Of a DNA stretch of 64,000 nt, positions 1 through 64,000 are shown piece by piece. This stretch comes from Rariglobus hedericola (GTDB taxonomy: Bacteria; Verrucomicrobiota; Verrucomicrobiia; Opitutales; Opitutaceae): positions 1,736,001-1,800,000 of the forward strand of contig NZ_VMBG01000001.1 of assembly GCF_007559335.1 (NCBI RefSeq), written 5' to 3'. Numbering within the stretch: position 1 is the stretch's first letter; each line of letters opens with the position of its first letter. Both the position numbers and the translations under genes were made by a program. Below the pieces are notes generated by a model, which saw only the letters and a program-made list of their open reading frames with translations, searched no databases and had not been told where the DNA came from.

Positions 1-216
1 GCGCTCCTCGCCAACCTCGGACTCTTCCTCGCGTTGAGTTTCGTTCGCATTGATCCGGGACTGCATCCCGCGACCGCGTGGATGCGCGTGTTCGCCGATC
101 TACTGGTATCCCAAATCGTGATCGCCGTGATCGCGCCGTGGTTCTTCGCCGTGCAAAACCGGCTCCTTGAGGCGACCGGCACCAACCTCCGCGATTTTTC
201 GCGTCGCGCCCTCTGA
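1..216 (+). CDS. mreD: Rod shape-determining protein MreD, C-terminal fragment
   Basis: The frame is open from the first base of the window to the TGA at 214-216, so this is the 3' end of a gene that starts upstream. The visible 71 residues are hydrophobic with a membrane-like stretch (LLVSQIVIAVIAPWFFAVQ) and a short basic tail. MreD is a small polytopic inner-membrane protein of the elongasome. The assignment rests mainly on position: three bases later starts a PBP2 gene, and mreC-mreD-mrdA is a widespread order. The fragment is too short to call on sequence alone. Confidence 0.6.
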   Translation, partial: ALLANLGLFLALSFVRIDPGLHPATAWMRVFADLLVSQIVIAVIAPWFFAVQNRLLEATGTNLRDFSRRAL

Positions 217-219
217 GCC

Positions 220-2202
220 ATGCCCGATCTTGGTTCTGAACGCGGCAGTCTGGTCGAAACACACAAGGGCTATAACCCGCGGGTGATCGTCTTTTATCTG
301 TTTATCACCGCCTTGCTGCTCATCTTGATCAGCGGACTCGCCTACCAGCAGCTCATCCGCAGCGACAGCTTCCACGAAAGCGAGCGCAAGCAGAACCAGC
401 GCCGCGTCCTCGTCCCCGGCCCGCGGGGCAATATCTACGACCGCGACGGGCGTCCCTTGGTGGCCAACCGTCCGCGCTTCGCCGTCAACCTCTACCTCGG
501 CGAGCTGCGTAAGGAATTTCGCACCGAGTATATCCGCATTCGCAAAGCGTATCGCGAAGCCGACGACAAAAACCTCCCCACGTCCACGCAGATGGAACGC
601 ATCGCCCGTTTCACCGTCGTCAAACGCTACCTCGATCAAATCAACCGCACACTCGGTCGCGAAGAAAAACTCGATTCCGACGACCTCGAAAAACACTTCC
701 GCCAGCAGCTCCTCCTGCCCTACCTCCTGGTCGATGATCTCGAACCCGGCGAATACGCGCGGCTCATCGAACAACTTCCGGTTACTTCGCCGCTCCAGGT
801 TTACGCGTCCAGCATTCGTGATTATCCGTCCGGTTCCATCGCCGCGCAAACACTCGGCTACGTCACCGCCAACGACGCCATCGAAGCCGCCGAGGATTTC
901 CCCGGAGCCGAGCTCACCACCTTCAAGATGAAGGGCACGTTGGGTCGCGAAGGTCTCGAATCGCGTTTCGATTCACTGCTGCAAGGCGAGACCGGCGGCG
1001 CCATCTACCGCGTCGATCCCGCCGGCTACCGCATCAACCCGCCGCTCTCCAAACGCCAGCCCGTCCACGGACACAATCTGCGCACGTCCATTGACGCCGA
1101 TTTCCAGACCGCCGCCGAAAAAGCCATGGCCGATACCGAGCTCGCCGGTGCCGCCGCCGCCATCGATATCCGCACGGGCGAGGTGCTCGTCCTCGCCAGC
1201 AAGCCCGACTACAACCTCAAGGACTTCATTCCGCGCCTCGGTTATGCCGCCGCCCGCGACATCACCGAGCGCGGAGCCTGGCTCAACCGAGCGACCCACG
1301 GCCTCTACCCGCCTGGGTCTTCGTTCAAGATTCTCACCGCCATCGCCGGTCTGCGCGCGCAAACCACTGATCCCGAAGTGCTGATCAACTGTCCCGGCTT
1401 CTACCAAGTCGGCGGCCGCCGTTTCCCCTGCCACGACGGCCACGCCCACGGCGAGATCAACCTTGCGACCGCCATCGAGAAAAGCTGCAACGTTTACTTC
1501 TACAAAGTCGGCCTCGACATGGGCGTCGAGGCGCTCGCCGCCGAAGCGAAGCGCCACGGTTTTGACAAACCCACCGGTATCGAAATTTCGGAGACACGCG
1601 GCATGTTGATCCCCGACCCCGCGTGGAAAAAGGAACGTCGCGACGAACGCTGGTTCCCCGGCGACACCGCCAACATGGCGATCGGCCAGGGCGACGTGCT
1701 GGTCACCCCGTTGCAGATGGCCGCCTTCACCGCATCGATCGCCCGCGATGAACTCACCACCACGCCCACGCTGCTCCACGAGGAAAATCGTCTCTCCCAA
1801 CACTCCGCCCGCAGCGGCCTGACCTCCGCGCAATACGCCGCACTCGTTGCCGGAATGGAAGCGTGCACCGTCACCGGCACTTCTAAAGTCCTCCAGGCCC
1901 CGTTCATGAAAATCCCCGGCCTGCGCATCGCAGGCAAGACCGGCACCGCGCAAAAACAGACTGCCAAGGGCACCATTAATTTCGCCTGGTTCATCTGCTT
2001 TGCCCCCATCGAAAACCCACAGATTGCCATCGCCGTGGTCATCGAGGGTGACACGCCTGGCGAAGAAACCGCCGGTGGTCGTTACGCCGTGCCCATCGCC
2101 CGAGCCATTCTCAAAAAGTGGGACGACAAACAAAAGGCCCCGCCGTCCGCCTTTAAAAACTTCGCTCCCAGCAATCCGGCATCCGTTGCGCCCGCGCCCT
2201 GA
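220..2202 (+). CDS. mrdA: Penicillin-binding protein 2 (peptidoglycan transpeptidase of the elongasome)
   Basis: This class B PBP cross-links peptidoglycan during cell elongation. A single N-terminal membrane anchor lies at about residues 22-44, followed by the PBP dimerisation domain (GPRGNIYDRDG near 67-77) and a transpeptidase domain. The three active-site motifs are intact: S367-x-x-K370 (SSFK), S422-C-N424, and K573-T-G. At 660 residues it has the usual PBP2 length. The start ATG lies three bases after the preceding stop, which indicates translation coupled with mreD. The tail after about 635 is Pro/Ala-rich and probably unstructured. The partner rodA does not follow; the next gene is on the opposite strand. 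Confidence 0.95.
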   Translation: MPDLGSERGSLVETHKGYNPRVIVFYLFITALLLILISGLAYQQLIRSDSFHESERKQNQRRVLVPGPRGNIYDRDGRPLVANRPRFAVNLYLGELRKEFRTEYIRIRKAYREADDKNLPTSTQMERIARFTVVKRYLDQINRTLGREEKLDSDDLEKHFRQQLLLPYLLVDDLEPGEYARLIEQLPVTSPLQVYASSIRDYPSGSIAAQTLGYVTANDAIEAAEDFPGAELTTFKMKGTLGREGLESRFDSLLQGETGGAIYRVDPAGYRINPPLSKRQPVHGHNLRTSIDADFQTAAEKAMADTELAGAAAAIDIRTGEVLVLASKPDYNLKDFIPRLGYAAARDITERGAWLNRATHGLYPPGSSFKILTAIAGLRAQTTDPEVLINCPGFYQVGGRRFPCHDGHAHGEINLATAIEKSCNVYFYKVGLDMGVEALAAEAKRHGFDKPTGIEISETRGMLIPDPAWKKERRDERWFPGDTANMAIGQGDVLVTPLQMAAFTASIARDELTTTPTLLHEENRLSQHSARSGLTSAQYAALVAGMEACTVTGTSKVLQAPFMKIPGLRIAGKTGTAQKQTAKGTINFAWFICFAPIENPQIAIAVVIEGDTPGEETAGGRYAVPIARAILKKWDDKQKAPPSAFKNFAPSNPASVAPAP

Positions 2203-2216
2203 CGCGGCATCGCGGA

Positions 2217-4463
2217 TTAATCCGTAGCTTGGTTCGCCATGCCCGACTTGAGAGCGCGTTTAGCCCGCCGAAATACACCTTGCGGGTTCGGCCAGCTGGA
2301 ACGCGGACCATAGCGCAACCGCTCCAACTCGGCGCGCACGTCCCCCGTGTGCAGACCGCGCGCGCTAAGTTTGCGAAGCCAGCGTCCGGCTTCACGACGC
2401 ACGGGATCGACTCCGTTCCGCGTAAGCCCGCTGCGCCAGCGAAGCCACAGGCCGCGACCGTAACTGCGCCAGCCCAACACAACGCCAAACGCCGTCCCGA
2501 TCACGAATAACCACGCACCCAGCCGCGCCACATCCCACGGTTCTTGCAACCACTCGCTGATCCGCTCCAAGCGGTGGTTGATCCACTTCTTGAGTTTCTT
2601 TGCCTGGCTCTCGATCGCGCTCTTGGCATCCCGTGCCAGCTCCACCTGCGAGCTCTGGTCGAAATCAACGATGCGCCGATACCAGAACATGCGCACCGTA
2701 TCCAATTTGGCCGACCAGGTGTTGTCCCGGATGCGTGCCAGCACCGCCTCGGTGGTTTCCTGCACCGCCGATGCCTGCTCCGGTCCGCGGGCACCGGGCG
2801 TGGGGTCCACGCGCATCCAGGTCTTCGATGCTGCATCATAAATTTCACACCACGCATGCGCATCCGAATTTCGGATACTCAAGTGCCCGCTGCCTTCGTT
2901 CCAGCTGCCACCATGAAACCCGGTGACCATGCGCGAGGGATAACCCGCGGTTCGGGCCAGCAGCGTAAACGAGCCGGCGAACAGTTCGCAATGCCCGGGC
3001 AGCGACGAGCCCATCCACCTGACGAGCGGATCATCCCGCCCCTCGCCCTGCTCCATTCTCAGCGAATACGCATGGTTTTGATTGAGCCAGGCAGACGCCA
3101 GCCGCGCGAACGTCCGCACATCTCCCGGTGGCGCACCGATCATCTTCACCCATTGTTCCACCTTGGCCGCGTCTTCCGGCTCCAGCTTGATCGTAAGAAA
3201 CGTCGGCGGTCCGGACGGTTCGCGCTTACGTCCGTCAATCTCATCGGGGAATTCCTGGGGAGGCGCAATCGGATCACGCTTTTGCGCAATTTCGATTTTG
3301 CCCAGCTCCGGCTCGAACCGCATTCCCTCGACCCGATACGCGAACATCTTCGGCGGCACTTTCTCCAACCTCAATATGCGCAGCTCGTCGTTGATCGCAT
3401 ACTCCTGCGCTCCTCCATCGAACTGCACCTGGTTGAAGCTGCCGAGCAACGGAAGGTAACGGCTGATACCTCCTTCCAGATAAAAGACCCACACCGGCTC
3501 ATTGAGGCGCGGGCGCGCGCTGCCGACAACGCGTGCGGATTTTTTCTTTTGCGGAAGCACCTGCTGGCTCAGGGAATTCGAAACACTGAAGACTCCGTCG
3601 GCATAACTATCCAGCACCAGCATGCGCCAATAAGGGTCCGCTGGAATCGCCCGCAAATCAGAAACCTGCACGCGCAAAGCAACGCTGGTGTCCTGCTGGA
3701 TATCCGTCACATCGCCAAAGCGCACACTCTCGCTGAAGCCCGTGCGCGACTTCTTGCTGATCATGTTATCGAGAAAAAAACTGTTCCCGATTTCAAAACG
3801 CGGCAGCGCAAAGAACAGCAGCGCCGACAACCCCACGACTCCGGCGAACAATCCCGACGCCAGCGAAACCACGCGCCAGTCGCTCGTTTCACGCAGGCGC
3901 CGCGCCAGCCGCAACCATTCGATGCGCATCCACGGCGGCGGTGCAGCCGCCGAGAATGGCGCTGACACCTGCCCCGCCTCGGCCGAGTCGATCAACGTGA
4001 TCACGAGCAAGAACAGCAGCGTGCATCCCGTGAACACCACGATTTGCAGCGCAAAAGCCAGCGACACCGAGAGCACGCCCGCGACCACCACCAGAAACAA
4101 TCCCAGCACGATGAGCTGCAAATCATCGCGTCGTTTCCGTGGCGTCACCGCCCGGTAAAACACCAGCATCAGCGCCAGCCGGATCATCGCCGGCAACGGC
4201 TCACGATTAAAATAATAGTCCGTCGCGAACAGCGCCACAAACAGCGGGAATGCCAGCCGGTGCGCCCAGCGCGGCACATACAAGGTGAGCACCGGCCAGC
4301 GCATCACCACGGGCACGGTCACCGTGATCAGCACCAGCCACAGCCAGGCCTCGACGTCCATGTAGAGGACGGTCCAGGCCGACAGCACCGCGAGCAGGCC
4401 GCCAAGGACCCACTTGAGCTGGTAAAGCTCGGTGAGATTAAGCTGAGGCCGCTTTTTCTCCAT
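2217..4463 (-). CDS. Membrane protein with DUF3488 and transglutaminase-like domain
   Basis: This 748-residue protein has about five hydrophobic helices in its first 130 residues (DUF3488-type), another near 200-225, a periplasmic region carrying a transglutaminase-like cysteine protease fold, and a final membrane segment near 640-660. The catalytic triad is visible as Cys492 (GHCELFAGS), His536 (DAHAWCEIY) and Asp553 (RVDPTPG). It is the last gene of a MoxR-DUF58-transglutaminase operon, and its first 26 bases overlap the end of the DUF58 gene. The substrate is not known for the family; a role in processing or cross-linking envelope proteins is inferred. It converges with the PBP2 gene with only 14 bases between stops. 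Confidence 0.9.
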   Translation of the reverse strand: MEKKRPQLNLTELYQLKWVLGGLLAVLSAWTVLYMDVEAWLWLVLITVTVPVVMRWPVLTLYVPRWAHRLAFPLFVALFATDYYFNREPLPAMIRLALMLVFYRAVTPRKRRDDLQLIVLGLFLVVVAGVLSVSLAFALQIVVFTGCTLLFLLVITLIDSAEAGQVSAPFSAAAPPPWMRIEWLRLARRLRETSDWRVVSLASGLFAGVVGLSALLFFALPRFEIGNSFFLDNMISKKSRTGFSESVRFGDVTDIQQDTSVALRVQVSDLRAIPADPYWRMLVLDSYADGVFSVSNSLSQQVLPQKKKSARVVGSARPRLNEPVWVFYLEGGISRYLPLLGSFNQVQFDGGAQEYAINDELRILRLEKVPPKMFAYRVEGMRFEPELGKIEIAQKRDPIAPPQEFPDEIDGRKREPSGPPTFLTIKLEPEDAAKVEQWVKMIGAPPGDVRTFARLASAWLNQNHAYSLRMEQGEGRDDPLVRWMGSSLPGHCELFAGSFTLLARTAGYPSRMVTGFHGGSWNEGSGHLSIRNSDAHAWCEIYDAASKTWMRVDPTPGARGPEQASAVQETTEAVLARIRDNTWSAKLDTVRMFWYRRIVDFDQSSQVELARDAKSAIESQAKKLKKWINHRLERISEWLQEPWDVARLGAWLFVIGTAFGVVLGWRSYGRGLWLRWRSGLTRNGVDPVRREAGRWLRKLSARGLHTGDVRAELERLRYGPRSSWPNPQGVFRRAKRALKSGMANQATD

Positions 4464-5637
4464 CGACGTAAGCGAGCACTCCCCGCGCGCCGTCGGGCGC
4501 GAAGGTCAGCACGTTGGCCCGGCGCACCGGGGGGGTGTCGCCGGATGTTTGATAAGCTTGCACCGCGGGCTTCACGATCGCCAGCCGGTCCATAAAACGC
4601 TCCAGGTCGTGCATGCGGCGCACCGGCAGCGGTGCCTCGTCATCCACCGCCACCGATACCAGCCGGCCCGCACGGAACAGGTCCTCCGCCATCGTCGCGG
4701 CCAGGCTGCACATGAGTTCAAACTGCTCGGGGCGTTTCCACTCGCTGGCCGGCGTCTGCACCCACATCGAAAACCCCGTCTGCGTCTCCGCCGCGTATTG
4801 CCGCACCATCAGACGCCGCAACCGCGCGCTGGCCTTCCAATGCACCAGCCGGTTCGAGTCACCGTGCGCATACGCCCGCAGGGCAAACAGATCACCGCCC
4901 TGCCCCGCCCGCGATGCGCGTTCGACGTGACCTGGCTGATGCCACGATGCCAAGGGGAAACGCTGGTATTCCACCGGTGCCGGCCACACCAGCACGTCCC
5001 GCTTGAGTTCGCTGCCGATGAGTTTCTTCAGGAACCCAAAGGGAAACAGCGAGCCCACCGTGAGCAACTCCACGGTTAGCCGGCCGCGCGCCGCCGGTCG
5101 TAAAGTCCATTCCAGCACCGCCGTGCCCTGCGCATCGAGTCGTTCGCGCAAGGGCAGCCGCGTCGCCCGTTTTTCGCCCGTGGCGGTCGCCTCAAACCAC
5201 AAACCGTAAGCCGGCAGCATCTGCCGGCCGTTGTGCAGTTCGATCAATACCGGATGATCGCGTCCCGCCCGCAGCGGTGGTTGCACCCGCAGGCGCCACG
5301 ACATGGTTTTAAAATTCAACCACGACAACAGGCCGCTGAACACCAGGCATGCCAGCAACAGCGAGAGCGCGATGAACAGAATATTGTTGGCCGTGTTGTA
5401 GGCCGCCGCCGCGATCCCCATCGCCACCGCGATCACGATGCCGCCGGGCAACGTGAGCAACAGGCGGTTGCCGCGATGTGGATACACCAAGGACCACATG
5501 AACGCGCGCCAGCGGTAATTGCGGACCTTGCCCGGGCGCGCGCCGGTCGCCTGCCAGCCGGTCACGCCGCCATCCATCGGTGGCGAAGCCGCGACCAAGG
5601 GCCGGGAGCGAACGGTGCTCGGGGTGGACAACGACAT
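4438..5637 (-). CDS. DUF58 domain protein
   Basis: The protein has 399 residues. Two adjacent transmembrane helices near 58-105 are followed by a soluble region containing the DUF58 core (HGDSNRLVHWKASARLRRLMVRQY near 260-285, of which the HWKASAR segment is the family signature). DUF58 proteins have a partial von Willebrand A-like fold and almost always accompany MoxR ATPases, as here: the moxR stop lies 20 bases upstream of this start. The pair is thought to act as a chaperone-like module for metal-dependent or envelope proteins, but the client in this operon is not evident from sequence. The 3' end overlaps the start of the transglutaminase gene, indicating translational coupling. Confidence 0.9.
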   Translation of the reverse strand: MSLSTPSTVRSRPLVAASPPMDGGVTGWQATGARPGKVRNYRWRAFMWSLVYPHRGNRLLLTLPGGIVIAVAMGIAAAAYNTANNILFIALSLLLACLVFSGLLSWLNFKTMSWRLRVQPPLRAGRDHPVLIELHNGRQMLPAYGLWFEATATGEKRATRLPLRERLDAQGTAVLEWTLRPAARGRLTVELLTVGSLFPFGFLKKLIGSELKRDVLVWPAPVEYQRFPLASWHQPGHVERASRAGQGGDLFALRAYAHGDSNRLVHWKASARLRRLMVRQYAAETQTGFSMWVQTPASEWKRPEQFELMCSLAATMAEDLFRAGRLVSVAVDDEAPLPVRRMHDLERFMDRLAIVKPAVQAYQTSGDTPPVRRANVLTFAPDGARGVLAYVDGEKAASA

Positions 5638-5657
5638 GAACGCGTGGTGCGAACCCG

Positions 5658-6629
5658 TTAGACCGGAGTCGGCAGGCTGCCCACGATGCGTCGCAGAGCC
5701 GCAGTCACCGCCCGGCGTTCTTCCATCGGGTCGGAGCTTTGACGGAGCAGCGAAAGACGATGGGCGAGCACCGGCACGATGAGTTCCTGCACATCCTCGG
5801 GAATCACGAAATCACGGCCGAACAACAACGCCCGGCTCTGGGCCGCATGCTTGAGCGCCAGGCTGCCGCGCACCGAGATACCGGCTTTGAATTCGGCCTC
5901 CGTGCGCGTGGCGCCGACGATCTTGAGCATGTATTCGAGCACCGAATCTTCCACGAACACCTGCTGGGAGGTTTCCTGCAAGTGCAGGACCTGCTCACGC
6001 GTCGCGACCGCGTTGAGCGCGATCGAATCGTAGGCATGGCGCGTGGCGCGAAGGATATCCAGTTCGTCGGCTTCCTTCGGATAACCCATGTGCAGACGCA
6101 TGAGAAAACGGTCCATCTGGCTCTCCGGCAGCGGGAAGGTGCCTTCGTAATCCACGGGATTCTGCGTGGCGAATACCATGAACGGCGCCCCCACATCATG
6201 CGGTTCGCCATCCACGGTAACCTTGGCGCGATCCATCACTTCGAGCAGCGCCGACTGCGTCTTCGGCGTGGCGCGGTTGATTTCGTCCGCGAGCACGACG
6301 TTGGCAAACACCGGGCCTTTCTTGAAAATGAAACGCTTCTCCAGATCGTCGTAGATCGAAACGCCGGTCACATCCGACGGGAGCAGATCGCTCGTGAACT
6401 GGATGCGGGCAAACGCACAGTCCATCGAACGCGCCAGCGAGTAGGCCAGCGTGGTTTTACCCACGCCAGGAAGGTCCTCGATGAGCGGGTGGCCGGCGGC
6501 GGCGAGACAGATCAAAATCTGATCAATGACCTCGTCCTTGCCCTTGATCGTCTGCCGCATCGAAGTGCGCAGACGGTCGATGGTTTGCTTGGCATCGGTA
6601 ACCGCGGGGCCGGAGACGAAGTCGCTCAT
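5658..6629 (-). CDS. MoxR-family AAA+ ATPase
   Basis: A 323-residue AAA+ ATPase of the MoxR/RavA branch. Walker A is at 53-60 (LPGVGKTT) and Walker B at 111-117 (VVLADEI), followed by [15 protein letters not shown] and the sensor 1 region ATQNP. The C-terminal lid ends near the stop. It is the first gene of the three-gene reverse-strand operon with the DUF58 and transglutaminase genes. In characterised systems MoxR ATPases remodel or activate partner proteins encoded nearby, often VWA-domain proteins. Here no VWA/BatA-type genes are adjacent, so the three-gene set looks like the reduced form of the operon. Confidence 0.95.
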
Positions 6630-6703
6630 GAGTGCAGTGTGGAGATAAGCGCCTCCGCGTCAACGGAAGCGCCTGCTTCATCCGAATAAAAAACGGTCTG
6701 CGT

Positions 6704-7528
6704 TTAGCCGAGCAGCTTGATCAGCGCCGCGAAATCTTCGTCGGCATAACCCGCCCGGTCGGCAGCCGCGAGACAGTCGCGCACCGTATCCAGCACGGGA
6801 AAGTCTTCGCAACCGTTGATACGCGAAGCCAGACGCACGTCCTTAAGCATATGTTTGACCGAAAATTGCGGCGAAAAATCCCCCGCCCGCAGTTTCGGCT
6901 CCTTCAATTTGGTGAGTCCGGAATAGCCCGCGTTTTTGCCCAACGCGCCGAAAAATACGTCGTCCGAAATGCCCGCGCGGCGCGCCAGCACCAGCGACTC
7001 GGACAACGCCTGCATCTGCACCGCGAGATTAAGGTTCATGGCCAGCTTGAGCGTCGCCGCCTGTTTATGGTCGCCAATGTGAAACCGCGTGGCCGACACC
7101 GTCGCCAGCAACGGTTCGAGTTTTGCGATAAGCTCCGCCTCGCCGCCCAGGTAAAACACGCTCTGGGCCTGCTCCGCCGCCGGCTTGCTGCCCGTGAATG
7201 GCGCTTCGAGATAACGTGCGCCCGTCGCCTTCACCAAAGTGCGAAACTCATCGCTGCTTTGCGGATCGATGGTGCTCGATTGCACCACGACCTTGCCCGG
7301 ACCGAGCGCGGGTAGAATCCGCTCAATCACCGCGCGCACGGCCGGAGGATCCGCCACGACGATCTGCACCACGTCGGCCGCGCTCGCTACAGCCTCGGGA
7401 GATTCTTTCCACTGGGGGAAATCCGGCTGCGGCGTGCGGTTCCACGCTCCCGCTAGCTTGTCGGCAGCCTGATAATGCCGCGCCCACACCCCACCGATGA
7501 TGCCCAGACCGATAACGCCGATTTTCAT
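6704..7528 (-). CDS. NAD(P)-dependent beta-hydroxyacid dehydrogenase (HIBADH/GLYR family)
   Basis: A 274-residue oxidoreductase with an N-terminal Rossmann fold starting immediately at the initiator (IGVIGLGIIGG). The family's catalytic lysine region is visible as KLAMNLNLA, and the substrate loop as TGSKPAAEQAQS. Members oxidise or reduce small beta-hydroxyacids (3-hydroxyisobutyrate, tartronate semialdehyde, succinic semialdehyde); the exact substrate cannot be told here. An upstream in-frame ATG would add 12 non-conserved residues. The start at 7528 is chosen because the glycine-rich loop must lie close to the N-terminus. It appears to be a single-gene unit between the MoxR operon and the divergent antiporter. 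Confidence 0.88.
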   Translation of the reverse strand: MKIGVIGLGIIGGVWARHYQAADKLAGAWNRTPQPDFPQWKESPEAVASAADVVQIVVADPPAVRAVIERILPALGPGKVVVQSSTIDPQSSDEFRTLVKATGARYLEAPFTGSKPAAEQAQSVFYLGGEAELIAKLEPLLATVSATRFHIGDHKQAATLKLAMNLNLAVQMQALSESLVLARRAGISDDVFFGALGKNAGYSGLTKLKEPKLRAGDFSPQFSVKHMLKDVRLASRINGCEDFPVLDTVRDCLAAADRAGYADEDFAALIKLLG

Positions 7529-7655
7529 AATTACCCACGCAATGCAGGAATCGGGCAAAAACAAATCCGAGTTTCATCGGCCCGCTTTTTAAGGATTCAT
7601 GCAAGCGCCCGCTTGAAGCCGCGCAGCACCCGCGCTCTGCTCGCCGCACCACCAC

Positions 7656-9275
7656 ATGGCCGCCTTCGAACACGCGCTGATCCTCATCCTCCTGTTAACG
7701 GTGCTCAGCGTGCTCGGTCGCCGACTGCCCTGGCCGATGCCCATCACGCAAGTGGTCGGAGCCGGCTTGATCGCGCTCTGGCCGGAGTTCCCCCGCGTCG
7801 AACTCGATCCCGGATTCTTCTTTCTGTGTTTCGTGCCGCCGCTGCTGTTCGCTGACGGCTGGCTCATGCCGTTGCGCGACTTTATGGCGGCGAAGCGCTC
7901 CATCCTCACGCTCGCCACCGGGCTGGTCGTTTTTACGACCATCGCCGTGGGCCTCGTCGCGCATTGGCTGATCCCGAGCCTGCCGCTGGCCATGGCGTTT
8001 GCACTCGGCGCCGTCGTGTCACCCACCGATGCGGTCGCGGTCGGTGCCATCACGCAACGGCTCAAAGTCCCCGCGCGTCTCAATACGATTCTCAACGGCG
8101 AGAGCCTCATGAATGACGCCACCGGCCTCGTGGCGTTCAAGTTCGCGATCGCCGCCGTGATTGCGGGCACGTTTTCCGTGCGCGCCGCGGCGATTGATTT
8201 CGTGTGGCTCGCCGTCGGCGGCGTGGCGGTGGGATTCGCCCTCGGCTGGCTGGTCGGGCGCGGGCGCGATTTCCTGCGCACGCATCAAGGCTCGGATATT
8301 TTTGTCGAAACCACCTTGTCGTTGCTTACGCCTTACGCCGCCTACCTGGCCGCGGATGCACTCGGGCTTTCCAGCATTCTCGCCGTGGTCACGGCGGGTC
8401 TCTACTCGGGCATGCGCGATCCTCTGCGCACCGATGTGGAAACCCGCCAGACCTCGCTCGCCGTATGGTCCGTCGTGCTCTTCTGGCTTAACGGCCTCGC
8501 CTTCATCCTGCTCGGCCTGCAACTGCCGTCCGTGCTCGCCGCCGTGAGCAAACTCCACCCGACCGGCGAACTCCTCTGGTTCACCGCCGCGGTCGCCGGT
8601 GCGGCCATCCTCACGCGCCTGATCTGGATTTTCCCCGGCGCCTACCTGCCCTTTGTTTTCTTCAAGAAAAGCAAACGCCTCGGCCTGCGTCCGCCCTGGC
8701 AGTCCGTGATGGTCACGGGTTGGGCCGGCATGCGCGGCACGGTCACACTCGCGGCGGCGCTTTCGATTCCGAAATTACTGGCCGATGGCTCGCCGTTCCC
8801 CGGACGCGACATGGTGATTTTTCTGTCGCTGGGCGTGATCATGGTCACGTTGCTCCTGCAGGGCACCACGCTCGAATGGTTGATCTGCAAACTCGGCGTG
8901 CGCGCCGACAATTCGCAGCTGAACGAAGACCGCATCGCGCGCATCGCCGCCGTCGAAGCCGGACTGAAAGTCCTGCGCGCCTCCGAAAATCTGGAGTCAC
9001 GCCCCGAGGAAGTCGCCGCGCTCGGCAACGTGCTCGCCGAATACGAACACCGCCTCGCCGAGCTCACCGCCGAGGGGGAAACACGCACCAGCGCACGCCT
9101 GCGCCAGACCACTTCCAGGCATCATCGCCTGCAGGCGCTCCATGCGGAACGCGCCGCCGTCGATGACCTCTGGCAACGCGACATCATCACCGACGAAACC
9201 CACCACCCGTTGCAGAGCCTCCTCGACCACGAGGAGTCCATGCTGAAGGCCCGTCCCGCCGAAACCATCAGCTGA
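7656..9275 (+). CDS. Na+/H+ antiporter, CPA1 family
   Basis: The 539-residue protein has about twelve hydrophobic segments across residues 5-410 and a soluble, charged, helical C-terminal tail (about 415-539) as in bacterial NhaP/CPA1 exchangers. The conserved ion-binding helix region is present (VVSPTDAVAVG near 125-135, followed by NGESLMNDATG near 147-157; the aspartates of both motifs are intact). A later signature is GWAGMRGTVTLAAAL. It should exchange cytoplasmic Na+ or another monovalent cation for protons. The specificity (Na+, K+ or Li+) cannot be read from sequence. The gene stands alone, divergent from the dehydrogenase gene. Confidence 0.93.
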   Translation: MAAFEHALILILLLTVLSVLGRRLPWPMPITQVVGAGLIALWPEFPRVELDPGFFFLCFVPPLLFADGWLMPLRDFMAAKRSILTLATGLVVFTTIAVGLVAHWLIPSLPLAMAFALGAVVSPTDAVAVGAITQRLKVPARLNTILNGESLMNDATGLVAFKFAIAAVIAGTFSVRAAAIDFVWLAVGGVAVGFALGWLVGRGRDFLRTHQGSDIFVETTLSLLTPYAAYLAADALGLSSILAVVTAGLYSGMRDPLRTDVETRQTSLAVWSVVLFWLNGLAFILLGLQLPSVLAAVSKLHPTGELLWFTAAVAGAAILTRLIWIFPGAYLPFVFFKKSKRLGLRPPWQSVMVTGWAGMRGTVTLAAALSIPKLLADGSPFPGRDMVIFLSLGVIMVTLLLQGTTLEWLICKLGVRADNSQLNEDRIARIAAVEAGLKVLRASENLESRPEEVAALGNVLAEYEHRLAELTAEGETRTSARLRQTTSRHHRLQALHAERAAVDDLWQRDIITDETHHPLQSLLDHEESMLKARPAETIS

Positions 9276-9299
9276 TCCGTCGGAATGGCGTGATTCTCC

Positions 9300-9998
9300 T
9301 CAACCCAGGATTTCCAGCAAGCGTGTGAACAGCCGGTTCACCTTCACCTGATTCTCCTTCACGAGGTCTTTGAACTTCGCGAAGTCGATCTCGGTCCCGC
9401 CGAGGCCGTTCGCATAATTGTCGATGATCGCGAGGGAATTGTAGCGTAATCCCAGCTCGGTGCAGAGATCCGCCTCGTGCGCGAGCGTCATGCCGACCAC
9501 GTCGCCCCAGTCTTTGATGATGCGGATTTCCGCCTTCGTTTCAAAACGCGGACCACGCATCTGCACATACACTTTGCCCGTCTCGATACGGAACTCAGGC
9601 GCGAGTTTTTCTACCAGCAACGGAATCAGATTATTCGCGATGCCCGGCGCACCGCCTTTCAACTCCTCGTCAAAATAAGTCGCGGGCCCTTGCTGCAACG
9701 CCACGTAGTCCGCGCACGAAACCAATGTGCCCGGCGGCAGATCCCGATGAAGCGAACCGACCGAGTTCAACGACACGACATCCTTCACGCCGAGTCCGGC
9801 CAGTGCGGCGATGTTTGCCCTGCAATTGATCGCATGAGGCGGCAGCGGCACGCCAAAGCCATGGCGATTCAGCAAAACCTGGTCTCCGCGTGTCTTATAC
9901 GTGACGACGCCGTGTTTAGTCTCGACGCTGCGCACCTCCCAGGCCGAAAACAGCGGTGAATTGACAATGCTCGTCCCACTGATGAAGGCGATTTTCAT
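9300..9998 (-). CDS. MTAP/PNP-family nucleoside phosphorylase
   Basis: This 232-residue protein belongs to the purine nucleoside phosphorylase / methylthioadenosine phosphorylase superfamily. It opens with MKIAFISGTSI, a phosphate-binding loop, and carries VQMRGPRFETKAEIR and the substrate-binding GMTLAHEADL, where most relatives have GMT-x-x-PEA; the loop is a variant. It would cleave a purine (deoxy)nucleoside or methylthioadenosine with phosphate. It is shorter than human-type MTAP (about 280 residues). A longer reading frame exists upstream, but MKIAFISG matches the family N-terminus. The chosen ATG shares two bases with the ATG of the divergent lipoprotein gene. Confidence 0.85.
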   Translation of the reverse strand: MKIAFISGTSIVNSPLFSAWEVRSVETKHGVVTYKTRGDQVLLNRHGFGVPLPPHAINCRANIAALAGLGVKDVVSLNSVGSLHRDLPPGTLVSCADYVALQQGPATYFDEELKGGAPGIANNLIPLLVEKLAPEFRIETGKVYVQMRGPRFETKAEIRIIKDWGDVVGMTLAHEADLCTELGLRYNSLAIIDNYANGLGGTEIDFAKFKDLVKENQVKVNRLFTRLLEILG

Positions 9999-10788
9999 GC
10001 CGCGACTCACGCGTCCGGCCACCGTGTTGACAACGCGAAAACACGGCTTGCTGGGCGCAACCCTGGCGTTGGCCGCGCTCGCCTTGGGTGGTTGCTCCAC
10101 TCCCGGGCCCAACCACGCCTACCTCGCCCGCCTCGCCGAGGAACCGATCATCGACGTGCTCCCCGGCGCGCCCGACGTCGACATCCCGACTTATTTATCC
10201 GGTCTGCAAGATCTCTACGGTATCGCCTACGATCCGTTCACCGATCATCTTTTTCTACGGATTTATCCCGGCGATTTCATCCGCGTGATCGACCGCCCCG
10301 CCCGTAAAATCAAACGCAGCTTCGTCGTCAAAGATCTCCCGCCCGGTCCAGGCGACCTCGCGATCCGCTCCAGCGACCGCCACCTGTTCTTCGTTCACCC
10401 CACCGAGCCCGCCGTCATCGAAACCACGCTCTACGGCGTGATCGTGCGCACCATCACATTCGAAAACGTCCAGGGCTCTCCCGCCGGCGTCGCCTATGAT
10501 CAAAAGCGAGACCAGCTCCTGATTCTTCAGGGCGGTGACCTCGCCCACGTCGGCCGCTACGATCTCAAAGGCAAACGCCTCTCGGGCGTCGCGCTCGATC
10601 GTAATGTCCGCCTTGTTTCCCTCGCGTATGATTCCGTCGCCGCCGAGTTCTACGTGCCGTTGCTCGACGAAGCCGCCGTCGGTATTTTCGACGCGAAGGG
10701 CCACTTTTTGCGCAAGCTCTCCACGCCCGACGGCACCGCCCACGATTTCGTTGACGTAGGCGAACGCTCGTTGATCCGGATGTTTTAA
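9997..10788 (+). CDS. Lipoprotein with beta-propeller-like repeats, function unknown
   Basis: A 263-residue protein with a lipoprotein signal: a basic N-terminus, a hydrophobic core (LLGATLALAALAL) and the lipobox GGC, giving a mature Cys near residue 32. The mature part consists of short beta-rich repeats (LYGIAYDPFTDHLF, PAGVAYDQKRDQLL, LVSLAYDSVAAEFY), a spacing typical of NHL/SMP-30-like propellers. No catalytic motif is recognised. The ATG at 9997 is preceded by GAAGG with eight bases spacing, which supports this start over GTG 10024 or TTG 10027. It probably sits on the periplasmic face of the outer membrane. The hydrolase gene follows 16 bases later and may be co-transcribed. Confidence 0.8.
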   Translation: MPRLTRPATVLTTRKHGLLGATLALAALALGGCSTPGPNHAYLARLAEEPIIDVLPGAPDVDIPTYLSGLQDLYGIAYDPFTDHLFLRIYPGDFIRVIDRPARKIKRSFVVKDLPPGPGDLAIRSSDRHLFFVHPTEPAVIETTLYGVIVRTITFENVQGSPAGVAYDQKRDQLLILQGGDLAHVGRYDLKGKRLSGVALDRNVRLVSLAYDSVAAEFYVPLLDEAAVGIFDAKGHFLRKLSTPDGTAHDFVDVGERSLIRMF

Positions 10789-10804
10789 CTTTTCCCCGCA
10801 ATCC

Positions 10805-11767
10805 ATGCCACTCGTAGACAAACCTCTCTCCGAACTCCGCACTTATCAGGGCCGCAACCCTCGCCCCGCCGACTTCGACGCCTATTGGTCCGAAGCCCTC
10901 CGCGAACTCGACGCGACTCCGCCGAAACCCGAACTCGTCCCGTCCACCGCCATCGCGCCCAAGGGCGTTGAGTGCTTCGATCTCTGGTTCACCGGCGTCG
11001 GCGGCGCCCGCATCTACGCCAAATATCTCCGCCCCGCCGGCGCGAAAAACGCCCCCGCCGTCCTTCAGTTTCACGGTTACTCCGGCAACGGCGGCGACTG
11101 GGCCGGCAAGCTCGGTTACGTGGGTCAGGGCTTCTGCGTCGCCTCAATGGATGCCCGCGGTCAAGGCGGTCGCTCCGAGGACAAGGGCGGCGTGCAGGGC
11201 ACGACCCTCAACGGCCATATCATCCGCGGCCTCGACGATCCCAACCCGCACAACCTGCTTTTCCGTAATATTTATCTGGATACCGCCCAGCTCGCCCGCG
11301 CCGTCATGAGCCTGCCCGAAGTCGACGCCGCGCGTGTGGGCGCGATGGGCGGCTCGCAAGGTGGCGCCCTCACCATCGCCTGTGCCGCACTGGAACCCCG
11401 CATCAAGCGCGCCTCGACGGTTTTCCCCTTCCTCTGCGATTACCAGCGCGTCTGGGAAATGGATCAGGCCAAGGATGCCTACGCCGAGTTGAAATACTTC
11501 TTCCGCAACTTCGATCCCCGCCACGAACGCGAAGTGGAGATTTTCACCAAGCTCGGCTACATCGATCTCCAGTTTCTCGCCCCGCGCATCAAGGCCGAGG
11601 TGCTCATGTTCACCGGTCTCATGGACACGATCTGCCCGCCCAGTTCGCAGTTCGCCGCCTACAACAAGATGACCTGCAAGAAGGACGTCGTGATCTATCC
11701 TGACTTCGGCCACGAGGGCCTGCCGGCCGAAGGCGACCGCACCTTCAACTTCATGCTCGGCCTGTAA
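10805..11767 (+). CDS. Acetyl-xylan esterase-type alpha/beta hydrolase (AXE1 family)
   Basis: A 320-residue serine esterase of the AXE1/cephalosporin-C deacetylase family (CE7). The nucleophile elbow GGSQGG gives Ser184; Asp274 (GLMDTICPP) and His303 (DFGHEG) complete the triad. The oxyanion region is QFHGYSGNGGDW near 88-99, and the family marker RGQGGRSED is at 118-126. CE7 enzymes remove acetyl groups from xylo-oligosaccharides and small substrates. There is no signal peptide, so it acts in the cytoplasm on imported sugars. The 3' end overlaps the convergent dehydratase gene by 17 bases. The neighbouring lipoprotein gene lies upstream in the same direction. Confidence 0.92.
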   Translation: MPLVDKPLSELRTYQGRNPRPADFDAYWSEALRELDATPPKPELVPSTAIAPKGVECFDLWFTGVGGARIYAKYLRPAGAKNAPAVLQFHGYSGNGGDWAGKLGYVGQGFCVASMDARGQGGRSEDKGGVQGTTLNGHIIRGLDDPNPHNLLFRNIYLDTAQLARAVMSLPEVDAARVGAMGGSQGGALTIACAALEPRIKRASTVFPFLCDYQRVWEMDQAKDAYAELKYFFRNFDPRHEREVEIFTKLGYIDLQFLAPRIKAEVLMFTGLMDTICPPSSQFAAYNKMTCKKDVVIYPDFGHEGLPAEGDRTFNFMLGL

Positions 11768-12059
11768 GGGACGCGCGCAGCTTCTCCATCCGTCCCGCCA
11801 GTTCGACGTCCTTCGCGGTCACTTTGTTGCCCGCGTCATGCGTCGCGAGACGGATGGAGACCTTATTGTAAACGTTGGTCCATTCCGGATGGTGATCCAG
11901 GGCGTCCGCCTCGAAACCGGCCCGCAGCATAAATCCCATCGCCTCGCGGAAATCGCCAAACTCCAGCGTCTTCACGAGCGCGTCGCAGTTCCAGGCCCAC
12001 CCGGACAGGTGGGTCAACGCGTGTTCGATTTCAGCAGGCGTCAATGGCTGGGTTTTCAT
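11751..12059 (-). CDS. Pterin-4a-carbinolamine dehydratase
   Basis: A 102-residue single-domain protein with the PCD signature DALDHHPEWTNVYNKVSIRL, including the active-site histidines His56 and His57 and the later His74-Asp75 (ATHDAG). The enzyme dehydrates 4a-hydroxytetrahydropterin formed by aromatic amino-acid hydroxylases; many bacteria without such a hydroxylase keep it for other pterin chemistry. No hydroxylase gene is in the window, so its role here is open. The length is normal. It stands alone on the reverse strand, between the esterase and uppS, and its stop lies within the esterase's last codons. Confidence 0.92.
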   Translation of the reverse strand: MKTQPLTPAEIEHALTHLSGWAWNCDALVKTLEFGDFREAMGFMLRAGFEADALDHHPEWTNVYNKVSIRLATHDAGNKVTAKDVELAGRMEKLRASLTGRA

Positions 12060-12128
12060 GCCGCAAAACTGCCTTCGTAAGCCTGCTTGTCAAAGCCCGC
12101 CGTCACGCCCTAACTCGCTCCTCCGCCC

Positions 12129-12872
12129 ATGCCTGTCACGCCCGCCCAAGTCCCTGCCCACGTCGCCATCATCATGGACGGCAACGGTCGCTGGGCCAAA
12201 CAACGAGGTCTCCCGCGCATCGAAGGCCACCGTCGCGGGGTCGAAACCGTCCGCAGCATCATCGACGCCGCCAAGGAGCTCGGCATCCGTTATCTCACGC
12301 TTTACGCTTTTTCCGTCGAGAACTGGAAGCGTCCGCAGGACGAGGTCGGCGCGCTCATGTCGTTGCTGGAATATTTCCTGAAACGCGAAACCGCCACCTT
12401 GGTTAAAAACAAGGTCCGCCTGCTCACCATCGGCCGCACGCAAGATCTGCCCGAGGTCGTCCGCCGCCAGCTCGACGCCGCCATCGCAGCCACGGCCGGC
12501 TTCACCGATCATACGCTCGTTCTCGCGCTCAACTACGGCTCGCGCACCGAGGTGATCGACGCCGCCCGCGCCTATGCCACGGCCGTCGCCGCCGGCGAGA
12601 TCAGCCCCAATGACAGCTCGTGGGAGACGTTCGCCCGCCACCTTTACACCCGCGATCTGCCCGACCCCGACCTCGTCATCCGCACTTCGGGCGAACACCG
12701 CGTCAGCAACTTTCTCCTGCTTCAGGCCGCCTACGCCGAATTCGTGTTCACTCCCGTGCCCTGGCCCGATTTCACCAAAGCCGATCTCGTCGCCGCCATC
12801 GAAGTTTACAACAAACGCGAACGCCGTTTCGGCCAGACCAGCGAACAGCTCAAACCCGTCACCACCGCCTGA
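12129..12872 (+). CDS. uppS: Isoprenyl (undecaprenyl) diphosphate synthase
   Basis: A 247-residue cis-prenyltransferase. The diphosphate-binding motif HVAIIMDGNGRWA gives the essential Asp17, and downstream markers are HRRGVETV, LYAFSVENWKRP and RTSGEHRVSNF. It condenses isopentenyl diphosphate onto farnesyl diphosphate to make the C55 carrier lipid for peptidoglycan and LPS. It starts a forward run with cdsA (14 bases later), dxr, rseP and ispG. This uppS-cdsA-dxr-rseP order is the classical conserved cluster, so substrate supply (dxr, ispG) and use (uppS) are probably co-transcribed. Confidence 0.96.
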   Translation: MPVTPAQVPAHVAIIMDGNGRWAKQRGLPRIEGHRRGVETVRSIIDAAKELGIRYLTLYAFSVENWKRPQDEVGALMSLLEYFLKRETATLVKNKVRLLTIGRTQDLPEVVRRQLDAAIAATAGFTDHTLVLALNYGSRTEVIDAARAYATAVAAGEISPNDSSWETFARHLYTRDLPDPDLVIRTSGEHRVSNFLLLQAAYAEFVFTPVPWPDFTKADLVAAIEVYNKRERRFGQTSEQLKPVTTA

Positions 12873-12886
12873 TCCCGCCAACCACC

Positions 12887-13714
12887 ATGGCCAAACGTAT
12901 TTTCAGCACCGTCCTCCTCTGGCTCATCATCCTGGCGACGATGTATTTCTTCCAGGCACGCGGCGGCATCGTGCTGCTCGTCCTCGTTTCCACACTCACC
13001 TTGCGTGAGTTTTACCAGATGGTCGTTCGCATGGGCCACGCACCCTTCGCCCGCATCGGCCTGCTCTTCGGTGCCGCCATCACGCTGGCCCCGGTCGCCG
13101 TCGGCCACTGCGCATTGATCACTCCGGAAAACCTCCTCGCCGTCGCCGCGATCTCCTTCGCGATTTTGATCATCAGCGCACGCACGCCGGAAAATCGCGT
13201 CGAGTCCCTCGGCTGGACGCTCTTCGGCCTGGTTTACGTGCCGTTCATGCTGCAATTCCTCGTGCGCATCCTGCTCATCGAGGGACCTCACGCCGGCACC
13301 GGACTCGCCCTCGTGCTCTGGCTCATCGCCGTCTCAAAATTCTGCGACGTCGGCGCGCTTCTCAGCGGCATGGCGTTTGGCAAACACAAGATGGCCCCGG
13401 TCATCAGCCCCAAGAAAACCTGGGAAGGCGCCATCGGCGGTCTGATCACTTCCGCCGCCCTCGGCGCCGGCATCGTGTATGCGTTTGGCCAATACTTTCC
13501 CGCCACCCTCACGCCGTTGGTGGCCGCCGCCATCGCGCTGCCCATCGCCGCGCTCGGCATCATCTCCGATCTCGTCGAATCCGTGATCAAGCGCCGCGCC
13601 AACACCAAGGACTCTGGCGCCACCATCCCCGGCATCGGCGGCATGTTCGACCTCTCCGACAGCCTCATCCTCACCGCGCCCGCCGGCTACCTGATCTTCA
13701 TCAGCCTGTTGTGA
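12887..13714 (+). CDS. cdsA: Phosphatidate cytidylyltransferase
   Basis: A 275-residue polytopic membrane protein that makes CDP-diacylglycerol from phosphatidate and CTP. The C-terminal signature is recognisable (SVIKRRANTKDSG, then IPGIGGMFDLSDS), but two normally conserved positions differ: His of the PGHGG motif is Ile and the following Arg of LDR is Leu. Lys and Asp of KRxxxxKD are present. A longer open frame runs upstream through uppS, but this ATG, 14 bases after the uppS stop, precedes the expected first helix. The stop TGA overlaps the dxr start as GTGA. Confidence 0.92.
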   Translation: MAKRIFSTVLLWLIILATMYFFQARGGIVLLVLVSTLTLREFYQMVVRMGHAPFARIGLLFGAAITLAPVAVGHCALITPENLLAVAAISFAILIISARTPENRVESLGWTLFGLVYVPFMLQFLVRILLIEGPHAGTGLALVLWLIAVSKFCDVGALLSGMAFGKHKMAPVISPKKTWEGAIGGLITSAALGAGIVYAFGQYFPATLTPLVAAAIALPIAALGIISDLVESVIKRRANTKDSGATIPGIGGMFDLSDSLILTAPAGYLIFISLL

Positions 13715-14913
13715 GTCGAACGCCTCTCGTGCCCACCGCCTCTCGCAAACGCGTCGTCCTCCTCGGCGCCACCGGCTCCATCGGTGAAAACACCTTGCGC
13801 GTGATCGCCGCGCATCCCGACAAACTCGAACTCGTCGCCATCGCCGCGCGTGGCAATTGGGAAAAACTCGCCGCCATCGCCCAGAAATTCCGCGTGCCTC
13901 ACGTCGGTTTGTTTGACGACTCCGCCCTCGCCGCCGCCCGCACGTCCGCCGCGTTTCCTGCCGGCACCGTTTTCCACGGCGGACTCTCCGGCCTCACCGA
14001 TCTCGCCCGCCTGCCCGAGGCCGACACCGTCCTCGTCGCCGTCGTCGGCACCACCGGTCTCGAACCGGCGCTCGCCGCCCTCGCCTCCGGCAAAAATCTC
14101 GCCCTCGCCTCCAAGGAAATCCTCGTCCTCGCCGGCAAGTTCGTGATGGCCGCCGCTCGTGCCTCCGGTGCGCAACTCCTGCCGGTCGACAGCGAACACA
14201 ACGCCGTTTTCCAGTGCCTGCAGGGTCATTCCTCGGCCGACATCGCCCGCATCACGCTCACCGCCAGCGGCGGCGCGTTTCGCGATTGGCCCGTCGAACG
14301 TCTCGCGCACGTCACCCCCGCCGACGCGACCAAACACCCCAACTGGTCGATGGGCCCCAAGATCACCGTGGACTCCGCCACGCTCGCCAACAAAGGCCTC
14401 GAACTCATCGAAGCCCGCGAGCTCTTCGGCCTGCGCGCCGACCAGTGCCACGCCGTCATCCATCCGCAAAGCATCGTCCACGCGCTCGTTGGTTTTAACG
14501 ACGGCTCGACCCTTGCCCAACTGTGCCCGCCTTCGATGACGTTCCCGATCCAGCACGCGTTGCTGCATCCGGCCCGCGCGCCCGGCACCGACGCCGCCCT
14601 CGATTTCAGCCAACTCCTCTCGCTCGAATTCCGCCCCATCGACGAAACGCGCTTCCCCATGATGCGCCTCGCCCGCGAAGCCATGCATGCCGGCGGAGTC
14701 GCCCCCGCCATCTACAACGCCGCCAACGAAGTGGCCGTCGCCGCCTTCCTCGCCGGCCACGTTCCCTTTGTTGCGATTCCACACGTCGTGGATAAAACTC
14801 TGGCCAAGCTCGATTCCTTTGAACCTTCCGACCTCGCCGCAGTCCTAGCCGTTGACGCCGAAGCCCGCCGCGTCGCCACTTCCGAACTCCCCGCCCTCAG
14901 CTCCCAGCTCTAG
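13711..14913 (+). CDS. dxr: 1-deoxy-D-xylulose 5-phosphate reductoisomerase
   Basis: A 400-residue enzyme of the MEP pathway converting DXP to MEP with NADPH. It carries the NADPH loop LLGATGSIGENTL near the N-terminus, the metal/substrate motif PVDSEHNAVFQCLQG, SGGAFRDWP, and MGPKITVDSATLANKG. The start is GTG 13711, overlapping the cdsA stop by four bases (GTGA), which implies reinitiation. A second GTG at 13729 would remove six residues. The last residues (ALSSQL) lie beyond the conserved domain and are encoded by part of a short CTCAGCTC-type repeat that continues into the gap before rseP. Confidence 0.96.
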   Translation: MSRTPLVPTASRKRVVLLGATGSIGENTLRVIAAHPDKLELVAIAARGNWEKLAAIAQKFRVPHVGLFDDSALAAARTSAAFPAGTVFHGGLSGLTDLARLPEADTVLVAVVGTTGLEPALAALASGKNLALASKEILVLAGKFVMAAARASGAQLLPVDSEHNAVFQCLQGHSSADIARITLTASGGAFRDWPVERLAHVTPADATKHPNWSMGPKITVDSATLANKGLELIEARELFGLRADQCHAVIHPQSIVHALVGFNDGSTLAQLCPPSMTFPIQHALLHPARAPGTDAALDFSQLLSLEFRPIDETRFPMMRLAREAMHAGGVAPAIYNAANEVAVAAFLAGHVPFVAIPHVVDKTLAKLDSFEPSDLAAVLAVDAEARRVATSELPALSSQL

Positions 14914-14926
14914 ACTCTCAGCTTTC
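14896..14926 (+). repeat. CTCAGCTC-type short repeat spanning the dxr stop codon
   Basis: Two imperfect copies of a 10-11 base unit (CTCAGCTCCCAGCTC, ACTCTCAGCTTTC) bridge the dxr stop and the intergenic space before rseP. Similar units occur at 34764-34795 (reverse sense) and 41621-41652. Function unknown. Confidence 0.6.
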
Positions 14927-14930
14927 CCGT

Positions 14931-16355
14931 ATGGACATCTTCCACACCCTCTTCTCCAGCGCCTGGTCGATCCTGCTTGTTGCCGTGTTTTTCGGCGGCT
15001 CCATCTTCGTCCACGAGCTCGGCCACTTCCTCGCCGCACGCCGTCGCGGTGTCATTGTGGAACGGTTCTCCATCGGTTTCGGTCCCAAGATTTTTTCATG
15101 GAAGGGCAAGGACGGCGTCGAATACCGCCTCTCATGGCTGCCGCTCGGCGGTTATGTCGCCCTGCCGCAGCTCGCCGACATGCGCGGCATCGAAGGCGAA
15201 AGCCACGCCGATCTCAAAAAGACGCCTCCGCCCAATTACTCCACGCGCATGATCGTTTTTGGCGCCGGCGCATTCTTTAACATCATCTTCGCCTTCGCCC
15301 TCGCCTGCATCATCTGGGGCGTAGGTCTGCCCACGAGCAGCGAACAAGCCACCACCCGCATCGGCTACGTTGTGGATACGGTCACCACGTCCGACGGCGC
15401 CAAGGTCACCAGTCCCGCCGTCGAAGCCGGTCTGCGCATCGGTGACACCGTGCGGGCCATCGACGGACACAAAATCGAAACCTGGCAGGAACTCATGCAG
15501 GTTCTCCTCACCAGCGCCGGCCGCACGACCGACGGCACGCGCCGCGAAGCCATTTTCACCATCGAGCGCGACGGCCAGCTCCTCGATCTTACCGTTCACC
15601 CCGTTCTCGCCGGCAATGAAAAAGACCGCCGCGTGGGCATCGCACCGGGTTACGAATTGGTCATCCATCAGGCCGCCGCCGGCAGCTTCGGAGCCACCGC
15701 CGGTTTCCAGCCGAAGGACCGCCTCGCTGCGTTGAACGACACTCCCATCCTCAACATCCAGACCTACGGCGACATCCTCAAAGCCACCGCCGACCAGCCC
15801 GTGCGCGCTCTCGTAAAACGCGGCGAAGGCACCGTCACCCTCACCATCCCCGCCCGCACCGGCAGCAAGGACGCAACGGAGCTCGGCCTGTCCTTCACGA
15901 CCGACTCCAGCCTGACCTATCCGAACCCGTTCAAGCAGCTCGGCGACAACATTTCGATGACCTACCGGACGTTCGCCAGTCTGGTCAACCCGCAGTCCGA
16001 TGTCGGCATTTCGAAGCTCAGCGGTCCCGTCGGCATCGCCCGCGTCTTCCACATGGCTGCGCAGGCCGACATCCGCTACGTCCTCTGGTTTACGATTCTG
16101 GTCAACGTGAACCTCGCTATCATGAATCTCCTGCCGATCCCGGTATTGGACGGCGGCCACATGCTCTTCGCCACCATCGGAAAACTTCGCGGCCGCAACC
16201 TGCCCGCCCAGTTCATCGCGACGACCCAAAGCGTGTTCATGGTCCTGCTCTTCTCGATGATGATTTACGTGAGCTTCTTCGACGTCCGCCGCTGGAACCG
16301 TGACTCCCGCGCCGAACGTGCCGAGCAAACCGCCCCGGCCGAGCCCGCGAAGTAA
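14931..16355 (+). CDS. rseP: RseP-type site-2 zinc metalloprotease
   Basis: A 474-residue intramembrane protease. The zinc-binding HELGH motif (His28, Glu29, His32) lies in the first membrane helix; a second helix near 105-125, PDZ regions at about 150-320 and the C-terminal motif NLLPIPVLDGGHM, whose Asp is the third metal ligand, follow. It cleaves single-pass membrane proteins such as anti-sigma factors or remnant signal peptides within the inner membrane. The target is not evident: no sigma/anti-sigma pair lies nearby. Its position in the uppS-cdsA-dxr cluster is conserved in many phyla. It is slightly longer than E. coli RseP (450). Confidence 0.95.
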   Translation: MDIFHTLFSSAWSILLVAVFFGGSIFVHELGHFLAARRRGVIVERFSIGFGPKIFSWKGKDGVEYRLSWLPLGGYVALPQLADMRGIEGESHADLKKTPPPNYSTRMIVFGAGAFFNIIFAFALACIIWGVGLPTSSEQATTRIGYVVDTVTTSDGAKVTSPAVEAGLRIGDTVRAIDGHKIETWQELMQVLLTSAGRTTDGTRREAIFTIERDGQLLDLTVHPVLAGNEKDRRVGIAPGYELVIHQAAAGSFGATAGFQPKDRLAALNDTPILNIQTYGDILKATADQPVRALVKRGEGTVTLTIPARTGSKDATELGLSFTTDSSLTYPNPFKQLGDNISMTYRTFASLVNPQSDVGISKLSGPVGIARVFHMAAQADIRYVLWFTILVNVNLAIMNLLPIPVLDGGHMLFATIGKLRGRNLPAQFIATTQSVFMVLLFSMMIYVSFFDVRRWNRDSRAERAEQTAPAEPAK

Positions 16356-16364
16356 ATCAGGCTT

Positions 16365-16402
16365 CATCATTGGTCACTGGACATTAGACGGGAGTCATTC
16401 GA
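16365..16402 (+). repeat. Degenerate GTCATT/GGTCACT repeat ahead of ispG
   Basis: The rseP-ispG gap holds a chain of degenerate seven-base units (ATTGGTCACTGGACATTAG, then GGAGTCATTCG). A clearly related run (CATTCGTCAGGGGTCATTCG) lies just before proA at 40664-40690. Both end 10-20 bases before an ATG. Function unknown. Confidence 0.5.
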
Positions 16403-16415
16403 GCGTTAGCTCGCC

Positions 16416-18476
16416 ATGTCCTACTGCGCATCCCGTTTTCACACCGTCCGTCGTCTCACGCATGAAGTGATGGTCGGTCAGGTCGGCGTCGGCGGCGTCA
16501 ACCCCGTCCGCGTCCAGTCGATGACGACCAGTGACACGCAGGACATCGCCGCCACCGTCAAGCAGTCCATCGCGCTGGCCGAGGTCGGCTGCGAAATCAT
16601 CCGCATCACCGCGCCCAACGTGCCCGCCGCGAAATGCCTTAAGGACATTCGCGAGCAATTCAGCGCCGCCGGCTTCGGCCACATCCCGCTCGTGGCCGAC
16701 ATTCATTTCCTCCCCTCGGCCGCCATGGAGGCCGTCGAACACGTCGAAAAAGTCCGCGTCAACCCGGGCAACTACGCCGACAAAAAGAAATTCGCCGTCA
16801 AAGAGTATTCGGATTCCGACTACGATCTCGAACTCCAGCGTCTCCACGAGTCCTTCTCCCCACTGGTCCTTCGAGCCAAGACGCTCGGGCGCTCCCTGCG
16901 CATCGGCACCAACCACGGGTCCCTCTCCGATCGCATCATGAATCGTTACGGCGACACGCCGCTCGGCATGGTGGAGAGTGCGCTAGAGTTTCTCCGCATC
17001 GGCGAAAGCCACGGCTTCAAACAGATGATCCTCTCGATGAAGTCATCGAATCCGAAGGTCATGATCGAGGCCTACCGCCTGCTCGTGGAGCACATGAACC
17101 GCGCCGGTATGAATTACCCGCTCCACCTCGGCGTCACCGAGGCCGGTGACGGCGAGGACGGTCGCATCAAGAGCGCCATCGGCATCGGCAGTCTCCTCTA
17201 CGACGGACTCGGCGACACCATCCGCGTCTCGCTCACCGAGGACAGCGTTTACGAAGTGCCCGTCGCCCAGGCACTCGTCAAAAAAGCCATGTCGCTGTGG
17301 CAACCTCCCTCGACGCTCACCGCCTCGCCATTCGCCCGCTTCACCGCGACGGCGGACGCGATTGATCCGTTCCATTTCTCGCGACGCCCGGTTCAGTCCC
17401 TCCCGCTGTCCGCCACCGCCCCGGTCGGACCTGAACAACCGCCTCGTGTCATCGTGCGCGCGGCTTCGATCGACGCGTTGCCCGAAACCCTCACCCAACT
17501 CGCCTCGCCTCGCCTCGCCGACACGCCCGCCGAAGGCGTGCTCATCGCCATCGACAGCGCCTCCGACCTGCAAGCCGTCGCCCGCATCCTCGCCGCAGCA
17601 ACCCAGCCACCTATCGCCGTGCTTGAGTTGTCCGCCTCACTGGCACCCGCCGCCGTCGCCGCCGCCTCCGAGGATTTCAAATCACCCGCGATTTTCCTGC
17701 GCAGCTTTGGCGAGGATGACGTCGAACCGCTGCTCTCATTCGTAGAGTTCACGCGCGCCCGCGGCCACACGCTCGCCATCGCCACCACCGCCTGCGCCCT
17801 CGCCTCGCTCGCCCCCGCCCTGCCCGCGCTCGGCGACGACCGCCTCATCTTCACGCTCTCCAATCCGGCGGCCTCGCTGGGCAATGCGCACCCTCATCCC
17901 ACCGGCGCCTACCGCGCCCTCGTCGAGCAGCTCCGTCTCGCCGGCTCGCGCGCTCCGCTCTGGATTCGCAACACCGCCGCCACCACCGTCCACGGCGATC
18001 CGTCCTTTCTCTCGCGTCTGCTCGACGCCGCCATCCTCACCGGCTCGCTGTTGTGCGACGGACTCGGCGACCTCGTTTCCATCGAGACCGAAGCCGACGC
18101 ACCACGCGCCACCAAGGTTGCTTACAACGTCCTTCAAGGCGCCGGCGCGCGCATCTCGAAAACCGAGTTCGTCGCCTGCCCCTCCTGCGGCCGCACGCTC
18201 TTCGATCTGCAAACGACCACGCAACGCATCCGCGCCCAGACCGGCCACCTGAAGGGCGTGAAGCTCGCCATCATGGGATGCATCGTGAACGGCCCCGGCG
18301 AGATGGCCGACGCCGACTTCGGCTACGTCGGCGGCGCGCCCGGCAAGATCAACCTCTACGTCGGCAAAACCTGCGTCCAATACAACATCCCTCAGGTCGA
18401 GGCCGACGCCCGCCTTATTTCTCTCATCAAAGAACACGGCAAATGGTTCGATCCGGCGCCTGTCACCGCCCCGTAA
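16416..18476 (+). CDS. ispG: 4-hydroxy-3-methylbut-2-enyl diphosphate synthase, long form
   Basis: The [4Fe-4S] enzyme that converts MEcPP to HMBPP in the MEP pathway. At 686 residues it is the long, three-domain type: an N-terminal TIM-barrel (VQSMTTSDTQDIAATVKQ near 31-48), a large middle insertion (about 300-560) and the C-terminal cluster domain. Cluster ligands are Cys588 and Cys591 (ACPSCGRT) and Cys622 (MGCIVNGPGE), followed by the conserved Glu. Proteobacterial enzymes lack the middle domain, whereas plants, Bacteroidetes and PVC bacteria have it. It ends the isoprenoid run; its stop is followed by the candidate origin region. Confidence 0.96.
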   Translation: MSYCASRFHTVRRLTHEVMVGQVGVGGVNPVRVQSMTTSDTQDIAATVKQSIALAEVGCEIIRITAPNVPAAKCLKDIREQFSAAGFGHIPLVADIHFLPSAAMEAVEHVEKVRVNPGNYADKKKFAVKEYSDSDYDLELQRLHESFSPLVLRAKTLGRSLRIGTNHGSLSDRIMNRYGDTPLGMVESALEFLRIGESHGFKQMILSMKSSNPKVMIEAYRLLVEHMNRAGMNYPLHLGVTEAGDGEDGRIKSAIGIGSLLYDGLGDTIRVSLTEDSVYEVPVAQALVKKAMSLWQPPSTLTASPFARFTATADAIDPFHFSRRPVQSLPLSATAPVGPEQPPRVIVRAASIDALPETLTQLASPRLADTPAEGVLIAIDSASDLQAVARILAAATQPPIAVLELSASLAPAAVAAASEDFKSPAIFLRSFGEDDVEPLLSFVEFTRARGHTLAIATTACALASLAPALPALGDDRLIFTLSNPAASLGNAHPHPTGAYRALVEQLRLAGSRAPLWIRNTAATTVHGDPSFLSRLLDAAILTGSLLCDGLGDLVSIETEADAPRATKVAYNVLQGAGARISKTEFVACPSCGRTLFDLQTTTQRIRAQTGHLKGVKLAIMGCIVNGPGEMADADFGYVGGAPGKINLYVGKTCVQYNIPQVEADARLISLIKEHGKWFDPAPVTAP

Positions 18477-18660
18477 CCGGTTCGTCACTCCGGCTCCAAA
18501 AACCGCCTGACCCGTCAAGCCTTGGTCACACATTCGTTGCAATTCGCAGTGATTACCTAGGTAAAATAAGCCGCGTAATGCCGGAGCCCCTACAACCCCG
18601 CAGTTTTTTTGCCTCTGGCCCGAAAGTTGCGTTTTCGTGGCAAACAAAAAACCAAAAAAC

Positions 18661-18685
18661 TTATCCGCAAATACGATGTGAATAA
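18661..18685. promoter_or_regulatory. Pair of DnaA boxes (candidate)
   Basis: TTATCCGCA at 18661-18669 (one mismatch to TTATCCACA) and TGTGAATAA at 18677-18685, the reverse complement of TTATTCACA. They face each other across seven bases, upstream of dnaA. Confidence 0.6.
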
Positions 18686-18960
18686 CTTGTCGGAAAGTTG
18701 CTCTTGAAACCCTTTTCCGCTTCACCGTTATTCGCTCCCCGCCCGCTTCAACTGGGCTTTCCGTTCGGTTCTTTAACACGTCCTTTTCGAGTCCACTCCG
18801 GCACCCCTCGCGCCCCCAAGCGCAACCTGCTGTCCGTCAAATAATTAATAAGCCCTTAAAGCTCCTTTGATTTACTGGCGGCCCGCCTCCCCCCTTTTCT
18901 TTGTTTGGTGCCTGGTTTTATTCGTGATGACGTGCCTCTGACCGCCCTCGGATCGCCCAG

Positions 18961-18969
18961 TGTGAATAA
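18961..18969 (-). promoter_or_regulatory. DnaA box (candidate)
   Basis: TGTGAATAA is the reverse complement of TTATTCACA, an exact match to the relaxed consensus TTATNCACA, 36 bases before the dnaA start. It is well placed for autoregulation or origin function. Confidence 0.6.
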
Positions 18970-19004
18970 TCCCAAATCTCGCACCTTCTTTCGTCCTCAC
19001 GTCC

Positions 19005-20390
19005 ATGCCTTCAGCCGTCACGTCTCCGAACCTTTGGGAAACCGTCAAAAGCGATTTCAAAGGGCTTTTCCCTGAAGACGTGTATCAACTGTGGTTCGAG
19101 CCCATCACGTGCCTCGAAGCCGGCGAAGACACCTTGGTCCTCGGCGTTCCCAACGATTTTGCGGCGATTTGGATCAACGACAACTACCTCGATCTGATCG
19201 TTCAGCGCCTGCGCCTGACCTCCGGCCGCCTGATCGACGTCAAACTCAAGAAGTCCGGCGCCGTCACCGGCAACCCGTCCCGCACCGAATCCGAGGTTTC
19301 CGCCCCCCGCGCCAAGCCCGCCGCCCCCAAGCGCACCACCCGTTACGACGAAAAGGGCACCGCCTACGTCGGCTCGCTCAACCCGCGCAACACCTTCGAA
19401 ACCTTCGTCGTCGGCTCCAACAACCAGATGGCGCACGCCGCCGCCATGGCCGTCGCCCAGTCTCCCGCGCAGGCCTACAACCCTCTCTTCCTCTACGGTG
19501 ACACCGGCCTCGGCAAGACGCACCTGATGCACGCCATCGGCCACGCGATCCTCCGCGCCAAGCCCGACACCAAGGTCGCCTACCTCTCCACGGAAAAATT
19601 CACCAACGAGTTCATTCAGGCCCTCCAGGAGAACCAGCTCACCAAGTTCCGCCAGCGCTACCGTTGCGTGGACATCCTCCTCGTTGACGACGTGCAATTC
19701 CTCGCCGGCAAAGAGCGCATCCAGGAAGAATTTTTCCACACCTTCAACGACCTCTTCGAGTCGGGTAAGCAGATCATCCTCTCCAGCGACCGCCGCGCCG
19801 CCGAGATCCAGAAACTCGAAGCCCGTCTCGTCTCCCGCTTCGAATGGGGACTCCCTGCCGACATCCAGGCCCCCGATTTCGAGACCCGCCTCGCGATCCT
19901 CCGCACCAAAGCCGCGACCCTGAAGTTCAGCATCCCCGCCGATGTCGCCAACTTCATCGCCCAGCACATCGCCAAAAACATCCGTCGCCTCGAAGGCGCG
20001 CTGATCAAGGTCGCCAGCTACGCCACGCTTACCGGCAAGCCCATCGACATGGCGGCCACCGAGATGCTGCTGCAGGACGTCTTGATGGAGCAGGCGCAAA
20101 ACCAGCTCACCATCGAGATCATCCAAAAGAAAGTCGCCGATCACTACCAGATCCGCCACAGCGACATGACCAGCAAACGTCGCCCCAACAACATCGCCAT
20201 CCCCCGTCAGATCGCGATGTATCTAGCCCGCTCGCTCACCAAACATTCCCTCCAGGAAATCGGCGACGCCTTCGGTGGTCGCGATCACGGCACCGTCATC
20301 CACGCCTGCAAATCCGTGGACAACATGCTTGAGCAAGACACCACCGCCCGCGGCTCGATCGAGTTCCTCCGTAATCAACTCAGCCGCTGA
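19005..20390 (+). CDS. dnaA: Chromosomal replication initiator protein DnaA
   Basis: A 461-residue AAA+ initiator. Domain I (about 1-85) contains LWETVKSDFKGLFPEDVYQLWFEP-like interaction residues; a low-complexity Ala/Pro/Lys linker follows (about 88-118); domain III has Walker A GDTGLGKTH at 165-173 and Walker B LLVDDVQFLAGKE; domain IV carries the DnaA-box-binding helix (SLQEIGDAFGGRDHGTVIHA). It binds DnaA boxes and loads the helicase at oriC. Candidate boxes lie in the upstream gap. The length is typical. A 72-base hairpin repeat follows the stop and could act as a terminator. Confidence 0.97.
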   Translation: MPSAVTSPNLWETVKSDFKGLFPEDVYQLWFEPITCLEAGEDTLVLGVPNDFAAIWINDNYLDLIVQRLRLTSGRLIDVKLKKSGAVTGNPSRTESEVSAPRAKPAAPKRTTRYDEKGTAYVGSLNPRNTFETFVVGSNNQMAHAAAMAVAQSPAQAYNPLFLYGDTGLGKTHLMHAIGHAILRAKPDTKVAYLSTEKFTNEFIQALQENQLTKFRQRYRCVDILLVDDVQFLAGKERIQEEFFHTFNDLFESGKQIILSSDRRAAEIQKLEARLVSRFEWGLPADIQAPDFETRLAILRTKAATLKFSIPADVANFIAQHIAKNIRRLEGALIKVASYATLTGKPIDMAATEMLLQDVLMEQAQNQLTIEIIQKKVADHYQIRHSDMTSKRRPNNIAIPRQIAMYLARSLTKHSLQEIGDAFGGRDHGTVIHACKSVDNMLEQDTTARGSIEFLRNQLSR

Positions 20391-20397
20391 TCGATTT

Positions 20398-20469
20398 TTA
20401 ACCGCAGATTACGCAGATAGTCGCAGATAAGATTTTGAATCTGCGCCCATCTGCGTAATCTGCGGTTAA
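20398..20469. repeat. Long perfect inverted repeat (CGCAGATTACGCAGAT family)
   Basis: A 21-base left arm (20398-20418) is perfectly complementary to 20449-20469; inside it a second stem pairs 20422-20428 (CGCAGAT) with 20439-20445 (ATCTGCG). Almost the whole 72 bases folds into one hairpin with a small inner loop. It fills the gap between dnaA and the next gene. The unit ACGCAGAT recurs within each arm. It resembles dispersed palindromic units seen in many verrucomicrobial and other genomes; it may also terminate dnaA transcription. Confidence 0.9.
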
Positions 20470-20482
20470 TTATTTTTCACCC

Positions 20483-21004
20483 ATGAGCCTCACTCCCGAA
20501 CAATCCGCCGCCGTCTCCACGTGGGTCGCCTCCGGAGACAACCTCTCCGTCATCCAGAAAAAGCTCCGCGAAGAGTTCCAAGTTGCCATGACCTACATGG
20601 ACGTCCGCTTTCTGGTGGACGACCTCAACCTCCAGCTCAAAGACGCGCCCGCCAAGGTGGATACCAGCGACGTGAGCAAAACCCAACCGAAGGCCGCCCC
20701 CGCTGGAGCCGCGACGCCCTCCTCCCCATCCGACCAGCCTCCCGGCGAAGATGACCTCGCCGACGAAGCCGCCCTCCCCGGCGGCAGCGTGATCTTGGAC
20801 GTGGACGGCGTGACGCTCATACCCGGCGCCATCGCCAGCGGCAAAGTGACCTTTAGCGACGGCGTGACCGGCAAGTGGATCATCGACAACCAAGGCCGCC
20901 CCGGCTTCACCGAAATCAGCCAGCCCGGTTACCGCCCCACGCCCGAAGACGCGAAGTCCTTCATGAACCAGCTCGAAGCCGAGCTCCAACGCCGCGGCCT
21001 CTGA
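20483..21004 (+). CDS. Conserved hypothetical protein, two-part, no known function
   Basis: A 173-residue protein I cannot assign. Residues 1-55 look like a compact helical domain (LTPEQSAAVSTWVASGDNL, then QKKLREEFQ), possibly helix-turn-helix-like. Residues 56-95 are a Pro/Ala/Ser linker. Residues 96-155 are beta-rich (SVILDVDGVTLIPGAIASG), followed by a terminal helix. There is no signal peptide or membrane segment. Codon use matches its neighbours. It follows dnaA across the hairpin repeat and is followed by a strong terminator, so it is a real transcription unit end. Confidence 0.75.
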   Translation: MSLTPEQSAAVSTWVASGDNLSVIQKKLREEFQVAMTYMDVRFLVDDLNLQLKDAPAKVDTSDVSKTQPKAAPAGAATPSSPSDQPPGEDDLADEAALPGGSVILDVDGVTLIPGAIASGKVTFSDGVTGKWIIDNQGRPGFTEISQPGYRPTPEDAKSFMNQLEAELQRRGL

Positions 21005-21030
21005 GCACAAAGGTTCACGCGATCCCCCAA

Positions 21031-21059
21031 AGCCCGACGCGCCCCGTCGGGCTTTTTTT
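21031..21059 (+). terminator. Rho-independent terminator
   Basis: Stem AGCCCGAC (21031-21038) / GTCGGGCT (21046-21053) with a seven-base loop, then T7. It terminates the 20483-21004 transcript. Confidence 0.93.
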
Positions 21060-21152
21060 ACGCCCAACACCCTGCGCCTGTTTTCCCGCCCCTAATATCC
21101 TAGTGTTCAGCCAGAGCCCGGAACACACCTTTGTAACTTAATACGTTACAAA

Positions 21153-22040
21153 CTACCCCGTGACGCTCCGGCGTTCCACCACGCGCCACTCCCTCGGAGT
21201 CATGCCGGTATGCGTGCGAAACACCCGGATAAAATACGAGGCCGTGCTAAACCCGCACGCCCAGCCCACCTCGGCCACATTGTAGCGAGCATCCGCCAGC
21301 AAATCCTTGGCCAACGTCACCCGCTCCTTCGTGATCCACGTTGTCAACGTGACCCCGCGCTCACGATGAAACTGCCGCGATAGCGTATCCGTCGCGCATC
21401 CCGCCGACGCCGCCAGCCGCTCCACCGACAGCTCCGGATCCGCCAGCATCGTCCTCGCCAGCTTCTCCGCCTCGCGCACAAACGGCGACCGCGCATCGCT
21501 CACCACCGCCGGCCGGTGCAACTCGCTGAGCAACGTCACCACAAACGCATCCACCAGGCCCGCCACATAACGCTCGCGGTGCACCACCGGCACTTTGTCA
21601 GCCTCCGCCACATCGTCGAGATAGCGAAACGCCTCCCGCCCCCGCACACTCACCAACCGCTCCGATCCCCAGCCTTGAATCTCGCGATCCGCCGTAGCCC
21701 GCCCGCGATGCAGCACAAAACCTTCCTGCGCGTGGATGCACACCAACACGCCATAAGGCGTGCGCCGGTCCACCGGAGTTTCCGCATGAGGCACGCCCCG
21801 CGGCATCACCGCCAGTTCTCCCGCGCCCAGCGTGAAACGATCCGCCGGACACTCGAATACCGTCGCCCCGCCCGTCTGCACAAACAGTTCCGGCACCGGA
21901 TGAAAGTGAGACCGCGGGCGTTTGCGATGCAGCTCCACCGATTGCGGCACGCGCACCCTTGTCTTGCCCGCACGCAGCCGCACCAGCGCCGATTCGAGGT
22001 CCCGCTCATACGCCGCTTGTTGCTCGGGGATATTTATCAC
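21153..22040 (-). CDS. AraC-family transcriptional regulator with N-terminal cupin-like domain
   Basis: A 295-residue regulator. The N-terminal half (about 25-150) resembles a cupin sensing domain (RSHFHPVPELFVQTGG, VMPRGVPHAE). The C-terminal 100 residues hold the two AraC helix-turn-helix motifs (VERLAASAGCATDTLSRQFHRE and VAEVGWACGFSTASYFIRVFRTHTG segments). It starts at GTG 22040 in the sense shown; no nearer ATG precedes the conserved region. It is divergent from the ThuA gene, with a 149-base space that holds a perfect palindrome. It probably controls ThuA and the oxidoreductase in response to a sugar or sugar derivative. Confidence 0.9.
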   Translation of the reverse strand: MINIPEQQAAYERDLESALVRLRAGKTRVRVPQSVELHRKRPRSHFHPVPELFVQTGGATVFECPADRFTLGAGELAVMPRGVPHAETPVDRRTPYGVLVCIHAQEGFVLHRGRATADREIQGWGSERLVSVRGREAFRYLDDVAEADKVPVVHRERYVAGLVDAFVVTLLSELHRPAVVSDARSPFVREAEKLARTMLADPELSVERLAASAGCATDTLSRQFHRERGVTLTTWITKERVTLAKDLLADARYNVAEVGWACGFSTASYFIRVFRTHTGMTPREWRVVERRSVTG

Positions 22041-22134
22041 GAAGTCGGATTTTTACTATAAATCACAGGTAAATACGATATCCGATTATTGCCCGTTTTC
22101 ATCCAACACCCTTCCATGGACCGCGTTTACCTAG

Positions 22135-22146
22135 GGAATGCATTCC
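22135..22146. promoter_or_regulatory. Perfect 12-base palindrome GGAATGCATTCC, candidate operator
   Basis: It lies between the divergent AraC regulator and ThuA genes, 44 bases before the ThuA start. Flanking GGTAAATAC (22070) and GTTTACCT (22124) form a second inverted pair. A likely binding site for a local regulator; AraC proteins usually bind direct repeats, so a LacI-type protein encoded elsewhere is also possible. Confidence 0.45.
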
Positions 22147-22189
22147 GGCTCCCTAACCCAACAAACCCCGTCCACATCGTAAAAGTGTT

Positions 22190-22960
22190 ATGAGCAAAAC
22201 CATCCGCGTCACCGTCTGGGGCGAATTCCGCCACGAGAAAAAGAACCCTAAAGTCGCCGCCCTCTACCCGCAGGGCATGCACGAAACCATCGCGGACTTC
22301 CTCCGCCCGAACACCGACTTCACCGTGCGCACCGCCTGGCTCGACCAGCCCGAGCACGGTCTCACCGATGCCATTCTCGCCGACACCGATGTGCTCATCT
22401 GGTGGGGCCACATGGCCCACGGTGACGTGCAGGACGCCATCGTTGCCAAGGTCAAAACCCGCGTGCTCGAGGGCATGGGCCTCATCGCCCTTCACTCCGC
22501 CCACTACGCCAAGATTTTCAAAGCCCTTCTCGGCACCACCTGCTCCCTCAAGTGGCGCGAAGCGACCGACAAGGAACGCCTCTGGAACATCAATCCCGCC
22601 CATCCGATCACCCAGGGCATCGGCGAATATTTTGAAATCCCCGCCGAGGAAATGTATGGCGAACCCTTTGGCATTCCCGAGCCCGACCAGTTGATCTTCA
22701 TCTCCTGGTTCACCGGCGGCGAAGTCTTCCGCAGCGGTGCCACCTGGCAGCGCGGCAACGGCCGTATCTTCTACTTCCGTCCCGGCCACGAAACCTACCC
22801 GACCTACCACCAAAAAGAGGTGCAGATGGTCATCACCAACGCTGTTCGCTGGGCCCGCGCCACCGTGTGCATTCCCGACGTCTGCCCCAACGCCAAGCCG
22901 CTCGAGCCGCTCCCGGATGACACCGAAGCCGCCGCCCGCCCCACCATCGGCCACAAGTAA
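22190..22960 (+). CDS. ThuA domain protein
   Basis: A 256-residue single-domain protein of the ThuA (trehalose utilisation) family, a glutamine-amidotransferase-like fold. Recognisable segments are [12 protein letters not shown] at the N-terminus, the core [12 protein letters not shown], and [19 protein letters not shown], where the His of LHSAH is conserved. In rhizobia ThuA, with the oxidoreductase ThuB, handles trehalose-derived disaccharides by 3-keto chemistry. The next gene is a Gfo/Idh/MocA oxidoreductase, which repeats the ThuA-ThuB pairing. There is no signal peptide, so the protein is cytoplasmic. Expression is probably set by the divergent AraC regulator. Confidence 0.9.
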
Positions 22961-22970
22961 TCGTTACAAA

Positions 22971-23034
22971 ACCTGAAACTTGAGACCTGAAATCTGAAAA
23001 CAGTCCGCTGCATTTCAGGTCTCCGGTTTCAATC
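22971..23034. repeat. Hairpin repeat (CCTGAAACTTGAGACCTGAAA family) between thuA and the oxidoreductase gene
   Basis: GAGACCTGAAAT (22982-22993) pairs perfectly with ATTTCAGGTCTC (23012-23023); an outer TGAAA/TTTCA pairing extends the stem. The left arm also repeats CCTGAAA twice. The loop has 18 bases. It may attenuate or stabilise the dicistronic message. Confidence 0.75.
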
Positions 23035-23057
23035 TTCACCCCTTCACTTTCCCCTTC

Positions 23058-24122
23058 ATGCCTTCTCCTAAAAAATCCTCCGTCCGCATCGCCATCATCG
23101 GCACCGGCGGCATGGCTGCCAACCACGCCAAGCGCTTCAAAGAAGTCCCCGGCTGCACCCTCGTCGCCGCCGTCGATGTCAGCCGTGAACGCGTTGAGAA
23201 ATTCGCCGCCGATCACGGCATCCCCGCCACCTTCCTCTCGCTGGACGAGCTCCTCAAGGGTGCCGAATTCGATGCCGTGTCCATCGTCACGCCCGACCCG
23301 TTCCACGCCGCGCAATCCATTCAGTGTCTCAAGGCGGGCAAACACGTTCTCTGCGAAAAGCCCCTCGCTCTCAACCACTCCGACGCGAGCAAGATGGTCG
23401 CCGCCGCGCAAAAGGCCGGGGTCATCAACATGGTGAACCTGTCCTACCGCGACTGGCCCGCCATTCAGGCCGTCGCCAAGGTCATCGCCGCCGGTCGCAT
23501 CGGCGAGATCCGCCATGTCGAGGCCAACTACCTCCAATCCTGGCTCCCCAGCAAGATCTGGGGCGACTGGCGCACCACGCCCGCCTGGCTCTGGCGCCTC
23601 TCCACCAAGCACGGCAGCCGCGGCGTCCTCGGTGACGTGGGCGTGCACATCGTCGACTTCGCGACGTTCCCCGCCGGCCCGGTCAAAAACGTCTACTGCA
23701 AGCTCAAGACCTTCGACAAAGCCCCGGGCAACATCGTTGGCGAATACACGCTCGACGCCAACGACTCCGCCGTGATGACCGTCGAGTTCGCCAACGGCGC
23801 GCTCGGCACCATTCACACCACCCGCTGGTCGGGCGGACACGCGAACCGTCTGTTCCTCAAGATCTCCGGCACCAAGGGTTCGATCGAGATCGACTCCGAG
23901 CGCTCCACCACGAGCTACAAGTTCTGCGCCGGCCACGATCTGGACAAAGCCCAGTGGATCACCATCGACACGAAGCCCACGCCCAACAACTACGCGCGTT
24001 TCATCAAGAGCATCCGCACCGGCAAACAGGACCAGCCCGACTTCGCCCGCGGAGCCGAGGTTCAAAAGGTCCTCGACGCCTGCATCACCTCCGACGCCAA
24101 GGGTCGCCCGATCAACGTCTGA
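23058..24122 (+). CDS. Gfo/Idh/MocA-family oxidoreductase
   Basis: A 354-residue NAD(P)-dependent sugar oxidoreductase. The Rossmann loop is IAIIGTGGMAANHAKRF near 12-28; the family EKP motif appears as HVLCEKPLALN, and the C-terminal alpha/beta domain has GSRGVLGDVGVHIVDF with the catalytic-region histidine. It oxidises or reduces a hydroxyl of a sugar or inositol-like substrate. It pairs with ThuA, as in thuAB, suggesting 3-keto-glucoside metabolism. It has no twin-arginine signal, unlike many verrucomicrobial members, so it is cytosolic. A terminator hairpin follows. Confidence 0.92.
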   Translation: MPSPKKSSVRIAIIGTGGMAANHAKRFKEVPGCTLVAAVDVSRERVEKFAADHGIPATFLSLDELLKGAEFDAVSIVTPDPFHAAQSIQCLKAGKHVLCEKPLALNHSDASKMVAAAQKAGVINMVNLSYRDWPAIQAVAKVIAAGRIGEIRHVEANYLQSWLPSKIWGDWRTTPAWLWRLSTKHGSRGVLGDVGVHIVDFATFPAGPVKNVYCKLKTFDKAPGNIVGEYTLDANDSAVMTVEFANGALGTIHTTRWSGGHANRLFLKISGTKGSIEIDSERSTTSYKFCAGHDLDKAQWITIDTKPTPNNYARFIKSIRTGKQDQPDFARGAEVQKVLDACITSDAKGRPINV

Positions 24123-24158
24123 GCAACCTCAGGCATCCTGCCTCACGCAACGGTCTCA

Positions 24159-24189
24159 CGCCGGCCTCTCCCCGAGGCCGGCGTTTTTA
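24159..24189 (+). terminator. Rho-independent terminator
   Basis: An 11-base stem ACGCCGGCCTC / GAGGCCGGCGT with a five-base loop, then TTTTATTTTATT. It ends the ThuA-oxidoreductase unit. Confidence 0.93.
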
Positions 24190-24191
24190 TT

Positions 24192-25370
24192 TTATTGCGG
24201 ACGCCACGGCTCCATCAGCTTCCACACAAAACCCGTCCGCAGGTTCTCCGCCATGAGCAACGTAATGCCTTGATCGATCCCGATGACATCCGTGCCCACC
24301 CAGCCCGTCACCGGATTAAACGCATCGGCAAATCCATACGGTCCGTAAACGGTTTCACCGAAGCGCGCGTGCATCGTCCGCAACGCCGCCAGGCATTCCT
24401 CGGGCGCAAAGGGTAGCGATCCCGCCGCCGCGCAGGGCACCACCGTGCCGTCGATGCGCGTATCCGCAGCTCCGATACCTTGGCCGTTCACCGGCGGACC
24501 ACCCCAGTCCATGTAGCCCGCCGCGCCATCCGACGACGTGAGCCCCCAGACATTTTCATCGTAACCCGGATAATGCCCGCGCAGATCGATGCAAAACTGC
24601 CGCTGCGCCAGCGTGGCCTCGCGCGCGTTCTCAAAAAAATCCACGCCCGTCACCGAGTCCGCAAACCCGCGCCAATCCAGCCACGCCTGCGGAAACTGGT
24701 GCACGAACAACGGCGGATGATGCAAAAACCGCCGGCCCGCATACGTCACCCACGGCATGCGTTTCCAAGCCGTCCATGCACTCGCCGGCAACGGATGCGT
24801 CGGCGAAGCCATCGCCAGCCGTGTCATGCCCCAATGCTCCGAAAACTGATTCCAGCTCCACGGGAAGAATCCTTTCTCCGGAGTCCAGCCGTGGCAGATC
24901 AAACCCTCTTCGTTCGTCATCCACGGCCAGTCAACGCGGTCGTAAAGTTCCTGCGCCAACGCCGCCGTCTCGCCGCCAAAATAACGCCCCGCCGACAACG
25001 CCCCGAACAGCCCCAGCGCCGTGTCGATACTCGACGCCTCGCAATTCCACGCCCGCTCGCAAGTCGCCGCATCAATGAAGTGATACCAAAACCCATGCTC
25101 GTGCGGCACCCGGTCGCGCAACGTGCGCAATGTCTGGTTCACGCGCGTCTGCGCATCCGCCCGCGATTCCCAGCACCGCTCCGCGCCGATCGCCAGTGCG
25201 GTCAGACCGAAGCCTACCGCGGCCACGCTCGCCATCCCGCCCGGCTTTGACCCATCCGCGCGAGCCCGATCCGGAATCAGCCCGGTGTCCGCATGCGCCG
25301 ATTCCCAGAAAAGCCGGAATGCCCGTCGTTCAAGATCTTCAAGAAAGGCATCGTCTGAGGGGTTGAGCAT
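24192..25370 (-). CDS. Glucoamylase-like (PF10091-type) glycoside hydrolase
   Basis: A 392-residue (alpha/alpha)6-barrel-like protein. Markers of the glycoamylase-like family are LERRAFRLFWESAHADTGLI at the N-terminus, the core GGMASVAAVGFGLTAL, and the SDGAAGYMDWGGPPVNGQG region with acidic residues. The related family GH144 contains endo-beta-1,2-glucanases, so a beta-glucan substrate is plausible but not proven. No signal peptide is visible, so the substrate would be cytoplasmic, or the true N-terminus is missed. ATG 25370, five bases after the ligA stop, is chosen; a GTG at 25385 would overlap ligA. Confidence 0.82.
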   Translation of the reverse strand: MLNPSDDAFLEDLERRAFRLFWESAHADTGLIPDRARADGSKPGGMASVAAVGFGLTALAIGAERCWESRADAQTRVNQTLRTLRDRVPHEHGFWYHFIDAATCERAWNCEASSIDTALGLFGALSAGRYFGGETAALAQELYDRVDWPWMTNEEGLICHGWTPEKGFFPWSWNQFSEHWGMTRLAMASPTHPLPASAWTAWKRMPWVTYAGRRFLHHPPLFVHQFPQAWLDWRGFADSVTGVDFFENAREATLAQRQFCIDLRGHYPGYDENVWGLTSSDGAAGYMDWGGPPVNGQGIGAADTRIDGTVVPCAAAGSLPFAPEECLAALRTMHARFGETVYGPYGFADAFNPVTGWVGTDVIGIDQGITLLMAENLRTGFVWKLMEPWRPQ

Positions 25371-25374
25371 AAAA

Positions 25375-27878
<2,504 letters not shown>

Positions 27879-27978
27879 GCTTGATTCGCGCACGGCAAAA
27901 TCCAAGGGATAATCCAACGCATATTCTCCACCGTCGGCGTAACCCAGCTTGTGATTTCCGGGCGTCGTCGATCAGCTG

Positions 27979-29811
27979 ATGTGCACCACGTCCTCCATGA
28001 GCACTTCGCAACACCCCGACGACCGGCCGGACCGCTTGGACGACAATTCATTTTCCAAACGCATGGCTCGGCGTCTCGCGCGGCTGCAAGAAAACGGGCC
28101 GCGCGATCTTTGGTGGCAGTTACTCGATCTGCTCGAAAAATACCGCGCACTCCGCCTCGCCCTCTATGCCACCGCGCTGCTGATCGTTCTCGGGTTCGTG
28201 ACATCGATCTGGGTTTACCCGTGGTGGCGCCAGCGCACCGCCGTCAGCATGGCCCGCCAATGGCTCGAGGCCGGCCGCCTCGACCAAGCCTCAGAATTTA
28301 TTCAGACCGCCCTCAAGGTCGCGCCCGAGCGCCCCGAATCGTGGAAACTCGCCAGCGACCTCGCCCGCCGCCTCGGCAACCAAGCCAGCGCCACGGGTTA
28401 TTCGCGGAAAGCCGCCGAACTTGCCCCGGAGGACAAAGACCTCGTGCTTGCATGGGCGGCCGACGCCTTGCTCTCGAATCAGCCCGAAGAAACCGAACGC
28501 GCCCTCGCCACTCTTCCCGCCAACACTGTCGCCGAATCCTCCCACGCGCAGCGTCTCCTCGGCGAACTCGCCCGCCGCAAAATCGACCTCACCACCGCGA
28601 GCAACCACTTCGAACAGGCGCTGCGCATCGACGGCCCCGGCACGGCGATCGACGAGGTGCCGCTCGGAACTATTTTGCTGAAATCCCGTGATCCCGTCGA
28701 ACGCCAGCGCGGCCTCGACCTGCTGATGAAATGGACCACCAGCGTCGAATGGGGCGCCAACGTCCTGCGCACGCTGCTCTCCGATGCGCTCCTGCGTGAT
28801 GATCGCGCCGCGATGTTACGTTGGGCCGATGCGCTTCGCGGCCATCCTCGCTGCACCTTGGGCGACATCCCCAACTGCCTGCGAGCCCTTTCCATCTCGA
28901 ACGAAACCCGCTTCGCCGAAGCACTGGCCTTGATGGAGAAACACCACGCGGTGGACCCGGGAAATATCGCGCTGCTGGTGAGCTGGCTCAACCAAATCGG
29001 CCGCAGCCGCGAAGCCGTCACGTGGGTGAAGACGCTCCCGCCCGCACTGACACGGAAACCGCCGGCATCCGTAGGCATCGCCGAATCACTGCGCCAGTCC
29101 GCAGATTGGGATGCGCTTCTGGAGTGGACCGGACGCGCTGACTGGGGACGCGATCTCGAGGCTGTCCGTCTGTGCTACACATTAAAAGCCGCGCATGAGT
29201 CCGGCCGAAAAGAAACGGAAAAGGAATTATGGAGCACGCTGCAGACGCGTGCCGGCACGGATGGCGAACGCACCTTATTCACCGCCGATACCCTCTACAG
29301 CTGGGGTCTGCGCGACTACGCACTCACCCTGCTGTGGTCGGCCGCCGATGATCCCGGCATCGCGGTTCAAGTTTTGGGCACGCTCGCCCGCCACTATCAA
29401 GTCGAGCTGAATGCCGACGGCCAATATCGCGTCTTTAAACGGCTGAACTCGTTGCGTCCCCAAGATACGGCGATCGCCAACAACTACGTTTTCTTCGCCG
29501 CTCTCACCGGCAATGATCTGCGCAAAATCGAGAATCTGGCCGCCGCCAACTTTAAGCAGGCTCCCGACAGCCCGGTCTATCGTTCGACTTATGCGTTCGT
29601 GCTGTGCATCCGAACCCGTGCGCCCGAAGCGCTCGCCTTGCTCAAACCCGTCTCGGCCGACTGGCAGAATACTCCCGTGGTCACACTCGCCTACGGACTC
29701 GCCCTCGCCGGAACCGGCCGGAACGCCGAGGCGCGCACGGTGCTTTCATCGCTTTCCACGGACACCCTGACCCAGCAGGAAATCGCCCTGATTGAGAAGG
29801 CCCTCAGGTAG
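27979..29811 (+). CDS. Membrane-anchored tetratricopeptide-repeat protein
   Basis: A 610-residue protein with a basic cytoplasmic N-terminus, one transmembrane helix (about 58-80) and a long helical periplasmic part. TPR-like units are clear near 85-160 (MARQWLEAGRLDQASEFIQTAL; PESWKLASDLARRLGNQ) and again near the end (VVTLAYGLALAGTGRNAEAR), with more degenerate repeats between. It is likely a scaffold; no partner is identified. ATG 27997 (six residues later) is an alternative start; neither has a good Shine-Dalgarno sequence. Convergent with the PEP-CTERM gene. Confidence 0.82.
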   Translation: MCTTSSMSTSQHPDDRPDRLDDNSFSKRMARRLARLQENGPRDLWWQLLDLLEKYRALRLALYATALLIVLGFVTSIWVYPWWRQRTAVSMARQWLEAGRLDQASEFIQTALKVAPERPESWKLASDLARRLGNQASATGYSRKAAELAPEDKDLVLAWAADALLSNQPEETERALATLPANTVAESSHAQRLLGELARRKIDLTTASNHFEQALRIDGPGTAIDEVPLGTILLKSRDPVERQRGLDLLMKWTTSVEWGANVLRTLLSDALLRDDRAAMLRWADALRGHPRCTLGDIPNCLRALSISNETRFAEALALMEKHHAVDPGNIALLVSWLNQIGRSREAVTWVKTLPPALTRKPPASVGIAESLRQSADWDALLEWTGRADWGRDLEAVRLCYTLKAAHESGRKETEKELWSTLQTRAGTDGERTLFTADTLYSWGLRDYALTLLWSAADDPGIAVQVLGTLARHYQVELNADGQYRVFKRLNSLRPQDTAIANNYVFFAALTGNDLRKIENLAAANFKQAPDSPVYRSTYAFVLCIRTRAPEALALLKPVSADWQNTPVVTLAYGLALAGTGRNAEARTVLSSLSTDTLTQQEIALIEKALR

Positions 29812-29835
29812 CACGGCGGGCATCGCCCGAAAAGC

Positions 29836-30786
29836 TCAGGCGGCAAACACCGGAGCCGACGACCGGCGACCGCGACGCAAAGAGAACGCGCCATACAAAC
29901 CCACCGCGCCGAGTAACGGCAGCATCGTGCCTACTTCGGGAACAGGATTGCCGTTGATGGTCGCCAAGGCACCGACCTGATACACCAAAAGACCGCTGGG
30001 ATTAAGGTCCGCATTGGAGCTGCTTCCATCGACGCTGTTCGAATTGCGAACCACGATCGTCAGGTAGTTGGTGCCGATGTTAAAAGTCGTGTTATCCGCA
30101 CTGCTCGAACCGTAGTTCTGCAGGCTGACCGCCGTAGTGTTGTTCCATGCAGCGGTGCCGGAAGCGGAAATGCCATAATCGGAAGTAATCGAACCGCCAC
30201 TACTCACGCTCACCTGATTCTTGCTGACATAAATATCGTAAGAATCGTCCGCCGCGATCGTCAGGCTGATTGAAATATTATTCGTAGCCACGCCCGAGCC
30301 CGTGCCGACGATGGTGAAGGCAAGTTGATAGACGTAGAACGCGCTATTGCTGCCGCTAGTGCCGTTACCGGGCAGAAAGTCACCACCGGCATTGGCCGTG
30401 CCACCTGTCGCAGTCGTCATGGCACCGGGAGCTGTGATCCATTGGGCCGAACTGGTGTTGGGGGTGTAGGCACCGTCGATATAATTATTGGCACCGCCGC
30501 TGTTGGCCGTGCTGCTCAAAACATAAGCTCCGTTAACGCTGGTATACGTGGTGTCGGCGTAGCTGTTGTTCGACGTGCTGCGATAACGCGTGCCGTTCAC
30601 ATAGGCATACGTCACATCCCAATGCGCATCGCGTCCGCCGCCCGACTGCAAGCTACCCGTGCTCGTCTGACCCGTATAATACAAACCGGCGATATCAGTT
30701 GCTGAACCAGCAGCCTGAACCTCGACAGCGCCCAAACCCAAAAAGGCGAGCGTTACAGCGAGCAAAGAGTGACGGATCAGCTTCAC
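29836..30786 (-). CDS. PEP-CTERM sorting domain protein
   Basis: A 316-residue exported protein with an N-terminal signal peptide (LLAVTLAFLGLGAVEVQA), a Ser/Thr/Asn/Gly-rich, low-charge body with many short beta-type repeats, and a C-terminal sorting tail: VPEVGTMLPLLG, a hydrophobic helix and RRGRR. The motif is VPEVGT rather than VPEPST, a common variant. Such proteins are processed by an exosortase and placed on the surface or in extracellular polymer. No exosortase gene is in the window. Body function unknown; the composition suggests an adhesin or matrix protein. Confidence 0.85.
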   Translation of the reverse strand: MKLIRHSLLAVTLAFLGLGAVEVQAAGSATDIAGLYYTGQTSTGSLQSGGGRDAHWDVTYAYVNGTRYRSTSNNSYADTTYTSVNGAYVLSSTANSGGANNYIDGAYTPNTSSAQWITAPGAMTTATGGTANAGGDFLPGNGTSGSNSAFYVYQLAFTIVGTGSGVATNNISISLTIAADDSYDIYVSKNQVSVSSGGSITSDYGISASGTAAWNNTTAVSLQNYGSSSADNTTFNIGTNYLTIVVRNSNSVDGSSSNADLNPSGLLVYQVGALATINGNPVPEVGTMLPLLGAVGLYGAFSLRRGRRSSAPVFAA

Positions 30787-30910
30787 AACGCAATAACTAG
30801 GGTCTTCACCCTATACTTCAACATCTATTACGCAGTCCAACTCTAGAAATTGATAAACAATGACTTTCACCGAAAACGCTTACAAATAAACCGCTAAGCG
30901 GCGGGGAAAA

Positions 30911-30987
<77 letters not shown>

Positions 30988-31113
30988 AGAACCAAGGAGG
31001 GGTCACAAAGCCGGACGCCTGCGCCGGAAGCAAGCGGTTTTTTCGGTAATTCCCCGCCGCAGGCTGCACCGGCGAGTTCGACCGATGAAACCTTCGGCGA
31101 ACCCGCGGCAACC

Positions 31114-32679
31114 TCACCAACGTTTCAAACGCACCGCCCTACCCGACTTCGTGACGACCACGATTTCCTTATCCGTGGAGCGGATGATCAGCTTCGTGTA
31201 ATCCTCTCCATCCACCGGCGTAAGCGAGCGGATGTATTTATCCGATCCGACCAGTTGCCCATAACGTGCGGCCGACACTCCGGTTTCCAGCATGTGCTGC
31301 TGAGCCGCGGCATCGAGCTGTCGCAGATTGTTGATGATCGCCTTCTCTTGCGAAGCCATGCGCACCTTCTGAAAAGCCGGGATCGCCATCGCCGCCATGA
31401 GACCGACCGTCACCGGATTGTAGACGCCGATCATCGCGACATCCTGTTTAAGCGAACGATGCCAGCGGGCGCGGTAAAGAATACCTTCGGGCAGATTGAT
31501 GCGCACCGCCACCAGCGGCTGCGGAGAGGCCGGCAGGCTCGCCAGGATAAAATCCATCCCCTTCAACGTGTCCGCCGGCAACTCCGGGTTCAGCAACTTG
31601 AGACGGCGCAATTGGTCGAAAAATCGCGGACTCACATAGGTGACGCCATTACCGCGGTCACCCAGTTCAGCCAATGCGTCCATAAACGCGGGCGTCTTCG
31701 CGAGACCACCGGTGCTGCCCAGTGATGCCTTCAAAAACTCCATGTCCGACGCGACGTAGAGCGCGCCATTCTCCACAGCCAGCACCGGCTGCAAACCGTC
31801 GATCGGCAACGCCGCCTTCAACTCGTAGAACCGGATCAGTCCTTCTTGTGAAGCCGTGAACACCGGCAGGCCGGACAACGCCGGTTCCAGCGCCGCCGCC
31901 AGCCCGTCGACACGCACGAGAAATTGCGTGTAAGGCATCGTGAACGGCTTCGGCCCGGGAAGCGTCACCGTGCGAACCTTGTCGGTGCGCAACACCACGG
32001 TCGCCCGTCCCTTGAGAGTTTCAATCAACGCCAGCGGAGTGATCCCCAGCCCCGACTTGTCCAAGCGTAGTTGAGATTCAAATACATCGGCCTGCGCCTC
32101 TCCAGCCACGCGGACGATCAGCGAACGAATCGCCGCATAAAGCGCCGGGGCATCCACATCGGTTTCCGCATAGAGATCGGCATCGGCCGGTGCCAGCCGC
32201 GCGTTAACGAAGGGAGTCGGCGCGCCACCCAGGCCCGCCAGCAACCCGCGCCGTCCGTCCGGCGTGTGCAAATACACACGATTGCGGAATCCGCCGCCGG
32301 CCGAAGGCACCGAGCTGAACCCCACCGCGCGCACATCATTCAAACCGAGGTCGGTGATGATCTGCGTGAAGTCCTGCTTCAGAAAAGGCGCGGCAGGCGA
32401 CTGCTGCTGCGCAAGCGTATCGCCCAGCGTGCGCAGATAAGGAACGACCTTGAGGATGTCTCCGTCGATATCCACATAGCCGTAAAGCGTGCCACCGAGT
32501 TCCAGCTGCGCGTTCACCGCCTCAAAATGCCGGCTGCGTTCCGTGACGGGAACCAGAGCCACTTCGCCGGCCTTGGTCGTTGCCGCGCCCGCTCCGGGCT
32601 CCTTGGGTTTACATCCTGCGAACAGGATTACGAATGCGAGTAAACCAGTCCCGACAAAGGTAAGTTTCATTACCATCAT
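31114..32679 (-). CDS. Lipoprotein with C-terminal pseudopilin-like segment
   Basis: A 521-residue protein. The N-terminus is a lipoprotein signal (basic start, hydrophobic core, lipobox LFAGC). Residues about 40-400 form a soluble domain of unknown family with repeating alpha/beta units. Residues from about 421 resemble the front of a verrucomicrobial type II pseudopilin: MAAMAIPAFQKVR, then SQEKAIINNLRQLDAAAQQH and a short beta-rich end. Such a segment normally starts a prepilin; here it is internal and lacks a prepilin peptidase site. Three ATGs (32679, 32676, 32670) could start it. It lies between two tRNA genes on the same strand. Confidence 0.78.
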   Translation of the reverse strand: MMVMKLTFVGTGLLAFVILFAGCKPKEPGAGAATTKAGEVALVPVTERSRHFEAVNAQLELGGTLYGYVDIDGDILKVVPYLRTLGDTLAQQQSPAAPFLKQDFTQIITDLGLNDVRAVGFSSVPSAGGGFRNRVYLHTPDGRRGLLAGLGGAPTPFVNARLAPADADLYAETDVDAPALYAAIRSLIVRVAGEAQADVFESQLRLDKSGLGITPLALIETLKGRATVVLRTDKVRTVTLPGPKPFTMPYTQFLVRVDGLAAALEPALSGLPVFTASQEGLIRFYELKAALPIDGLQPVLAVENGALYVASDMEFLKASLGSTGGLAKTPAFMDALAELGDRGNGVTYVSPRFFDQLRRLKLLNPELPADTLKGMDFILASLPASPQPLVAVRINLPEGILYRARWHRSLKQDVAMIGVYNPVTVGLMAAMAIPAFQKVRMASQEKAIINNLRQLDAAAQQHMLETGVSAARYGQLVGSDKYIRSLTPVDGEDYTKLIIRSTDKEIVVVTKSGRAVRLKRW

Positions 32680-32748
32680 GAGTTGCCACTTTTCAGCTCG
32701 GGAAAAGCAGAAAATGCCGATCTATTGCAAAATCGCGCGTTTTTTCGT

Positions 32749-32833
32749 TGGTGCCCAGGGTGGGAATCGAACCCACAAGGATTTCTCCGGAAGATTTTGA
32801 GTCTACTGCGTCTGCCAATTCCGCCACCTGGGC
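32749..32833 (-). tRNA. tRNA-Leu (CAA anticodon)
   Basis: The reverse strand reads GCCCAGG at the 5' acceptor and CCTGGGC-ACCA at the 3' end, with CCA encoded (32749-32751). The anticodon loop CTCAAAA gives CAA; the extended variable arm (CCGGAGAAATCC region) marks a class II tRNA; the T arm is GGGTTCGATTCCC. Confidence 0.95.
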
Positions 32834-32909
32834 GGCACCGAAACGAGCCGTCAAGCTACGTCCGCCCCCAAGCTTGTAAATGGAAAACTCAAACGTTCCA
32901 CTCGCCCGC

Positions 32910-33665
32910 ATGTCAGACTTTCGCGTTTTCGCACCGGCGCCCGCCCAAGACACCATCTCCCTACCGCCTGCCGAATCGCATCATCTCGTCACCGTCAACC
33001 GTGCCCGCACCGGTGATACGATCATCGCTTTCGACGGTCGCGGCACCGAATGGACGTGTGAACTCACCGATGCCCGCAAATCCGGCGCCACCCTGCGCGT
33101 CACGGCCACACACACCCGCGCGCCCCTGCCCTGCGCCATCACGCTGGCCCAGGCGCTGCCCAAGGGCGGCGTCATGGATGACATTATCCGTCACGCCACG
33201 GAGCTCGGCACCGCGCGCATCGTGCCCCTCTCCACCGAGCGGACCCAGGTTCATCTCGACGGCGACCGCTCAGATAAAAAAATCGAGAAATGGCGCACCA
33301 CCGCGCTTGAAGCCGCCAAACAATGCGGCAACCCGTTCCTGCCGGAGATCACCGGCGTGCAGTCGCTCAACGATTTCCTCGCGGGCGATAGCGTGCGCGG
33401 CGCGGAACTCCGGCTTGTAGCCAGCCTGCACGACGGCGCGAAATCACTAAAACGCGTGCTCGTGGATTTCCGCGACGCACACGAAGGCCGTTCACCGGCC
33501 AATGTCATTTGGTTGGTCGGGCCCGAGGGCGATTTCTCACCTGCAGAAATGGCTGCCATAACTGCCGCGAGCGTTGTGCCCGTCACGCTCGGTCCGCTTG
33601 TGCTTCGGTGCGATACGGCCGCCACCGCCGCCCTCAGCGTGTTGATCCACGAAACGACGGCGTGA
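32910..33665 (+). CDS. rsmE: 16S rRNA m3U1498 methyltransferase RsmE
   Basis: A 251-residue SPOUT-class methyltransferase that methylates U1498 of 16S rRNA. An N-terminal PUA-like domain (FRVFAPAPAQD; ESHHLVTVNRARTGDTI) is followed by the trefoil-knot domain with KGGVMDDIIRHATELG, the cofactor loop WLVGPEGDFS, and LGPLVLRCDTAATAAL. ATG 32910 is preferred, since relatives begin with a short run before RVF; an ATG at 32880 would add ten residues. It starts divergently from tRNA-Leu. A pair of hairpin repeats follows. Confidence 0.93.
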   Translation: MSDFRVFAPAPAQDTISLPPAESHHLVTVNRARTGDTIIAFDGRGTEWTCELTDARKSGATLRVTATHTRAPLPCAITLAQALPKGGVMDDIIRHATELGTARIVPLSTERTQVHLDGDRSDKKIEKWRTTALEAAKQCGNPFLPEITGVQSLNDFLAGDSVRGAELRLVASLHDGAKSLKRVLVDFRDAHEGRSPANVIWLVGPEGDFSPAEMAAITAASVVPVTLGPLVLRCDTAATAALSVLIHETTA

Positions 33666-33671
33666 AAGGAT

Positions 33672-33748
33672 GTCGGACCTCCTGGTCCGACCCTGGCCAT
33701 CTCAGCAGGCTCTCACGCGTTCGAAGGGACGGACCGGGAGGTCCGTCC
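33672..33748. repeat. Twin hairpin repeats (GTCGGACC-TCCT-GGTCCGAC family)
   Basis: The first hairpin, 33672-33691, has an 8-base stem GTCGGACC/GGTCCGAC and loop TCCT. The second, 33727-33748, has a 9-base stem GGACGGACC/GGTCCGTCC and loop GGGA. They share the core GGACC-x4-GGTCC and lie 35 bases apart between the convergent rsmE and KASIII fusion genes; possibly a bidirectional terminator or mobile palindromic unit. Confidence 0.85.
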
Positions 33749-33763
33749 TCCTTGGTGAGGATC

Positions 33764-35341
33764 TCACCACACCAGCAAGCCGCCGGCGAATGTCAGACCC
33801 GCACCGACGGAGCAGAAGATAATTTTGTCACCGGCCTTGAAGATACCTTCCTCGGCGGCCCAACCGAGCGCCATCGATACGGACGCGCCCGACGTGTTGC
33901 CGTATTTGGCGATGGTCACGACGAACTTCTCGAAGGGAATTCCCACGCGTTTGCCCACGGCTTTAAGGATGCGTTCGTTGGCCTGGTGAGGCACGATCCA
34001 GGCGATGTCGTCGGGCTTGAGGCCGTGGCGTTGCATAGCCGATTCGATCTCGTTGGCGAAGGCGATGACCGCGCTCTTGAAGACCGCACCGCCATCCATC
34101 TGGAGATAAAAATCATCACGGTCGCTGCCGTCCGCATTCGGGATCGGACGGTTCGCACCGCCGCCCGGACGCTGGATCGCTTCGAAAGCCGACGCATCGC
34201 CGGACAACGCCATGCGGTGCAGGCGATGACCGTCCGGAGCATCCGTCAGGATCGCGGCACCCGCGCCGTCACCAAAGAGAAACGCCGTCTCGTGATCGTT
34301 GGGATTGGTGATGCGCGAGAGCAGTTCGGCGGTGACCACGATCACGTTCTTCGCCGTGCCGCCACGGATGAAGGCGCGACCGACTTCGAGGGCGTAGAGC
34401 CAGCCGGAACAGGCGGCATTGACGTCAAACGCCAGCGCTTTCGTGCAGCCGAGCAAACGCGCGAGCGCGCTGGCCATCGAAGGCACCGGCTGGTCGGGAA
34501 TGATCGTGGCGAGAATGATACCGTCGATCTGCGCGGCGGTCATGCCGGCCTGAGCGAGGGCGTGGTTCACCGCGGTGGCGGCGAGCGAAGTCGCGCTCTC
34601 GTCGGCATCGGCATAGCGGCGCTCATGAATGCCGGTGAGCTTGTGCATCTCGGCCTCGGTGCGACCGGGAAACGCCTTCAAAATCTCGCTCGTGGGACGC
34701 ACGTTTTTTGGCACGGCGTAACCGACACCGGCGATGCAGACGGTCTCGGCTCCCGCAGCGGGGGCGGACGATGAGAGTTGCGAGCTCAGCGTGGAAAGAC
34801 CGGAACCTGCAGCCTTGGGGTTGGCCGCGAGGTAGGCGGTGATGTCGTCGCCGGAAACGCGTCCACCGGGACCCGTGGCGGCGATTCCCGTAAGCGTGGC
34901 GGGATCGAGCCCGGCTTCCTGCGCGAGCTTGGCGGCGCGCGGTGTCCACTGAAGACCGGAAGGAGTGGAGGCCGGCGTGCCGATCTTGGCCACGACCGGA
35001 GCCGGCGCGACCGAGACCGTGGCGGGAGCGGGAGTCAAGGGCTTGGCGACGACGGGCGCGTCATCTTTGACCTGCAGGTTTTTGAGCGAGATATCCGCCG
35101 TGCGGATGCGCAGGAACGGCGAGCCGCTGGGCAGGATGTCGCCAGCTCGGGCCTGCACGATTTCGATGGTGCCATCGCACGGGGCTTCGAACTCGAATAC
35201 CGATTTATCGCTCTCCAATTCGGCGATTTTCTCGCCTTTGGCGATATGCACGCCGGAGACGACCTTGATGTCGATGACTGTGAGTTCGCTGACGGTCGCC
35301 CCCATGGAGGGGATGGCAACGTCGATGAGAAAGGTGTCCAT
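33764..35341 (-). CDS. Fusion of lipoyl domain, E3/E1-binding domain and ketoacyl-ACP synthase III
   Basis: A 525-residue protein with an unusual order of domains. Residues 1-82 form a biotinyl/lipoyl domain with the modification lysine Lys46 (ELESDKSVFEF). Residues 95-130 are a Pro/Ala/Val swinging-arm-type linker. Residues 132-171 match the peripheral subunit-binding domain of 2-oxoacid dehydrogenase E2 (TPRAAKLAQEAGLDP; TGPGGRVSGDDITAYL). Residues 198-525 are a full FabH-type KASIII with Cys311 (NAACSG), His452 (VPHQANERI) and Asn482 (YGNTSGAS). So an E2 arm is joined to a condensing enzyme instead of the acyltransferase. It probably loads an acyl group made by an E1 onto the KASIII cysteine; no E1/E3 gene is in the window. 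The linker at 181-192 is encoded by a CTCAGCTC-type repeat. No strong Shine-Dalgarno precedes the ATG. Confidence 0.9.
   Translation of the reverse strand: MDTFLIDVAIPSMGATVSELTVIDIKVVSGVHIAKGEKIAELESDKSVFEFEAPCDGTIEIVQARAGDILPSGSPFLRIRTADISLKNLQVKDDAPVVAKPLTPAPATVSVAPAPVVAKIGTPASTPSGLQWTPRAAKLAQEAGLDPATLTGIAATGPGGRVSGDDITAYLAANPKAAGSGLSTLSSQLSSSAPAAGAETVCIAGVGYAVPKNVRPTSEILKAFPGRTEAEMHKLTGIHERRYADADESATSLAATAVNHALAQAGMTAAQIDGIILATIIPDQPVPSMASALARLLGCTKALAFDVNAACSGWLYALEVGRAFIRGGTAKNVIVVTAELLSRITNPNDHETAFLFGDGAGAAILTDAPDGHRLHRMALSGDASAFEAIQRPGGGANRPIPNADGSDRDDFYLQMDGGAVFKSAVIAFANEIESAMQRHGLKPDDIAWIVPHQANERILKAVGKRVGIPFEKFVVTIAKYGNTSGASVSMALGWAAEEGIFKAGDKIIFCSVGAGLTFAGGLLVW
34764..34795 (-). 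repeat. CTCAGCTC-type short repeat inside the KASIII fusion gene
   Basis: On the reverse strand it reads CTGAGCTCGCAACTCTCATC and is translated in frame as LSTLSSQLSS, in the linker between the subunit-binding and KASIII domains. Compare 14896-14926 and 41621-41652. Confidence 0.55.
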
Positions 35342-35452
35342 CAGGGTTAAATTTATCGGGTTATGTTGAGTCCGGAGGAGTCACCGTCAACCACTTGGGC
35401 GGAATTAAAACCCGAGCTGAGCCTGCCTAAATTTGAACGTTTCTCAAAACGC

Positions 35453-36253
35453 TCAGGCAGAACGGGCGAGTTTCCAGAACGCGAGGCACTTCGCGAGCAA
35501 GGCTTCAAGCTCGTCGAGCGGCACCATGTTCGGGCCGTCGGACAGGGCATTATCCGGATCGGGATGCGTTTCGAGAAAAAGGCCGTCGGCACCCGCGGCG
35601 AGCGCGGCGAAGCTGAGCGTGGGCACGAACTCGCGTTGTCCGCCACTCTTGCCACCGCCGGCACCGGGGAGCTGCACGCTGTGCGTCGCGTCGAGGATCA
35701 CGGGGTAACCGTTCTTCGCCATGATCGGGAAGCCGCGCATGTCGACGACGAGGTTGTTGTAACCAAAGGTCGCGCCGCGCTCGCACTGCCAGATTTCGGC
35801 CGCGCCACCGTGCTTCAATTTACCGACCACATGGACCATGTCGTTGGGTGAAAGAAACTGGCCCTTCTTCACGTTGACCGTCTTGCCCGTGGCGGCGGCC
35901 GCAAGGAGGAGATCGGTCTGACGGCAGAGGTAGGCGGGGATCTGCAAGACATCGCATACTTCGGCGACGGGCGCGCACTGCGAAGCGTCATGGACATCGG
36001 TCACGCAAGGCAGCCCGTAGTCTTTTTTGACGAGGGCGTGAAGTGCGAGGCCCTCTTCGAGACCGGTGCCGCGACCGCCGGCGATGGAGGTGCGGTTGGC
36101 TTTGTCGAAGGAGCCTTTGAACACGAGGTTCAGCTCGGGATACTTCGCGCGGATCGAGATCAGTTTCTCGGCCACGGAGCGCACGACCTTCTCGTTTTCC
36201 AGCGAGCAGGGACCGGCGAGGATGAGGAGTTTTTTGGAATCGAAGAGAGGCAT
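35453..36253 (-). CDS. kdsA: 3-deoxy-D-manno-octulosonate 8-phosphate synthase
   Basis: A 266-residue class I DAHP-synthase-like enzyme making KDO-8-phosphate from arabinose-5-phosphate and PEP for LPS core. Markers are [11 protein letters not shown] near the N-terminus, [20 protein letters not shown] and the C-terminal metal/substrate region [32 protein letters not shown]. It confirms an LPS-bearing outer membrane. It lies 24 bases downstream of pyrG in the same direction, the well-known pyrG-kdsA pairing, which ties CTP supply to CMP-KDO formation. Confidence 0.95.
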
Positions 36254-36277
36254 GAGGTGGGAGCTGCGAACTTACGC

Positions 36278-37921
36278 TTACTTCTTCTTCGCCTTCACGG
36301 CAGGCTTGGACTTAACGGCTTTCTTACCCGTCTTCTTGTTCTTCAGCGCGGCGCCGATGAACGCGGCGAAGAGCGGATGCGCCTTGTTGGGCTTCGACTG
36401 GAATTCGGGGTGGAACTGGACCGCGAGGAACCACGGGTGGTCTTTGATTTCGACGATCTCGACGAGATTGCGGCGCGGGTTGATGCCGCTGATCACGAGG
36501 CCGCCACGCTGGAGCTGGCCGACGTAGGCGTTGTTCACCTCGAAGCGGTGGCGGTGGCGCTCGCGGATGTTCGGCGCCTTGTAGGCTTTCGCGGCGTTGG
36601 AGCCGGGCGTGAGCGCGCACTCGTAGCTGCCGAGGCGCATGGTCGCGCCTTTATCGATGATCTTCTTCTGCTCCTCCATCATGTTGATGACGGGGTGCGG
36701 TGCGTTGGCATCGAACTCGGTGGAGTTGGCGCCTTTCAACTTGAGGACGTTACGCGCGTATTCGATCACCGCGATCTGCAAGCCAAGGCAGAGACCGTAG
36801 TAAGGCACCTTGTTTTCGCGGGCGTATTTGGCGGCGGCGATTTTGCCTTCGGTGCCGCGGTCGCCGAAGCCACCGGGGACAAGAATACCGTCGAGCCCTT
36901 TGAGAATGGAGAGACCGTTTTTCTTTTCGAGATCCTCTGCGTCGATGCGGACGATGTTAACGCGGGTATTGTTCGCGATGCCGCCGTGCGTGATGGATTC
37001 GTAGACGGACTTGTAGGCGTCCTGGAGCTCGATGTATTTGCCGACGACGCCGATTTTAACCTCGTTGGCGGGGTTCTTCACGCGACGCACGATCTCGGTC
37101 CAGATGTTCTTCTCGGGCGCGGGATTTTTCAGCCCGAAGAGATCGATCACGAGGTCGTCCATGCGCTCCTTCTGGAGGGCGAGAGGGAGTTCGTAGATGG
37201 AATCAACGTCGCCGCACTCGATCACGGCTTTGACCGGGACGTTGCAGAACATGGAAATCTTGTCGCGCAGGCCGGCTTCGAGCGGATGGTCGCAACGGCA
37301 CACCAAGATGTCGGGCTGGATACCAATCTCGCGGAGCTTCGCAACGGATTGCTGCGTGGGCTTGGTCTTCAATTCGCCGGCTGCCTTCAAGTAAGGCACC
37401 AGCGTAACGTGGATAAAAATGCAATCGGTCGGCCCGACTTCGAGGGCGAACTGACGCATCGCTTCGAGGAACGGCAGGCCCTCGATGTCGCCGGTGGTGC
37501 CGCCGATTTCGGTGATGAGGACGTCGACGTCTTTACCGCCGGCGTAGATGCGCTCTTTGATCTCGTTGGTGACGTGTGGGATCACCTGCACGGTCTTGCC
37601 GAGATAAACGCCGCGGCGCTCCTTGGAGATCACGCTCTCATAGACTTGGCCGGAACTGAGCGAGTTGAGCTTGGAGAGCTTGCCGCTGGTGAAACGCTCG
37701 TAGTGGCCGAGGTCGAGGTCGGTTTCCGCACCATCTTCCAACACATAGACTTCGCCATGTTGGAACGGGCTCATCGTGCCCGGATCGACGTTCAGGTAGG
37801 GGTCGAATTTCTGGATGCGCACGGTGAGACCGCGCAGCTCCAAAAGAGCGCCCAGCGCGGCTGCCGTGAGGCCTTTGCCCAACGACGAGACCACTCCGCC
37901 TGTCACGAAGATGTATTTCAT
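36278..37921 (-). CDS. pyrG: CTP synthase
   Basis: A 547-residue amidoligase converting UTP to CTP with glutamine. The synthase domain begins [20 protein letters not shown] with the P-loop; the C-terminal class I glutamine amidotransferase has its nucleophile Cys378 (YGLCLGLQ) and the His/Glu pair near [11 protein letters not shown] basic Lys/Ala tail (about 530-547) extends past the usual end. It heads a unit with kdsA on the reverse strand. The length is typical of the family (about 545). Confidence 0.97.
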
Positions 37922-38002
37922 CGGACATCAATAGGCGGTGCCCCGAAAGCCTGACAAGCAAAAGCTAGCTTTCACATGCACCCACCCCCTTGCCGTCAGC
38001 CC

Positions 38003-38194
38003 TTATACCCACAACCACAACGCAAACGCTCCGGTCACTCCGGCGAATACCAGCATCGCCACGCTATAGATCGACCACTTGAGGGCCTTGGCGATCGTCC
38101 AGATGATCGCCCCCGCCGTCAGGGCGAAGCACGCCAGCACAAACCCGCGCGGATAAGCGCGCAGCGGGTGGAGCCAGGAATCGAGCAACGACAT
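38003..38194 (-). CDS. Small two-helix membrane protein, function unknown
   Basis: A 63-residue protein with two hydrophobic helices (FVLACFALTAGAIIWTI and SIYSVAMLVFAGVTGAFALWL) separated by a short basic loop. I do not recognise a family. ATG 38194 is preferred over an upstream ATG adding MRVGCFVFGV, because GGGG lies just ahead of it. Third-position GC is high as in its neighbours. It lies between pyrG and the divergent DUF6941 gene. Confidence 0.55.
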   Translation of the reverse strand: MSLLDSWLHPLRAYPRGFVLACFALTAGAIIWTIAKALKWSIYSVAMLVFAGVTGAFALWLWV

Positions 38195-38301
38195 CACCCC
38201 AAACACAAAACACCCGACACGCATCCGCCAAGCCTGCGATTTACCCGCTTGCCCCTCGCCGAAACCCGCCAGTAAATCCCTGAATCCATTTTACTTAACC
38301 G

Positions 38302-38685
38302 ATGCAATCCACTCCTCAAGTCCTCGCCTGGCTCACCTGCGACGGCGTGCATGTCGATCCCGGCACGGGCAAACACACCATTCTCGGCGTTTTCTCGAAC
38401 ATCCGCGGCCGCCAGTTCCCCGTCGTCCACCCCTTCATGGTGTGGTTCCTCACGTTGAGCGACGTCCCTTCCGGCAAGCACAAGATCAAGATCTCCCTCG
38501 GGCTCGACGCCACCCACCCCCAGTCGCTCATCGAACGCGACTTCGAGTCCCAGAGCCCTCTCCAACGCATCAATCTCATCAACGAGATCCGCAACCTGTC
38601 GTTCCCGCAACCCGGCGATTACTCGATCATCATCGAGGTCGATGAGGAACCGCTGCTGGTCACCAGCATCACGGTTTCCAACTAA
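38302..38685 (+). CDS. DUF6941-like conserved hypothetical protein
   Basis: A 127-residue soluble beta-rich protein. The family-like pattern is an early LTCDGVHVDPGTGKHTILGVF, then FPVVHPFMVWFLTLSD, and a terminal PGDYSIIIEVDEEPL. Similar small proteins are annotated as DUF6941; function is unknown. There is no signal or membrane segment. It is the first of two forward genes, 65 bases before the kinase. The assignment to the DUF is from memory of the pattern and is moderate. Confidence 0.7.
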   Translation: MQSTPQVLAWLTCDGVHVDPGTGKHTILGVFSNIRGRQFPVVHPFMVWFLTLSDVPSGKHKIKISLGLDATHPQSLIERDFESQSPLQRINLINEIRNLSFPQPGDYSIIIEVDEEPLLVTSITVSN

Positions 38686-38750
38686 GCCGGCCTCCCGCAC
38701 GTCCAACTAGGCCGTATTTCCCGTCAACCTGTCTTTCTCATCTCCGTTTC

Positions 38751-39758
38751 ATGCCTGCTTCCGCTCATTCGTTTGAACTCATCGGCGTCGGTTCACCCAT
38801 CATGGATTTGCTCGCGCAAATCCCCGACACCTTCCTGACCACCCTGACCGGCGCCAAAGGCGGTATGGTGCTCGTGGATGCCCAGGAGATGGAAGCCATC
38901 GTTACGCGTCTTGAGAACCACCCGGCCACCGTCGCCGGCGGCTCCGCCGGCAACACCGCCGTGAGCGCCGCGCGCCTCGGCATCCGCACCACCTTCCTCG
39001 GCAAGCTCGGCAACGACGCCACCGCCCGCGCCTACAAGGAAAACTTTGCCCACGCCGGCGGCGATGTATCCCGTTTCAAATACGCCGATCTCGCCAACGC
39101 CCGCTGCGTTTCCCTCATCACGCCCGACGCCGCCCGCACCATGCGCACCTGCCTCGGCGCCGCGATGACCTTGGCCGCCGGTGAAATCAGTCCCGCCGAC
39201 TTCCACGGCTGCCGTCACGCCCACATCGAGGGCTACCTTCTGTTTAACCGCGATCTCGCCAACGCCGTGATCACCGCCGCCCGCGCCGCTGGTTGCACCA
39301 TCAGCATAGACCTCGCCTCCTTCGAGGTCGTCAACGCCGCCCGCGACTGGATCCTCGCCCAGCTCCACCACGGCATCGACATCGTGTTCGCTAACGAGGA
39401 CGAGATCCACGCGCTCTTCCCCGCCGTCGGCCAGGACTACCCCGCCCTAGCCAAACGCCTCGCCGAATTCGGCGGACTCGCCGCCGTGAAAATCGGCAAA
39501 GACGGCGCCTGGATCGCCAAAGGCACCGAACTCCACCGCATCCTGCCCGTTCCGGCTCCCACGGTGATCGACACCACTGGCGCCGGCGACGCTTGGGCCG
39601 CCGGTTTTCTCTACGGTTACCTGCGCGGTTGGACGCCCCTCGCCTCCGGCGCGCTCGGCTCCCGACTCGGCTCCGAATGCGTCCGCCACCTCGGCCCCGC
39701 CATTCCGGCGGCCCAATGGCCCGCCATTCACGCCGAAGCCGCAAAGCTCTCGGGCTGA
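38751..39758 (+). CDS. PfkB-family kinase, adenosine-kinase-like
   Basis: A 335-residue ribokinase-fold kinase. The N-terminal substrate region is FELIGVGSPIMDLLAQI; the second signature VIDTTGAGDAWAAGF gives catalytic base Asp280. GGSAGNTAVSAARLG near 63-77 is the typical adenosine-kinase/ribokinase nucleoside loop. PfkB enzymes with this pattern in related genomes are called adenosine kinase; the actual substrate (adenosine or a sugar) cannot be decided from sequence. The length is normal. It is not next to a purine operon. Confidence 0.88.
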   Translation: MPASAHSFELIGVGSPIMDLLAQIPDTFLTTLTGAKGGMVLVDAQEMEAIVTRLENHPATVAGGSAGNTAVSAARLGIRTTFLGKLGNDATARAYKENFAHAGGDVSRFKYADLANARCVSLITPDAARTMRTCLGAAMTLAAGEISPADFHGCRHAHIEGYLLFNRDLANAVITAARAAGCTISIDLASFEVVNAARDWILAQLHHGIDIVFANEDEIHALFPAVGQDYPALAKRLAEFGGLAAVKIGKDGAWIAKGTELHRILPVPAPTVIDTTGAGDAWAAGFLYGYLRGWTPLASGALGSRLGSECVRHLGPAIPAAQWPAIHAEAAKLSG

Positions 39759-39782
39759 CGCACGCCTTAGTTGCGGGTGGTT

Positions 39783-39879
39783 GATGTAGGCGAAATTGCT
39801 CCATCGTTTTGCATGTATCCACATGTAAACTACGACCCGTTTTCCATTCTCGACATAGGCAAAGCCACCTGCATTTTGC
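39783..39879. repeat. Imperfect direct repeat in the gap before the PEP-CTERM gene
   Basis: GATGTAGGCGAAATTGCTCC...GTTTTGC (39783-39812) and GACATAGGCAAAGCCACCTG...TTTTGC (39852-39879) look like two diverged copies about 69 bases apart. Between them CATGTATCCACATG (39813-39826) is a near palindrome. The gap is 131 bases and has no gene. Confidence 0.35.
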
Positions 39880-39889
39880 CCCGTTTCAC

Positions 39890-40564
39890 ATGAAAAGATT
39901 CTTCCTTTTTGCCGCCATGCTCGCATCGGCGGCCTCCTCTTTCTCGCAGGTTTATATCACCGAGTTCATGTGGAGAGGCAACACACGCCTTGGCGATCAA
40001 TTCGTCGAACTTACCAATTTCGGCCCCGCCGCGGTCGATGTGAGCGGATGGCGTTTATGGAACAAGGGTAACGTAACTAATGGATGGTCCCTTGATAACT
40101 TGGATTCGATCGCTCCGGGCGAGTCCGTGGTTATTTTGAGCCAATATGTCGGCGACGAAGAATTCCGCGATGTATGGCCGGATTTAACGAGCGGCGTGCA
40201 GTTTGAGCCAGGCGGCACGGATATGGCCCGCGAGGATTTTATTCTTATTCGCGACGAAAACGGCGATCCTGTGGATCGGATAGACTTTTACGACATCAAC
40301 AACCCTGACCTGATCAATGCCCGTGGTGTCAGCGCGGTGACCACTTTCGGAAATCTGGGCAAGAACATCTTCGCAGACTGGTTCCTTTCCAACGATGCTC
40401 CCGATGGCTCTGACGACTTTACCAATCTCACCTCGATCTACAACGACATCGGCACCCCCGGTTATCTCAACTTCGCCTACACACCCGTTCCCGAGCCGGC
40501 GTCCGCCGCCGCGCTCCTCGGACTTCTTGCGCTCGGTGCCGCCTCTTTGCGCCGCCGCCGCTGA
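39890..40564 (+). CDS. PEP-CTERM protein with lamin-tail-like domain
   Basis: A 224-residue exported protein. A signal peptide (FFLFAAMLASAASSFSQ) is followed by a lamin-tail-type beta domain (VYITEFMWRG; DQFVELTNFGPAAVDVSGWRL), and a C-terminal sorting signal VPEPASAAALLGLL with a closing RRRR. Lamin-tail domains in bacteria occur in secreted or surface proteins and nucleases; nothing catalytic is seen. ATG 39890 is chosen because the signal peptide starts there. A terminator hairpin follows the stop. Confidence 0.88.
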   Translation: MKRFFLFAAMLASAASSFSQVYITEFMWRGNTRLGDQFVELTNFGPAAVDVSGWRLWNKGNVTNGWSLDNLDSIAPGESVVILSQYVGDEEFRDVWPDLTSGVQFEPGGTDMAREDFILIRDENGDPVDRIDFYDINNPDLINARGVSAVTTFGNLGKNIFADWFLSNDAPDGSDDFTNLTSIYNDIGTPGYLNFAYTPVPEPASAAALLGLLALGAASLRRRR

Positions 40565-40591
40565 TCGCTCGCGATCCCGCTTCCTCCTCAC

Positions 40592-40625
40592 GCCTCGCGT
40601 TCCCTTCCGGACGCGGGGCTTTTTA
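40592..40625 (+). terminator. Rho-independent terminator
   Basis: Stem GCCTCGCGT / ACGCGGGGC (one G-T pair) around a ten-base loop, followed by TTTTTATT. Confidence 0.85.
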
Positions 40626-40663
40626 TTGACCGCGCAGCACTTGCAAACTGCCTCCGAGGCTTG

Positions 40664-40690
40664 CCATTCGTCAGGGGTCATTCGTCATTG
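40664..40690 (+). repeat. Degenerate GTCATTCGTCATT repeat ahead of proA
   Basis: CATTCGTCAGGGGTCATTCG followed by TCATTG: three near copies of a 7-10 base unit, ending 12 bases before the proA ATG. The counterpart is at 16365-16402 before ispG. Confidence 0.55.
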
Positions 40691-40702
40691 AGCCTTTCCG
40701 CC

Positions 40703-42004
40703 ATGTCCGCCGACCTCGCCCAACTCGTCACCTTGATCGCCCAACGCGCCCGCGCCGCGTCCCTCGTGCTCGCCACGACCCCGACCACGCGCAAAGACGC
40801 CGCGCTCCTGCGCCTCGCCGAGTTGCTGCCCGCCGCCTCCGCTGAACTGCTGGCCGCCAACGCCAAGGACCTCGCCGCCGCCGAAGCCAACGGCCTCGCC
40901 AAACACGAGATCGAACGCCTCACCCTTACGCCCGCCAAGCTCGACCACCTCGCCGAATCCGTCCGCCAGGTCGCCGCGTTGCCCGATCCCGTCGGCACCG
41001 TGCTCGAAGACTGGACCCGCCCCAACGGCATCCACATCCGCAAACGCCGCGTGCCCATCGGCGTCATCGGCATCATCTACGAAGCGCGCCCCAACGTCAC
41101 CATCGACTGCGCCATCCTCTGCTTGAAGTCCGGCAACGCCGCCATCCTCCGCGGCGGTAAGGAAATTTTCAATACGAACACCGCCTTCGCCGCGCTCATT
41201 ACGCAGGCCCTCGCCGACACCGGCCTGCCCGCCGACGCCGTGCAACTCATCCCCACGACCGACCGTGCCGCGCTCAACACCTTGCTGAAGCTCGACACGC
41301 TCATCCACTGCATCATCCCCCGCGGCGGCGAGAGCCTCATCCGCTTCGTCGCGCAGAACTCCACCATCCCCGTCATCAAGCACTACACCGGTGTGTGCTT
41401 CGTCTACGTGGACAAAGCCGCCGACCTCACGATGGCGGAGAACATCCTCATCAACTCCAAGACCCAGCGCCCCGGCGTGTGCAACACCGCCGAGCAACTC
41501 CTCGTCCACGCCGACATCGCCGCAACCGCACTGCCCCGCCTTGCCTCCGCACTCGCGGCCAAAGGCGTCCAACTCCGCTGCGACCCCGCGTCCCTCGCGA
41601 TCCTGCAAAGCGCCGCCTCCAGTTCTCAACTCTCAGCTCTCAAGTCTCAACTGTCCGCAGCCTCCGCAGCGGACTACACCGCCGAGTTCCTCGACCTCAT
41701 TCTGGCCGTGCGCGTGGTCCCCTCCATCGACGAAGCCATCGCCACGATCAACCGCGACAGCTCCGGTCACACCGAATCGATCATCACCGCCGACGCCGAA
41801 GCCGCCGCGCGTTTCCAACTCGCGATCGACAGCGCCGTGGTCGCGTGGAACGCCAGCACCCGTTTCAACGACGGCTTCGAGTTCGGTTTCGGCGCCGAGA
41901 TCGGTATCAGCACCGACCGCCTCCACGCCCGCGGCCCGATGGGTTTGAACGAGCTCTGCTCCTACAAATACGTCATCGATGGCACCGGCCAAGTGCGAGC
42001 TTAA
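40703..42004 (+). CDS. proA: Glutamate-5-semialdehyde dehydrogenase (gamma-glutamyl phosphate reductase)
   Basis: A 433-residue enzyme of proline synthesis, reducing glutamyl-5-phosphate with NADPH. Markers are the cofactor-binding PIGVIGIIYEARPNVTID, KSGNAAILRGGKE, and the catalytic cysteine in RPGVCNTAEQLL. The start ATG 40703 follows the repeat; an earlier in-frame ATG would translate that repeat. Residues about 306-320 (SSSQLSALKSQLSAAS) are not part of the conserved fold and come from an inserted CTCAGCTC-type repeat. Its stop overlaps that of the convergent copper ATPase gene. Confidence 0.95.
   Translation: MSADLAQLVTLIAQRARAASLVLATTPTTRKDAALLRLAELLPAASAELLAANAKDLAAAEANGLAKHEIERLTLTPAKLDHLAESVRQVAALPDPVGTVLEDWTRPNGIHIRKRRVPIGVIGIIYEARPNVTIDCAILCLKSGNAAILRGGKEIFNTNTAFAALITQALADTGLPADAVQLIPTTDRAALNTLLKLDTLIHCIIPRGGESLIRFVAQNSTIPVIKHYTGVCFVYVDKAADLTMAENILINSKTQRPGVCNTAEQLLVHADIAATALPRLASALAAKGVQLRCDPASLAILQSAASSSQLSALKSQLSAASAADYTAEFLDLILAVRVVPSIDEAIATINRDSSGHTESIITADAEAAARFQLAIDSAVVAWNASTRFNDGFEFGFGAEIGISTDRLHARGPMGLNELCSYKYVIDGTGQVRA
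41621..41652 (+). repeat. CTCAGCTC-type short repeat inside proA
   Basis: AGTTCTCAACTCTCAGCTCT followed by CAAGTCTCAACT: three or four near copies of an 8-10 base unit, read in frame as SSQLSALKSQLS. Nearest relatives are at 34764-34795 and 14896-14926. Confidence 0.65.
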
Positions 42005-44439
42005 CGCCTCCACACGCCCCGCATTCCCCAACCGACGATCGCCAGCGTCGCGAGCGAGCTGAGCGGCATCAGGATCGCCGCGATCAGCGGACTCATTCGT
42101 CCCGACACCGCCATGCCCACCGCCAGCAGGTTGTAGGAGACCATGAATACCAGCAGCGCCATCTGCGTGCGGTGGCGCGCATCGTTGATTTCAAACAGCG
42201 CGCGGATGCCCGCCACACCTCTGCCCAAGTAATAAAAATCCGCCTTCTGCTCAAGCATCCCTCGATGCACCGCCGGCGTTCCGCGACACAGCGCCCGGTC
42301 AAACGCCAGGCTATCGTTCGCCCCATCGCCCAGCATCATCGCGTCGTCATGCGCGATAAACCAGTCCGCCTTCTCGCGCGGCGATAGCTCCGCGAAACCG
42401 TTATCCGGCGGCAGTGCCAACTCGCGCATAAGACGCGCCACTTTCTCACGTCGGTCGCCACTCAGCACCACCACTTGCAAGCCGCGCCGCATCAGCGCCT
42501 CGACCTCCACCCGCGCATCCGCCCTCGCCCGATCTGCAAACTCAAAACTCCCCACCGCCCGCCCTCCCCGCGCCAACACCACGCCTTCGGCAAGTTTGTA
42601 ACTTAATACGTTACAAATATCCGGCTCCATCGCCTCACTCGAATCATCCTCCCGGGAAACTGTTCTCCAGCCCGGACGGCCGAGCGTCCACTGGCCGAGC
42701 GTGACTCCGTGGCCGATGGTTTCGATGACTTCGCCTTCGAGCGCGTCAACCTGTCCTTGCGCTAGCAACGCTTCGTGCAACGACCGGCTCACCGGATGCG
42801 GGTTGTCGCGCACCAACGCCAGCAATGCCGCCCGCGCTTCCATGTTCAACGCCTCCAGCTCCTGCGGATTTTGCAGCACCGGCGTCTCCAGCGTGAGCGT
42901 TCCTGTTTTATCAAAGGCGAGCACGCGCACCCGGCGCAGTCGCGACCACAAATCTCCCGCACGCACAAACACCCCGCGCCGTCGCAAGGCCACCGTCGCG
43001 ATCTCCTCCGCCAGCGGATAAGCCAGTCCCAGCGCACACGGACACGATACGACTAGAACCGCTGTGACAATTGCCCCCGCGCGCAGCCAGCCAACTCCCG
43101 CCAACATCCATCCGCCGCCCGCCAATCCCGCCACCACCAGTATCACCAGCAGGTAACAACGTATCACCTGCTCGATCAGCTTATGCTCCTGGGTTGCCCG
43201 CACCATCGGTCGCAGCAGTTCGGCCAGCAATGATTCATCCCATCCTTGTGTCGCCACCAACCGAATACACTGACGCCCGATATTCTGCGCACCGGCTGGA
43301 ATCCGCTGGCCGGCTCGAAACGTCCGTGGCTCGGCCTCGCCGTTGATCCACGCGAGGCTCATCGACGCTTCATCTGACTCGAGTTTCGCCTCCACGGGAA
43401 TCGTCTGTCCGGTCGTCACTTCGAAGTTCATTCCCGTGCGCAGCGTTTCTACCGCCGCCTCGGTCACCGTGCCATCCGCCGCCCACACCCGCACATGCGG
43501 TGTTGCCGGCTGGCGGCTGAGCAACCGGCGTTGATTACGCTCCACCGCCACGACCTGCGCCCAGCGTCCGACCAGCATCAACACGATGAACGCGCTCACA
43601 AAATCAAAATACACGTAGCTCTCTTCGCCCCGCAGCCAGCCATACAGCGACCCGAGATACGCTCCCGTGATGCCCAGCGCGATCGGTAGATCGATGTGCA
43701 GCACCCGTTCGCGCAACGCCCGCAGCGCCCGCGCCAAAAAATAACCGCCGCCCGCCAGCAGGCTGAGCGTCGCAAACACCAGCTGCAGCGTGCCAAACAA
43801 GCGGGCATACTCCTCCGTGCTCTTCATGCCGAAATAGGCCGGCAGCGCGAAGAGCATCACGTTCATCGAAAACGCCGTGCACAGCCCCACGCGCCGGATC
43901 AGCACGCGGCTCTCCGCTTGCTCCGCGTTCACCTTGCCCGCCGGCCCGACGAGATAATTAAACTTCTGCAACGTCCGCCCAAAGGACACGCCGTCAAATT
44001 TCCCCGGCTCCCAACTCCAGCGTATCTGGCCCGTCTGCGCATTCACATCCAGTCGCCCCGCGCCCGGCTGTTTATTGAATAGTTTTTCAATCAGCCAAAC
44101 GCAGCCCGCACACGAGATCCCCTGAATCTCCATCACCAGCTGCGCCGCCCGTCCGCGCTGGTCCGCGACTGCGGCTTCAGCCTCGCGCATCGCATCGGCC
44201 AGCCAGTGATAGTCACGCGGTTGGAGCAGCGCAGGATCCGCGGGAGCGCTCACGTCATCGCGGATGCGATAATAGGCATCGAGCCCTTCTTCGTGCACGA
44301 GTCGGAAAACATACGCGCAGCCCGCGCAGCAAAACTCTCCTTGCGGCGATGGCGCACCGCAGTGTTTGCACACCAGCTTCCCCTTTACCGTGGTCCGCGG
44401 TTCTTTTCGTTCTGAATCAAGAGTCGCGTTCACCGACAT
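42001..44439 (-). CDS. ccoI: Cation-transporting P-type ATPase, CcoI/FixI type (copper)
   Basis: An 812-residue P1B ATPase that exports copper for cbb3 oxidase assembly. The N-terminal Cys-rich domain (Cys24, 27, 37, 38, 41) is the CcoI type; a heavy-metal-binding domain follows with Cys110 and Cys113 (GISCAGCVW). The transmembrane metal site is Cys466-Pro-Cys468 (SCPCALGLA), followed by phosphorylation motif DKTGTL and hinge GDGANDS. ATG 44439 is chosen; an open frame continuing upstream overlaps the previous gene and is not conserved. It is last in the cco cluster and its start overlaps the SafE-like gene by ten bases. Confidence 0.94.
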   Translation of the reverse strand: MSVNATLDSERKEPRTTVKGKLVCKHCGAPSPQGEFCCAGCAYVFRLVHEEGLDAYYRIRDDVSAPADPALLQPRDYHWLADAMREAEAAVADQRGRAAQLVMEIQGISCAGCVWLIEKLFNKQPGAGRLDVNAQTGQIRWSWEPGKFDGVSFGRTLQKFNYLVGPAGKVNAEQAESRVLIRRVGLCTAFSMNVMLFALPAYFGMKSTEEYARLFGTLQLVFATLSLLAGGGYFLARALRALRERVLHIDLPIALGITGAYLGSLYGWLRGEESYVYFDFVSAFIVLMLVGRWAQVVAVERNQRRLLSRQPATPHVRVWAADGTVTEAAVETLRTGMNFEVTTGQTIPVEAKLESDEASMSLAWINGEAEPRTFRAGQRIPAGAQNIGRQCIRLVATQGWDESLLAELLRPMVRATQEHKLIEQVIRCYLLVILVVAGLAGGGWMLAGVGWLRAGAIVTAVLVVSCPCALGLAYPLAEEIATVALRRRGVFVRAGDLWSRLRRVRVLAFDKTGTLTLETPVLQNPQELEALNMEARAALLALVRDNPHPVSRSLHEALLAQGQVDALEGEVIETIGHGVTLGQWTLGRPGWRTVSREDDSSEAMEPDICNVLSYKLAEGVVLARGGRAVGSFEFADRARADARVEVEALMRRGLQVVVLSGDRREKVARLMRELALPPDNGFAELSPREKADWFIAHDDAMMLGDGANDSLAFDRALCRGTPAVHRGMLEQKADFYYLGRGVAGIRALFEINDARHRTQMALLVFMVSYNLLAVGMAVSGRMSPLIAAILMPLSSLATLAIVGWGMRGVWRR

Positions 44440-45104
44440 AAAAAATCGCCTCCTTGCGCGCTCAACCGCCACGTCAACACGAGCGCCGTTACCAGTGCCA
44501 ATCCCGCTTGCACCCGGCCGAGCACTGCAGGCGTGAGCTTCAACTGAAGCCGTCCGTAATTCGCCTGCACGAGCCAGAGCAAGGGCACCGTCCCCAAACC
44601 AAACGCCAACATAAACTCCGCCCCGCGCACCCCCGATCCGGCGAAGGCGGAAATCGCGATGAGGAAATAAAGCGGCCCGCACGGCAGGATCGGCGTCGCC
44701 GCGCCCATCACCGCAGCCATGCGTAATCGCGAGCGTCCACGCAGCGCGCTTTGCAGTTTCCACTGGAGCCGGGTGAGCACGGCCAGCCGCGGCAGTCGTT
44801 TTTCCAAGCGCAGTCCCACCACCAAAAAGAATCCGACCAGCACCCATGGCAGCACGCTCACCGCCGAGCCTCCCGCGAGGTCAAATGGCAGCCGCCCCAG
44901 ACCACCCGCCACCGCACCCAAAATCGCATACCCCACCAGACGTGCGCCGTGATAGACCGTCGCTACCGTGAACGGATCGACCCGGTCTTCGCGCGCCGGC
45001 GCCATCATACAGGTGAGCGGACCGCACATGCCCGCGCAATGCAGGCTCGTCACGAGTCCCGCCACGAAGGCCGCCGCCGGAGTGTTGATGCTCGCGAATT
45101 CCAT
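44430..45104 (-). CDS. Sulfite exporter TauE/SafE-like (DsbD_2-type) membrane protein, cbb3-associated
   Basis: A 224-residue protein with about six hydrophobic helices. The conserved motif TSLHCAGMCGPLTCM near 19-33 (Cys23, Cys27) and GAATPILPCGPLYF are the hallmark of the TauE/SafE or DsbD_2-type proteins encoded in cco clusters. It probably moves copper or electrons across the membrane during oxidase maturation; direct evidence for substrate is lacking. It is embedded between the 52-aa protein and ccoI with overlaps or gaps of a few bases. Confidence 0.88.
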   Translation of the reverse strand: MEFASINTPAAAFVAGLVTSLHCAGMCGPLTCMMAPAREDRVDPFTVATVYHGARLVGYAILGAVAGGLGRLPFDLAGGSAVSVLPWVLVGFFLVVGLRLEKRLPRLAVLTRLQWKLQSALRGRSRLRMAAVMGAATPILPCGPLYFLIAISAFAGSGVRGAEFMLAFGLGTVPLLWLVQANYGRLQLKLTPAVLGRVQAGLALVTALVLTWRLSAQGGDFLCR

Positions 45105-45107
45105 GGG

Positions 45108-45262
45108 TCAGCGCGGCACGTGATTTTCGAGCGGCACGTCGTTTGGCCGGTGCTTGGTCGCAAAATAAAACATGGCCGTCCACGCCATCGCCATCAGTGC
45201 AAATACCACGCCGACACCGATCCACATGCCGACTGCCCTGGGGTTTTTCACAGGTGGGTTTG

Positions 45263-45266
<4 letters not shown>
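45108..45266 (-). CDS. 52-residue single-helix membrane protein in the cco cluster
   Basis: A short frame on the reverse strand: 52 residues with a basic N-terminus (TNPPVKNPR), one transmembrane helix (AVGMWIGVGVVFALMAMAW) and a charged tail. Its ATG overlaps the ccoG stop as ATGA and its stop is 3 bases before the next start, so it is a tightly packed gene. It sits where ccoH/fixH lies in other genomes (between ccoG and ccoI) and has the KNP-plus-helix start of FixH but none of its periplasmic domain. It may be a reduced CcoH or an unrelated oxidase-associated peptide. Confidence 0.78.
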
Positions 45267-46699
<1,433 letters not shown>

Positions 46700-46735
46700 A
46701 AAGAGCGCGCATCGAGCGCAACGCGCGAAGCCGAT

Positions 46736-47272
46736 TTAAGGCTCCTGATGATGACTGAGAATAAACGCAGTGACCTCGGAGACCTTTTTTCCGCCCAGAA
46801 CCGGACCCCACGTCGGCATGCCTTTGGCAGGCACGCCTTCGTTGATCGTGCGCAGCACATCGATCGGCGTGCCGCCGTGAATCCAAATACTGTCGATGAG
46901 GTTAGGACCGATGCCTCCGGTGAGCGCGGCATTGTGGCAACTGGCACACGTGGACTGGAACGTGGCGCGCCCTGCTTCCACGAACACGGGGTTACGGCTC
47001 ATCTTCCAGAGCGTGGCGTCATCCAGCACACCGCCGGAGTTGCTGATTTTCTCTGCTTCAATGCGCTGCATCTCCACGGCGAGCCGTGTCTCATCGGTCG
47101 CATGACTGAAATGTTGCGTCACCATCCAATAGAGGATCGCGAAGACGATGCCGGCATAGAGCGTCGCCAGCCACCAGTTGGGCAGACGCCGGTCATATTC
47201 GGCGATTCCGTCAAACACGTGCTCACGAATCGGATCTTCGCCGGGAATGGATTCAGGTTTATTCGGATTCAT
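46736..47272 (-). CDS. ccoP: Cytochrome c oxidase cbb3-type, subunit III (CcoP), mono-heme
   Basis: A 178-residue membrane-anchored c-type cytochrome. A transmembrane helix lies near 33-52 and one heme site follows: Cys109-x-x-Cys112-His113 (CASCH), with likely axial Met153 (AKGMPTWG). Classical CcoP has two hemes and about 300 residues; this is a short one-heme form. It passes electrons to CcoN. Its start overlaps the ccoQ stop by 14 bases. Confidence 0.92.
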   Translation of the reverse strand: MNPNKPESIPGEDPIREHVFDGIAEYDRRLPNWWLATLYAGIVFAILYWMVTQHFSHATDETRLAVEMQRIEAEKISNSGGVLDDATLWKMSRNPVFVEAGRATFQSTCASCHNAALTGGIGPNLIDSIWIHGGTPIDVLRTINEGVPAKGMPTWGPVLGGKKVSEVTAFILSHHQEP

Positions 47273-47444
47273 CGGCGGAGATGGCGGTTTCAGATTCGAA
47301 CGGGAGTCCGGCCATGCGATCGATCTGGCCGCTCTTCATGCGAACGGCGCGATAGAAGATCGTCACATAGACCGAACCGGCGGTGATCAGGGCAATCAGC
47401 GGAAACAAGCTGACCCAGTTTTCAAAAAGAATACGGCGGAACAT
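47259..47444 (-). CDS. ccoQ: cbb3 oxidase small subunit CcoQ/FixQ-like
   Basis: A 61-residue protein with one N-terminal helix (WVSLFPLIALITAGSVYVTIFY) and a polar tail, the typical form of the cbb3 subunit IV. Its position between ccoNO and ccoP and overlap with ccoP are standard. CcoQ stabilises the oxidase complex. Confidence 0.85.
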   Translation of the reverse strand: MFRRILFENWVSLFPLIALITAGSVYVTIFYRAVRMKSGQIDRMAGLPFESETAISADESE

Positions 47445-47462
47445 GGGAATGAGTGGTCAGAA

Positions 47463-49772
<2,310 letters not shown>

Positions 49773-49807
49773 AGAGGATAAGGTCGAGGAGTCGCGAAGC
49801 GTGCTAA

Positions 49808-50095
49808 TCAAACAGGCGCCTGTGCGGCACGACGGGTGGCACGATGCAGGCACGAAGCACAGGAACCGTTGCCGTGGCACACATGACCGGCTCCGTGCGC
49901 GTGGCGTTGGTCTTCGGCGACCGGGAGTCGCTCAGAGGCCCCCGCGACGATTCGCGGCGTTTCATCATCCAGCGGTAGCAGCGACTCGCGCTCCGCGCCA
50001 CTGAATGGGCGTCGCGAGTATTCGCGCAGGAAAAAAAGCACGAAGGTAAAAACCAGGCAGAGGCTGATGGTCAGAGTGAGCGGAACGACGGACAT
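49808..50095 (-). CDS. ccoS: cbb3 oxidase assembly protein CcoS-like
   Basis: A 95-residue protein with one N-terminal helix (VVPLTLTISLCLVFTFVLFFL) then an acidic region SGAERESLLPLDDETP, as in CcoS. The C-terminal stretch with several Cys and His (HVCHGNGSCASCLH) is longer than in typical CcoS and could bind metal. ATG 50095 is used, since the earlier ATG adds an unrelated tail. It opens the reverse-strand cco cluster, 35 bases before ccoNO. Confidence 0.85.
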   Translation of the reverse strand: MSVVPLTLTISLCLVFTFVLFFLREYSRRPFSGAERESLLPLDDETPRIVAGASERLPVAEDQRHAHGAGHVCHGNGSCASCLHRATRRAAQAPV

Positions 50096-50128
50096 GGTGG
50101 GATGGATTAGCGTCAACAAGGAGGTCTT

Positions 50129-50293
50129 ATGGCTCCGGCAGTTTACTCATGTTCACCCGGCGCATCTCCGCGCGCTTTGGCCACGACTGCGCATTTCTTG
50201 TCATTAGCGGAACGTCACCCGCAAAAGATGCGCGCAGTATCGCAAACCATGCGAAGCGGCCCGCGACCGCTTCCGGCATACTGTAATCCATGA
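50129..50293 (+). CDS. Possible 54-residue leader ORF with perfect Shine-Dalgarno
   Basis: AAGGAGGT at 50118-50125 lies three bases before ATG 50129, an ideal spacing. The 54-codon frame (MAPAVYSCSPGASP...) ends at TGA 50291-50293, which overlaps the next gene's ATG as ATGA. The next gene has no Shine-Dalgarno of its own, so coupling is plausible. No homology or domain is recognised; Cys8 and Cys52 are present. It may be a leader peptide, or chance. Confidence 0.35.
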   Translation: MAPAVYSCSPGASPRALATTAHFLSLAERHPQKMRAVSQTMRSGPRPLPAYCNP

Positions 50294-50769
50294 ACGAGCG
50301 AATACTCCTCGCTTTAAAAATGCATCGTTCCGCCCTGCATGAAGGCTGGGCGGCGCGTCTGCATGCCGCGCCAGTCACCTCGCCCCTCGCCCACCCCGAT
50401 ACATTGGTTTACCTCATGAAAACCACGATCGACCAAGTCTTCCACGAGCTGGCCCAACCTTCCGCCCGCCTGCGCCAGCCTCCGGTCCCGCGGGACATGT
50501 GCCGCTGCGGGTTAAATCCTTTGCTCAGTTACTTCGCGACCGCGGCGCTTTCATTCCAACATACTATGGCGCAAAGCGCCGACGACCAGGCTGTCTCTCT
50601 GCATGACCTCGACATTGTGGACCGCGCGGTGACCCGAGTCGCCCGTCGTGAGATCACTATTTTTTGCGCACTATGCCGGCACGACCTAAAGACTACGCCG
50701 CGCGTCCGTGAATGCGTTCACGATAAGCCGTCGGAGCTTCACCCGCCACTTTCCGAAAGACCCGGTTAA
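50290..50769 (+). CDS. Uncharacterised protein with two Cys pairs
   Basis: A 159-residue protein, mostly helical, with the pairs Cys71-x-Cys73 (DMCRCGLNPLL) and Cys126-x-x-Cys129 (TIFCALCRHD). The middle stretch LLSYFATAALSFQH is hydrophobic. The first 130 residues show GC-rich third positions like nearby genes; the last 25 residues overlap the end of the convergent AraC gene by 77 bases, so the real C-terminus may be poorly constrained. The family is unknown to me. Its position between the cco cluster and a PocR-type regulator suggests a redox or metal-related role, but this is only inference. Confidence 0.68.
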   Translation: MNERILLALKMHRSALHEGWAARLHAAPVTSPLAHPDTLVYLMKTTIDQVFHELAQPSARLRQPPVPRDMCRCGLNPLLSYFATAALSFQHTMAQSADDQAVSLHDLDIVDRAVTRVARREITIFCALCRHDLKTTPRVRECVHDKPSELHPPLSERPG

Positions 50770-51598
50770 ACTGCGACAACGACTGGAACCCCGCCTCGAA
50801 CGCCGCCTCGCTGATCCGCTTGTGCGGATTGAGCAGGAGATTCTTCACCTTCTCCACGCGCACCCGCGCCAGATAATCGGTAAACGTGATGCCCGTCGCC
50901 TGCTTGAACATCTTGCAAAAATAAAACGCGCTCATGTTCACCGCCTTTGCCACATCGCCCAGCGAAAGATCGTCGCCATGTTTCTCCGAGATGTAGATGC
51001 GCGCACGACTGATGGCCGGAGCCTCGGCATTCTCCTCGGTCACGGAGAGCTGGTTGCTGAGCGTCGCGAGATGCTGCGCAAAAATCTCCAGCAGACGGAG
51101 GATCGAGGTGTATTGTTTCTGTGTGACGACGCGGGACTGGAAAAACGCCTCCTCCAGCCTCTTCAGATCCACATCGGTGCCAAACTTCAGAATCTCCCGC
51201 GTGGTCTTCGCAAACTGCGCCTCGGTCGGTTTGTGCAGCAGCACCTGACCGGTTTGCAGAAACGCGATAAGATTCTCCCCCACGCGCACCGGCACCGCCG
51301 AGTCGCACAACCCCGCGAAACACTTGAGCGTCTTTGGCTCGAGGCGGGCCTCGACCTCCACGCGTCGCTGCAATTGTAAACACGCAGAGCAACTCTGATT
51401 GCTCTTGGCCATCAGTGCACAAAACGGATTTTCGTTGGGATCACCCCGGTGTGTAAGATCAAACGCCTCCAGCGCCCTCAACCGGAACGGCAGTCCCGTC
51501 GTCTCGCGAAAGGCCTGCTCATAGTCGCGATAAATCTGCGAGCGCTTGAGCTGCTCGACCAGAAGGCGGCTGCGTTGGGTGGGCGATTCAGACGACAT
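50693..51598 (-). CDS. PocR-domain AraC-family transcriptional regulator
   Basis: A 301-residue regulator. The N-terminal sensory domain (about 15-165) is PocR-like: it has clustered cysteines (NPFCALMAKSNQSCSACLQL and KCFAGLCDS) and a ligand-binding fold seen in PocR and related sensors. The C-terminal part contains two helix-turn-helix motifs (DVAKAVNMSAFYFCKMFKQ and ISEAAFEAGFQSLSQFNRVF). Targets are unknown; it is convergent with the Cys-pair protein and divergent from the Hsp20 genes. Confidence 0.9.
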   Translation of the reverse strand: MSSESPTQRSRLLVEQLKRSQIYRDYEQAFRETTGLPFRLRALEAFDLTHRGDPNENPFCALMAKSNQSCSACLQLQRRVEVEARLEPKTLKCFAGLCDSAVPVRVGENLIAFLQTGQVLLHKPTEAQFAKTTREILKFGTDVDLKRLEEAFFQSRVVTQKQYTSILRLLEIFAQHLATLSNQLSVTEENAEAPAISRARIYISEKHGDDLSLGDVAKAVNMSAFYFCKMFKQATGITFTDYLARVRVEKVKNLLLNPHKRISEAAFEAGFQSLSQFNRVFRKVAGEAPTAYRERIHGRAA

Positions 51599-51943
51599 GT
51601 TGGGCGCAGGCTACACATGGCTTCGCGCATGAGCAACGGCTAAGCCTGCGGCTTTCTCCAAATCAACGGGTTTCATTTTTTATAATAGACCCGATTTCCC
51701 CCGCTTTCAGGAGCTGAACAGCGCCAAAACATTTCGCCCGCCAGACCGCGTCTATTTTTCCCACGGCGCGTCACACTGAAACGACAGAGTAACCCACTGC
51801 GTTTTCACCCGCTGGACGCAACCCGCCTCGCTGCGGCGACTTAGCTCTGCCCACCCGCGCGGCACTCCTCATGCAATCTCGGTGGACTGAAAGTTTATTC
51901 ACAGACCCTCACTACAAACCAAAGAAATCCAAACCCACCTACC
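51599..51943. promoter_or_regulatory. Intergenic control region before hsp20 with possible sigma-54 promoter
   Basis: This 345-base gap between divergent genes holds no open frame I can support. A perfect TATAAT lies at 51681-51686 without a good -35. Nearer the Hsp20 start, GGCACTCCTCATGC at 51861-51874 has the GG-N10-GC spacing of a sigma-54 promoter and matches most of TGGCACG-N4-TTGC. Confidence 0.35.
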
Positions 51944-52387
51944 ATGAGATTCGTTCGCTACACCTATCCGTCCGCCCGCAACGTCAACTTCTTCAACGGC
52001 GCCGCTTCCCGCGGTCTTGAGAACGAGGTAGATCGCCTCTTTAACACCGCACTCGGCAACTTTTCCGACCGCGGCATTCCCGTCGACCTCTACGAGGACA
52101 AGGACAACACCTACGTCCGCGCCGAGTTGCCGGGAGTCGATCGTGAGGCCATCACCGTTGAACACGCCGACGGCCGCCTGAGCATCAGCGCCTCGCGTCA
52201 ACCCACGGCGCCTCAAGCCGGCGACAAATCCGCCGAGCCTGTCACCTTCACCCGCAACGTCAGCGTGCCCGATCAAATCGTGCAGGCCGACAAGATCTCT
52301 GCCGCGTATGAAAACGGCGTGCTCACCGTCACCCTGCCCAAACGCGAGGAAACCAAGCCGCGCAAAGTCAGCGTCACCGTCGCCTGA
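51944..52387 (+). CDS. Small heat-shock protein, Hsp20 family (first of two)
   Basis: A 147-residue alpha-crystallin chaperone. The core domain runs from about 47 to 147: IPVDLYEDKDNTYVRAELPG at its start, and the C-terminal hallmark ENGVLTVTLPKRE with the conserved A-x-x-x-G-V-L pattern. Such proteins hold unfolded clients as ATP-independent oligomers. A variable N-terminal part has an unusual Arg/Asn/Phe-rich sequence. It is 61 bases ahead of a second Hsp20 gene. Confidence 0.95.
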   Translation: MRFVRYTYPSARNVNFFNGAASRGLENEVDRLFNTALGNFSDRGIPVDLYEDKDNTYVRAELPGVDREAITVEHADGRLSISASRQPTAPQAGDKSAEPVTFTRNVSVPDQIVQADKISAAYENGVLTVTLPKREETKPRKVSVTVA

Positions 52388-52448
52388 ACAACCAACGCCT
52401 CAACCTCCTTCATCCAACCCAGTCCGTCTTAATCCTTCTTAAATCACC

Positions 52449-52862
52449 ATGTCTCTCCTCAGCTCCTTCCTTCCTTCGTCCGCCAATTCCTCCGCCTGCG
52501 CTCCGGGTTCTGCCTGCGGCGTCACCGACCAGCAAACCGCATCGGTCCGCCCGACTTACCGTCTCGATCAAACCGCCGAGGCCTACACGGTCACGGTCAA
52601 CCTTCCCGGCGTGACCAAGGACAACCTCACCGTCGATGCCGAGGACGGCGTTCTCACAGTCACCGGTCGTCGTTCCTGGCAAAAACCCGGGGGCTGGACG
52701 GCCCTCTATCGTGAGTCCGCCGACGCCGGCTATACGCTCTCGCTCGCCTACGACGATGCGGTCGATACCGACAAGATCTCCGCCGCGCTCACCGATGGCG
52801 TGCTACGCCTGACTTTGCCCAAGGCTGAGGCTCGCAAGCCGCGTAAGATCGCCGTCGCGTAA
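52449..52862 (+). CDS. Small heat-shock protein, Hsp20 family (second of two)
   Basis: A 137-residue alpha-crystallin-domain protein: AYTVTVNLPGVTKDNLTVDA and the terminal LTDGVLRLTLPKAEARKPRK. The Ser/Ala/Cys-rich N-terminus is distinct from the first copy, and overall identity between the two is low outside the core, so they are not a recent duplication. Class A/B-like Hsp20 pairs often form mixed oligomers. A strong terminator follows, so the two genes form one operon. Confidence 0.94.
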   Translation: MSLLSSFLPSSANSSACAPGSACGVTDQQTASVRPTYRLDQTAEAYTVTVNLPGVTKDNLTVDAEDGVLTVTGRRSWQKPGGWTALYRESADAGYTLSLAYDDAVDTDKISAALTDGVLRLTLPKAEARKPRKIAVA

Positions 52863-52907
52863 TCTCATCCACGTTCTCCGCATCAGTCGCGTTCAACCTC
52901 AACCCTG

Positions 52908-52942
52908 CCGCCCGCCGCTTCACCGCGGCGGGCGGTTTTTTT
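52908..52942 (+). terminator. Rho-independent terminator
   Basis: An 11-base perfect stem CCGCCCGCCGC / GCGGCGGGCGG with a six-base loop and T7, closing the twin hsp20 operon. Confidence 0.95.
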
Positions 52943-53080
52943 GACTCGTCCTCAGGCCAATTAATTAACGCTACATCGGTTTCTGATTCACCTGATTCCA
53001 AATGCTCATTTCAAAACCAAATTAACCACGCCCCGCGTTTGCTCCTAGTGTCAGCCCGACGTAATCGCTAATCTGCTCGC

Positions 53081-54079
53081 GTGAAAGTCATCGTTTACAG
53101 CACCCGCGCCTACGACCGCAGCCATCTCGATTCAGTCAACAGTTCCGGCGCCCATCAATTTACGTGGACCGCGGAACGGCTTTCACTCAAGACCACCGCA
53201 CTCGCCCGTGGACACGAGGCCGTGTGCAGTTTCGTCAACGATCCACTCGACGCACCCATACTTGAAGCCCTCGCCGCCGGCGGCATCCGGCTGATCACTC
53301 TTCGTTGCGCCGGTTACAACCACGTAGATCTATCCGCCGCGATCGCTCTGGGCCTCACGGTGGCCAACGTTCCCGCCTACTCACCTCACGCCGTCGCCGA
53401 GCACGCCATCGCGCTGCTGCTCACGCTCAACCGACACACGCACCTCGCCTACAATCGCGTGCGCCGCGGCGACTTCACGCTCTCCGGTCTTCAGGGCATT
53501 GATCTCCACGGCAAGACCGCCGGCCTCGTCGGCACGGGTCGCATCGGCACGATCACCGGCCGCATCCTCCAGGGTTTCGGCTGCCGCGTGCTCGCCTATG
53601 ATCCCTTTCCGACACAGGAAGCGCGCGATGCCGGCTTCGAATTAGTCGCACTCGATGAGGTGCTCACCCGCTCCGATATCATTTCACTCCACTGCCCGCT
53701 GCTGCCTGCGACCAAGCACATCATCAACGCCTCGTCGCTCGCCCGCCTGAAGCCCTCGGCCTTGTTGATCAACACCAGCCGCGGCGGCCTCATCGAGACC
53801 AACGCAGTCATCGCCGCTCTGGAAAACAAACAACTTCGCGGATTGGGCATCGACGTCTACGAACACGAAGCCGCGCTCTTCTTCGAAGACCATTCCGCCA
53901 CCGGTATTCCTGATCCGCTCTTCGCCCGTCTCGTCGCCAATGAAAACGTGGTCGCCACCGGACACCAGGCGTTCCTGACCGACGATGCTCTGGCCAATAT
54001 TGCCAGCACCGTGATCAGCAGCCTCGACGCCTTCGCTGCCGGCCACGCCGTGCCCTTCGCGCTCAAGCCGCGCGCCTAA
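53081..54079 (+). CDS. ldhA: D-lactate dehydrogenase-like 2-hydroxyacid dehydrogenase
   Basis: A 332-residue NAD-dependent D-2-hydroxyacid dehydrogenase. The nucleotide site is KTAGLVGTGRIGTITG; substrate/catalytic residues appear in ITLRCAGYNHVD, NTSRGGLIET (Arg), DVYEHEAA (Glu) and VATGHQAFLT (His). It reduces pyruvate to D-lactate during fermentation, best match LdhA; other 2-oxoacids are possible. The start is GTG 53081. The stop overlaps the convergent chrA stop. Confidence 0.93.
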   Translation: MKVIVYSTRAYDRSHLDSVNSSGAHQFTWTAERLSLKTTALARGHEAVCSFVNDPLDAPILEALAAGGIRLITLRCAGYNHVDLSAAIALGLTVANVPAYSPHAVAEHAIALLLTLNRHTHLAYNRVRRGDFTLSGLQGIDLHGKTAGLVGTGRIGTITGRILQGFGCRVLAYDPFPTQEARDAGFELVALDEVLTRSDIISLHCPLLPATKHIINASSLARLKPSALLINTSRGGLIETNAVIAALENKQLRGLGIDVYEHEAALFFEDHSATGIPDPLFARLVANENVVATGHQAFLTDDALANIASTVISSLDAFAAGHAVPFALKPRA

Positions 54080-55377
54080 AGAACCGACCACACCCAGCCG
54101 GCCGCGCCGCTGGCGGCAATCACCGCGATCAAGTTTACCTTGAAACGGTGCAGCGCCACGAACGCGATCAGACCGACGGCCACCGCAAACCCATCGACGC
54201 TTGCCCACGTCTGTTGAGGAAACAGCACGCGACCACCGAACCACACGGCGAGGTTCAGGATCACGCCCACCACGCTCGCTGTCACCGCCGCCAGCGCCGC
54301 CGTGAGCAGTTTGTTTCCTCGCAACTGTTCGATGTGGGGCGCACCTAGAAAAATCCACAAGAAACACGGCACGAAGGTCACCCACGTCGTCACCGCCGCG
54401 CCCAACGCCGCCGCCGCCCACGGGCTCAGCATCCCCGGATGATTCCAACCGCCCATGAATCCCACGAACTGCAGCACCATGATGAGCGGCCCCGGCGTCG
54501 TCTCGGCAAACGCCAGTCCATCGAGCATCTGCGGCGCGCTCAACCACGCATGCGTCTCCACCGCTTGCTGCGCCACATACGGCAGCACCGCGTAAGCCCC
54601 GCCAAACGTCACCATCGCCGCCTTGCTGAAGAACACGCCTTCCATCACCCACGTGCATTTCCAGCCCTGCCACGCCCCGATCAGCACCAACGGCGCCACC
54701 CACAACGCCACGCCGGCGGCCGTCACCCGCACCGCACGTCCCCAGGATGGTTTCACCACAGGGCTCTCGGCCGCATCATCAATCACCGCCGCCTCCTCCG
54801 CCACCGCACCATGGCCACCGCTCGCAGGAAACCAGCGCGGCGCATATTTCCCGCCCGCGAAGCCCGCCAGCAGCGCGCCAAACACGATTAACGGAAAGGG
54901 CACCTTCAAAAAAAAGATCAGCACAAACGCCATCGCCGCGATAGCCCACATCACTTCGTTTTTAAGCGCCTTTTTCCCGATGCGCAGCACCGCCGCGAAC
55001 ACGATCGCCATGACCGCCGGCTTGAGCCCGTAAAAAACCGCGCCCACCCACGCCACGTGGCCGTAAGATACATACACCTGGCTCAGCCCCCACAGCATAA
55101 ACGCCGATGGCAGCACGAAGAGCGCCCCCGCCGCGATTCCGCCCCACGTGCGATGTAGCAGCCAGCCGCAGTAGATCGCCAGTTGCTGAGCCTCGGGCCC
55201 CGGCAGCAGCATGCAAAAATTCAACGCATGCAGAAATCGCTCCTGCCCGATCCATTTTTTTCGCTCCACCAATTCGGTCTGCATGATCGCAATCTGCCCT
55301 GCCGGTCCGCCGAAGCTGATGAACCCGAGCTTAAGCCAGAACTTGATCGCTTCGCGAAACGTGGGATGCGCCGACAT
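54076..55377 (-). CDS. chrA: Chromate transporter ChrA-like
   Basis: A 433-residue membrane protein of the long ChrA type with two homologous halves. Each carries the family motifs: FGGPAGQIAIMQTELV and PGPEAQQLAIYCGWLLHRTWGG in the first, and FGGAYAVLPYVAQQAV with FAETTPGPLIMVLQFVGFMGGW in the second. It effluxes chromate using the proton motive force; a role in sulfate or other oxyanion transport cannot be excluded. It stands alone on the reverse strand. Confidence 0.93.
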   Translation of the reverse strand: MSAHPTFREAIKFWLKLGFISFGGPAGQIAIMQTELVERKKWIGQERFLHALNFCMLLPGPEAQQLAIYCGWLLHRTWGGIAAGALFVLPSAFMLWGLSQVYVSYGHVAWVGAVFYGLKPAVMAIVFAAVLRIGKKALKNEVMWAIAAMAFVLIFFLKVPFPLIVFGALLAGFAGGKYAPRWFPASGGHGAVAEEAAVIDDAAESPVVKPSWGRAVRVTAAGVALWVAPLVLIGAWQGWKCTWVMEGVFFSKAAMVTFGGAYAVLPYVAQQAVETHAWLSAPQMLDGLAFAETTPGPLIMVLQFVGFMGGWNHPGMLSPWAAAALGAAVTTWVTFVPCFLWIFLGAPHIEQLRGNKLLTAALAAVTASVVGVILNLAVWFGGRVLFPQQTWASVDGFAVAVGLIAFVALHRFKVNLIAVIAASGAAGWVWSVL

Positions 55378-55395
55378 ATGCCGCGCAGTGTCCCG

Positions 55396-55433
55396 AAAAA
55401 CAAAACAGGCGCAAAGCCCGAAAGCCTTGCGCC
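55396..55433 (-). terminator. Rho-independent terminator of the porin gene
   Basis: GGCGCAA (55408-55414) pairs with TTGCGCC (55427-55433); on the reverse strand it is followed by TGTTTTGTTTTT. It closes the fru-porin operon. Confidence 0.8.
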
Positions 55434-55482
55434 CGTAAAACGTAACCTGTGCGGGAAAATCCCGTGCGGTCCTGACCTACAC

Positions 55483-56718
55483 TCAGAAGCTCGCACCAAA
55501 CTGCACACCGAGGACAACCGCGTCGTCGATGTTACCCGAACCGCCCGGACGTTTGATGAACTGGATGTCCGGCTGGATGTAGGCGAACTTCGTCAGCTGC
55601 ACGCGGTGGCCGACTTCGAAGACCATCTCGTAATCAACCGGACTGCCGCCACCCGCGACCACCTGATTCGAAAACGCATCGCTGAACCCGCCGTAGGTCA
55701 CGAAGGCCACCGTCCGGTCGTCGGGACGGCCCGGCAGCAGGCCTTTGTAATTCGCACCGAGCGTGGACTGGACAGGGATGATCGCGACTTTGTCCTGCGA
55801 CGTGTAAGCAAAGGTTGCGAAGAGTGTGAGGCCTTCGTCGGTGGTGCCCGCCTCACGATAAACCTGATAATCACCGTGCGCATAGAAACGCGTGAAGTGA
55901 TCGGTCGTGCCGGCGGTGTTGAACTGCGGCAGATCCATCAAAAACGTATTGTTCATACCCACGAAGAAGTGCGCCGGCCGGCCCGCCAGCTCGGGATTCC
56001 AGTCGAACTGCGTGAAGACCGAAACGCCATCATCACTCGCGATGCTCATATCCAGGCCGCGTTTCGACGGATCAAACATGTCCGGCGAGATTTGAAACAC
56101 GCCGACTTGCACAAAACTGTCGTCGGAGGTTTTGGCCTTCACGCGACCGCCCCACACGGCGAACGGATACGACGTCATCACGCCGTCGAACAACACCGCG
56201 CGAATCTGGCCGTTCACCGCGTTGTTGAGCGAATAGCTGTAGAGCGATGAACCCACGAAGTCATCGGTCGCCGTCATGCGGCCGAATTTCACGGAGAGAT
56301 CACCGTCTTTGAAGAGTTTCTCCAGTGTCACGTTGTAGAGAAACGTGGTCTGGCCGCCCACGAGCTGCATGACGCTGTATTGGCTGCCCACCGACGGAGT
56401 GATATCGCTGCCGTGACGGTTGATGCCCGAGAGCGTGAACGTCGTGTCCGTCCATCCGATCAGTTTCTCCAGATCCAGTTTCACACCGGTGAAAAGATCG
56501 CCCGCAAAGTTCGTCTCGCTGCGGATGCCGCCGGAGACGTTGGAAGCGACGATGGCGTTGTAGTAGGCGAAGACGTCGACGCCTTCGTCGGCGAATTGTG
56601 AACGCGCACCACCCCAATCACCGGTGAGGCGATCGGCAAAGCGCGCGTCGGGAGTGGAGTCCGCCGCCATAAGCGCGGCCGAACTGGCGAGAAGAGAGAG
56701 CAGGAGTTTGGTTTTCAT
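55483..56718 (-). CDS. Carbohydrate-selective porin, OprB family
   Basis: A 411-residue outer-membrane protein: signal peptide (LLLSLLASSAALMAA), N-terminal RLTGDWGGARSQFADEGVDV typical of OprB, alternating beta-strand pattern, and a terminal Phe (GASF) as outer-membrane barrels require. It lets sugars cross the outer membrane. It follows the fructose PTS genes in the same direction, 72 bases after fruK, so it likely brings fructose in. Confidence 0.92.
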   Translation of the reverse strand: MKTKLLLSLLASSAALMAADSTPDARFADRLTGDWGGARSQFADEGVDVFAYYNAIVASNVSGGIRSETNFAGDLFTGVKLDLEKLIGWTDTTFTLSGINRHGSDITPSVGSQYSVMQLVGGQTTFLYNVTLEKLFKDGDLSVKFGRMTATDDFVGSSLYSYSLNNAVNGQIRAVLFDGVMTSYPFAVWGGRVKAKTSDDSFVQVGVFQISPDMFDPSKRGLDMSIASDDGVSVFTQFDWNPELAGRPAHFFVGMNNTFLMDLPQFNTAGTTDHFTRFYAHGDYQVYREAGTTDEGLTLFATFAYTSQDKVAIIPVQSTLGANYKGLLPGRPDDRTVAFVTYGGFSDAFSNQVVAGGGSPVDYEMVFEVGHRVQLTKFAYIQPDIQFIKRPGGSGNIDDAVVLGVQFGASF

Positions 56719-56790
56719 GATCGGGGTTGGTTGGGGAAATTGGCAAAGCAGTAGCTGGCGCGGCGCGGATGCGCCGCTCGATGAGGAGGT

Positions 56791-57732
56791 TTACGAGCTG
56801 GGGTTGCTGATCTGAACGCGACTCACGAACGCTTCTACGACGGCCCCTAAATCGGAGCCATCCTCGGTGCGCGTGAGCGCGGAAAGTGAAAAAGCGGTGG
56901 CGAGGCGCGCAGTGTCGGCCAGCGACAGGTTGCGCAGTTGCGCGGTCAGAATGCCGGCGACCATGGCATCACCCGCGCCGACTGTGCTGCGAACCGTTAC
57001 GACCGGCGGACGGGCGATCACGGTTTCGTTGGCCGTGACGAAACACGCGCCCTCGGCACCCCGCGAAACCACCACCAGGTGCACGCCACCCGCCACGATC
57101 TCGCGCGCGGCGGCAATCACATCAGCCTCGGTCGGCAAGGCACGTCCGAGATGGGCTTCCAACTCATGCACGTTGGGCTTGATGCAATCGGGCCCGGCCT
57201 TGAGCGCCTGGCGCAACGCCTCTCCACTCGAGTCGAGCACGGTGCGCACGCCGTTCGTTTTGAGCGTGGTGATGAACTCGCGGTAAATGCTGGTCGGCAC
57301 TTCAGGCGGCAGACTCCCCGCCAGCACGCACCAGCCGCCTTTAAGCGCCGCGATCTGCGCCCGAAGCGCGGTGAGATCGGTGAACGTGGGCGTGAGTCCG
57401 GGAAAATTAATATCGGTCGTCTCGTGGCGCACGGGATCGGTGATCTTGATCCCGACACGGGTCGAACCGTTCAACCGCAGGCAATGATCCTCAATGCCCC
57501 GCTTGGCGAAAAACGTCGTGAACGCGGTCTCGTTGTCGCGACCTAGAAAACCAAGCGCCGCCACGGAGTTGCCGTGTTCGGCCAGCGCGGCGGCGACATT
57601 GATGCCCTTGCCGCCCGGACGGTCGCTGGTGGACTCGACCCGGTTGACCGCCCCGGCGGTAAAAACCGGAATCGTCACCGTGCGATCAATGGCCGGGTTG
57701 AGCGTGAGAGTGGTGATGGAAGGAAACGACAT
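56791..57732 (-). CDS. fruK: 1-phosphofructokinase
   Basis: A 313-residue PfkB-family kinase converting fructose 1-phosphate to fructose 1,6-bisphosphate. Its N-terminus TLTLNPAIDRTVTI, the loop DRPGGKGINVAAALAEHG, and the C-terminal VGAGDAMVAGIL with catalytic Asp are standard. It lies six bases downstream of the fused PTS protein gene, as in canonical fruBKA operons although the order here is fruA-fruB-fruK. Confidence 0.94.
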   Translation of the reverse strand: MSFPSITTLTLNPAIDRTVTIPVFTAGAVNRVESTSDRPGGKGINVAAALAEHGNSVAALGFLGRDNETAFTTFFAKRGIEDHCLRLNGSTRVGIKITDPVRHETTDINFPGLTPTFTDLTALRAQIAALKGGWCVLAGSLPPEVPTSIYREFITTLKTNGVRTVLDSSGEALRQALKAGPDCIKPNVHELEAHLGRALPTEADVIAAAREIVAGGVHLVVVSRGAEGACFVTANETVIARPPVVTVRSTVGAGDAMVAGILTAQLRNLSLADTARLATAFSLSALTRTEDGSDLGAVVEAFVSRVQISNPSS

Positions 57733-57738
57733 GGCGGT

Positions 57739-60246
57739 TTATTTGGAGAGTGCGCGCACTTCGGCCGCGGTCGAGCAGGCAAGCGCGCGCTGCGCCAGCG
57801 CACGCAAAGCTTTAAGCGAAGTCCCGCGAAGCTTCGCTTTTACGGCAGCCAGCGACGGCGCGCTCATGCTGAGTTCGGCAACGCCGAGGCCCGTGAGAAT
57901 TGATGCGCCCAACGGTTCGCCGGCGGCACCGCCGCACACGCCGACCCATTTGCCCTCGGCGGTCGCGGCTTTCACCGTGAGATCGATCAGACGAAGCACC
58001 GCGGGATGCAGCGCATCGGCCTCCTTGCCCAGCTCCGGATGCTGGCGGTCGATCGCGAGCGCGTATTGCGTGAGGTCGTTGGTGCCAACCGAGAAAAAGT
58101 CCGCCTCGCGGGCAAACTCGCGGGCCATCAACACGACCGAAGGGACTTCGACCATGATGCCCAGCTCGCAGGCCGGACCGCCGATTTCGGCACGCACGGC
58201 TTCCGCCAGTTTTTTGGCGGAGCGCAGGTCTTCAAGCGTGGTCACCATGGGGAACATGATCTTCACCGCACCTGCTTCGGCCGTGGCCGCGGCCCGATAA
58301 ATGGCACGAAGTTGAGTTTTGAATACGTCAGGCCGGCGCAAGCACAGGCGAATGCCGCGCACGCCGAGGAACGGATTCTCCTCATGCGCGAGGCCAAGGT
58401 AAGGCACGATCTTGTCACCACCGATATCGAGCGTGCGGATGATCAACGGAAGGCCGTTGAGCGCACGGATCATCTCGGTGTAGGCGAGAAATTGCTCCTC
58501 TTCGGTCGGTGCGGTTTCGCGGCCAAGAAAAAGGAACTCGGTGCGCAGCAAGCCCACGCCCTCGGCACCCGCTTCGACCGCAGCGGCGGCCTCTTCGGCG
58601 TGACCGATGTTGGCGACGATTTCGACGCGATGGCCATCAGTCGTGAACGCCGGACGAAAGCGATCGGCGTCAGCCGCGGCCTGATGATGAGCGAGCTCGG
58701 CCTGAAATTGTTTGGCCGAGGCGACCGCGAACTCTTCCGGATGTGGATAAAGCCGGCCGGCTCCGCCATCGAGAATCGCCAGGGTGCCATCGGCTAGCGA
58801 AAGCACTTCGCTGCCTGCGCCCACCACGGCGGGAAGACCGCGCGCACGGGCGATGATCGCGGTGTGCGACGTCGGACCACCGGCGGCGGTGCAGATGCCG
58901 AGGATCTTTTTAGGATCGAGCCGAGCGGTGTCGGATGGCGTGAGATCGTCCGCGACGAGAATGCATTTGCCCGAGGGCAATACCGGATCGCGGCTCACGA
59001 CACCGGAGAACAGCCGCAACACGCGCTGACCGATGTCGCGCAGATCCGCGGCACGTCCCGCGAGGCGTTCATTTTTAAGACGGCGCACTTCATCGACCCG
59101 ACGCTCGATCACCTGCTGCCAAGACCACGGTGCGCTGTGGCCTTCTTCAATCAAAGCCACCACATCCGCGTGCAGATCCGCATCGGCGATCAAGGCCTGA
59201 TGGGCTTTGAAAATTTCGGCTTCGGCGGCCACCGGACACGCCTCGGCGTCGGCGCCCAAGCGTTCAAGCTCGGCGTTGGCTTCAGCGATCACCTTGTCGA
59301 GACGACGGCGTTCGGCGGCAGGTTCGCCGCGCGTATCCTCGACCGACAGCATCTCGGCGCGGAAACGAAAGATCGGCGCAATCGCCATGCCGGGAGCGGC
59401 TGATGTGCCGATGATCACCGCGGTCACCGTCTCGGGAGGTGTCCATGCCTGCACGGGTGAGGTCGCTTCAGCGAGTTCATCGGCATCGCCGAGTCCACTT
59501 TCCACCGCTTCACGCAACACCGCCAGCGCGGCGTCGGCGTCACTGCCGCGCGCCTCGATGCGCAACGTGCTGCCGCTCTCCACGCCGAGACGCAGGAGCG
59601 AAGCCATCGCCTTGCCATTGGCGGCACGGTCACCGTGGATCACGCGAATCTCAGACGAAAAATCGGCGGCAGTCTCGGCAAACTTCGTTGCAGGTCGTGC
59701 GTGCAGACCGGCGTGCCCCTGCAACACAACATCCACGCTGACCGCACCGGCCCACGGTTCGACGGCTGCGGCGGCCGGTTTTGCAGAGGGCGAACCCCGG
59801 CGAAGCGCGGCTAGAATATCGTTGGCATGCGTCGTAGTCGCGAGGCGTTGCGCGGCTGCATCGTCATCAAGCACGTCGGTGAGTGCGGCGAGGATTTCCA
59901 GATGTTCATCACCGCGTGCGGCGATGCCGATGACCACATGGACAATCTGCGTGTCATTCCAGCGGACACCCTCGGGGATTTGCAGGACGGCGAGGCCGGT
60001 TTGCTTGATGAGCGTGCGGTCCTTTTGCTGGCCGTGCGGAATTGCGATGCCGTGGCCGAGGCAGGTGTTGGCCTGCCCTTCGCGGGCGAGCATGCTGTCG
60101 ATATAGCCAGGCTCGATGTAGCCGGCGTCGACGAGCAGTTGTCCAGCGGCACGAATGGCGGCGGCCTTGTCAGCCACGGTGGCACCGAGACGGATGGTCC
60201 GCAGTGTCAGCGGAAGGTCGGCAGAAGAGGTATCGGTGGTCGTCAT
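57739..60246 (-). CDS. fruB: PTS multiphosphoryl transfer protein: EIIA(Fru)-HPr-EI fusion
   Basis: An 835-residue fusion. Residues 1-150 are EIIA-fructose with His71 (GIAIPHGQQ). Residues about 170-255 are HPr with His182 (GLHARPATKF). Residues about 270-835 are enzyme I with phospho-His461 (GGPTSHTAII) and PEP-binding signature FFSVGTNDLTQYALAIDR. The chain carries phosphate from PEP to the fructose permease by itself, so a separate ptsHI is not needed for this sugar. The start is 20 bases after fruA. Confidence 0.95.
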   Translation of the reverse strand: MTTTDTSSADLPLTLRTIRLGATVADKAAAIRAAGQLLVDAGYIEPGYIDSMLAREGQANTCLGHGIAIPHGQQKDRTLIKQTGLAVLQIPEGVRWNDTQIVHVVIGIAARGDEHLEILAALTDVLDDDAAAQRLATTTHANDILAALRRGSPSAKPAAAAVEPWAGAVSVDVVLQGHAGLHARPATKFAETAADFSSEIRVIHGDRAANGKAMASLLRLGVESGSTLRIEARGSDADAALAVLREAVESGLGDADELAEATSPVQAWTPPETVTAVIIGTSAAPGMAIAPIFRFRAEMLSVEDTRGEPAAERRRLDKVIAEANAELERLGADAEACPVAAEAEIFKAHQALIADADLHADVVALIEEGHSAPWSWQQVIERRVDEVRRLKNERLAGRAADLRDIGQRVLRLFSGVVSRDPVLPSGKCILVADDLTPSDTARLDPKKILGICTAAGGPTSHTAIIARARGLPAVVGAGSEVLSLADGTLAILDGGAGRLYPHPEEFAVASAKQFQAELAHHQAAADADRFRPAFTTDGHRVEIVANIGHAEEAAAAVEAGAEGVGLLRTEFLFLGRETAPTEEEQFLAYTEMIRALNGLPLIIRTLDIGGDKIVPYLGLAHEENPFLGVRGIRLCLRRPDVFKTQLRAIYRAAATAEAGAVKIMFPMVTTLEDLRSAKKLAEAVRAEIGGPACELGIMVEVPSVVLMAREFAREADFFSVGTNDLTQYALAIDRQHPELGKEADALHPAVLRLIDLTVKAATAEGKWVGVCGGAAGEPLGASILTGLGVAELSMSAPSLAAVKAKLRGTSLKALRALAQRALACSTAAEVRALSK

Positions 60247-60266
60247 TATCTGTGAAGTTTAACCTA

Positions 60267-62057
60267 TCAGGCGTTGGCCGGAACTCCGGCAGATGAAGAT
60301 TTGGGGAGCGTAATCAGCAGCGCACCGGTGGTGACCACCGTGCCGGCAACAATGGCGAGCAAGTAGGGAATCAGGTGCGTGACCGCGCCGGGAATGAGCA
60401 GTGCGAACAAGCCGCCATGCGGCACGAGGAGTTGCACACCCGAGACCATGCTGAGTGCACCGGTGACTGCCGAGCCGAGCACGAGCGCAGGGATGACGCG
60501 GAGAGGATTTTTCGCAGCGAAAGGAATCGCTCCTTCGGTGATGAAGGCGAGCCCCAGCACCGCGGCGGCGGCACCGGCTTTGCGTTCGTCGGCATCGAAC
60601 CGGTTTTTGGCGATGAGCACGGCGAGCGCGATGCCCAGTGGTGGTGTCATGCCGGCAGCCATGATCGCAGCCATAGGAGTATAAACCTGGCTGCCGAGCA
60701 GACCCACGCCGAAGGTGTAGGCGGCTTTGTTGATCGGTCCGCCCATATCGAAGGCCATCATTGAGCCGAGGATCACACCGAGGAGAAGCGCATTGGCACC
60801 GCGCATCGAGTTGAGCCACTCCGTCATCGTGGAGAGAACCACCTGCACCGGCGGAGCGATCACAAAAATCATCAGCAAGCCAATCGTAAGCGTGGAAAGG
60901 AACGGCAGGATGAGCACGGGCTTCAGGCCTTCAAGGTTGTCGGGCAGCTTGATTTTGCGCGCGAGAAACAGCGTCAGATAACCGGCGAGAAAGCCCGATA
61001 CAATGCCGCCAAGAAAACCGGCACCGAGTTGTTGCGCGAGAAAACCGCCAACCAGACCCGGCGCGAGACCCGGACGATCCGCGATGGAAAACGCAATGTA
61101 TCCGGACAGCACCGCGACCATCAGCTGGAAAGCGGCGCCTCCACCGATCTGGCTGAGCGCGGCGGCGAAAGTGCCTTTCTCGTTACCCGCGTAAATGCCA
61201 CCGATCGCAAAGGCCAGCGCGATGGCCAGGCCACCCGCAATCACGATGGGAAGCATGTGGGAAACACCCGTCATGAGGTGCTTGTAAGGACCGCTGCGGG
61301 CACTGCCGCGATTCGCTTTGAGCTGCTCGACGTTTTTCGCGAGACCGGCGGAGCCTGCGGCGGGCACGGGCAACACAAGGGCAGCAGCGATGACTTGTTT
61401 ACCGTCGTGCATCGCTTCCTTGGTCGAGACGCGGTTCAGGCGTTTACCATCGAAACGGGAGAGATCGACATTGGTATCGGCGGCGATGACGACCGCGTCG
61501 GCCGCCGTAATCTCCGCGGCAGTAAGCTGGGTTTTCGCCCCGACTGAACCCTGCGTCTCGACCCGGATCTCGTGGCCGAGTGCGGCGGCGGCTTTCTTGA
61601 GCGCTTCAGCCGCCATGAACGTATGAGCAATCCCCGTGGGACATGAGGTGATGGCGACGAGACGCTTTACCGCCGTCGCGACGAGAGCCGCCGGGGCAGG
61701 GACGGCCGCAACCGGTGCCGGTGCGGACGACACAGCCGGCGTGACGGGAGAAACCTTGGCGAGAGCCGCATCGATGATCGCCTGCGGATGGCGGATAGCC
61801 GCACTCGTGCGGGTTTCGTAAATGGGTTTGTCGGCGAAACGTGATGTTTCCACCGAAGCATCGACGGCCAGCAGGACGACATCGGCCGCGGCAATATCAG
61901 CGGCGGTCAACACACCGGTCGAACCGGCGGTGGCATCGGCTACTTCGACTTTAAAGCCGTGGCCGGACTGGGCGGCAACCGCTCGAAGCGCTTCGGCGGC
62001 GAGACGGGCATGGGCGGATCCGGCAGGGGACGCCGTAAGAGCGACAATCTGTTTCAT
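60267..62057 (-). CDS. fruA: Fructose PTS permease EIIBC with degenerate extra EIIB domain
   Basis: A 596-residue permease. Residues 1-100 form an EIIB' domain in which the phospho-cysteine is replaced by Ser10 (LTASPAGSAH); after a Pro/Ala linker, the true EIIB has Cys138 (ITSCPTGIAHTFMAAEAL), and about 265-590 is the EIIC membrane part (TGVSHMLPIVIAGG; MGGPINKAAYTFG). It takes up and phosphorylates fructose at C1. It is first in the operon and divergent from the DeoR regulator. Confidence 0.94.
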   Translation of the reverse strand: MKQIVALTASPAGSAHARLAAEALRAVAAQSGHGFKVEVADATAGSTGVLTAADIAAADVVLLAVDASVETSRFADKPIYETRTSAAIRHPQAIIDAALAKVSPVTPAVSSAPAPVAAVPAPAALVATAVKRLVAITSCPTGIAHTFMAAEALKKAAAALGHEIRVETQGSVGAKTQLTAAEITAADAVVIAADTNVDLSRFDGKRLNRVSTKEAMHDGKQVIAAALVLPVPAAGSAGLAKNVEQLKANRGSARSGPYKHLMTGVSHMLPIVIAGGLAIALAFAIGGIYAGNEKGTFAAALSQIGGGAAFQLMVAVLSGYIAFSIADRPGLAPGLVGGFLAQQLGAGFLGGIVSGFLAGYLTLFLARKIKLPDNLEGLKPVLILPFLSTLTIGLLMIFVIAPPVQVVLSTMTEWLNSMRGANALLLGVILGSMMAFDMGGPINKAAYTFGVGLLGSQVYTPMAAIMAAGMTPPLGIALAVLIAKNRFDADERKAGAAAAVLGLAFITEGAIPFAAKNPLRVIPALVLGSAVTGALSMVSGVQLLVPHGGLFALLIPGAVTHLIPYLLAIVAGTVVTTGALLITLPKSSSAGVPANA

Positions 62058-62078
62058 GGGGTAAACGGGGTTGCGAAA

Positions 62079-62232
62079 ACTTTCGATAGCCTCCGTTAAT
62101 TTTCCGAAACGTCAAGCAAATGCCTTCATTTTCCTTATTAAATCACTTTCGATATCAGCAAAGGAGCTTATTTTTACTTTCGCAGTCTTTCGTTTTCAGC
62201 CATTTAGAGGCTACGACTTTCGATTCCTTTCG
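62079..62232. promoter_or_regulatory. Cluster of ACTTTCGAT-type motifs, candidate FruR operator
   Basis: ACTTTCGATA occurs at 62079-62088 and again at 62145-62154, ACTTTCGCA at 62176-62184, CTTTCGTTTTC from 62187, ACTTTCGATT at 62216-62225 and CTTTCG at 62227-62232. DeoR-family regulators often bind repeats containing TTTCG. The set lies in the fruA-fruR gap. Confidence 0.65.
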
Positions 62233-62236
62233 CACC

Positions 62237-63049
62237 ATGCCCTCCCCTGCTTCCACTTCAGCCGACTCGGATGACAAAATTCTCATGACCGGCCATCGGC
62301 GCGCCCGGATCGTCGAACAGGTGCAGCGCGAAGGCTCCATGCGCGTGGCCGACCTGGCGGCCCGCTTCGATGTATCCGAGGTTACGATACGCAGCGATCT
62401 GGTGATTCTTGAGCGCGAGGGACGCTTGCTGCGCGATCGCGGCGGCGCGGTCGCCAAGGGCAGCCACCACTTCGTCACGTCTCTCCTCGGTGTGGATCAG
62501 CGCGCTTCACTTCATCTCGATAAAAAACGCCGTATCGGTGCGGCCGCCGCGCAACGCGTATCGCCCGGTGACGCCATCCTGATCGATGCCGGCACGACTG
62601 CGGTCGAGATCGCCCGACAACTCACGCACGTCTCGCCGCTCACCGTTGTCACCAACGCCCTCAACGTCGCCCTCGAGCTCGGCGCGGCCGCCGGCCAGCG
62701 GTTGATCATGCTGGGCGGCACGTTCAACCGCGAATCCGCCAGCACCGTGGGCGCGCTCACCGAACAAAGCCTCGCCGAACTCTCCGTGCAGAAACTCTTC
62801 CTCGGCACACAGGCGATGGATGCCGACGGCCTCACCGACTCGACCATGGAAATCGCCCAGGCAAAGCGCGCCATGATCCGCTCGGCACGTCAGGTGATCC
62901 TCGTCACCGACTCGAGCAAGTGGGGCACGTCCAGCCTTACCAAGGTCTGCCCGCTCACCGAGGTCGACACGATCATCACGGATAACGAGCTCCCCGCCGA
63001 CGCCCGCACCCAGATCGAAGCCCTCGGCATCGAACTGGTGCTGGTTTAA
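62237..63049 (+). CDS. DeoR-family transcriptional regulator of the fructose operon
   Basis: A 270-residue regulator. The N-terminal winged helix (HRRARIVEQVQREGSMRVAD, then FDVSEVTIRSDL) is the DeoR signature; the C-terminal sugar-phosphate sensor has DAGTTAVEIARQL and LGGTFNRES, and later VTDSSKWG. It probably represses fruA-fruB-fruK-porin and is relieved by fructose 1-phosphate. ATG 62237 is used; a longer frame would translate the operator region. It is divergent from fruA with a 179-base gap. Confidence 0.9.
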   Translation: MPSPASTSADSDDKILMTGHRRARIVEQVQREGSMRVADLAARFDVSEVTIRSDLVILEREGRLLRDRGGAVAKGSHHFVTSLLGVDQRASLHLDKKRRIGAAAAQRVSPGDAILIDAGTTAVEIARQLTHVSPLTVVTNALNVALELGAAAGQRLIMLGGTFNRESASTVGALTEQSLAELSVQKLFLGTQAMDADGLTDSTMEIAQAKRAMIRSARQVILVTDSSKWGTSSLTKVCPLTEVDTIITDNELPADARTQIEALGIELVLV

Positions 63050-63084
63050 CGAAGGAAAAATCGCCACCGTCCGCGGGCGGAAAA

Positions 63085-64000
63085 TTATCCGCGTTTCAAC
63101 TTGAGCAACCGCTCGCCCGCCGCGTGCAGCGTGGCCGGTTTCTTGGCGAAATTCAGGCGCACGTAACGGTTTTCACCGTTGGCAAAAAAACTCGATCCCG
63201 GCACCGGCGCGACACCGATCTCTTTCGCCATCCAGTGCGCGAACTCCACGTCACTCGCGTAGCCGAAGGGCGAAATATCCAGCATCACGAAATAGGCACC
63301 TTCGGGTCGCGTGTAGGTCAGCCCGGTGCGATCCAGATAGCCGAGCAACACATCGCGTTGCGACTGATACTCGGCCGCAAGTCCCGCGTAATAATCCGCG
63401 CCCCAGCCGAGCGCCGTGACCACCGCGTGTTGCAACGGAGCCGCCGCGCCCACCGTGAGGAAATCGTGGACCTTGCGCGCCTGCGCGATGATCTCCGGCG
63501 CTGCGTGCAGATAACCGAGACGCCAGCCGGTGATTGAAAACGTTTTCGAAAGCGACGACACGCTCAGCGTGCGTTTGGCCATGCCGGGGAGCGTCGCGAA
63601 ATACACATGCTGACGTCCGTCGAACACCAAGTGCTCATACACTTCGTCAGTGATGACGAAGGTATCGAACTCCTCGGCGAGCGCGGCGATTTGCAGCAAT
63701 TCCTCGCGCGTGAACACCCGTCCACACGGGTTCGAAGGATTGCACAAAATGAAAGCCTTCAATCCTCCGCCCGTCGCAAACGCCGCGCGCAATTCCGCCG
63801 GATCAAAACCATACTGCGGCGGATGCAGCGGCACGTGCACCGCTGTCGCGCCACTGAGAATCGCGTCGGCGTTATAGTTTTCGTAAAACGGCGAAAACAT
63901 GCCAATGCGGTCGCCCGGATCGCATACCGTCATGACGGCGGCGAGCATTGCCTCGGTCGCACCGCACGTAACGACAAGCTCGCGCAACGGATCCACGGGA
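63085..64000 (-). CDS. Pyridoxal-phosphate aminotransferase class I/II, C-terminal part (runs off the window)
   Basis: The frame is open to the window edge, so the N-terminus lies beyond it. The visible part contains VVTCGATEAMLAAVM, ILCNPSNPCGRVFT, DEVYEHLVFDG and the PLP-lysine motif SLSKTFSITGWRLGYLHA. It is a fold-type I aminotransferase, of the aspartate/kynurenine-type subgroup I-gamma judging from the PSNPxGRVFT and VYEHLVFDG pattern. The substrate is not determined. It follows the fructose regulator convergently. Confidence 0.92.
   Translation of the reverse strand, partial: PVDPLRELVVTCGATEAMLAAVMTVCDPGDRIGMFSPFYENYNADAILSGATAVHVPLHPPQYGFDPAELRAAFATGGGLKAFILCNPSNPCGRVFTREELLQIAALAEEFDTFVITDEVYEHLVFDGRQHVYFATLPGMAKRTLSVSSLSKTFSITGWRLGYLHAAPEIIAQARKVHDFLTVGAAAPLQHAVVTALGWGADYYAGLAAEYQSQRDVLLGYLDRTGLTYTRPEGAYFVMLDISPFGYASDVEFAHWMAKEIGVAPVPGSSFFANGENRYVRLNFAKKPATLHAAGERLLKLKRG

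Follow-up and report, generated by a model that had tools for sequence, protein, structure and literature searches.

An E2-like lipoyl and subunit-binding arm fused to ketoacyl-ACP synthase III in Opitutaceae, a candidate CoA-bypassing entry into branched-chain fatty acids

In the textbook scheme of fatty acid initiation, acyl-CoA is supplied by a separate dehydrogenase complex, and acyl-CoA and acyl-ACP are the acyl donors known for ketoacyl-ACP synthase III (KASIII). For branched-chain fatty acids, the usual route combines the Bkd complex with FabH, as stated in PMC10026030. Here we describe a gene of Rariglobus hedericola in which an E2-like arm, made of a lipoyl domain and a peripheral subunit-binding domain (PSBD), precedes a KASIII in one polypeptide. 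The gene lies in the window, by which we mean the whole stretch of 64,000 nucleotides that was analyzed. A sequence-only reading of this DNA had proposed a single 525-residue frame with a lipoyl domain carrying Lys46 in an ESDK motif, a Pro/Ala linker, a PSBD at residues 132-171 and a complete KASIII with Cys311, His452 and Asn482, and had seen the KASIII as swapped in for the E2 acyltransferase. Each of these features was recovered. The frame runs on the minus strand from an ATG with no internal stop and no frameshift, a stop being present on the plus strand within 33764-35341, and Biotin_lipoyl, E3_binding and ACP_syn_III all exceeded their cut-offs in the domain search. The gene is composed as follows:

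33764..35341, minus strand: fusion gene, 525 aa, lipoyl - Pro/Ala linker - PSBD - linker - KASIII (frame reading and Pfam)
35105..35323, minus strand: lipoyl domain, residues 7-79 (Pfam PF00364 Biotin_lipoyl, 46.3 bits, cut-off 22.1)
35204..35206, minus strand: codon of Lys46, the predicted lipoylation site (ESDK); Lys in 106/106 arms
34958..35089, minus strand: Pro/Ala-rich linker, residues 85-128 (median dN/dS 0.43, against 0.07 in the lipoyl domain)
34841..34945, minus strand: PSBD (E3_binding), residues 133-167 (Pfam PF02817, 31.7 bits, cut-off 23.7; a whole-genome search matches the same place)
33767..34744, minus strand: KASIII domain, residues 200-525 (Pfam PF08545 and PF08541; NF006829, 314.9 bits)
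34409..34411, minus strand: Cys311, nucleophile; Cys in 100/100 rows
33986..33988, minus strand: His452; His in 100/100 rows
33896..33898, minus strand: Asn482; Asn in 100/100 rows

Both Pfam halves of KASIII were matched in the fusion protein, ACP_syn_III (PF08545) at residues 305-379 (87.6 bits, cut-off 24) and ACP_syn_III_C (PF08541) at residues 436-525 (102.8 bits, cut-off 26.6). The NCBIfam model NF006829 (beta-ketoacyl-ACP synthase 3, cut-off 249) moved the start of the domain out to residue 200, and TIGR00747 fabH reached 284.4 bits, slightly below its cut-off of 292.1. No PF00198 acyltransferase domain was detected by the Pfam scan of the fusion protein, in which KASIII stands in that place; the genome has two PF00198 matches, both elsewhere. 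Full-length E2 models fell far under their NCBIfam cut-offs, as expected for a protein without the acyltransferase domain. Lys46, Cys311, His452 and Asn482 were invariant among fused forms in alignments of 14 and 43 rows. The AlphaFold model of the fusion (mean pLDDT 68, pTM 0.46) was of good quality in the lipoyl domain and of fair quality in the PSBD, but weak in KASIII; Foldseek returned FabH entries with rmsd values of 14-21 among the rows listed, and the geometry carries no conclusion.

Purifying selection acts on all three domains and much less on the linkers. Median dN/dS, computed over 55 pairs from 11 close relatives, was 0.07 in both the lipoyl domain and KASIII and 0.09 in the PSBD; the two linkers gave 0.43 and 0.82 (from 48 and 39 pairs, respectively, after saturated or too-short pairs were dropped). 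The lipoyl Lys was kept in every one of 106 arms, comprising 72 fused, 28 split and six others, one of which (L194) stops at a contig end. Biotin in place of lipoate was not favored: the site reads ESDK, the arm matches E2 proteins, and biotin sites differ from lipoyl sites in sequence. The PSBD loop (residues 147-156; window about 34874-34903) is roughly three residues longer than in the PDB E2s compared. By eye, these extra residues are common to the fused, split and mini-only forms, and they may adjust how the PSBD docks to the orphan E1 described below.

We surveyed 387 genomes of the phylum, 36 of them Opitutaceae-like Verrucomicrobiota (family f1) and 351 outside this family. An arm together with KASIII was found in 20 of the 36 f1 genomes, with best E-values of 2e-165 or better; the best value among the 351 other genomes was 1e-72, and among the matches listed, those outside f1 were at most 43% identical and covered mainly the KASIII part. 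The 20 genomes, all in f1, comprise 15 with one fused frame and five (G158, G348, G280, G096 and G010) with a two-gene form, in which a lipoyl-PSBD gene lies directly upstream of KASIII. No lipoyl match was detected near 10 KASIII loci outside f1 (L029-L038; about 4 kb of DNA each, from the 351 sampled genomes). Because the architecture recurs in this way, the fusion is not an assembly accident; a chance or assembly fusion was rejected on this ground, on the purifying selection on the domains and on the single clade of fused rows described next. One fused genome, G286, carries two copies (L057 and L059); the branch leading to the second is very long (1.18), and this copy may have acquired a new function.

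A scan of genome contigs yielded 254 loci, and the best 80 of these were used, all of which were Opitutae by name or were placed among Opitutaceae on the tree. Four Opitutaceae-type fusions (L099, L086, L087 and L092) carry Candidatus Sumerlaeota or Akkermansia muciniphila labels, and these records look like mislabelled or contaminated MAGs. The closest record was a Rariglobus MAG at 87% identity, in a scan that may omit the host genome and its near relatives. A viral scan gave two loci, matching the KASIII part only. Pooling the 80 loci with the 20 of the phylum sample gave 100 loci, some from the same genome, of which 72 were fused frames and 28 were not; each of the 28 had a lipoyl-PSBD frame immediately upstream in the same orientation. 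The 91 distinct KASIII sequences comprised 66 fused and 25 split forms, with L137, first labelled split, counted as fused, as it is a fused gene with one in-frame stop. The fused rows together with L137 formed one clade (support 100/99) with the split rows outside it, on a tree whose root is unsure and whose branch to the FabH outgroup is long. A single fusion event is thus the simplest account. The arm also occurs by itself: at five loci (L185-L189) a mini-E2 of about 150-160 aa from its likely start has no adjacent KASIII, and where the flanks are long enough, it adjoins the same neighbors (PyrG-like, KdsA-like or RsmE-like, by eye).

In the window, the three nearest neighbors of the fusion gene belong to housekeeping families:

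35453..36253, minus strand: DAHP_synth_1 family (KdsA-like), upstream neighbor, outside the module
36278..37921, minus strand: CTP synthase (PyrG-like), outside the module
32880..33665, plus strand: RNA methyltransferase (RsmE-like), convergent neighbor, outside the module

A secondary-metabolite cluster was rejected on the basis of these neighbors, and the earlier suggestion of a polyketide-like product finds no support in them.

We then compared 100 KASIII rows of the module (91 distinct) with 23 FabH-type sequences, namely 12 from family f1, the host genome's own and 10 from other members of the phylum. When Yersinia FabH is superposed on CoA-bound E. coli FabH, Trp32 and Arg151 flank the stacked adenine and the phosphopantetheine is held by Arg36, according to PMC4606726. 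The titles of PDB entries for mycobacterial FabH mutants (W42A,R161A; R46A,R161A) suggest that the presumably equivalent places have been probed there. The corresponding positions in the window are:

34649..34651, minus strand: Glu231, at the place of E. coli FabH Trp32 (CoA adenine stacking); E 95, A 2, D 1, Q 1, gap 1, W 0 (n=100)
34637..34639, minus strand: Leu235, at the place of E. coli FabH Arg36; L 92, V 5, T 1, I 1, gap 1, R 0 (n=100)
34292..34294, minus strand: His350, at the place of E. coli FabH Arg151; H 92, N 2, K 2, Q 2, P 1, F 1, R 0 (n=100)
34076..34078, minus strand: Lys422, at the place of E. coli FabH Lys214; K 96, R 4 (n=100)
33971..33973, minus strand: Arg457, at the place of E. 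coli FabH Arg249; R 100/100

The Trp/Arg/Arg set of the CoA site was present in 23/23 FabH sequences and in none of the 100 module rows (one row having a gap at each of the first two columns). The module KASIII retained the Cys-His-Asn triad and the Lys/Arg positions of Lys214 and Arg249, which we take to be ACP-docking residues. Among 17 more distant KASIII paralogs, Trp32 and Arg36 were each found in 0/17, Arg151 in 7/17 and each ACP-docking residue in 0/17. Since these paralogs also lack Trp32 and Arg36, loss of the CoA site alone is no proof of a non-CoA donor; as they have lost both sites, it is the loss of the CoA site with retention of the ACP site that marks the module among the three sets compared. 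The module KASIII was 35.6% identical to the FabH of the host genome, and the idea that it serves as the sole housekeeping FabH was rejected, as the genome has another FabH beside a PlsX-like gene (by eye).

The sequence-only reading had pointed to E1 and E3 genes elsewhere in the genome as relevant. The host genome encodes three E1s, namely a PDH E1 alpha, an OGDH E1 and a 678-aa protein with alpha and beta halves in one chain (E1ab); two further weak PF00676 matches look by eye like transketolase and DXS. Its two PF00198 E2s belong to PDH and OGDH, and an Lpd-like gene adjoins the OGDH E2. With three E1s to two E2s, E1ab is, on gene content, an orphan E1 lacking a catalytic E2 of its own in the host genome.

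C1:1712129-1714162: E1ab (P0002), 678 aa, alpha and beta in one chain

Orthologs of E1ab (at least 56% identity) were present in 34 of the 36 f1 genomes among the 387 surveyed, and in every one of the 20 that carry arm and KASIII; those of G096 and G327 were matched as two pieces. Outside f1, the match with the best E-value shared 38% identity over most of the protein, and the beta half by itself was matched at up to 48%. In a set of 150 f1 genomes, 100 had E1ab, arm and KASIII, 31 had E1 and arm, eight had none, six had E1 only, four had arm and KASIII, and one had E1 and KASIII. E1ab and arm were thus both present in 131 genomes and both absent in eight (Fisher p 5e-7, the counts being genomes and not independent events). 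Restricting the set to the 120 genomes with completeness of 90% or more and contamination of 5% or less left 110 with both, two with E1 only, one with arm only and seven with neither (p 5e-9). The seven double negatives span four genera (g201, g202, g3 and g5) and other members of g5 keep both genes, which suggests joint loss of E1ab and arm more than once. The four genomes with arm and KASIII and no E1ab are G406, G456, G467 and G480, of which only G480 is more than 90% complete; these four and the six with E1 only weigh against the mechanism considered below.

The distance between E1ab and the fusion was 11-19 kb in all seven sampled g15/g17 genomes, a proximity that favors the mechanism; in G220 it was measured through the joined ends of one contig presumed to be circular. 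E1ab lay 23 kb from the arm in G411 and 57 kb from the fusion in the host genome; in most other genomes it was far from the fusion or on another contig, a separation that counts against the mechanism considered below.

These findings bear on the proposal of the sequence-only reading that an acyl group could pass from lipoamide to KASIII, bypassing CoA. The proposal gains support from the loss of CoA-site residues with retention of ACP-docking residues, from the co-occurrence of the orphan E1 and from the adjacency of the parts in split forms. On the other side, the 31 of 150 genomes with E1ab and arm and no module KASIII detected speak against the mechanism, some of them possibly reflecting contig breaks (as in G403). 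The mini-E2 at L185-L189, with no KASIII alongside, indicates that the arm can serve another acceptor. In genomes without the module KASIII this is perhaps the E2cat of a one-chain protein (see below) or another KASIII. The seven genomes examined that have the arm and lack the module KASIII carry a FabH and more distant KASIII paralogs, which does not explain the acceptor.

Our favored reading, which we regard as probable, is that the module is an E2 whose CoA acyltransferase core has been replaced by a condensing enzyme: E1 would acylate the arm and KASIII would condense the acyl group with malonyl-ACP, bypassing CoA and probably leading to iso/anteiso fatty acids. With slightly less assurance, we lean towards a channelling complex in which E1, lipoyl arm and condensing enzyme act as one unit, so that branched chains are primed by acyl-lipoamide and acyl-CoA does not arise as an intermediate. 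The cycle would run as follows, with the lipoylation, the docking, the direct transfer and the identity of substrate and product all being predictions. The PSBD would dock E1 and E3, and the orphan E1ab would decarboxylate a 2-oxoacid, probably a branched-chain one, and reductively acylate the lipoyl arm. The arm would swing to the KASIII of the same chain, where Cys311 would accept the acyl group from acyl-dihydrolipoamide and His452 and Asn482 would drive decarboxylative condensation with malonyl-ACP to 3-oxoacyl-ACP. E3, presumably the Lpd-like protein encoded beside the OGDH E2, would reoxidize the arm. In sum, 2-oxoacid, malonyl-ACP and NAD+ would give a branched 3-oxoacyl-ACP without free acyl-CoA, and from it iso/anteiso fatty acids.

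The alternative that survives best, though we consider it unlikely, is that the arm does no more than hold KASIII next to PDH or another 2-oxoacid dehydrogenase complex, and that KASIII uses the acyl-CoA which this complex makes nearby in the usual manner. PDH and OGDH complexes with normal E2s are present in the genome, and a PSBD could dock their E1 or E3. However, a KASIII using acyl-CoA is at odds with the absence of the CoA-site residues from all 100 rows, a pure tether would not need the lipoyl Lys that all 106 arms keep, and the arm co-occurs with an E1 that has no E2 of its own in the host genome. Somewhat less likely still is a transacylase role, in which KASIII would stand in for the E2 and pass the acyl group from lipoamide to ACP (or CoA), giving acyl-ACP with no condensation. 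KASIII enzymes do show acyl transfer as a side activity, and the ACP-docking positions are retained, but the His and Asn required for decarboxylative condensation are conserved as His452 and Asn482 in 100/100 rows, which speaks against this reading.

As for the substrate of that condensing module, the two halves of E1ab point in different directions. In PDB searches, the alpha half matched human branched-chain E1 alpha best (1e-25), followed by a Thermus 2-oxoacid E1 (6e-24) and PDH E1 alpha (1e-21 or weaker), and matched P. putida branched-chain E1 alpha weakly (4e-10), the organisms of these matches being named, on our assumption, from entry codes. The beta half was closest to PDH E1 beta (1e-66, versus 2e-57 for the P. 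putida branched-chain protein). Iso/anteiso acids occur also in other Opitutales outside Opitutaceae, the family to which we take Horticoccus and Oleiharenicola to belong. In PMC5303756, iso-C15:0 makes up 33% and 49% in two Lacunisphaera species (Opitutaceae) and 9% in a third, alongside iso-C14:0 and anteiso-C15:0. Likewise, PMC12193912 gives iso or anteiso acids among the major ones of Horticoccus, Rariglobus, Oleiharenicola and Nibricoccus. The link between the module and iso/anteiso fatty acids in Opitutaceae is suggestive only. The least likely alternative, a pyruvate module giving a CoA-free acetyl starter for straight-chain rather than branched acids, draws on the PDH-like beta half and the weak P. 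putida alpha match, but is opposed by the human branched-chain E1 alpha as best alpha match, by the PDH gene set and the FabH beside the PlsX-like gene, which already cover the acetyl route, by PDH and OGDH being the other two of the three E1s found, and by the prominence of branched acids in cultured relatives.

Opitutaceae without the module KASIII offer a further comparison. A one-chain E1-lipoyl-E2cat protein, counted as E1 and E2 matches in one long frame, was found in 9/16 genomes without the module KASIII, some of these being incomplete assemblies, versus 2/44 with it (p 3e-5). Three examples of this E1alpha-E1beta-lipoyl-E2cat protein of about 1050 aa are:

L236 4806-8036
L237 4272-7409
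L238 3985-7170

A Pfam scan of L236 found no PSBD in its one-chain protein. The distribution looks as if the one-chain protein and the fusion route were interchangeable, the former being able in principle to make acyl-CoA.

We also observed that the PDH E1a-E1b-E2 genes of the host genome are directly followed by a second odd KASIII-like gene of 323 aa (L039 9637-15495; C1 about 1361.6-1367.5 kb), in which, by eye, VPNG replaces the usual VPHQ. Beside it lie, again by eye, a reductase-like gene, a small ACP-like gene, two small diiron-like genes and a methyltransferase-like gene, and the genes after the PDH set perhaps form a small biosynthetic cluster.

The sequence-only reading had not been aware of a described enzyme with this order. 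Our literature search, with most subscription journals outside it, found no published description of lipoyl-PSBD-KASIII order, and the claim stands within that range. Each part is of a known kind; we know of no report of their combination or of the loss of the CoA site. If direct transfer is shown, the module would represent a new way to start a fatty acid. Acyl-lipoamide would then be a third kind of acyl donor for KASIII, with lipoamide feeding chain initiation directly, and the breakdown of branched-chain amino acids would be joined to membrane lipids outside the CoA pool. Such a mechanism would also indicate how a bacterial family is likely to make its branched-chain fatty acids and provide a ready-made part for engineered branched lipids. 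Mini-E2 alone, mini-E2 with KASIII and the fusion form a natural series for the evolution of channelling.

Set beside known systems, the fusion shares with the E2 of PDH, BCKDH and OGDH an N-terminal lipoyl domain, a Pro/Ala linker and a PSBD in the same order, but it has KASIII instead of the PF00198 core and a PSBD loop three residues longer than in PDB E2s. The PDH E3-binding protein (protein X) resembles the mini-E2 in having lipoyl domain and PSBD with no working acyltransferase; unlike the mini-E2, which has no core, it keeps an E2-like core domain. With FabH, the fusion has in common a full KASIII domain, the Cys-His-Asn triad and the ACP-docking Lys/Arg, whereas its Trp/Arg/Arg positions are mostly Glu/Leu/His and an E2 arm is fused or adjacent. 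As in the Bkd and FabH route, decarboxylation of a 2-oxoacid would give the starter and a KASIII would begin the chain; there, free acyl-CoA joins two separate enzymes, whereas here the proposed acceptor lies in the chain of the arm itself or in the next gene.
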